Under the pieces are notes generated by a model that had not been told where the DNA came from, did no database searches, and saw nothing but the letters and a program-made list of their open reading frames with translations. A stretch of 35,577 bases of DNA, from contig CAMDBL010000016.1 in the NCBI GenBank assembly GCA_945889015.1, forward strand, positions 1 through 35,577, given 5' to 3'. Below are positions 1 through 35,577 of the stretch, piece by piece. The number at the start of each line of letters is the position of its first letter. The first letter of the stretch is position 1. Origin of the DNA: Devosia equisanguinis (GTDB lineage Bacteria; Pseudomonadota; Alphaproteobacteria; Rhizobiales; Hyphomicrobiaceae). Position numbers and translations under genes: made by a program.

Positions 1-23
1 TCTCCCCGTGAACGGGGAGAGGG
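1..23. repeat. Related palindromic repeat TCTCCCCGT-GA-ACGGGGAGAGGG, cut by the window edge
   Basis: 9-bp perfect arms and the same CTCCCC/GGGGAGAGGG core as 2357-2382. Confidence 0.8.
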
Positions 24-2660
24 AGAAGTGCGTGGCGGCAGGTTCGCGCTCGATCCGTACTTGCGCTCGCCCTTGAAGCCGCCGGTGCGGTCGTCCACCG
101 CCTCCTGGCGCGCGAACGGATCGTCGGCGACCGCCAGCTCGGTCTCGCGCAGCCGCTTGACCTCGTCGCGCAGGCGCGCCGCGGTCTCGAACTCGAGATC
201 GGCGGCGGCGGTGCGCATCTTCTTCTCGAGATCCTCGATGACCGCCGCGAGATTGTGCCCGACGTGCGCCGTGGCGCCCTCGCCGACGCCCGCGTCGACG
301 GTGACGTGATCCTGCTCGTAGACCGACGAGAGGATGTCGCTGATGTTGCGTTTTATGCTGGCCGGCGTGATGCCGTGCTCGGTGTTGTAGGCGACCTGCT
401 TCTCGCGGCGGCGGTTGGTCTCCGCGATCGCGCGCTCCATCGAGCCGGTCATCTGGTCGGCGTACAGGATCACCTTGCCGTCGACGTTGCGCGCGGCGCG
501 GCCGATGGTCTGGATCAGCGAGGTCTCCGACCGGAGGAAGCCTTCCTTGTCCGCGTCCAGAATGGCGACCAGCGCGCATTCGGGAATGTCCAGACCCTCG
601 CGCAGCAGGTTGATGCCGATCAGCACGTCGAAGGCACCGAGTCTGAGATCGCGGATGATCTCGATCCGCTCCAGCGTCTCGATATCGGAGTGCATGTAGC
701 GGACGCGGATCCCGGCCTCGTGCATGTACTCGGTCAGATCCTCGGCCATGCGCTTGGTCAGCACCGTGCACAGCGTGCGGTAGCCGGCCTTCGACACCTG
801 CCGCACCTCGTCCAGCAGATCGTCGACCTGGGTCTTGGCGGGACGGATGAGGACCGGCGGATCGATCAGGCCGGTCGGGCGGATCACCTGCTCGACGAAC
901 ACGCCGCCGGTCTGCTCCATTTCCCAACTGCCCGGCGTCGCCGAGACGTACACCGTCTGCGGCCGCATCGCGTTCCATTCCTCGAACCGCATCGGGCGGT
1001 TGTCCAGGCAGGAGGGCAGGCGGAATCCGAACTCGGCCAGCGTCGCCTTGCGCCGGTAGTCGCCACGGAACATGCCGCCGATCTGCGGCACGGTGACGTG
1101 GCTCTCGTCGGCAAACACCAGCGCGTTGTCGGGCAGGTACTCGAACAGCGTCGGCGGCGGCTCGCCGGGACGGCGTCCCGTCAGGTAGCGCGAGTAGTTC
1201 TCGATGCCCGCGCACGAGCCGGTCGCCTCCATCATTTCCATGTCGAACAGCGTGCGCTGCTCCAGCCGTTGTGCCTCCAGCAGCCGGCCGTTGGCGTGGA
1301 GCTCGTCGAGCCGCTGCTTCAGCTCGGTCTTGATCGCCTTGATCGCCTGCTGCAGCGTCGGCTTCGGCGTGACGTAGTGCGAGTTGGAGTAGACCTTGAC
1401 CAGCTTCAGCTCGTCCGCCTTCTGGCCGGTGAGCGGATCGAACTCGGTGATGCTCTCGATCTCGTCGCCGAACATCGAGAACCGCCACGCGCGATCCTCC
1501 AAATGCGCCGGGAACAGCTCGACGGTGTCGCCGCGCACGCGGAAGGTGCCGCGCACGAAATTGGCGTCGTTGCGGCGGTAGTGCAGCGCCACGAGATCGG
1601 CGAGCAACTGGCGCTGGTCGATCTTGTCGCCGACCGTCACGGTGAACGTCATCGCGGTATAGGTCTCGACCGAGCCGATACCGTAGATGCAGGACACCGA
1701 GGCGACGATGATGACGTCGTCACGCTCCAGCAGGGCACGGGTTGCTGCGTGCCGCATGCGGTCGATCTGCTCGTTCACCGAGCTCTCTTTCTCGATGTAC
1801 GTGTCGGTGCGCGGGACGTAGGCCTCGGGCTGGTAGTAGTCGTAGTAGGAGACGAAGTACTCGACCGCGTTTTCCGGGAAGAAGCTCTTCATCTCGCCGT
1901 AGAGCTGCGCCGCGAGCGTCTTGTTCGGCGCCAGGATCAGGGCTGGCCGCTGCGTCGCCTCGATCACCTTGGCCATCGTGAAGGTCTTGCCCGAGCCGGT
2001 GACGCCGAGCAGCACCTGGTTGCGCTCGTGCTGGGCGGTGATGCCCTCGACCAGCTCCTTGATCGCGGTCGGCTGGTCACCCTTCGGCTCGTACTCCGAC
2101 ACCACCTGGAACGTGATGCCGCCTTCCGATTTTTCCGGTCGCTCCGGCCGGTGCGGCACGTATTCCGGCAGCGTCCCCGCGACCAGGGGATGCTCGGCGA
2201 TCGACGGCTGGCGCTGCAGCAGGGCCCGCGCCCTCTCCGAGCGCGCCTCCGGCTTCGCCAGCAGCGCATCGAGCGTCGCCGTCAGCTCGGAGCTTTCGCC
2301 GGCCCGCGGCGGCAGCGGCCCGCCGCCCCGGAGTGCCGGGAGGGGCTTGTTCTTCCCCCTCTCCCCGCTAGCGGGGAGAGGGTCGGGGTGAAGGGCGACT
2401 GCTTGCGCTGCGTGGGGAAGCGCCCCGCCCACGTCCAGCAGCCGCTGAATGATCGCATCCGTGGTGTCGCGCGCCGAAATCGGACCCGTCGCCCTGAGCG
2501 GCCCGGTCGCGGTGAACGACGCCTGCGGCGCCTCGCCGAAGCCGGGCGTGCCCGCCTCGGTCTCGACCGGCGGCGGCGAGGGCTTGCCCGAGCGCTCGCG
2601 CGACGGACGCGGTTTGGAGGAACTTGCTTTCGAGGATGGGGATTTGGGAGGTCGTGCCAT
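1..2660 (-). CDS. uvrB: Excinuclease ABC subunit B (UvrB), C-terminus truncated by the window edge
   Basis: My minus-strand reading from ATG at 2660 is open to position 1. It contains Walker [112 protein letters not shown] and a UVR-like [19 protein letters not shown]. Absent from the ORF track, presumably because no stop lies in the window. Confidence 0.97.
2357..2382. repeat. Perfect 26-bp palindrome (CCCTCTCCCCGCT|AGCGGGGAGAGGG), interspersed palindromic repeat, inside uvrB
   Basis: 13-bp arms, no loop, read directly; a related palindrome lies at 1-23. Confidence 0.9.
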
Positions 2661-2824
2661 GCCGGGAATATGGACCGTTGAAGGGGCCGGCTCAAGGCGG
2701 ATAGGACATGCAAGTCACAGGCGCTCGCGAGCCCAGTCGCCGTGTTGTGATCGCCGCCGCCCCTCGATCCGTGCTGTGCCGCACCTATCTCAAGGATGGG
2801 GCGAGGAGCATTACGGAGAGGTCC

Positions 2825-3268
2825 ATGAAGATCTCGGACATCCTGGCCGTCAAAGGCCGCCGCATCGTCACGGTCAATCATCACCTGCGCGCCGACGCCA
2901 TCCCGCAGCGCTTCGACGAGAATGGCATCAGCTCGCTGGTGGTGGTCGACGGCAACGGCCGCACGCTCGGCATCGTCACCGACCGGCTGTTCATCAAGGC
3001 GCTGGCGCAGCACAAGTCCGGTCTCGGCCACCTGCAGGCCGCCGACGTGATGGAAACGCCCGCGCCGACCTGTGCGCCCGACACGTCCGTCGCCGAGGCC
3101 ATGCGGATCATGACCGACCGCCGCCTGCGCCATCTCGTCGTCATCGAGAACAGCCGCCCCGCCGGCATCGTCAGCATCGGCGATCTCGTCAAATCGCGCC
3201 TCGGCGACTACGAGATGGAAAGCCGGGTGCTGCGGGAGATCGCCCTGGGGCATCTGGCGGCGGAGTAG
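2825..3268 (+). CDS. CBS-domain-containing protein
   Basis: MKISDILAVKGRRIVTV...SSLVVVDGNGRTLGIVTDR...AADVMETPAPTCAPDTSVAEAMRIMTDRRLRHLVVIENSRPAGIVSIGDLVKSRL: two CBS repeats. ATG 2825 preferred over the longer ORF start at 2708. Confidence 0.9.
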   Translation: MKISDILAVKGRRIVTVNHHLRADAIPQRFDENGISSLVVVDGNGRTLGIVTDRLFIKALAQHKSGLGHLQAADVMETPAPTCAPDTSVAEAMRIMTDRRLRHLVVIENSRPAGIVSIGDLVKSRLGDYEMESRVLREIALGHLAAE

Positions 3269-3329
3269 CATTCGCTGCGCAAGCGGGGCCGCTGGTTCGA
3301 CCCATGCTTTCGGCATGAGCCCGCACCCC

Positions 3330-3363
3330 GCTCGGGGGACACCCCCGAGCCCCCGGCTTTTTT
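3330..3363 (+). terminator. Rho-independent terminator downstream of the CBS gene
   Basis: GCTCGGGGG-ACA-CCCCCGAGC (perfect 9-bp stem, 3-nt loop) followed by CCCCGGCTTTTTT. Confidence 0.8.
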
Positions 3364-3492
3364 GTGACTTGAGGGTCACACTGGGGGCGAGCCGCCGTCG
3401 ATCCACAGCTGCGGTTTTCGGGCGGCCCGAATCAAAGGCTAAATGCGGGTCGACCGAACTGGTGCTGGCATAGCGGTCGCAGGATAAGCGCT

Positions 3493-3741
3493 ATGCTGGG
3501 ATATCTCGCGATCTTCGGTGCGGCATTGGCAGGCTATGGTGGCATGCCGCCGTACGTGATCGCGGTCGCCGCAATAGCGCTCGCTTCGTTGTCCTACGCT
3601 GCGCATGGGCACCTGTACGGGCAAGCCCAGGAGCTAGGCCTTCTTCGCGTCGTCAACTCCGTCCTGCTTCGCAGCTTCGCCAATGGACTTCTTGCTGCCG
3701 GCGTCGCCTACGGCGGCGGGTGGATTCTGCGGCTCGTCTGA
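3493..3741 (+). CDS. Small hydrophobic membrane protein, hypothetical
   Basis: 82-aa ORF, MLGYLAIFGAALAGYGG...VIAVAAIALASLSYAA...LLAAGVAYGGGWILRLV, with several hydrophobic stretches. Confidence 0.5.
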   Translation: MLGYLAIFGAALAGYGGMPPYVIAVAAIALASLSYAAHGHLYGQAQELGLLRVVNSVLLRSFANGLLAAGVAYGGGWILRLV

Positions 3742-4887
3742 GGGCGGGTAGAGCCAAGCTGTGTCGTACTTTCTGGTGGGTCTCTGAGCCTGCCTCGTTG
3801 CTTGAGCCCGTCGAAGTCCCTGAAGTGCCGTTACTCTCAGGCGCCGCTCTCCCGGCTTCCACAACCAGGAATATCGAGATACTTCCCTAAATGCGCGCTG
3901 ATATTCTTCGATTGAACGGTCAAGCTGCCGGTCTTCGACGACGATATGTCCAATGCGGTTGCGAATGTAGGCGTTGACGTAGTGCATTTCAGCTTTTTCC
4001 ACTGTCAGCCATCGGCCCGATAGATGGCTGCCGGCTATTGCCAATGCTTCTTCGATGAGTGCGACAGCGTTAGCGCTGCCAGCTACAGCAAGCGCCTGCT
4101 CGATTTCAGCCAATGCCCTCTTGGCGCGAGCGGCCGCCAATCGGCGTTGTTGGATATCTGGATGGTCTCGAGACACTATGGCCAGTCTTCCGAATGCCTT
4201 TCGAGCTTCATCCCAGCGCTGCAAGCGCCTGAGTTGAATGGCTTCATACTCACGCGCCTCAAGCCGATGCCCGTCGCCTGGGATTCGCAGTGCCATTCTG
4301 AAGGCTGAGAGTGCTTCGCGATCCAGCTTGGCTTGACGGCCCGGCGATGTCTGTCGCCCCGCCCTGGCCGCTGCCACCGCCCCGTGCAGAATATGCGCCG
4401 TCGCCAGTTGATCTCGATGGTGCTTCAGCGTCTCTGTTGCGGTATGCATTCGGCGGTTGATTTGGGTCTGCGCGCCCTCCAGTCGGCGTGACGCGCGCTG
4501 CTCGATGCTGCTCCACGGCAGGAAACCGGCCCAGCCACGATCTTTCAGTAATCGCCGCAAAGGCCAGACCGCAAACAGTGGAGCTGCAAAGTTTCGCCCC
4601 GGTCCGGGACGCTCGATCAGTGTCAAGACATCACGTCTTGCCCCGTGCAGCCGCGCGTTCTGGTCCGCGAGATAGGTAGCGAGCCGCTTGTGCAGCACCT
4701 TCTCGCGATACCACCACCATTTCCAGACGCCGAAGGCGAAGCCCGCAAGCCCGAAGAGTGCCTGGATATGGTCGCGCACCCAGGTCTGCATTCCCGGTAC
4801 GAGATCGAGAACGTGAGAAAGCTCGCCGCCATTCTTCGTGAGCAGCAATAGAAGCTGACACTTCAGGTCAGAGGCCCCGCACTCCAT
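3634..4887 (-). CDS. Membrane-anchored TPR/helical-repeat-like hypothetical protein
   Basis: 417-aa ORF; N-terminal hydrophobic segment (ALFGLAGFAFGVWKWWWYREK) then alpha-helical repeat-like sequence (YEAIQLRRLQRWDEARKAFGRLAIV; IEEALAIAGSHLSGRWLTVEKAEMHYVNAY) and a disordered polar tail. Confidence 0.65.
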   Translation of the reverse strand: MECGASDLKCQLLLLLTKNGGELSHVLDLVPGMQTWVRDHIQALFGLAGFAFGVWKWWWYREKVLHKRLATYLADQNARLHGARRDVLTLIERPGPGRNFAAPLFAVWPLRRLLKDRGWAGFLPWSSIEQRASRRLEGAQTQINRRMHTATETLKHHRDQLATAHILHGAVAAARAGRQTSPGRQAKLDREALSAFRMALRIPGDGHRLEAREYEAIQLRRLQRWDEARKAFGRLAIVSRDHPDIQQRRLAAARAKRALAEIEQALAVAGSANAVALIEEALAIAGSHLSGRWLTVEKAEMHYVNAYIRNRIGHIVVEDRQLDRSIEEYQRAFREVSRYSWLWKPGERRLRVTALQGLRRAQATRQAQRPTRKYDTAWLYPPSDEPQNPPAAVGDAGSKKSIGEAAKQDGVDDAKKA

Positions 4888-5021
4888 ATGCGCCCCCGCG
4901 CAAACGCCGCATACATATGTTTAACTATGTGTTAACCTCTCTCGGGGTGCAAGCATGAGGTGTGATGCTGGGCCGAATGTGGAATCGGAGGATTGGGTCC
5001 CTGTGGGCGTCCTGCCTGAGT

Positions 5022-5062
5022 AGGCTCGGGAGGCGGTCCCCGGCTTGCCCGCCTGCGAGCCT
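5022..5062. promoter_or_regulatory. Stem-loop in divergent intergenic region upstream of the SDR gene
   Basis: AGGCTCGGGAGGCGG - tccccggcttgc - CCGCCTGCGAGCCT, near-perfect inverted repeat. Confidence 0.55.
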
Positions 5063-5115
5063 CCGCCTAAGGTCTGCGGCAGATTTGACCGTAACCTCTC
5101 CCGGATGCCCCCGAC

Positions 5116-5808
5116 ATGACCACCGTCCTGATCACCGGCGCCAACCGTGGCATCGGCCTGGAAATGACCCGGCGCTATGCGGCCGCCGGTGCCAGCGTCA
5201 TCGCCACGGCGCGCCATCCCGAGACGGCGGATGCGCTGAGCAAGCTCGCGGCCGAGAGCGGGCGCGTTTCGGTGCTGCCGCTGGAGGTGGCGAACGAGGC
5301 GTCGGTGGCAGCGCTCGCCAAGGCGGTCGCGGGAAAGCCGATCGACATCCTGATCAACAACGCCGGCACGCTCGGCAGCCGCGGCGGCTGGGACGATCCC
5401 GCGCACGACCTGAAGACCTGGACCGAGGTGCTGGCGACCAACGTGATCGGGCCGCATTTGGTCTCGCGCGCGCTGGTCCCAAACCTCAAGCTGGCGAAGC
5501 AGGGCAAGCTCGCCATCGTCTGCTCGCATCTGGGCTCCAGCGAGATGGCGGCGGGCGGCATCCTGCCCTATCGGGCCTCGAAGGCCGCGGCGATCAACCT
5601 CGCGCGCAACCTCGCGGTGGAGTTGAAGCCGCTCGGCATCGCCGTCGTCGCGTTCCATCCGGGCTGGGTGCAGACGGACATGGGGGGATACAACGCAGCC
5701 GTGAAGGTCGGCGACAGCGCCCAGGGCATGATCGACCGTCTCGCCGCGCTGTCGCTCGCCACCTCCGGTGTATTCGAGGACTACAGCGGCAAGACGTTCC
5801 CATTCTGA
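5116..5808 (+). CDS. SDR family oxidoreductase
   Basis: TGANRGIG cofactor motif, NNAG, YRASKAA (YxxxK) active site. Confidence 0.93.
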   Translation: MTTVLITGANRGIGLEMTRRYAAAGASVIATARHPETADALSKLAAESGRVSVLPLEVANEASVAALAKAVAGKPIDILINNAGTLGSRGGWDDPAHDLKTWTEVLATNVIGPHLVSRALVPNLKLAKQGKLAIVCSHLGSSEMAAGGILPYRASKAAAINLARNLAVELKPLGIAVVAFHPGWVQTDMGGYNAAVKVGDSAQGMIDRLAALSLATSGVFEDYSGKTFPF

Positions 5809-5914
5809 AATCGAGGGAGTAGGGAGGTGGAATTGGGGAGTAGAAGGCACGCCCCCTTCCTGCGCACCCGCTACTCCCATTCCCTGTTCCCACTTTCCTC
5901 ATCCCAGGACTTCC

Positions 5915-6757
5915 ATGCGCTTCACCGGCACCAAGAACTACGTCGCGACCGATGACCTGAAGGTCGCGGTGAATGCCGCGATCACGCTGCAGCGGCCCCT
6001 GCTGATCAAGGGTGAGCCGGGCACCGGCAAGACGGTGCTGGCGCTCGAGGTGGCGAAGGCGCTGGGCGCGCCGATGATCGAGTGGCACATCAAATCGACC
6101 ACCAAGGCGCACCAGGGCCTCTACGAGTACGACGCCGTCTCGCGGTTGCGCGACAGCCAACTCGGCGACGAGCGCGTCAAGGACATCCGCAACTACATCA
6201 AGAAGGGCAAGCTCTGGGAGGCGTTCACCTCGGAGAAGCGCCCGGTACTGCTGATCGACGAGATCGACAAGGCCGACATCGAGTTCCCCAACGATCTGTT
6301 GCAGGAGCTCGACCGGATGGAGTTCTACGTCTACGAGACCGGCGAGACGATCAAGGCGGAGCAGCGGCCGATCGTGATGATCACCTCCAACAACGAGAAG
6401 GAGCTGCCGGACGCGTTCTTGCGCCGCTGCTTCTTCCACTACATCAAGTTCCCCGACGCCGACACGATGCGCCAGATCGTGGACGTGCATTTCCCCGGTC
6501 TCAAGGGGCGGTTGGTGGCCGAGGCGCTGAAGATCTTCTACGACATCCGCGACGTGCCGGGTCTCAAGAAGAAGCCATCGACCTCGGAGCTGCTCGACTG
6601 GCTGAAGCTGCTGCTGAACGAGGACATCGGTCCCGAGACGCTGCGTGAGCAGGACCCCCGCAAGCTGATCCCGCCGCTGCACGGCGCCCTGCTCAAGAAC
6701 GAGCAGGACGTGCACCTGTTCGAGCGGCTGGCCTTCATGGCGCGGCGGAAGGACTAA
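5915..6757 (+). CDS. MoxR family AAA ATPase
   Basis: LLIKGEPGTGKTVLALEVAKALGAPMIEWHIKSTTKAHQGLYEYD, VLLIDEIDKADIEFPNDLLQELD, ITSNNEKELPDAFLRRCFFHYIKFPD. Confidence 0.93.
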   Translation: MRFTGTKNYVATDDLKVAVNAAITLQRPLLIKGEPGTGKTVLALEVAKALGAPMIEWHIKSTTKAHQGLYEYDAVSRLRDSQLGDERVKDIRNYIKKGKLWEAFTSEKRPVLLIDEIDKADIEFPNDLLQELDRMEFYVYETGETIKAEQRPIVMITSNNEKELPDAFLRRCFFHYIKFPDADTMRQIVDVHFPGLKGRLVAEALKIFYDIRDVPGLKKKPSTSELLDWLKLLLNEDIGPETLREQDPRKLIPPLHGALLKNEQDVHLFERLAFMARRKD

Positions 6758-7728
6758 CCCCTGCGCACCAGCACGTAAGCGTCCTGGTTGTTCTGGTTGC
6801 GGCCGGGCTGGTTGAGCTTCAGCTCCCAGTTCGCCGACAACCGGCGCACCACCCACTCGACCGGGAAATACGCGTTGCCCCAGTCCGTCAGGTCGAGGCC
6901 GTAGTCCGATCTGATCGGTTGGAACGCGAACTGGTGCTCGAGCATGGTGTCGAACAGCGCGGCGATCTCACGTACGGCGAGCCGGCCCTTGTCGAGTTGA
7001 TGCCTGAACGTGCGGATGCCGTGGGTGGTGAAGAACAGGAAGCCGCCGGGTTTGACGATGCGGGCCATCTCGTCGAACCAGGCGAGGCCGGCCCGCTCGC
7101 TGAAGTGGCTCCAGATCGAGATTGCCGACACGCCGTCGAGCGCGCTGTCGGCGAATGCGAGCGGCGGCGCCTGCGGGCTCGTGGCGAAGGTGGCTTCCGG
7201 CAAGTTTGCGGCAGCCCATGCGATCGAGGCGGGCACGGGATCGACACCTAGCCATTTGCATTCGGGATAGGCGGCGCACATCACCCGCACCAGCGAGCCG
7301 GACGAGCAGCCGAAGTCGAGATAGCTGCGGCCGGGGACGAGGGAGAGGCCGGCGCCGTCGAGCGCCTGCACCAGCATGTTTGCGGAATAGAAATCGCCGC
7401 ACCAGAAGGCGCCACGCTGCATGCGATGCACGTCGGCCGGCGGCACGGCATCGGTCAGGCCGGCGCGTGTCCGTGCGAGATCGGGAGCGAGGTGAGTGGC
7501 GACCTGAAGGAAGCGCGCGGCCGCAACCGCCTTTGGACCCGCGAGATGGCGGGCGGCCGCGGCATTCTCCGGGCGCGCGGCCAGTGCGAGCACATGCTGG
7601 CGATCGGCCGGGGAGAATCGTGCCTGGAGGCGCTCGGAAACGGGCGTCAGGACCTCGGTCTTGTGATCGAGAAGGGGCGTGTAGATTGTGTAAAGCCGGC
7701 GCTGGAAGTGCTCGTGCTCTGTCGGCAT
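6754..7728 (-). CDS. Class I SAM-dependent methyltransferase
   Basis: YLDFGCSSGSLVRVM (motif I), WLGVDPVPASIAWA, FDEMARIVKPGGFLFFTTHG. Confidence 0.88.
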   Translation of the reverse strand: MPTEHEHFQRRLYTIYTPLLDHKTEVLTPVSERLQARFSPADRQHVLALAARPENAAAARHLAGPKAVAAARFLQVATHLAPDLARTRAGLTDAVPPADVHRMQRGAFWCGDFYSANMLVQALDGAGLSLVPGRSYLDFGCSSGSLVRVMCAAYPECKWLGVDPVPASIAWAAANLPEATFATSPQAPPLAFADSALDGVSAISIWSHFSERAGLAWFDEMARIVKPGGFLFFTTHGIRTFRHQLDKGRLAVREIAALFDTMLEHQFAFQPIRSDYGLDLTDWGNAYFPVEWVVRRLSANWELKLNQPGRNQNNQDAYVLVRRG

Positions 7729-7917
7729 GGCGCGAAGCTCTCCAGACGGGCAGGTTTCTCAGCGCCCGCAGGCGCGACACCTCGGGTGCTATGGTCAACG
7801 GGGCTGCCCGTCAATGCTGGATCAGCCCGGTTCCACAGTCTGTCAGCCGCGTCTCCGATCCGCCTCACCGCAGCGCCGCCTTGACACCCGCGCCCGTCGT
7901 GCGACGTTGCCGAAGTC

Positions 7918-7943
7918 GGGGCCGGGCCCAAAGGTCCGGCCCC
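7918..7943 (+). promoter_or_regulatory. Strong hairpin 16 bp upstream of the ggt start codon
   Basis: GGGGCCGGGCC-CAAA-GGTCCGGCCCC: 11-bp stem with one G-U, 4-nt loop; possible SD GAGGA follows. Confidence 0.6.
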
Positions 7944-7959
7944 TCGTCATGAGGACCCC

Positions 7960-9546
7960 ATGCGCAGCTTCCACGCCCCCGGCCGCTCCACCGTCGTTGC
8001 CCGCCATGCCATGTGCGCGACGGCGCATCCCCTGGCGAGCCTGACGGCGATCGAAACCTTGAAGGCCGGCGGTAACGCGGTCGATGCGGCGGTAGCCGCC
8101 TGCGCGGTGTTGTGCGTGGTCGAGCCGGCGATGACGGGGATCGGCGGCGACTGCTTCGCCATCGTCGCCAAGCCGGGCGAGCCGCTGATCGGCCTCAACA
8201 GCGCGGGGCGCGCGCCGGGTGCGGCGACCGTGGAATGGTTCGCGCGCCAGGGGATCAAGGCGCTCGAGATCACCAGCCCGCACGCGGTGCTGGTGCCCGG
8301 CGCCATCGCGGGATGGACGAGGCTCGTCGCCGATCACGGCCGGTTGACCATGGACCGGCTGCTGACGCCGGCCATCGAGCTGGCCGAGAAAGGATTTGCG
8401 GTCGCGCCCCGCGTCGCCTTCGATTGGAACCGGGGCCGCGCCAAGCTGGAGCGCCAGGCGAGCGCGCGGCGCCACTTCCTGCCCGATGGCCGGCCGCCGA
8501 AGCTTGGCGAGGTGATGCGACTGCCGGCGCTGGCGAAGACGCTGCGCGGGATCGCCGAGTTCGGGCGCGACGCGTTCTACCGCGGCGCTGTCGCAGCCGA
8601 CCTCGTCGGCGAATTGCAGCGGCTCGGCGGGCTGCATGCGCTCGAGGATTTCGCCAGCCAACAGCCGGCCTACGTGACGCCGATTTCCGTCGTCTACAAG
8701 GGCGTGGAACTGGTGGAAATGCCGCCGAGCAACCAGGGCATCGTCGCGCTGATGCTGCTCAAGATGATGGAGAAACTCGGCCCGTCGGCGGAGGGACCCG
8801 GCTCCGCTGAGCGCCACCACCTGTTGTGCGAGGCGGCTCGCCTCGCCTATGCGGCGCGCGACGCCTTCCTCGCCGATCCCGATCAGGCGAAGGTGCCGCT
8901 CGATCACATGCTGTCGGACGATTTCATCGGCACACTGGTGAAGCGCATCGATCGCAAGAAGCGCACCGCCGATCTCGGGGCGGTGCCGCGTCCGGTGGGC
9001 TCCGATACGACCTATCTGACCGTGGTCGACGAGAACGGCATGGCCGTGTCGTTCATCAACTCGCTGTTCGCCGACTTCGGCTCCGGCATCGTCGGACCGA
9101 ACAGTGGCGTCGTTCTGAACAATCGCGGCATGGGGTTCTCGCTCGATCCCGCGCACCCCAACGTGATCGCTCCGGGCAAGCGGCCGATGCACACGCTGGT
9201 GCCGGCGATGGTGATGAAGGACGGCAAGCCGTGGCTGAGCTTCGGCGTGATGGGCGGGGCGTTTCAGCCGACCGGGCACGTGTTCGTGCTCTGCAACATG
9301 ATCGACTACGGCCTCGACGCCCAGGAGGCGCTGGACCTCTCCCGCGTGTTCTTCGAGGGTAGCGAGACCATCATCGAGGAGAGCTTGCCGTCCGGCGTGC
9401 GCGCCGGGTTGGAGGCTATGGGCCACAAGATCGCGGTGCGCGAGGTGCCATGGGGCGGTGGCCAGATCGTCGAGTTCGACCGCGTCAACGGCGTGCTGAT
9501 CGGTGCTTCCGATCACCGCAAGGACGGCTGCGCGCTGGGGTATTGA
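7960..9546 (+). CDS. ggt: Gamma-glutamyltransferase family protein
   Basis: GGNAVDAAVAACAVLCVVEPAMTGIGGDCF; GSDTTYLTVVDENGMAVSFINSLFADFGSGIV; PMHTLVPAMVMKDGKPWLSFGVMGGAFQP. Confidence 0.93.
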   Translation: MRSFHAPGRSTVVARHAMCATAHPLASLTAIETLKAGGNAVDAAVAACAVLCVVEPAMTGIGGDCFAIVAKPGEPLIGLNSAGRAPGAATVEWFARQGIKALEITSPHAVLVPGAIAGWTRLVADHGRLTMDRLLTPAIELAEKGFAVAPRVAFDWNRGRAKLERQASARRHFLPDGRPPKLGEVMRLPALAKTLRGIAEFGRDAFYRGAVAADLVGELQRLGGLHALEDFASQQPAYVTPISVVYKGVELVEMPPSNQGIVALMLLKMMEKLGPSAEGPGSAERHHLLCEAARLAYAARDAFLADPDQAKVPLDHMLSDDFIGTLVKRIDRKKRTADLGAVPRPVGSDTTYLTVVDENGMAVSFINSLFADFGSGIVGPNSGVVLNNRGMGFSLDPAHPNVIAPGKRPMHTLVPAMVMKDGKPWLSFGVMGGAFQPTGHVFVLCNMIDYGLDAQEALDLSRVFFEGSETIIEESLPSGVRAGLEAMGHKIAVREVPWGGGQIVEFDRVNGVLIGASDHRKDGCALGY

Positions 9547-9683
9547 GGGGCGTACGGGTGGCGGTCATGGGTATCGCCGCTCGTAAACCCGAAAGAATGC
9601 TGCGGAAGCTGTGGACAGGACCGCAAAATCGGTAGGTCAGTGTGCGCTGGAGGCCCCGACGCGCGTCTCAGTCAGTCCCCGTA

Positions 9684-9923
9684 TCAGGCCGTGGCGCGGC
9701 GCTGCAGTCCGGCGAGCCATTGACGCAACCCGCCGCTCGCGGAGGTCGTGCGCTCGAGTTGGGCACCGGGTGCTTCTATGCGGGCGGACTGCCACTGGCC
9801 GGAGCCCGTCTGCTCGATGGAGTCGCGGGGAATGTGAGCGATCGCCTCAAGCGCATCATCCTCGGTCGGCGCCATGGCGAAGCCAGCAGCCCAGACGGCC
9901 GAGTTCAATCTGTCGATACCCAT
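9684..9923 (-). CDS. Hypothetical small protein
   Basis: MGIDRLNSAVWAAGFAMAPTEDDALEAIAHIPRDSIEQTGSGQWQ...; ATG 9923 preceded by GAGGAA. The ORF extends upstream to 9965. Confidence 0.45.
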   Translation of the reverse strand: MGIDRLNSAVWAAGFAMAPTEDDALEAIAHIPRDSIEQTGSGQWQSARIEAPGAQLERTTSASGGLRQWLAGLQRRATA

Positions 9924-10055
9924 GCGTTCCTCGCGTCGCATCGAAACGGGCCTTCCGCCGAACATCGGACTTCACCCTGTTACCGTTAAAAGTCGGTTCA
10001 AGCATGCCTCAGGTCAAGTTACTTTTTTGATTACTTTGCATCAGCTTTTCGAATG

Positions 10056-10085
10056 GTGCAGGTGCAAAGGCATTATGCACTGCAC
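10056..10085. promoter_or_regulatory. Inverted repeat, possible operator upstream of the FAA hydrolase gene
   Basis: GTGCAGGTGCA-aaggcatta-TGCACTGCAC; arms match apart from one extra base. Confidence 0.5.
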
Positions 10086-10251
10086 AAAAACGCCTCAGGG
10101 GTCGCGACCGTTCCCCCGGGGACGGCACATCAGGGCGATCTCTGCGTCGCCGGTCCCGGCGGTGACGCACCCTTTACGTCGCCCATCGAGGTGGGCAATA
10201 ACGTCGCTGACTGGACATCGAGCCAATGTCGCAAGACCAGGGAGATCGAGA

Positions 10252-10941
10252 GTGAGCAAGACCTACGCCGTCGCAGCCCCGCCCGTCGTCACTGTCCCGG
10301 TGCGCGGCTCAACCGCCGTGTTTCCCGTGCATCGCATTTACTGCGTCGGCCGCAACTACGCGGCGCACGCGATCGAGATGGGCCACGATCCGAACAAGGA
10401 GCCGCCGTTCTTCTTCCAGAAGAATCCCGACAACCTCGCGCTCGACGGCACGTTTCCCTATCCGCCGAAGTCCAGCAACGTGCACCACGAGATCGAGATG
10501 GTCGTCGCGCTCGGCAAGGGCGGCAAGGACATCCCGGCCGACAAGGCGATGGACTGCGTGTTCGGCTACGGTGTCGGCATCGACATGACGCGGCGCGACC
10601 TGCAAGACGAATGTAAGAAGCTGCAGCGTCCCTGGGAGATCGGTAAGGCGTTCGAGCATTCCGCGCCGATGGGCGACATCGTCCCCGCCTCGCAGATCGG
10701 CCATCCCACCAAGGGTGCCGTCTGGCTCAAGATCAACGGCGAGTTCAAGCAGCAGGGCGACCTCAACCAGATGATCTGGAAGGTGCCGGAGATGATCTCC
10801 TATCTCTCCGGACTGTTCGAGCTGTTCCCCGGTGATCTCATCATGTCGGGCACCCCCTCGGGCGTCGGCCCGGTGAAGCGCGGTGACGTGCTCGAGAGCT
10901 TCGTCGAAGGCGTCGGCCCGCTGACCACCAAGGTGGTGTGA
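10252..10941 (+). CDS. Fumarylacetoacetate hydrolase family protein
   Basis: VHRIYCVGRNYAAHAIEMG, HHEIEMVVALGKGG, GYGVGIDMTRRDLQ, LFPGDLIMSGTPSGVGPVKRGD. GTG start chosen. Confidence 0.93.
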   Translation: MSKTYAVAAPPVVTVPVRGSTAVFPVHRIYCVGRNYAAHAIEMGHDPNKEPPFFFQKNPDNLALDGTFPYPPKSSNVHHEIEMVVALGKGGKDIPADKAMDCVFGYGVGIDMTRRDLQDECKKLQRPWEIGKAFEHSAPMGDIVPASQIGHPTKGAVWLKINGEFKQQGDLNQMIWKVPEMISYLSGLFELFPGDLIMSGTPSGVGPVKRGDVLESFVEGVGPLTTKVV

Positions 10942-11003
10942 TTCCTCAAAGCCCCATCGCGCCCGCCGGCGTGGTGGGGCTCGTCATTTCTGGAGGACCG
11001 ATC

Positions 11004-12053
11004 GTGACCGTTGCCGAGACCGTCATCTCAGCCGTCGGCCGCACGCCGCTGATCAAGCTCAGACGCGCCTCCGAGACGACCGGCTGCGCGATCCTCGGCA
11101 AGGCCGAGTTCATGAACCCCGGCCAGTCCGTCAAGGACCGCGCTGCGCTCTTCATCATCCGCGAGGCCGAGCGCTCGGGCCGGCTGAGGCCCGGTGGCAC
11201 CATCGTCGAGGGGACCGCCGGCAACACCGGCATCGGCCTCGCGGTGCTCGCCGACGCACTCGGCTACAAGACCGTGATCGTCATTCCCGAGACGCAGAGC
11301 CAGGAGAAGAAGGATGCGCTGCGCCTGCTCGGCGCGCATCTCGTCGAGGTGCCGGCCGTCCCCTACAAGAACCCGAACAACTACGTGAAGTATTCGGCCC
11401 GCCTCGCCGAAACCTTGGCGCGGACCGAGCCCGGCGGCGCGATCTGGGCCAACCAGTTCGACAACGTCGCCAACCGACAGGCGCACATCGAGACGACGGC
11501 GGAGGAGATCTGGGCGGACACCGCCGGCCAGGTGAACGGCTTCGTCTCGGCGGTCGGCACCGGCGGCACGCTGGTCGGCACGGCGATGGGGCTGAAGGCG
11601 CGTTCGACCGCTGTCAAGGTAGCGCTGGCCGACCCGCACGGCGCGGCCCTGCACAGCTACTACACGACGGGCGAGCTGAAGGCCGAAGGCAGCTCGATCA
11701 CCGAGGGTATCGGCCAGGGCCGCATCACCGCCAACCTCGAGGGCTTCCGCCCGGATTTCTCCTACCGCATCGACGATGCGGAGGCAGTGCAGATCTGCTT
11801 CGATCTTTTGGCGGAGGAAGGTCTCTGTCTCGGTGGCTCGTCGGGCATCAACGTTGCCGGTGCGATCCGGCTGGCGCGGCAACTCGGACCCGGCAACACC
11901 ATCGTCACCATCCTATGCGACTACGGCACGCGCTATCAGTCGAAGCTCTACAACCCGGACTTCCTGCGCTCGAAAGGGTTGCCGGTGCCCGGGTGGCTCG
12001 ACAAGCCGCGCACCGATATACCGTCCGTGTTCGTGGATCCGGACAAACTCTGA
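11004..12053 (+). CDS. cysK: PLP-dependent cysteine synthase
   Basis: GRTPLIKL, NPGQSVKDRAAL (PLP Lys), EGTAGNTGIGLA, SAVGTGGTLVGTAMGLK, GGSSGINVAGA. GTG start with upstream GGAGGA. Confidence 0.9.
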   Translation: MTVAETVISAVGRTPLIKLRRASETTGCAILGKAEFMNPGQSVKDRAALFIIREAERSGRLRPGGTIVEGTAGNTGIGLAVLADALGYKTVIVIPETQSQEKKDALRLLGAHLVEVPAVPYKNPNNYVKYSARLAETLARTEPGGAIWANQFDNVANRQAHIETTAEEIWADTAGQVNGFVSAVGTGGTLVGTAMGLKARSTAVKVALADPHGAALHSYYTTGELKAEGSSITEGIGQGRITANLEGFRPDFSYRIDDAEAVQICFDLLAEEGLCLGGSSGINVAGAIRLARQLGPGNTIVTILCDYGTRYQSKLYNPDFLRSKGLPVPGWLDKPRTDIPSVFVDPDKL

Positions 12054-12125
12054 GACAGCCGACGAGAGAAGCCTGCCGAACACTGCGCTCCCTCGCCGGA
12101 GCCGTTACCCTCAAGGAGACGCCAC

Positions 12126-12992
12126 GTGCCCAACAGCTTCAAGTCCTGGATCGTCGAGACGTCGTGGCTGGCCGATCACCTGGATGCGCCCGATCTCGTC
12201 GTGCTCGACGCGTCGTCGCATCTGCCGACGACGAAGCGCAATGCCAAGGCCGAGTTCGCCGTCGAGCACATTCCCGGCGCGATGTTCTTCGACATCGACG
12301 ACATCAGCGACGAGACCTCGAACCTGCCGCACATGCTGCCCTCCACGGTAAAGTTCGCCAGCCGCATGAAGAAAATGGGCATCGGCGACGGCATGCGCGT
12401 CATCGTCTACGACAGCAGCGGTCTTGGCCAGTCGCCCCGGGCGTGGTGGATGTTCCGGATCATGGGGTATACGGACGTGGCCGTGCTCAATGGCGGCCTG
12501 AAGAAGTGGAAAGCTGAAGGGCGCGAGATCGAGAGCGGCCCGCCATTGCGCCGTTCCGAGCGCCATTTCACGCCACGGTTCGACGCGGGCCTCGTTCGCG
12601 ACGTGGAGGATATGAAGGCTCACGTCGCCAAGAAGGACATTCAGATCCTGGATGCGCGGGCTGCCTCGCGCTACTCGGGAGAGGAGAAGGAGTTCCGGGC
12701 GGGCCTGCGTTCAGGTCACATTCCCGGTTCCTACAACCTCCCCTACGTCAAGCTCATCACCCCGGATGGCACGTTGCGGCCGGAGCCGGAGCTGCGTGCG
12801 GCGTTCGAGCAGGCCGGCATCGACCTGCAGGCGCCCATCGTCACCACCTGCGGCTCCGGCGTGACCGCGGCCGTGCTGGCGCTCGCCCTGTCACAGCTCG
12901 GCCGCGTCGACGTGCCCGTCTACGACGGCTCCTGGTCCGAGTGGGGCCGCGAGGACAATGGTCTTCCGGTCGCGACGGGTCCGAGCCCGTAA
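12126..12992 (+). CDS. sseA: 3-mercaptopyruvate sulfurtransferase
   Basis: Two rhodanese domains; active-site loop TTCGSGVTAAVLALAL; HIPGAMFFDIDDISDETSNLPHMLPS. Confidence 0.93.
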   Translation: MPNSFKSWIVETSWLADHLDAPDLVVLDASSHLPTTKRNAKAEFAVEHIPGAMFFDIDDISDETSNLPHMLPSTVKFASRMKKMGIGDGMRVIVYDSSGLGQSPRAWWMFRIMGYTDVAVLNGGLKKWKAEGREIESGPPLRRSERHFTPRFDAGLVRDVEDMKAHVAKKDIQILDARAASRYSGEEKEFRAGLRSGHIPGSYNLPYVKLITPDGTLRPEPELRAAFEQAGIDLQAPIVTTCGSGVTAAVLALALSQLGRVDVPVYDGSWSEWGREDNGLPVATGPSP

Positions 12993-12995
12993 GCG

Positions 12996-13976
12996 TCACT
13001 CCTTCGGCTCGAGCTTGGCGGCCTTCACCACCTTGCGCCAGCGCTCCATGTCTCGGGCGATGTAGGCTGCGAAATCCTGCGAGCTGCCGCCGACCGGGTT
13101 GAGGCCGAGGTCGGCGAGCCGCTTCCTCGTATTGGGGTGCTTGATCGAGGTGTCGAAGGCACTTCTGAGCTTGGCGACGATCTCTGGTGGTGTGCCCGCT
13201 GGTGCCAGCATGCCGGCGAAGGTCTGCACGTCGACCTGAGGCAACCCGAACTCGGCGAAGGTCGGCAGATCCGGAAGCAGCGACGAGCGCACCACGGTGA
13301 TGGCGAGCGGCCGCAACTGTCCCGACGCGATGAGCTGCAGCAACGAGTTCGGCGCGACGAACAGCATGTCGACCTGGCCCGCGAGCAGATCCTGCAGCGC
13401 GGGCGCACCACCACGATAGGCCACGTGCGCCATCTCGCCCCCGATCGCCAGCTTGAACTGCTCGGCGGCGAGATGGCCGGCGCTGCCGCGGCCAGGGCTG
13501 GCGAAGTTCACCTTGCCCGGATTGGCCTTGATGTAGGCGATGAAGTCCTTGAGCGTCTTGTGCGGCGACTTCGCGTTGACGGCCAACGCCGTGCTCGATG
13601 TCGTGGCCAGAATGACCGGAATGAAATCCTTCTGGGTGTCGTAGGGCAGCTTCTTGACCAGCACCGGATTGATCGTGAACGCGGGATCGACGAAGCCGAC
13701 CGTGTAGCCGTCGGGTTTGGCCTGTGCCACGGCGGATGTTCCGATTACGGTTCCGCCGCCAGCACGGTTGTCGATGACGAGGCTCTGCTTCAGCTCGATG
13801 CCGGCCTGCTCGGCGACGATGCGGACGGCGATGTCGGTGCCGCCACCCGCCGCATAGGGAATGATCACCTTGATCGGTTGCGAGGGGTAGTCGCTTGCAC
13901 GCGCGCCATGAGCGCAGAGCAGTGCGGCGACAAGGGATGCGGCGGTTGCGACCATCGCGGCGCGGCGACTATGCAT
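12996..13976 (-). CDS. Tripartite tricarboxylate transporter (Bug family) substrate-binding protein
   Basis: Signal peptide then YPSQPIKVIIPYAAGGGTDIAVRIVAEQ, VIDNRAGGGTVIGTSAVAQAKPDGYTVGF, HVAYRGGAPALQDLLAGQVDMLF. Confidence 0.95.
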   Translation of the reverse strand: MHSRRAAMVATAASLVAALLCAHGARASDYPSQPIKVIIPYAAGGGTDIAVRIVAEQAGIELKQSLVIDNRAGGGTVIGTSAVAQAKPDGYTVGFVDPAFTINPVLVKKLPYDTQKDFIPVILATTSSTALAVNAKSPHKTLKDFIAYIKANPGKVNFASPGRGSAGHLAAEQFKLAIGGEMAHVAYRGGAPALQDLLAGQVDMLFVAPNSLLQLIASGQLRPLAITVVRSSLLPDLPTFAEFGLPQVDVQTFAGMLAPAGTPPEIVAKLRSAFDTSIKHPNTRKRLADLGLNPVGGSSQDFAAYIARDMERWRKVVKAAKLEPKE

Positions 13977-14082
13977 GGACGTTCTCCCTGGAAGGTCTGG
14001 GGAACGGGCCTTGTCGGGCCTCTTGTTGAGTGAAGCTTACGCCGCCGCAATGCCCACGGCCAGTGCGTTGGTCGATCCGACG

Positions 14083-15444
14083 TCAGAGCCGCGTGCCGCC
14101 GAGGGCCGCGAGATCCCGCTCGGTCAGCTGCTCGCGGCGGATGCTGGGCACCAGCCAGAAGCAGCCGATGCCGCAGACCGCGACCGCCATGCCGAGCGTG
14201 AACGAGGCGACGTAGCTGCCGCTCCAGTCGTGCAGCACGCCGCTCATCCAGGAGCCGAGCGCGCCGCCGGTGCCCATGCCCAGCGACATCGCGCCGAAGA
14301 TCGTGCCGACGTTGCCGCCGCGATAAAGCGTTGCGATCATGGCGAGGATGATCGGGCCTCGCGCGCCCTGCATGCCGCCGAAGAACAGGATGTAGCCGTA
14401 GACGAGGATCATCGAGGGCCACCACGTCACCGACAGCAGCAGGCCGATGCCGACGATGGTCGAGACGTAGGAGACGGTCGCCGCGCCCGCACGTCCGATG
14501 CGATCCGAGAGCGCACCCATCCCGACAATGCCGGCGGCGGCGAGCGCCCCGGCCATGCCGAAGGCGGAGGCGGCCGCGATCGGCGAGAAGCCGCGCTCGA
14601 TCAGGAAGGCGACGGAGTGCGGTGCGACGCAGAACGAGGCGACGGAGGTGAAGAAGTAGGCCGCGACCATGCCCCAGAACGCACTGGTCCGCATGGCGCG
14701 CGGCAGTGTCCAGATCATGCTGGCGCTGCTCGACGACGTGCGACGGAGCTGCTGCCACGCTGCCGAGCCCGCCTCCATCCGCTTCAGCGGCAGCAGCAGG
14801 ATCAGCGGCAGCAAGACCAGAAACATCGAGCCGAGGATCTTGTAGGCGGAGCGCCAGCCGTACCAGTCGAGCATCAGTTGCGTGAACGGCGGCAGCAGCA
14901 GCATGCCGAGGCCGACCGCGGCGTAGGGCACCGACATCACCGCGCCCATGCGCCGTGTGAACCAGCGGGACAGCAAGCTGGAGGCCACGACCATGCCGAG
15001 ACACGACGCGCCGAGTCCGCTGAGCAGACCGATCGCGAGCTTCAGCTGGAGCAGTGACCCCGACAGCCCGGCGAGGATGTAGCTGGCGCCGAGCGAGACC
15101 ACGCCGATGCCGTAGCTCGCGCGGATGCCGAGCCTGTCGACGATTTGGCCGACGAACGGTCCAGTGGTGCCGAGGACGAGGATGTAAAGCGAGTAGATCG
15201 ATGCGACGGACGAGCGGGTGGCACCGAACTCGCGCTCGACCGGCAGCAGGAACACCGCGAAAGTCTCGGTGGCGCCGCGCCCGATCATGTTCATGACGAA
15301 CGTGAGGCCGATCACGGCGGCGAGCATCCGCGTTGCGGGATCGGCGAGCAAGCCGCCAGGGCCGGAACCGTGGGGTGCGACGTGGGCGGGTGAAGCTGGA
15401 GCGTGGTCCGGCCGTGTCTCCAAGGGTGAGCTAGGCTCGGTCAA
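14083..15444 (-). CDS. MFS transporter
   Basis: 12-TM-like hydrophobic pattern with MGALSDRIGRAGAATVSY and LVLGTTGPFVGQIVDRLGIRAS. Start uncertain: TTG at 15444 is plausible; the ORF track extends to 15714. Confidence 0.85.
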   Translation of the reverse strand: MTEPSSPLETRPDHAPASPAHVAPHGSGPGGLLADPATRMLAAVIGLTFVMNMIGRGATETFAVFLLPVEREFGATRSSVASIYSLYILVLGTTGPFVGQIVDRLGIRASYGIGVVSLGASYILAGLSGSLLQLKLAIGLLSGLGASCLGMVVASSLLSRWFTRRMGAVMSVPYAAVGLGMLLLPPFTQLMLDWYGWRSAYKILGSMFLVLLPLILLLPLKRMEAGSAAWQQLRRTSSSSASMIWTLPRAMRTSAFWGMVAAYFFTSVASFCVAPHSVAFLIERGFSPIAAASAFGMAGALAAAGIVGMGALSDRIGRAGAATVSYVSTIVGIGLLLSVTWWPSMILVYGYILFFGGMQGARGPIILAMIATLYRGGNVGTIFGAMSLGMGTGGALGSWMSGVLHDWSGSYVASFTLGMAVAVCGIGCFWLVPSIRREQLTERDLAALGGTRL

Positions 15445-15599
15445 GCGCCACGTCCTTCGCGATTCCTCGATATTGGCGTGCACTGTCTCATGTGGCCGTC
15501 CTCTCTGTCGACAGCGCGCGCGCATGGCTCCACGTCGCAGACGAGGGGGCATCGTGAGGCAGGGCGGGCCGGCTGCCGCGAAGCTGGCTGAAGCCTGGG

Positions 15600-15640
15600 T
15601 TGACTTCCGATACTTCGATGATAATAGAAATACGAAATTA
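15600..15640 (+). promoter_or_regulatory. Candidate arsR promoter and ArsR operator
   Basis: TTGACT (15600-15605) followed by AT-rich GATAATAGAAAT; imperfect dyad TTCGatgataatagaaataCGAA (15614-15636). Confidence 0.45.
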
Positions 15641-15652
15641 CGGGAGCAGGTC

Positions 15653-16024
15653 ATGTCCAAACACGCTGCCCGCACACGCGGCATCGAGGGTCTGGCCGAT
15701 GCCGGCAAAATCACCCGTTATGCGGATATGCTGGCGGCACTGGGAACGGAATCGCGCCTCGCCATCATGCGGCTGCTGCTGCAGGCACATCAGGACGGGC
15801 TGGTGGTCGGCGAGATCGGTGCCGAACTTGGCATCGCCGCCTCGACGCTCTCCCACCACCTCGACAAGCTCAAGACCGAAGGGCTGGTCGGCGTGCGCCG
15901 GGAGAGCACATTCCTTCGCTACACGGCGAATACTGAGACGCTGCAGGAGGTGCTGAGCTTCCTCGTCGCGGAGTGCTGCACGCGCAACAAGGCCATCGAT
16001 CCCAGAAAGATCGTGTGCTGTTGA
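15653..16024 (+). CDS. arsR: ArsR/SmtB family arsenic-responsive regulator
   Basis: wHTH: MLAALGTESRLAIMRLLL...IGAELGIAASTLSHHLDKLKTEGLV; C-terminal Cys pairs ECC and VCC; followed by acr3 and arsC. Confidence 0.93.
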   Translation: MSKHAARTRGIEGLADAGKITRYADMLAALGTESRLAIMRLLLQAHQDGLVVGEIGAELGIAASTLSHHLDKLKTEGLVGVRRESTFLRYTANTETLQEVLSFLVAECCTRNKAIDPRKIVCC

Positions 16025-16055
16025 GTGGGATCATTGTCGCGGGGGGTGGGCAAAC

Positions 16056-17087
16056 ATGTCGACGTTCGAACGGTATCTGACGGTATGGGTGGGTTTGTGC
16101 ATCGTCGCGGGCATCGCGCTCGGCTCTGCGGTCCCCGGGCTCTTCCAGGCGATTGGCGCCGCCGAGATCGCCCGGGTCAACCTGCCGGTTGCCATCCTCA
16201 TCTGGCTGATGATCATCCCGATGCTGTTGAAGATCGACTTCGCCGCGCTGTCCGGGGTCAAGGAGCATTGGCGCGGGATCGGTGTGACGCTGTTCATCAA
16301 CTGGGCGGTGAAGCCGTTCTCGATGGCGCTGCTCGGCTGGCTGTTCATCGGTTGGCTGTTCAGGCCTTACCTGCCGGCGGAGCAAATCAACAGCTACATC
16401 GCCGGTTTGATCCTGCTCGCCGCCGCGCCGTGCACGGCGATGGTGTTCGTGTGGAGCAACCTCTCCGACGGCGAGCCGCATTTCACGTTGAGCCAGGTGG
16501 CGCTCAACGACGTGATCATGGTGTTCGCCTTCGCGCCGCTGGTGGGACTGCTGCTCGGGCTGTCGGCGATCACGGTGCCCTGGGAGACGCTGACGCTGTC
16601 GGTGGTGCTCTACATCGTCGTGCCCGTCATCATTGCGCAGGTGATCCGGCGCGTCGTGCTGGTGCGTGGCGGCGAGGGCGGGCTCGGAGCCTTGCTGGCG
16701 AAGCTGCAGCCGATCTCGCTGGTCGCCTTGCTGGCGACGCTTGTCCTGTTGTTCGGCTTCCAGGGAAAGCAGATCCTGGCGCAGCCGATGGTGATCGCGA
16801 TGCTGGCGGTGCCGATCCTGATCCAGGTCTATTTCAACTCGGGCCTCGCCTATCTCCTGAACCGCGCGGCGGGTGAGGCGCACTGCGTCGCCGCGCCTTC
16901 CGCGCTGATCGGCGCCAGCAATTTCTTCGAGCTGGCGGTGGCCGCCGCCATCAGCCTGTTCGGGTTCGACAGCGGGGCGGCCCTCGCCACCGTCGTCGGT
17001 GTGCTGATCGAGGTTCCGGTGATGCTGTCGGTGGTCGCGATCGTGAACCGGACCAAGGGATGGTACGAGGCGGGCGCCGTACGGTGA
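16056..17087 (+). CDS. acr3: Arsenite efflux transporter, ACR3 family
   Basis: LILLAAAPCTAMVFVWSNLSDGEPHFTLSQVALNDVIMVFAFAPLV; VAAPSALIGASNFFELAVAAAISLFG. Confidence 0.95.
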   Translation: MSTFERYLTVWVGLCIVAGIALGSAVPGLFQAIGAAEIARVNLPVAILIWLMIIPMLLKIDFAALSGVKEHWRGIGVTLFINWAVKPFSMALLGWLFIGWLFRPYLPAEQINSYIAGLILLAAAPCTAMVFVWSNLSDGEPHFTLSQVALNDVIMVFAFAPLVGLLLGLSAITVPWETLTLSVVLYIVVPVIIAQVIRRVVLVRGGEGGLGALLAKLQPISLVALLATLVLLFGFQGKQILAQPMVIAMLAVPILIQVYFNSGLAYLLNRAAGEAHCVAAPSALIGASNFFELAVAAAISLFGFDSGAALATVVGVLIEVPVMLSVVAIVNRTKGWYEAGAVR

Positions 17088-17112
17088 GGAACGGCAGAAG
17101 TAGCCGGCCGAC

Positions 17113-17523
17113 ATGACGATCACGATCTATCACAACCCGAAGTGCGGAACCTCGCGCAACACGCTGGCGATGATCCGGCAGTCCGGCGTCGAGCCGGAGG
17201 TGATCGAGTATCTGAGGACGCCGCCGAGCCGGGCGCGTTTGGTCGAGCTGATCGGCGAGATGGGCATCACGCCGCGCGCCTTGCTGCGCCGGAGGGGAAC
17301 GCCCTACGACGAGCTGGGGCTCGCCGATCCCAAATGGACCGACGATCAGCTCGTCGACCTGATGCTCGAGCACCCGATCCTGATCGATCGCCCGATCGTG
17401 GTGATGCCCCAGGGCACGCGCCTGTGCCGCCCCTCCGAGGTCGTTTTGGAGCTTCTGCCGGAACCCGAGATCGGCGACTTCACGAAAGAGGACGGGGAAG
17501 TGGTGAAGGCCAAGAAGAAATGA
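17113..17523 (+). CDS. arsC: Arsenate reductase (glutaredoxin-dependent)
   Basis: MTITIYHNPKCGTSRNTLAMI (catalytic Cys motif), LDRP-like LIDRPIVVMPQGTRLCRPSE. Confidence 0.95.
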   Translation: MTITIYHNPKCGTSRNTLAMIRQSGVEPEVIEYLRTPPSRARLVELIGEMGITPRALLRRRGTPYDELGLADPKWTDDQLVDLMLEHPILIDRPIVVMPQGTRLCRPSEVVLELLPEPEIGDFTKEDGEVVKAKKK

Positions 17524-17533
17524 GGACGACGGC

Positions 17534-18184
17534 CTAGATTCGGGTGAATTTCGCCATCGCCTCTCGGAACGTCAGGCCCTTCGCCAACTCGGCCTCCGCC
17601 AGCTTGTCGTCGCTCGAATAGCGGCTCGCGAGCTCGGCGACGTTGTCGGCGTGCTCGGCGGGAATGCAGACCACGCCCGAGCCGTCCGCGACGATGGCGT
17701 CGCCTGCGCGCACCCTGACGCCGCCACAGGTGATCGGCTCGCCGATGGCGACCACCTTGATGCGCGAGCGTCCCGTCAGCGGCGTCATGTGCCGGGCGAA
17801 CACGGGAAAGCCGTGCTCGATCATCTCTTCCCGGTCGCGCACGCCGCCGTCGACGATCAGGCCGCCGAGGCCCTTGAGCTTGGCGGCGTAGGTGGCGAGG
17901 CCGCCCCAGGTCGACACCGGCCGGCCGCCATTGTCGACGACGACGATATCGCCGGGGGCGGCCGCTTCGATCATGTGACCGACCTTGAAGTCGGCGGACG
18001 TATAGTCGCCGCGCTCCGAGGACACCTGCAGCACGGTCTGGGCGCGGCCGGCGCAACGCGTGCCCGCCACCATCTGCGTCATGCCGAGCATGATGCCGGG
18101 AAACGCCACGTCGTCGAGAGCATTGGCGATGGTCGGCGTGGCGAGGCCGGCCAGGATCTTGAGCGTGGCATCTGAGACAGTCAT
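17534..18184 (-). CDS. RraA family protein / HMG aldolase-like
   Basis: ATPTIANALDDV...GGLIVDGGVRDREEMIEHGFPVFARHMTP...VRAGDAIVADGSGVVCIPAEHADNV. Start 18184 or 18190; the longer ORF is likely antisense noise. Confidence 0.9.
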   Translation of the reverse strand: MTVSDATLKILAGLATPTIANALDDVAFPGIMLGMTQMVAGTRCAGRAQTVLQVSSERGDYTSADFKVGHMIEAAAPGDIVVVDNGGRPVSTWGGLATYAAKLKGLGGLIVDGGVRDREEMIEHGFPVFARHMTPLTGRSRIKVVAIGEPITCGGVRVRAGDAIVADGSGVVCIPAEHADNVAELASRYSSDDKLAEAELAKGLTFREAMAKFTRI

Positions 18185-18365
18185 CTGCATCTCCCGCGTC
18201 GTGTCGGTTGCGGGCGGCATGATAGGTCGTGGGGTCCCTGCCGGTGCAAGGTCGTAATGCCGCGCGGGAGAGGTCTGCACCGCGCGCATGGGCCGGCTTG
18301 CCGTTCGCCGCCGCGTCGGGGCAATGTCCCCCGGCAGGTATACCGGCATTGGGCGGGCGCGGCGC

Positions 18366-19085
18366 ATGAGCATACGGGAACCGACGGGCACGCGCTGGCC
18401 GACATGGGCCGGGATCGGGCAGGGGATGGTGGCGACGCTGCCGCTGGCGTTGTCGTTCGTGCCGTTCGGGATCGCTTTCGGGATCGCCGCCGCCGAGAAG
18501 GGCATCGACCCGCTGACGGCGACGCTGTGGAGCGCGCTGGTTTGCGGCGGCGCTTCGCAGTTCGCCGCGCTCGAGTTGTGGGTGACGCCGCTGCCGGTCT
18601 TGCTGATCACGCTGACCGTGCTGATGGTCAACTCGCGGCACCTGCTCTACGGCGCGGTGCTCTATCGCCACCTCGTGCAGATGCATCCCGGACCGCGCTA
18701 CGGCCTGCTCGGGGTGATGACCGATTCCTGCTTCGCCTACGGCGTCGGCCTCGATCGGGAGGCCGAGAAGGCCGATCGCGACGACATCGGCCTGATGATG
18801 GGCGGCGGCTTCCTGATCTATGCCGGCTGGCCGGTGGCGACGTTCATCGGCGCGACGCTCGGCTCGCTGATCGGATCCGGCAAGGCGTTCGGTCTCGACG
18901 TGGTGATGGTCGCCTATTTCTCTGCCTCGCTCGCGGGCATGTGGCGGGGGCGCTCCGACGTCGTGCCGTGGATCGCGGCCTTCCTCGGCACGCTCGCAGG
19001 GCTGTGGCTGCTGCCGGTCGGCTGGCACATCATGGCGGGTGCGCTCTCGGGGGGCGCGGCCGCGCTGATCGCCGATGCAGATTGA
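18366..19085 (+). CDS. azlC: AzlC family branched-chain amino acid exporter subunit
   Basis: LSFVPFGIAFGIAAAEKGIDPLTATLWSALVCGGASQFAALELW...VNSRHLLYGAVL...GVMTDSCFAYG. Confidence 0.92.
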   Translation: MSIREPTGTRWPTWAGIGQGMVATLPLALSFVPFGIAFGIAAAEKGIDPLTATLWSALVCGGASQFAALELWVTPLPVLLITLTVLMVNSRHLLYGAVLYRHLVQMHPGPRYGLLGVMTDSCFAYGVGLDREAEKADRDDIGLMMGGGFLIYAGWPVATFIGATLGSLIGSGKAFGLDVVMVAYFSASLAGMWRGRSDVVPWIAAFLGTLAGLWLLPVGWHIMAGALSGGAAALIADAD

Positions 19086-19395
19086 GATCGCTCAGTCCTG
19101 GGCCATTCCAGCCGCCATCGCCGGCATGGCGGTCGCGACCTATCTGACGCGCGCCGGCGGCTACTGGCTGATGCGCCTCGTCCCGGTGACGCAGCGCGTC
19201 GAGCGGCTGCTGCGCCATCTCGCCAGCTCCGTCTTCGTCGCCATCGTCACGGGCGGCGCCGTCAAGGGCGAGCCGGCAGCGACGGTCGCCATCGTCGCCT
19301 CGATGACGGTGATGGCGACGACCCGGCGGGCGACACCGGCGCTCGCGTCGGGCGTCGCCGCCGCCGCCTGCTGGCGGCTAATGGGCGGGCACTGA
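19075..19395 (+). CDS. azlD: AzlD family branched-chain amino acid exporter subunit
   Basis: 106-aa, hydrophobic, MAVATYLTRAGGYWLMRLVPVTQRVERLLRHLASSVFVAIV; overlaps azlC by 11 bp. Confidence 0.88.
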   Translation: MQIEIAQSWAIPAAIAGMAVATYLTRAGGYWLMRLVPVTQRVERLLRHLASSVFVAIVTGGAVKGEPAATVAIVASMTVMATTRRATPALASGVAAAACWRLMGGH

Positions 19396-20853
19396 GCCGT
19401 CGGCGATCTGGGTCTCGCTGAGCGCGGGCAGCAGCGTCGCGGCCGGCATCGACACCGGCTGCGGCCACAGCGCGATCCGCCGCCGAACCAGGTCGATGTG
19501 CGCGCGCAGGTCGTAGAGCTGGTCGGAAAAGTGCAGCGGAACCCGGATGCGCCGAGCTGCCGCGTCGATCCGCTCGATGTCCTCGGCGAATGCCACTGAA
19601 TCTGTCTGCGGCGGCGAGCGGTCCATCTGCCGCTCGAGCGCCTTCAACTCCCCGTACCAGTAGAGGAGCCGGCGGCGGACGGACCACTGGTAGAGCATCG
19701 GCAGCAGGCGCATCAGCGGCAGGATCAGCGTGAGGGCCGGGATCAGCACCAGCAGAGCCTGCACGCCATAGGTGCTGACGAGCGAGGTGATCGAGAACGG
19801 CAGGCCGAGGCGGTTGTTGAGAGGGCCGATGGTGCGGATCAGGAATGGCAACTCGCCCGACTTGTAAAGGTGGCGGGCCTGCGAGGCGAGCTCGTACTCG
19901 GGATCGGCGCCGCTCGGGAACTGGCCGGCCTTGTGGAACAGCACGGGATCGCCGGATCGGTCGACGGGCGATTTCGGATTTTGGATGACCGCATTCGTCA
20001 GCAGGTTGACCAGCGACCCATCGAGGTTGGAGCGCACCACGAGGGCCGCCGCCGTCGCGAGCAGCGTGATGTTCGCCGATGGGATGACCGGCTCGAACTC
20101 GACGGCGGCGCGGTTCATCACGACCGAGGTCAGCGCCGGGAAGCGGCTGGTGTAGGCCTGAGCCTCCGGCGAGAAATCCATCAATCGGATGTTCTCGACG
20201 CGCAGCAAGCGCTGAATACGATCGGTCTCGGGTGGGAGGATCAGAATAGCCGCGTCCGCCTCTCCGCTGGCGAGTGCCTTGGCGTCGTCGGTGAGCTCCT
20301 TGTCCATCAGGACGGAGTTCTCCGAGTTGACCCCGTTGGCGCGCAGCAGCTGCAGCGCGACCCGGCGGCTGCCGCTGGCCACCGTGCCGGTCAGGATCTT
20401 CTTCCCCTCGAGGTCGCGCAAGCTCGCGATCGGCAGGTCGCCGCGTGTGAACACCCAGATCGGCTCCAGCAGCAAGCGGCCGACGGAGCGGACGGCGACA
20501 CGCTGGACCTCGTGGCGGTCGCGCGCCCGCGAGCTGGCGAGGCGACCGGTCAGGCTGCCCATGAAGCCGCCCTTGATGATGCCGCCGTCGATCCCGGAAT
20601 TCGGGTCCTGCAGTGCCTTGAGCAACTCGGTGCCCTGCAGCTCCGGCTTCAGCTCGAGCGTGACGCCGTAGCGCTGGAGCTCACCGGTGTAGGTCTTGGC
20701 GAGCTCCGCATAGCCGCCGTCCCCGCCGCCGACGGCGAGCACGATGCGGCCCTCCGGGGTTCTCCCCTGCAGAAACGGGAACAGGGTCAGCAGGGCGAGC
20801 GTCAGTAGGCCAGTCGCTCCCGCGAGCGTGCGGTTCGTCGTGCCTTGGGACAT
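19378..20853 (-). CDS. TAXI family TRAP-type solute-binding protein with C-terminal membrane segment
   Basis: LAVGGGDGGYAELAKTYTGELQRYGVTLELKPELQGTELLKALQDPNSGIDGGIIKGG, LDREGKKILTG-like RDLEGKKILTGTVASGSRRVALQLL; C-terminal TM VQALLVLIPALTLILPLMRLLPMLYQW. Confidence 0.8.
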   Translation of the reverse strand: MSQGTTNRTLAGATGLLTLALLTLFPFLQGRTPEGRIVLAVGGGDGGYAELAKTYTGELQRYGVTLELKPELQGTELLKALQDPNSGIDGGIIKGGFMGSLTGRLASSRARDRHEVQRVAVRSVGRLLLEPIWVFTRGDLPIASLRDLEGKKILTGTVASGSRRVALQLLRANGVNSENSVLMDKELTDDAKALASGEADAAILILPPETDRIQRLLRVENIRLMDFSPEAQAYTSRFPALTSVVMNRAAVEFEPVIPSANITLLATAAALVVRSNLDGSLVNLLTNAVIQNPKSPVDRSGDPVLFHKAGQFPSGADPEYELASQARHLYKSGELPFLIRTIGPLNNRLGLPFSITSLVSTYGVQALLVLIPALTLILPLMRLLPMLYQWSVRRRLLYWYGELKALERQMDRSPPQTDSVAFAEDIERIDAAARRIRVPLHFSDQLYDLRAHIDLVRRRIALWPQPVSMPAATLLPALSETQIADGSVPAH

Positions 20854-21157
20854 GGCTGCGGTGATCCTCGCTCCGAAAATGCGGCAACGGCGCTCGTTCG
20901 TGGATCCATGCCGCCCAACGAGCGTTCTAGCCCGTCAGACGAGCATGGCAACTGTGCGGCGCCACGTGGTGCGCGGCCGATAGCCTATGGAAATCATGGA
21001 CAGGCGGGGTAGCGGGCTTGCGTGTCGGATTGTGCTGTTGTTGCCTCTGCTTGCCTCCGCCGCAGCGCCAGCGTCTCCGGCGTGTATTTCGCCTCGTGCG
21101 GGGGGCTCGCGGACGAGGTTGGCTCGCCAGCGAGGATCGCCGCCTCTGGCCCATCAC

Positions 21158-22414
21158 CTACGCCGGCTTGACGCGGCTGCCCGGCGGTAGGCCCCGGGCA
21201 TAGCGTGCCTCGATGTAATGCTCGACGATGCCCTTGAACTCTTCCGCGATGCCGGCGCCCCGCAACGTCAAGACCTTGCGGCCGTCGATGAAGATCGGAG
21301 CGGCGGGCGTCTCGCCGGTACCGGGCAAGGAGATGCCGATGTCGGCGTGCTTGGATTCGCCTGGTCCATTGACGATGCAACCCATGACCGCGAGGTTCAG
21401 CCCCTCGACGCCGGGATAGCGCGCCTTCCACTCGGGCATGCGGGTGCGGATCATCTCCTGCACGTCGCGCGCGAGCTCCTGGAACACGGTCGAGGTGGTG
21501 CGGCCGCAGCCGGGGCAGGCCGCCACGATCGGCATGAAGGTTCTGAGCCCCATGGTCTGCAGCAGCTCCTGGGCGGCGCGCACCTCGAGCGTGCGGTCGC
21601 CGCCGGGCTCGGGCGTCAACGAGTAGCGAATGGTGTCGCCGATGCCGGCCTGCAGCACGATGCCCATCGCGGCGGAGGAAGCGACGATGCCCTTGGAGCC
21701 CATGCCGGCCTCGGTCAGGCCCAAGTGCAGGGCATAGCTGCAGCGCTCGGCCAGCAGCGTGTAGACCGACACGAGATCCTGAACCGAGGAGACCTTGGCC
21801 GAGATGATGATGCGGTCGGCCCCGAGGCCCAGCTCCTCGGCGCGCGCGGCCGACATGAGGCCCGACTGTACGATCGCCTCGTGCATGACGGAGCGGGCAT
21901 CCCGGGGCGAGGGCAGCCGGGAGTTCTCGTCCATCAGGTGGGTCAGCAGGTCTTGGTCGAGCGAGCCCCAGTTGACGCCGATTCGGACGGGCTTGTTGTG
22001 GCGCAAGGCCTGCTCGATGATCGATGAGAACTGGCGGTCCTTCTTATCCTTGAAGCCGACGTTGCCCGGATTGATGCGGTACTTGTCGAGCGCCTCGGCA
22101 CAGGCCGGGTTCTCGGCCAGCAGCGTGTGGCCGATGTAGTGGAAGTCGCCGACCAGGGGAACCTTGACGCCCAGCTTCAGCAGCTTCTCGCGGATGTGCG
22201 GCACCGCTTTCGCCGCTTCGTCGCGGTCGACCGTGATCCGCACCAGCTCCGAGCCGGCCCTGGCCAGCGCCGCCACCTGCCGCACCGTCCCGTCGATGTC
22301 GGCGGTATCGGTGTTGGTCATGGACTGGACGACGACCGGCGCCTCGCCGCCGACGATGACGCCGCCGACGTCGACGGGAACCGAGGCGCGGCGGGGGGCG
22401 ATGAGGTGGGGCAT
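21158..22414 (-). CDS. ispG: 4-hydroxy-3-methylbut-2-enyl diphosphate synthase (IspG/GcpE)
   Basis: [96 protein letters not shown]. Confidence 0.97.
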
Positions 22415-22475
22415 GGCGGGCTCCGTGAGGCTTCAGTCTACCTAAAGGAGAGGCACCCCCGCGCCAAGCCCGTCG

Positions 22476-23273
22476 TCAGGTCGTTGAGCGCCGCACCGTA
22501 CCAGCCAGCGCCACACCCGCCATCGCGGCCAGTACCACCACGATCGCGGGGCCACCGGGAATGTCGCCTGCGAGCGACAGCGCCAGGCCGCCGGTCACAC
22601 CGAGGGCAGCCACCGCGGCCGACAGCACCGCCATTCGCTCGGGCGTGCCCGAGAACGGTCGCGCCGCCACCGCCGGCATGATCAGGACCGCGATCACCAG
22701 CAGCGCGCCGACGATCTTGATGGCGATGGCGATGGTCAACGCCAAGAGCAGCGTGAAGGCCGTGCGTACGAGGCCGCGGTCGACGCCCTCGGCGGCGGCC
22801 AGCTCGTCGTGGATGGCGACCGCGAGAAGTGGCCGCCACAGCCACACCAGGGTCGCGATCACCACCGCGCCGCCACCCCACACCCAGGCGAGGTCGGTGA
22901 GGCTGACCGCGAAGATGTCCCCGAACAGGTAGCTCATCAGGTCGACCGAGGGTCCGCGCACCAGGGAGGCGGCGATGACGCCGAGCGCCAGCCCCGCGTG
23001 CGCCAACAGGCCGAGGATCGAATCGAGCGGCACGATCTGCTGGCGCCCGAGCAGGATCAGCAGGCCGCTGACCGCCAGCGTCACCGCCAGGACACTCGCG
23101 GTCACATCGGTATTCAACAACAAGCCGAGCGCCACGCCGATCAGGCCCGCCTGCGCGATGGTCTCGCCGATGTAGGCCATCCGGCTCCAGACGACGAAGC
23201 AGCCGAGCGGGGCTGCGAACAGCCCAAGGCCGATGCCGGCCGCCAGGGCTCTGAGGAAGAACGGCTCCAGCAC
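22476..23273 (-). CDS. znuB: Zinc ABC transporter permease ZnuB
   Basis: FFLRALAAGIGLGLFAAPLGCFVVWSRMAYIGETIAQAGLIGVALG; GALLVIAVLIMPAVAARPFS. GTG start 23273, 2 bp after the znuC stop. Confidence 0.92.
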   Translation of the reverse strand: MLEPFFLRALAAGIGLGLFAAPLGCFVVWSRMAYIGETIAQAGLIGVALGLLLNTDVTASVLAVTLAVSGLLILLGRQQIVPLDSILGLLAHAGLALGVIAASLVRGPSVDLMSYLFGDIFAVSLTDLAWVWGGGAVVIATLVWLWRPLLAVAIHDELAAAEGVDRGLVRTAFTLLLALTIAIAIKIVGALLVIAVLIMPAVAARPFSGTPERMAVLSAAVAALGVTGGLALSLAGDIPGGPAIVVVLAAMAGVALAGTVRRSTT

Positions 23274-23275
23274 CC

Positions 23276-24220
23276 TCAACGCCTCCGTTCGACGCGGGCC
23301 GCACGCGGCGCGGGACTCGCGGCAGTGCCGGGCACCTGATCGGTCGCGGGTGCGTGCGGCGCGCCGTCGAGGTCGTGGCGATGGTCGTGATCGTGGTGAT
23401 AGACGCCGAACGCCAGCGCCGCCTCGTTGCCGAACAGGCGCACGTACTCGGGATGGCGGGCGACCGTGTGGGGCACGCCCGAGCAGCACACGTGCCGATT
23501 GAGGCAAATGACCCGGTCCGATTGCGCCATCACCACGTGCAGGTCGTGACTGATCAGCAGCACGCCGAAGCCGCGCTCCGCCCGCAGCTTTCCGATCAGC
23601 GTGTAGAGTTCGGCCTCGCCGACATAGTCGACGCCGGCGACCGGCTCGTCGAGCACCAGAAGATGCGGCCGCCTGAGCAGCGCGCGCGCCAGCAGCACGC
23701 GCTGCAACTCGCCGCCGGAGAGCCTGTCGATCTGCTGGTCGGCGATGGCGCCGGCGCCGACCTCGTCCAGTGCCTTCATCACCTCGTCGTCCGGGCTCGG
23801 TTGGCCGAGCGTCAGGAACCGCGTCACCGTCAGCGGGATCGAGCGCTCGATGTCGAAGCGCTGGGGCACATAGCCGACGATGAGGCCGGACGCGCGCGCG
23901 ACCTGTCCGGCATCAGGCCACTCGAGCCCGAGCATGACGCGGACCAGCGTGGTCTTGCCGGCGCCGTTCGGGCCGATCAGAGTCAAGATCTCGCCCGCCG
24001 ACACGTCGAGATCGATGTCCTCGAGGATGCGCCGGCCCGTTTTGGCGAGGCCGACGCCGCGGGCGCTGAGCAGCACGCCGCCGAGCGCGGGTGCGGAAGG
24101 CGGCAGTGGCACATGGGAATGATCGTGCCCGTGGCCGTGGGCATGACCGTGGTGATGATGCGGCTGCGTGTGGCCGCGGCAGGTGTCGGTCTCGCCGGTG
24201 ATCGCCGTGCGGTCCTGCAT
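23276..24220 (-). CDS. znuC: Zinc ABC transporter ATP-binding protein ZnuC
   Basis: LIGPNGAGKTTLVRVMLGLEWPD, LSGGELQRVLLARALLRRPHLLVLDEPVAGVD; N-terminal His-rich HHHHGHAHGHGHDHSH and C-terminal HHDHDHRHD. Confidence 0.94.
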   Translation of the reverse strand: MQDRTAITGETDTCRGHTQPHHHHGHAHGHGHDHSHVPLPPSAPALGGVLLSARGVGLAKTGRRILEDIDLDVSAGEILTLIGPNGAGKTTLVRVMLGLEWPDAGQVARASGLIVGYVPQRFDIERSIPLTVTRFLTLGQPSPDDEVMKALDEVGAGAIADQQIDRLSGGELQRVLLARALLRRPHLLVLDEPVAGVDYVGEAELYTLIGKLRAERGFGVLLISHDLHVVMAQSDRVICLNRHVCCSGVPHTVARHPEYVRLFGNEAALAFGVYHHDHDHRHDLDGAPHAPATDQVPGTAASPAPRAARVERRR

Positions 24221-24246
24221 CGGGCTGTCCCTTCTCTCCCGGCCGC

Positions 24247-24732
24247 TCACGCGCAGTTGCCGCAGACGCCGGAGACCTCGACGATCGAGGCGGACGGCTT
24301 GAAGTGAGCCTTCGCCGCTGCCGCGTCGATCGCTTTCAGCACGGTGTCGCCGGCGACCTCGGCCACGTCGCCGCAATGCTGGCAGGTCAGTACCACCTGC
24401 ACCGCGCCGGCCCCGTGGTCGCCGTGGCAGGCGAAGTAGGCGTTGCGACTTTCCAGCCGATGCACCACGCCGGCCTCGAGCAGCGCGTCGAGCGCGCGAT
24501 AGATCGAGACCGGTGCGAGCCGCGTGCCTTTCTTGGCGAGACGCTCCTGCACATCATAGGCGCCGACAGCGGCATGCGAGCCGGCGATTTCCTCGAATAC
24601 CAGGCGCCGCAGGTCCGTCAGCCGGATCTGCTTGGCCGCGAAAGCCACGCGCACGCGCTCCAGTGCGTCCTCCATGCAGGGATGGTGGTCGTGCCCATGC
24701 TCGGGAAAGATCGGGGGCGTGGGGTGGCGCAT
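24247..24732 (-). CDS. zur: Fur-family zinc uptake regulator Zur
   Basis: IRLTDLRRLVFEEIAGSHAAVGAYDVQERLAKKGTRLAPVSIYRALDALLEAGVVHRLESRNAYFACHGDH, CQHCGD and CGNC metal motifs; same strand and just upstream of znuC-znuB. Confidence 0.93.
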   Translation of the reverse strand: MRHPTPPIFPEHGHDHHPCMEDALERVRVAFAAKQIRLTDLRRLVFEEIAGSHAAVGAYDVQERLAKKGTRLAPVSIYRALDALLEAGVVHRLESRNAYFACHGDHGAGAVQVVLTCQHCGDVAEVAGDTVLKAIDAAAAKAHFKPSASIVEVSGVCGNCA

Positions 24733-25006
24733 GCTGGGCTCGTCGCTGTGGTGGCCCGGCCACTCGTAACACTGTTTCGTCAAACACCCAAACGCCGCTG
24801 CGCCCAGCGGCACGACGACAGGGCGGCCAAGGTATTGAGAAGACGGGACAATCACAACCTCGTGCGCAACATCTAAAATCGGTGTGGGAAACCGGGGATT
24901 GCCGCTTTTCGCCACCTTTTGGTGGTTCACCCGACATCGGGAATTCCGGTGGCGCTGAGGTCGCGTCGGAGCCGGTCGCGTGTGCGGCACCAGGAACACA
25001 GGCTGT

Positions 25007-26182
25007 ATGTTCATGTCCAGCGGGTCGGTTTCACCAGCATACATCGTGGCGGCACGACGCAGTGCTCTCGGCCGCATCGGCGGCCTGCACCGCAACCGGC
25101 GGATCGAGGATCTGGCGGCACCCGTGGTCGGCGCGGCGCTCGAGGACTGCGGCATCGCCCCCGGGCGCGTCGACGAGGTGATCATCGGCAACGCCAGCGC
25201 GGGTGGCAATCCTGCCCGCCTGATCGCACTCACCGCCGGGCTGCCGGAAGCGGCGGCTGCCTCGACCATCGACCGGCAGTGCGCGTCGGGGCTCGACGCG
25301 ATCCTCAACGCCGCACGGCTGATCAACCTCGGCGAAGCGAGTGTGATCGTCGCGGGCGGCGCGGAATCGCTGTCGACCGCGCCGTGGCGGATCGCCAAGC
25401 CGAAGAGCATCTATCAGACGCCGCATTTCATCGGCCTGGAGCCGGTCAACTCCGAGGCGAGCGAGGTGTTGCCGCAGCTCGAGGCAGCCGAGGACATGGC
25501 CCGCGCGCTGAAGATCGGCCGCTCCCAGCAGGACGCCTATGCCATCAAGTCGTTCCTCAAGGCCGAGCAGGCGAGGGACGCGCGCCGCTTCGTCGGCGAG
25601 ATTGTGCCGCTGAAGGCCAATGCCGACGAGGCACGCGACCAGAGCGCAGTCGATCCGGACCCCGACGAGATGCAGCAGATGCTGCCGTTCAACCAACCGG
25701 ACGGGACGCTGACCGCAGGCAACACCAGCGCTTTGCATGACGGTGCCGCGATCGTGGTGATGGTGTCGGAGGCGGTCTGGATCGAGCTCGGCAAGCCCGC
25801 CGCGCTGAAGCTGGTCGCCGGCGCCACTCAGGGCGTGTCCCACGACCGCGAAGGCTGGGCGCCGATCGCTGCAGTGACCAAGCTCTACGGCCGGCTCAAC
25901 GGCCACAAGCCGCAGGATATCGGCGTGTTCGAGGTCGCCGAGACATCGGCGGCGCAGGCGATCGCGATCGGCGACGCGCTGGGCCTCGACGACAGCCGTC
26001 TCAACCCTGACGGTGGCGCGATCGTGCGTGGCCATCCGCTCGGTGCGTCGGGGGCGGTGCTGGTGGTGCGCCTGTTCACGCGCATGGTCCGCTCGAAGGC
26101 GGCCGACAAGCCGCGCTACGGCGTCGCCGCGCAAGGCGCCGTCGGCGGCATGGGCTTGGCGGCACTGTTCGAGGGCGTCTAG
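25007..26182 (+). CDS. Thiolase family protein (divergent acetyl-CoA acyltransferase homologue)
   Basis: STIDRQCASGLDAILNAARLI (nucleophile Cys), RGHPLGASGAVLVVRLFTRM; C-terminal GVAAQGAVGGMGLAALFEG. Start 25007 or 25013; the ORF begins at 24980. Confidence 0.9.
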   Translation: MFMSSGSVSPAYIVAARRSALGRIGGLHRNRRIEDLAAPVVGAALEDCGIAPGRVDEVIIGNASAGGNPARLIALTAGLPEAAAASTIDRQCASGLDAILNAARLINLGEASVIVAGGAESLSTAPWRIAKPKSIYQTPHFIGLEPVNSEASEVLPQLEAAEDMARALKIGRSQQDAYAIKSFLKAEQARDARRFVGEIVPLKANADEARDQSAVDPDPDEMQQMLPFNQPDGTLTAGNTSALHDGAAIVVMVSEAVWIELGKPAALKLVAGATQGVSHDREGWAPIAAVTKLYGRLNGHKPQDIGVFEVAETSAAQAIAIGDALGLDDSRLNPDGGAIVRGHPLGASGAVLVVRLFTRMVRSKAADKPRYGVAAQGAVGGMGLAALFEGV

Positions 26183-26217
26183 CTCTCGCTCCGCCCACGT
26201 CCGGCAGGTCGGCCTCC

Positions 26218-26256
26218 CAGCCGCTGCAGTTCGCGCGAGGGAGACGCGAGCGGCTG
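26218..26256. other. Inverted repeat between the thiolase and HWE kinase genes, possible terminator or structured RNA
   Basis: CAGCCGCT-gcagtt-CGCG-cgagggaga-CGCG-AGCGGCTG. Confidence 0.35.
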
Positions 26257-26500
26257 TAGTGCGCCGCGTACGCTCGCAAAAGTGTGTTGGCTCGGCACGC
26301 CCTCGCGCCGCCATGAGGTCATGACGGAGCGTTGGTAAAGCGATACAGTGACGACCCGGGTGGATGGTCCGTCCATGCACGGTTCGGTGAGCTGGATGCT
26401 GGCCTCGGGGCTCTTCGCATGCTGCCGCCGCCGCAGGGTGGAGCACAAGGCAAATCTCGGACGTCAAACTCTTTAGTGCCGGGGACTTCGGTCGCCGGTC

Positions 26501-28198
26501 GTGCCCCGGAGCCTTCTTCTCGTGTTCGCTCGTTACAGCACCTGGCGTCGGACGCATCGGGCCGCGGATTTGCGCGCGCTGGCCCTGCACCGGGGGTTGC
26601 TGCCGACGTGGGGCGTGCTCGCGCTGTCACTCGCTGGCACCGGCCTGGCTGCCTCTGTCGCGCACCGGGCCGGCACCGCCACTCTCGTCCAGGAGTTCGA
26701 GACGACGATGGTGCGGGTCGAGAGCGAGATCGACCGGGTGATGTCCTCGTATCAGCGGACGCTGCTGGCGGGGGCCGGGCTGTTCGCCGCCAGCCCCACC
26801 CTTTCGCGGGATGGCTGGGGAGCGTTCGCGGCCAACCTCGCCATCGATCGCAATTTTCCGGGTATCCAGGGCCTCGGCTTCGCCAGGATCACTGATGTCG
26901 GGGACGGCAGCCTTGCCGATCCCGACGCGGCCAAGACCTCGATCGCGTATCTCGAGCCACGCGATTGGCGCAACGAGCGCGCGCTCGGCTACGACATGTT
27001 CGCCGAGCCGGTGCGCCGTGCGGCGATGCGGGGGGCGCGCGACACCGGCCTGCCGCGATTGACGCGGCGGGTGACACTTGTTCAGGAGACCGGCCAGGAC
27101 CAGCAGCCGGGCGTGCTGATGTATCTGCCGGTGTACGCCGGTCAGCCGCAATCGGTCGAGGAACGGCGCCGCGCCGCGATCGGCTACGTCTACGCCGCGT
27201 TTCGGATGCACGACCTCTTGACGCGAACGGTGGAACTCCAACTTCCGAAGTTGCTGGAGCACGTGCACCTGCGTCTCCTCGACGCCCCGCCGAAGGCCGG
27301 CGGGGAGCTGCTGTACGAGAGCGATGAAGCGGCCCCGGGCCCCGATACATTCCGCGGCCGGCTGAAAGGCACGCGCGATCTGCCTGTCGCGGGACAGCAA
27401 TGGCACATCGAGCTGGCGGCGAAGCAATCCTTCGGCGGCGCGGCGATAGGCACGTCGCCGTGGCTGGTGGCGGGGCTCGGCACCCTGCTCAGCCTTGTCA
27501 TCACGGCGATCGCGGCGGCGTTGTCGCTGTCACGGGCCGCGGCGGTCGAGGCGCAGCGCGGCCTGGCCCTCGAGGTGGCCGCGCGCACCCAGGCGGAGCG
27601 GCAGGTGCAACTCGCCAACCAGGAGCTGATCCACCGCGTAAAGAACATGATGGGGGTGATTTCCTCCATCGCGACGCAGACCGCCCGGTTCACACCCGAT
27701 CCCGCCCAGTTCATCTCTGCTTTTCGAGACCGGCTGGCGGCCCTCGGCCGAGTACACGATCACCTCAGGCCGGGCTCGCGTCACTATGCCGACCTCGGCG
27801 AGTTGGTGCGCGAGGTGCTGGCCCCCTACACGGATCTGCGCCCCGACCGGCTGCTGATCGCCGGTCCGCCGGTCGACGTGCCCTCCCAGGCGGCCCTGAT
27901 GTTGAGCCTCGTCGTCAACGAGCTGGCGACCAACGCCATCAAGTACGGCGCATGGTCGACGGCGGACGGGCGGATCGAGCTGGCTTGGCTGGTGTCGGGC
28001 GAAGGCAAGGACCGCGTGTTGCAGATGGAGTGGCGCGAGAGTGGCGGACCGCCGGTCGCCCCTCCGACACACCGAGGCTTCGGCTCGAACGTGCTCAAGT
28101 TCGCCGTTGAGCGGGGCCTCAAGGGGACGTTCTTGCCGGCCTACGAGCCTGCTGGCTTTCGTTGCACCTGGTCTTTCAACCTGGAGGGCGCCAACTGA
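26501..28198 (+). CDS. CHASE-domain sensor histidine kinase, HWE family
   Basis: GTG start; N-terminal TM, CHASE-like FETTMVRVESEIDRVMSSYQRTLLAGAGLFAASPTLSRDGWGAFAANLAIDRNFPGIQGLGFARI; LIHRVKNMMGVISSIATQTAR H-box; VVNELATNAIKYGAWS; MEWRESGGPP. Confidence 0.92.
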   Translation: MPRSLLLVFARYSTWRRTHRAADLRALALHRGLLPTWGVLALSLAGTGLAASVAHRAGTATLVQEFETTMVRVESEIDRVMSSYQRTLLAGAGLFAASPTLSRDGWGAFAANLAIDRNFPGIQGLGFARITDVGDGSLADPDAAKTSIAYLEPRDWRNERALGYDMFAEPVRRAAMRGARDTGLPRLTRRVTLVQETGQDQQPGVLMYLPVYAGQPQSVEERRRAAIGYVYAAFRMHDLLTRTVELQLPKLLEHVHLRLLDAPPKAGGELLYESDEAAPGPDTFRGRLKGTRDLPVAGQQWHIELAAKQSFGGAAIGTSPWLVAGLGTLLSLVITAIAAALSLSRAAAVEAQRGLALEVAARTQAERQVQLANQELIHRVKNMMGVISSIATQTARFTPDPAQFISAFRDRLAALGRVHDHLRPGSRHYADLGELVREVLAPYTDLRPDRLLIAGPPVDVPSQAALMLSLVVNELATNAIKYGAWSTADGRIELAWLVSGEGKDRVLQMEWRESGGPPVAPPTHRGFGSNVLKFAVERGLKGTFLPAYEPAGFRCTWSFNLEGAN

Positions 28199-28228
28199 GA
28201 ATCGCCATCGGTAGCGGTTCGCCGGCTT

Positions 28229-29407
28229 TCATTCCATGCCCTTGCGCATCTCGCGCGCGATGACGAGCTGCTGGATCTGCGTCGTGCCCTCGTAGATGCG
28301 CACCAGCCGCACGTCGCGATAGATCCGCTCGATCGGGTAGGCGGCCATGTAGCCGGCCCCTCCGAAGATCTGCACGGCTCGGTCGGCGACGCGGCCGACC
28401 ATCTCCGAGGCATACATCTTCACCGCCGCCGCCTCGATCACGATCGCCTGCCCCTGATCGAACCGCGCGGCCGCGTCGCGCAGCATCGCCTCGGCCGCGT
28501 AGCACTCCGTCCAGCTGTCGGCCAGCATCGCCTGCACGAGCTGGAACGAGCCGATCGGCGCGCCGAACTGCTTGCGCTCGCCCGAGTAGGTCATCGCCTC
28601 GTGGATCAGGCGGCGCGCGGTGCCGACACAGACCGCGCCGATGTGCAGGCGTCCGCGGTCCAGCACCTTCATCGCCGTCTTGAAGCCCTGCCCGGGCTTG
28701 AGGCCGATGATGCGGGAGGCCGGCACCTTCACGTCCTCGAAGATCACGTCGGAGGTGACGGTGCCGCGCTGGCCCATCTTGGCGTCCTTCTTGCCGAAGG
28801 AGATGCCGGGGCTGTCTGCGTCGACCAGGAAGGCGGAGATGCCGCCCGCACCCTTGATGCCGGGATCCGTGCGCGCCATCACCGTCAGCAGGTTGGCGCG
28901 GCGCGCGTTGGTGATGAACCGCTTGGTGCCGTTCAGCACGTAGTGGTCGCCCTGCTTGCGCGCACTGGTCTGCAGGGAGGCCGCGTCGGAGCCAGAACCA
29001 GGCTCGGTCAGGCAAAACGAGGACACGAGTTCGCCGGCCGCGAGTCTCGGCAGGAACGCCTGCTTCTGCTCCTCGGTACCGTCGATCAGGATGCCCATGG
29101 AGCCGATGCCGATGGTGGTGCCGAAGACGCCGCGGAACGCGGGGCAGGTCCACCCCAGCTCGACCGCGAGATCGACCTCCTGCGAGGCCGACAATCCGAT
29201 GCCGCCGTACTCCGCCGGGATCGTGATGCCGAACAGGCCGAGATCCTTGAGTTCCTTCACCACGGCGGCGGGCACCTCGTCGTTGGCCTCCACCTCCGTC
29301 TCGAGCGGGACCAGACGCTCGCGCACGTAGCGCTTGACCGTTCCCTTCAGTGTCTGGAACGTCTCGGCATCGACGCCGGCGAGACGGGGGCGGGCGGGGC
29401 TTGTCAT
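28229..29407 (-). CDS. Acyl-CoA dehydrogenase
   Basis: FGITIPAEYGGIGLSA, FCLTEPGSGSDAASLQTSARKQGDHYVLNGTKRFITNA, IFGGAGYMAAYPIERIYRDVRLVRIYEGTTQIQQLVIAREM. Start 29407 favoured over 29434. Confidence 0.95.
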   Translation of the reverse strand: MTSPARPRLAGVDAETFQTLKGTVKRYVRERLVPLETEVEANDEVPAAVVKELKDLGLFGITIPAEYGGIGLSASQEVDLAVELGWTCPAFRGVFGTTIGIGSMGILIDGTEEQKQAFLPRLAAGELVSSFCLTEPGSGSDAASLQTSARKQGDHYVLNGTKRFITNARRANLLTVMARTDPGIKGAGGISAFLVDADSPGISFGKKDAKMGQRGTVTSDVIFEDVKVPASRIIGLKPGQGFKTAMKVLDRGRLHIGAVCVGTARRLIHEAMTYSGERKQFGAPIGSFQLVQAMLADSWTECYAAEAMLRDAAARFDQGQAIVIEAAAVKMYASEMVGRVADRAVQIFGGAGYMAAYPIERIYRDVRLVRIYEGTTQIQQLVIAREMRKGME

Positions 29408-29574
29408 GTCTCGAATACCTCGCTGATGGACCATCGACTGCCGGACGGGCTTGCGGCGAGCTTAGCGTAGGCCGGCAGGGTGCAGAAGAGCGTTAGGCCG
29501 CGCTGCAACACCGGGTGGCAGGGCTGCGCCGGCGCGATTTCGTGCGCCTCCTCGGAATCGAGAAGGAGGTCATC

Positions 29575-30066
29575 GTGGCGGTTTTCGTCCACATCTGCGC
29601 CGAGGCCGACGTCAAGCGTATCCGTCGCACGGGGCTCAAGGTCCAGAAAGGACGCCACGGCATCTATGCGATGCCGGTGACGCCGGACTTCTACGCCAGC
29701 CACCAGTGGCTGCGCGAGCTGCGGCGCTGGTGCCCCGGTCCTGCCGTGGCGATCTACTTGCGCATTCCCGGCAAAGCGCCGGTGCTCTACGGTCACTATG
29801 GCGGTCCGCATGCACTGGGAACCGCCGACATGGCCGTGGCCGCGCTGCTGGCGGACCCCGATCACGCGCCCGGCTTCGAGTGCATTCTCGGTGGCGATAT
29901 CGCTCCCGGCGCCATCATCCGGGCGACGCCGATGAAGCCGATCACGGGCTGGCGCTATTATCCCAAGGCCAAGGGGCGCGAGCCCTGCGGCTGTCCTGCC
30001 TGCCAGCCGCGGGGGGAGCCGTTCTCGCGGCGCTTCCGGGAGCGGTACGAGGCGGAGAACGGGTAG
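29575..30066 (+). CDS. Uncharacterised 163-aa protein with C-terminal CxCxxC
   Basis: GTG 29575 preceded by AAGGAGGT; VAVFVHICAEADVKRIRRTGLKVQKGRHGIYAMPVTPDFYASHQWLREL...GWRYYPKAKGREPCGCPACQPRGEPFSRRFRERYE. Confidence 0.75.
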   Translation: MAVFVHICAEADVKRIRRTGLKVQKGRHGIYAMPVTPDFYASHQWLRELRRWCPGPAVAIYLRIPGKAPVLYGHYGGPHALGTADMAVAALLADPDHAPGFECILGGDIAPGAIIRATPMKPITGWRYYPKAKGREPCGCPACQPRGEPFSRRFRERYEAENG

Positions 30067-30133
30067 TCGCCCATGTCGACCTCGAAAGTGCTATGCAGGC
30101 CCATACCCGTACTTCGTGATCATCGAGGCTCCC

Positions 30134-30313
30134 ATGACCGCCGACATCGTCAATCTGAAGCAAGCTCGCAAGGCGAGGACGCGCGCCGACCGCTCGCGGG
30201 AGGCCGACGAGAACCGCGCCAAGTTCGGGCGCAGCAAGGCCGACCGGCAAAAGAGTGCTGTCGAGAAAGTGCTCGCGGCGCGCAAGCTGGATGCGCTCAA
30301 GCGTGAGACGTGA
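30134..30313 (+). CDS. DUF4169-like small protein
   Basis: MTADIVNLKQARKARTRADRSREADENRAKFGRSKADRQKSAVEKVLAARKLDALKRET, highly charged, recognised as the DUF4169 pattern. Confidence 0.85.
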   Translation: MTADIVNLKQARKARTRADRSREADENRAKFGRSKADRQKSAVEKVLAARKLDALKRET

Positions 30314-30382
30314 GGCCGTGCCAGTAGCCAGAAGCTGGACCAGAAGTGGGACCAGATCGCCGACCTTGCCACCGCCACACCC

Positions 30383-30601
30383 ATGACCGCCTCCGCCCGC
30401 CCGCAAAAGCGCTCGTTCACCATCCGTGGGCACCGCACCTCGATCAGCCTCGAGGCGGCGTTCTGGGAGGCGCTGCGTGAACTCGCCGCGCGGGATGGCG
30501 TGTCGCTCGCGGGCGCTGTCGAACGGATCGATGCCGAGCGCGGCGACACCAACTTGTCGAGCGCGGTGCGCGTCTGGGTGCTGGCACGCTATCGGACTTA
30601 G
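30383..30601 (+). CDS. Ribbon-helix-helix domain protein (RHH_4-like)
   Basis: RSFTIRGHRTSISLEAAFWEALRELAARDGVSLAGAVERIDAERGDTNLSSAVRVWVLARYR. Confidence 0.85.
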   Translation: MTASARPQKRSFTIRGHRTSISLEAAFWEALRELAARDGVSLAGAVERIDAERGDTNLSSAVRVWVLARYRT

Positions 30602-30643
30602 CCCTTCCTGCCCCGCTGGGGAGGAGCATTAGCGGTCCTGCCG

Positions 30644-33600
30644 TCAATTCGCGCCGATACCCGGCGAGCCGAAGGGATTGAACTTCGGCGGCTGTGGATT
30701 GTAGGGGCGCGGCGGGCCGAGACGGGCCGGCCGCTTGGGGCTTTCGGTGGCGGCTGGTGAGGGCTGCAGCGGGGCGCCGTCAGTCGCGGTCTGACCCGGC
30801 AATGTCGCCTGGGCGGACGTTGATGGGGCGGCCGTTCCTGGGGCCGCTGGAGAGGCGGTCCCCGGCGGGGGCAAATTCGGACGCACCTCGAAGCGTGGCG
30901 GCGGGCCGCTCGCCTTGGCGCCAAGCGGAGCAGGAACGATCGTGACAGGGGCGGATGCGGGAGCTGCCGTGGCGGGAGTCGTCCCGGGTGACGACTCGGA
31001 GGCGCGGCTTTCCTCCAACGCCTTCTTGCGTTCCTCCTCGAGCGCCTTCTGCCGCTCGATCTCGCGGCGCACGCGTTCCTCGTCCTCGCGGCGCAGCCTT
31101 TCCAGCTCCTCGACGTCGCGCTCCATGCGAAGCACCACGAGCACGCGCTCCAGAGCTTCCGTGTTCATGCGCGGCTCGATCGTCGGCAGACCCCCGAGCG
31201 GCCCGACGTAAACCAGGGAAATGCCGGGAAGAGCACCCTTGTTTGCCGACTGGCTGGCGAGCACCCGTTTGGGCGGTCCCTTCGGCTGCAGGCGCCATTC
31301 CGCGTCGAACTTCAGGCTCGTCAGCTCGACCGTCGTCTCGAGGCTGCCGCGTGCATCGTCCGTGGCGAAGTCAAGCTTTTGCACCTTGACCGCACCGTCC
31401 GCGATCTGCAGCGCGAGCTTGGTTGCGGGCACCCTCACCGTGCCGGCCGTCAGCCCCTCCGACAACAATTTGCGCAGCGCTTCTCCGCCCGCGTCGGCTT
31501 TGCCGTCGAGCACGGCATCGATGGCCCGTGGGACGGTGGACGGCGAATGGCGAAGAAGCTGGGTGCTGCCGAGCGTCAGCTCGCCCTTGCCCTGCAGCGC
31601 CTGCACGAGCGCCAGCGGAGTCAGTGCCCGGCCGGAGAACTGGGCGAGCAGGCTCGCTGCTCCCGTCGCGGTGGATTTTCCAGCGAGGCTCTCGAGCCTG
31701 GCGTCGTCGATGCGCAGCGCACCGGCGAGCGCGGCTCCGGCCATCGGCGCTTTCTCCAGCACCAGACGTGCCTTCAGCTCGCCACCGAGGGCGCGACCGT
31801 CGAGGTTCGTCAGCTTGATCTGACCGGGCGTGAGTTCGGCCTCGAGCGAGGCATCGGCGAGATCGAGGCCGGGGGCGAGGCTGAGCGTGCCCATGGCCAG
31901 CTTGATGCGCCCCTGCAGAGCGTCGAAGGCCGCGGCGTCGAACGGCCGATCCGGCCAGATCGGCGAGGCAGCATCGAGTGGGGCCGGGCCGCGTTGCGCC
32001 AGTACGGGTGCGAGAAGGTCGGCCAGCGACGCCTTGGCCACGAACAGGGAGGCGTCGGCCGACACGGCGCCGCCCTCCGGCCGGCTCAGCGTCAGGATGC
32101 CGGCGACCTCGCTGCCGCCGACCGCCAGCCCGCGTGACTTGATGCGCAGCGCGTCCGCCTTGGAACTGACCTCGACCGCACCCTTGAGTGTGGCGTCGCG
32201 GAGCCCGCCGATGCCGGAAAGCCCGAGCAGCGACAGCACCGGCTCGAAGCGAGCGGCGTCGACGCGGACGATGCCGTCGAGCTCGCGGGCGGCGCCGACC
32301 GGCTCGGCTATCCGTCCATCGAAGCCGAGGGTCAGCCCTTCGGCAGTCAGTGAAGCGAGGCCCAGGATGCCGTTGCGCGGCTGGCCGGTGAGTTCGAGCG
32401 AGAGGCTGCCGCCGCGCAGTGCCCGGGAGGCGACCGTTCCCGCCCCTGCGCCAGCGGCGGCCGTGCCTGATGCCGAGGCCGGATCGCCCGTGATCAGCTC
32501 CGCCAGGGCCAGCGCGGCATCGGCGCTGTCGATGCGAACGCGGGCCTCGACATGACCGTCGCGCCAGCGGGCCGGGCCGGTATCGAGGTCGAACCGGGCG
32601 ACGGCGCGGGCGCCGCGCACGACACCGTCGAAGGCGAGGTCGGTGGAGGTCGGCTGGCGCGCGCCGAGACGCAGGGAGCCGGCGAGCCTCGCAGGCGCTA
32701 GGCGTGCCAGCAGGGCGTCGCGGGTCTTGCCGGGGGCGCCCGCCGGCATGTCGAGCGCGGCGAGCAGGCTGCCCGCGGCGTCGGCCGTGTCGGCCACGAG
32801 CGTTGCGCGCACGACGCCCTTCGGCGCGGGATCGGTGATGCCGGTGATGTAGCCTTCGAGATCGAGCTTCAGCCCGTCCGCCGTCGTGAGCCGGGCCTGC
32901 GAGATCTGCAGTCTGCCGCCTTCGATCGAGAAGGTGGCATCGACATCACGATAGACCCGCTCCCCGTCGCCGAGCTCGGCGGCGCGAACGACAATGTGCG
33001 AATCGGTGGTGCCGGGAGCGATCACGCCGAGCAAGCCTGGTTTCGGCGCTGGTTTGGCAGCCGCGGCGGGCGTGGCCGGCGGCGATGGCCACAGCAGGGC
33101 CCTGGCCCGCTCGGGATCGAGCCCGCCGGGAAGCAGCGAAGTGAGATCGATCTGCTGGCCCTCGAGACGAAGATCGAGGCGACGCCGGCCTCCGGTCGAG
33201 TAGCCGATGGCGCCGGTCAGTGGTGGGGCGCCGTTCCATTCGGCCGCCAGGCCCGTCAGCTCGAAGCCCGTCGGCGTCAGCGACAGGCGGCCACCGATCG
33301 AGAACGATCCGTCCGACCGGCTGTCGATCAAGGTCTGGCCCTTGGCGGCCCAACCGAGAAAGCGGGCATGGCTGGTGCCGCGCAACGCCAGATCGCCGTC
33401 GAAGCTGTGCTCCCCGCCCTTGGAGGTGAGCGTGCCGGTCAGGTCGAGCTTGGCACCGCCTGGAAGGCCGGCGTGCAGCTCGCGCACCAGCATCGGTCCA
33501 CGAAACCGCTCGAGATGCAACCGCACGGCGCTGGCGACCTCGCCGCCAAGCGTGATCTGGTCGACGGTCAGCTGTGCGTCGACCTGCCCGCTCTCGGGCA

Positions 33601-34651
33601 GCAGGCCGACGAGGGTGGGCAGCAGCGTGCGTCCGGCCTCGACCGGGCCCGCCTCGGGGCGGCTCGCGGCGATCCGGTCGAGGTCGAGCCACTTGGAGGC
33701 GAGCGACAGCTTCAAGCGAAGTCCGTCTCGCCAGCCGATCCGGGCGTCGCCGCTGACGAGCTGTGGCTGCGCGCCCTGCTCGAAGACCAAGGCGATATCC
33801 GGCAGCACGACGCCGAACGCGTCGCCCTCGAGCTTGGAGCGAATCTCCAGATTGTCGCGGTCGGCGGGTTTGCGGGGGGCCTCCGTCGTGGGCGCCGTCG
33901 CGGGAAGTGGGATGCGCGCGGTCAACTCGCCGTCGATCCTGGGCTTGGCGCCGAGATCGAGCAGCCGGCCGTCGAGCGTGTAGGTCGCCTCGCTCAGCGG
34001 CGCATGCACGGTCGCCTTGAAGCGCACGGCGCCGTCGGGGTCGGGCTCCGCGGTCGCCAGCCGCACGTCGCGCGCGACGCCGTCCTTGGCGACGCTGCCA
34101 CGGAATTTGTACGGCCCGGCGAGGGCCTCGGCTGAGAGTTCGCCGTCGATCTGGTTGAGCTGCAACAGCGTGCCGTCGTTGCCCTTCACGCCGATCTGTC
34201 CGCCGATGATCTTCACCGCCTTCAGCCTGACCTCGGCCGGCAGGAACGTCGCCGCCGGCGCCAGCGCGACGTCGCGCCAGTTGCCGCGCCCCTCGGAGTC
34301 GATGGCCAGCGTCAGGATGGGCTGCTGCAACTCGATCTCGGTCGCCTCGATCGCACCGCGCAGCAGCGGCGTGATCGCGAGACCCATGGTGAACCCTTCG
34401 GCGCGAAAGAACGGCTCGCCGAGAGTGCCCGCGGTGTCGGAGATGCGGATTCGCTCGAACCTCACGTAGGGGCTCGGCAGCAGCCTGAGATTGACGCCGC
34501 CGCCGACCCGCACCTCACGGCCGAGAGCTCGCGAGGCTTCCTCCTCGAAGGTGCCGCGATACCGGTTCCAGTCGACGAGGTGTGGAATGATCAGCAACGC
34601 GCTGAGCACCGCGAGCACGATCCCGCCGATCCAGGTGAGCGCCTTGCCCAT
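30644..34651 (-). CDS. AsmA family protein (1335 aa)
   Basis: N-terminal MGKALTWIGGIVLAVLSALLIIPHLVDWNRYRGTFEEEASRALGREVRVGGGVNLRLLPSPYVRFERIRI; AsmA-like repeats; charged coiled-coil and Pro/Ala-rich C-terminal tail. Confidence 0.92.
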   Translation of the reverse strand: MGKALTWIGGIVLAVLSALLIIPHLVDWNRYRGTFEEEASRALGREVRVGGGVNLRLLPSPYVRFERIRISDTAGTLGEPFFRAEGFTMGLAITPLLRGAIEATEIELQQPILTLAIDSEGRGNWRDVALAPAATFLPAEVRLKAVKIIGGQIGVKGNDGTLLQLNQIDGELSAEALAGPYKFRGSVAKDGVARDVRLATAEPDPDGAVRFKATVHAPLSEATYTLDGRLLDLGAKPRIDGELTARIPLPATAPTTEAPRKPADRDNLEIRSKLEGDAFGVVLPDIALVFEQGAQPQLVSGDARIGWRDGLRLKLSLASKWLDLDRIAASRPEAGPVEAGRTLLPTLVGLLPESGQVDAQLTVDQITLGGEVASAVRLHLERFRGPMLVRELHAGLPGGAKLDLTGTLTSKGGEHSFDGDLALRGTSHARFLGWAAKGQTLIDSRSDGSFSIGGRLSLTPTGFELTGLAAEWNGAPPLTGAIGYSTGGRRRLDLRLEGQQIDLTSLLPGGLDPERARALLWPSPPATPAAAAKPAPKPGLLGVIAPGTTDSHIVVRAAELGDGERVYRDVDATFSIEGGRLQISQARLTTADGLKLDLEGYITGITDPAPKGVVRATLVADTADAAGSLLAALDMPAGAPGKTRDALLARLAPARLAGSLRLGARQPTSTDLAFDGVVRGARAVARFDLDTGPARWRDGHVEARVRIDSADAALALAELITGDPASASGTAAAGAGAGTVASRALRGGSLSLELTGQPRNGILGLASLTAEGLTLGFDGRIAEPVGAARELDGIVRVDAARFEPVLSLLGLSGIGGLRDATLKGAVEVSSKADALRIKSRGLAVGGSEVAGILTLSRPEGGAVSADASLFVAKASLADLLAPVLAQRGPAPLDAASPIWPDRPFDAAAFDALQGRIKLAMGTLSLAPGLDLADASLEAELTPGQIKLTNLDGRALGGELKARLVLEKAPMAGAALAGALRIDDARLESLAGKSTATGAASLLAQFSGRALTPLALVQALQGKGELTLGSTQLLRHSPSTVPRAIDAVLDGKADAGGEALRKLLSEGLTAGTVRVPATKLALQIADGAVKVQKLDFATDDARGSLETTVELTSLKFDAEWRLQPKGPPKRVLASQSANKGALPGISLVYVGPLGGLPTIEPRMNTEALERVLVVLRMERDVEELERLRREDEERVRREIERQKALEEERKKALEESRASESSPGTTPATAAPASAPVTIVPAPLGAKASGPPPRFEVRPNLPPPGTASPAAPGTAAPSTSAQATLPGQTATDGAPLQPSPAATESPKRPARLGPPRPYNPQPPKFNPFGSPGIGAN

Positions 34652-34697
34652 GTCCGCTTCCGTTCCGCGAGGCGGTCCCTAGAGCTCGCCCCGTCCC

Positions 34698-34733
34698 GTC
34701 CCGGCCGACGGCGCAAAGTGCCGTGTCCGGGAC
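34698..34733. promoter_or_regulatory. Compound stem-loop upstream of asmA
   Basis: GTCCCGG-ccg-ACGGCGC-AAA-GTGCCGT-gt-CCGGGAC: outer 7 bp perfect, inner 7 bp with one G-U. Confidence 0.5.
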
Positions 34734-34766
34734 TACCCTCTGTCCCGGCCCTTCTTGCCACAAAGC

Positions 34767-34798
34767 GTGGTGCGTTGCACGCGCCGACGACGCACCAC
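34767..34798. promoter_or_regulatory. Perfect 9-bp inverted repeat in the divergent asmA/uvrD-like intergenic region
   Basis: GTGGTGCGT-tgcacgcgccgacg-ACGCACCAC. Confidence 0.5.
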
Positions 34799-34984
34799 AC
34801 GGCGAATTGCGCACATTTGCCGAGGGCTCCGTGTCTTTGCCGCCGGACGGGCGCCGGAGGGGGACGGTGGGCGCACGACACGAGTGTGGGAATCGCGTCT
34901 GGCTCCATTGAAGTGCGGACCCCGATGCTTTAGTTGCAGATGATGCCGATATCACGCAAACATTCAGAGAACACGGCGGTGAAC

Positions 34985-35577
34985 ATGGCAGGCGATCCGG
35001 ACCTCGGCGACGAGGGCTCGCCACCGTTGCGTCCCGCCGCCGTTCCAGCGCCCGCCGCGCCTGCGCGCGCCGGCTCGATCTCGGCCCGCGCGCTCGCGGT
35101 GTCACGGCCCGAGGCGGCTTACCTCGAGGGCTTGAACCCCGAGCAGCGCGCCGCCGTCGAGACGCTGGACGGCCCCGTGCTCGTGCTGGCCGGCGCCGGC
35201 ACCGGCAAGACGCGTGTGCTGACCACGCGGATCGCGCACATTCTGGCGTCGCAGCGCGCGTTCCCGAGCCAGATCCTGGCGGTCACCTTCACCAACAAGG
35301 CCGCGCGCGAGATGCGCGAGCGCATCGGCCATCTGATCGGTGGCGCGGTCGAGGGGATGGCCTGGCTCGGCACGTTCCATTCGATCGGCGTCAAGATCCT
35401 GCGTCGTCATGCCGAGCTGGTCGGCCTCAAGTCCGGCTTCACCATCCTCGACATGGACGACCAGCTCCGCCTGGTGAAGCAGGTGATCGAGGCCGCCGGT
35501 CTCGACAAGGACCGCTGGCCCGCGCGTCAGCTCGCCTCGCTGATCGACAGCTGGAAGAACCGGGGCATGACGCCCGA
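34985..35577 (+). CDS. UvrD/PcrA-type ATP-dependent DNA helicase, truncated by the window end
   Basis: YLEGLNPEQRAAVETLDGPVLVLAGAGTGKTRVLTTRIAHIL, ILAVTFTNKAAREMRERI, WLGTFHSIGVKILRRHAELVGL; open to 35577. ATG 34985 or GTG 34980. Confidence 0.94.
   Translation, partial: MAGDPDLGDEGSPPLRPAAVPAPAAPARAGSISARALAVSRPEAAYLEGLNPEQRAAVETLDGPVLVLAGAGTGKTRVLTTRIAHILASQRAFPSQILAVTFTNKAAREMRERIGHLIGGAVEGMAWLGTFHSIGVKILRRHAELVGLKSGFTILDMDDQLRLVKQVIEAAGLDKDRWPARQLASLIDSWKNRGMTP

Follow-up and report, generated by a model that had tools for sequence, protein, structure and literature searches.

A YhfS-clade thiolase-like protein of Devosia equisanguinis without the catalytic base Cys378 and the Asn and Phe of NEAF

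The thiolase-like gene and its flanks

The window, the whole stretch of 35,577 nucleotides of Devosia equisanguinis DNA that was analysed, has an open frame without interruption at 25007-26182 on the forward strand. The gene encodes a YhfS-type thiolase-like protein of 391 amino acids (P0001), which matches Thiolase_N (1.8e-53) and Thiolase_C (1.1e-20) in Pfam. The score with TIGR01930 is 284 bits, which is above the cut-off. The score with the YhfS model NF005212 is 238.7 bits, below the cut-off of 498, so it is the tree and the gene order given below that tie the protein to YhfS.

Residue equivalences were taken from an alignment with the Zoogloea thiolase and four canonical thiolases from the window genome. 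The nucleophile Cys89 of Zoogloea is kept as Cys92 in DRQCASG (codon at 25280-25282, forward strand), and His348 is kept as His343 in RGHPLGASG (26033-26035, forward strand). The catalytic base Cys378 is replaced by Gly377 (26135-26137, forward strand), as seen in the translation, the alignment and the tree. AETS replaces NEAF at residues 311-314 (25937-25948, forward strand); this changes Asn316 to Ala311 and Phe319 to Ser314, and Glu317 is retained as Glu312. The original prediction had placed the gene and its motifs correctly, with the nucleophile Cys and the GHPLGASG His intact and Gly in the position of the second catalytic Cys. It also described NEAF as missing, which holds for the Asn and the Phe but not for the Glu.

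In the published thiolase mechanism Cys378 is the base, and Asn316 and His348 form the enolate oxyanion hole (PMC3406046). The protein has the thiolase fold and the equivalents of Cys89 and His348 expected of a canonical beta-ketothiolase, but has Ala311 in place of Asn316 and Gly377 in place of the Cys378 base of CxG. Decarboxylating enzymes of the KAS type carry His or Asn in the NEAF as well as in the GHP position, and Ala311 departs from this too. The only other Cys of the protein is Cys48 (LEDCGI), which is outside of the conserved positions. Since Cys48 is not conserved, the base role of Cys378 is not taken over elsewhere, an escape that the original prediction had allowed for.

The nearest solved structures are those of the Zoogloea biosynthetic thiolase, at about 36% identity. 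An AlphaFold model of the protein (pLDDT 86, pTM 0.89) superposes on the Zoogloea thiolase with a TM score of 0.87, which suggests that the fold is undamaged. The protein therefore resembles the Zoogloea PhaA-type thiolase in its predicted fold, nucleophile Cys and GHP His, but differs from it in lacking Asn316, Phe319 and Cys378. The modelled fold and the TIGR01930 score would suit an ordinary thiolase in which the absent residues are structurally compensated. However, there is no replacement Cys, the base and the enolate-stabilising functions are both altered, and the nucleophile and the His are gone in sister copies, which makes this explanation extremely improbable. The published mechanism and the conservation of the substitutions (see below) support the earlier view that these residues are unfit for ordinary thiolase chemistry.

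The gene is flanked by zinc-related genes. The divergent neighbour is zur, a Fur-family zinc regulator (24247-24732, reverse strand, start inferred by eye), and next to it is znuC, which encodes a zinc ABC transporter ATPase (23276-24376, reverse strand, as the longest open frame). As far as shown, znuC belongs to a conserved zur-znuCB-ispG flank and not to the function of the thiolase. The fixed position beside zur-znuCB could indicate a Zur-regulated component of zinc homeostasis, and the thiolase is indeed divergent from zur in many Hyphomicrobiaceae. Zur-like palindromes (GTTATCCTATAAC and GTTATATTATAAC) are present in the zur-thiolase intergenic regions of two relatives (L129 and L131), but there is none in the window or in most relatives, and regulation by Zur was rejected for want of a conserved box. 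The same flanks also occur in genomes without the thiolase, where zur adjoins a membrane-protein gene and tblastn detects no remnant of the thiolase gene. The other flank, a protein of about 1,100 amino acids, is found in 98 of 103 family genomes irrespective of the thiolase. A role in zinc homeostasis is thus very doubtful.

The 1,100-residue protein appears by eye to be a membrane and coiled-coil protein, and it often adjoins the thiolase (L122, 10471-13830). It has no match in Pfam or NCBIfam, and in the window genome it is on a separate contig (G000 contig C98, 144-2582). A pairing of the thiolase with this downstream protein was rejected, since the protein occurs with or without the thiolase. 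Second copies near the membrane protein in two genomes (G102 and G028) were also discarded, as they are canonical thiolases. In the window the thiolase is followed by an open frame of 565 amino acids (26501-28198, forward strand) that looks by eye like a membrane sensor histidine kinase. It sits where most relatives carry the 1,100-residue protein, as would follow from a local rearrangement.

Loss of Cys378 and linkage to a YhfT-type ligase

The loss of Cys378 is a trait of the lineage and not a peculiarity of a single copy. A tree of 86 thiolases shows a single switch between presence and absence of Cys378, on a branch with an SH-aLRT of 100 and with 49 rows on one side; the same branch had a value of 99 in an earlier tree of 78 thiolases. 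Both trees are unrooted quick searches without bootstraps, in which the branching within the Cys378-less clade is partly unresolved. The Cys378-less side includes the window clade, Rhizobiales, Erwinia and Pantoea, other alphaproteobacteria and the YhfS proteins of Bacilli, one of which (L176, the gene in the Heyndrickxia locus L206) scores 624 bits with NF005212, above the cut-off. Cys378 was lost once, ancestrally to the YhfS clade, with the reservation that a single switch gives no direction and that a root inside the Cys378-less side could in principle mean a gain of Cys378. One diagnostic change, the loss of the base, now marks the whole YhfS clade, and the automatic annotation "acetyl-CoA acetyltransferase" is probably wrong across it.

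Beyond the window clade, the genes for the thiolase and for a YhfT-type AMP-forming acyl-CoA ligase overlap or are directly adjacent. This coupling spans Bacilli to Rhizobium and Erwinia. Among 93 Cys378-less copies, 34 adjoin a ligase gene and 59 do not, although short contigs may conceal a ligase in a few of the latter. The ligase-adjacent copies all keep Cys89, Phe or Tyr at position 319, and His348 (34/34), and position 316 is Asn, or Met in three of them (NEA[F/Y] or MEA[F/Y]). Of the 59 copies that lack a neighbouring ligase gene, the window protein included, not one has the full set of Cys89, Phe/Tyr319 and His348. These counts are not phylogenetically independent, since most of the unlinked copies are one clade, and the correlation between ligase and erosion rests on few evolutionary events. 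In the newly examined loci of Bacilli, all 20 Cys378-less genes adjoin a ligase and none of the four Cys378-positive genes does. The original prediction treated the two losses together as those of a thiolase paralogue, and this misses their separate timing. According to the tree and gene order the loss of Cys378 is old and extends across the YhfS clade, whereas the loss of NEAF is later and confined to the copies without a ligase.

Many linked loci also carry a BioY or BioMNY gene in the same operon. These are the Erwinia locus L013, L135, L136, L137 and L150, three loci of Bacilli (L206, L258, L259) and two of alphaproteobacteria (L271, L272). The literature search found no report that pairs bioY with a thiolase, or bioMNY with an acyl-CoA synthetase. 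The L013 and Rhizobium etli p42f loci also have genes for a thioesterase and a zinc-type dehydrogenase.

YhfS of Bacilli resembles the window protein: it too belongs to the Cys378-less part of the tree, has Gly at position 378, and carries the nucleophile Cys and the GHP His. It differs in that NEAF is kept and that YhfT, and often BioY, is encoded next to it; the window gene has neither an adjacent ligase nor an adjacent BioY. The ligase-linked thiolases of Erwinia and Pantoea, about 40% identical to the window protein, also have Gly for Cys378. The R. etli p42f protein WP_042120039.1 is 88% identical to the thiolase of L139, which carries the same residues, including Gly for Cys378. Unlike the window protein, the R. 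etli, Erwinia and Pantoea thiolases have an intact NEAF and are in an operon with the CoA ligase, a thioesterase and a zinc-type dehydrogenase. The Erwinia operon additionally has BioMNY, and the window gene is without such neighbours.

Tree and alignment suggest that the ancestor of the YhfS clade lost the base Cys378 and acquired Gly or Ala instead. Gene order shows members that lie beside a YhfT-type ligase, often with BioY or BioMNY, and these keep the rest of the active site. In these members the ligase would make an acyl-CoA and the Cys would accept the acyl group, which might then go to a nucleophile or be condensed with a donor of the malonyl type; in the latter case Cys378 would be dispensable. 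Decarboxylative condensation, which had been proposed for the window protein, is therefore plausible for the ligase-linked members, but it is weak for the window protein because Asn316, which helps to form the enolate oxyanion hole, is absent. The copies without a ligase, including that of the window, have shed further active-site residues, and some the nucleophile Cys and/or the His.

Active-site erosion in the Hyphomicrobiaceae

Of 103 Hyphomicrobiaceae genomes, 54 have an orthologue, counted as a match with an E value of at most 1e-90. Cys378 is absent from all 52 copies that extend to this position, and the Phe of NEAF is Ser in 53 of the 54 copies. The substitutions thus recur in the orthologues, to an extent that is beyond chance or sequencing error. 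The Asn316 position is more variable, with Ser in 39 copies and Asn, Gly or Ala in the rest. The nucleophile Cys92 is replaced in five of the 54 copies (Ala twice, Thr, Ser and Asp), and His343 is replaced in eight (Gln in three, Leu in two, and Tyr, Asn and Arg). One or both of these residues are gone in 10/54 copies.

The remainder of the protein is well conserved, with 67 other sites at a conservation of at least 97% among the 54 copies. The least divergent pairs within genera have dN/dS values of 0.04-0.34 (Nei-Gojobori). The value is 0.095 between two copies that both carry C92A and H343Q (G028 and G030). These values indicate purifying selection, and thus the copies, including those without Cys92 or His343, are not decaying pseudogenes. 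In copies without a ligase, decay of the active site goes together with continued selection on the protein.

The window protein is probably an orphan within the YhfS clade that is not a functional beta-ketothiolase, has its Cys-His pair remaining, and is moving towards a retained pseudoenzyme. It would retain the fold, the acyl/CoA pocket and the Cys-His pair; since Asn316 is also gone, it may at most form an acyl-enzyme and carry out slow acyl transfer or hydrolysis. In the sister lineages a copy without the nucleophile would be incapable of covalent catalysis, and the pseudoenzyme presumably persists for binding or structural reasons. The loss of the nucleophile under continuing purifying selection is seen in the G028 and G030 copies, whereas the window copy retains Cys92. 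The earlier suggestion of a non-catalytic protein is accordingly well supported for the orthologues without Cys92 and/or His343, but it is no more than a possibility for the copy of D. equisanguinis, which keeps both residues.

Cys92 (49/54 copies) and His343 (45/53) are kept in most of the Hyphomicrobiaceae, which is beyond the expectation for useless residues. This retention, together with the near-invariance of H28, R31, R32, R128, S314, R341 and R355, favours an active enzyme of altered chemistry. Cys92 and His343 would then catalyse acyl transfer or the hydrolysis of acyl-CoA, in a pocket specific to the clade (Trp127, Arg128, Arg341, Arg355 and Ser314). However, His343 and Cys92 have been replaced separately several times, by different residues and with no relaxation of selection, and the enolate-stabilising Asn316 is also replaced in most copies. 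Such an enzyme is a real possibility, although the evidence leans away from it.

Other thiolase folds have also taken on different roles. Mycobacterium smegmatis TLP1 likewise has the thiolase fold with replaced catalytic motifs and no assigned thiolase function (PMC3406046). It differs in having lost all of the motifs, in being monomeric and in having an extra C-terminal domain, and its identity to the Zoogloea thiolase is 15% compared with about 36% for the window protein. The Sal and Ltp2 steroid aldolases and the PhlC-type acylases are repurposed thiolase folds too (PMC12329534), but they act together with a DUF35 partner, and Sal and Ltp2 carry motifs of the YDCY/YDHF type. No DUF35 gene was seen by eye near the window gene.

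The R. etli p42f or Bacillus operon on one side and a Hyphomicrobium orphan on the other provide pairs for testing the contrast between linked and orphaned members.

The biotin connection

The BirA (biotin) regulon is already known to include the yhfS-yhfT pair. In Staphylococcus aureus the pair, to which no function is assigned, is repressed by BirA, with biotin acting as the corepressor, and the same repression is given for Bacillus subtilis in review (PMC6391492, PMC7235819, PMC11089781). The link to BioY and BioMNY across the clade raises the question of whether the window protein also serves biotin metabolism, for example in the supply of a pimeloyl precursor. The window genome has bioBFDA; these genes lie in the order bioB-bioF-bioD-bioA on another contig (L220, G000:C103, 1530-5695), with no bioZ or bioC directly beside them, and the absence of an adjacent bioZ would leave room for such a supply. 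However, neither BioY nor a YhfT-type ligase was found in the window genome, where the best ligase match is generic (31% identity, 136 bits, compared with 172-272 bits for thiolase-adjacent ligases in related genomes). The thiolase is also kept in genomes without a bioB match (G023-G031) and missing from many genomes with bioB (such as G040-G054 and G079), and catalytic residues are gone in 10 orthologues. Since BioY is missing, the ligases are generic and the distribution of the thiolase is independent of bioB, a present role of the window protein in biotin metabolism is unlikely.

A broader proposal concerns the linked members. The Cys378-less YhfS proteins beside a ligase might catalyse a condensation or an acyl transfer within an uncharacterised pathway for biotin scarcity. 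In such a pathway a shortened biotin or pimelate precursor, scavenged and taken up by means of BioY, might for example be extended with the help of the reductase, hydratase and thioesterase genes that a part of the loci carry. The Hyphomicrobiaceae protein would then be a retained acyl-CoA-binding pseudoenzyme without a ligase. This combined proposal is speculative and rather unlikely as a whole.

In the Heyndrickxia locus (L206), bioY-yhfT-yhfS is followed by two short genes that resemble MaoC-like hydratases by eye (4293-5058, reverse strand), which suggests a longer acyl-CoA pathway at this locus. An oxadiazolone probe labels both FabH and S. aureus VraB (PMC9853856), and VraB is possibly YhfS.
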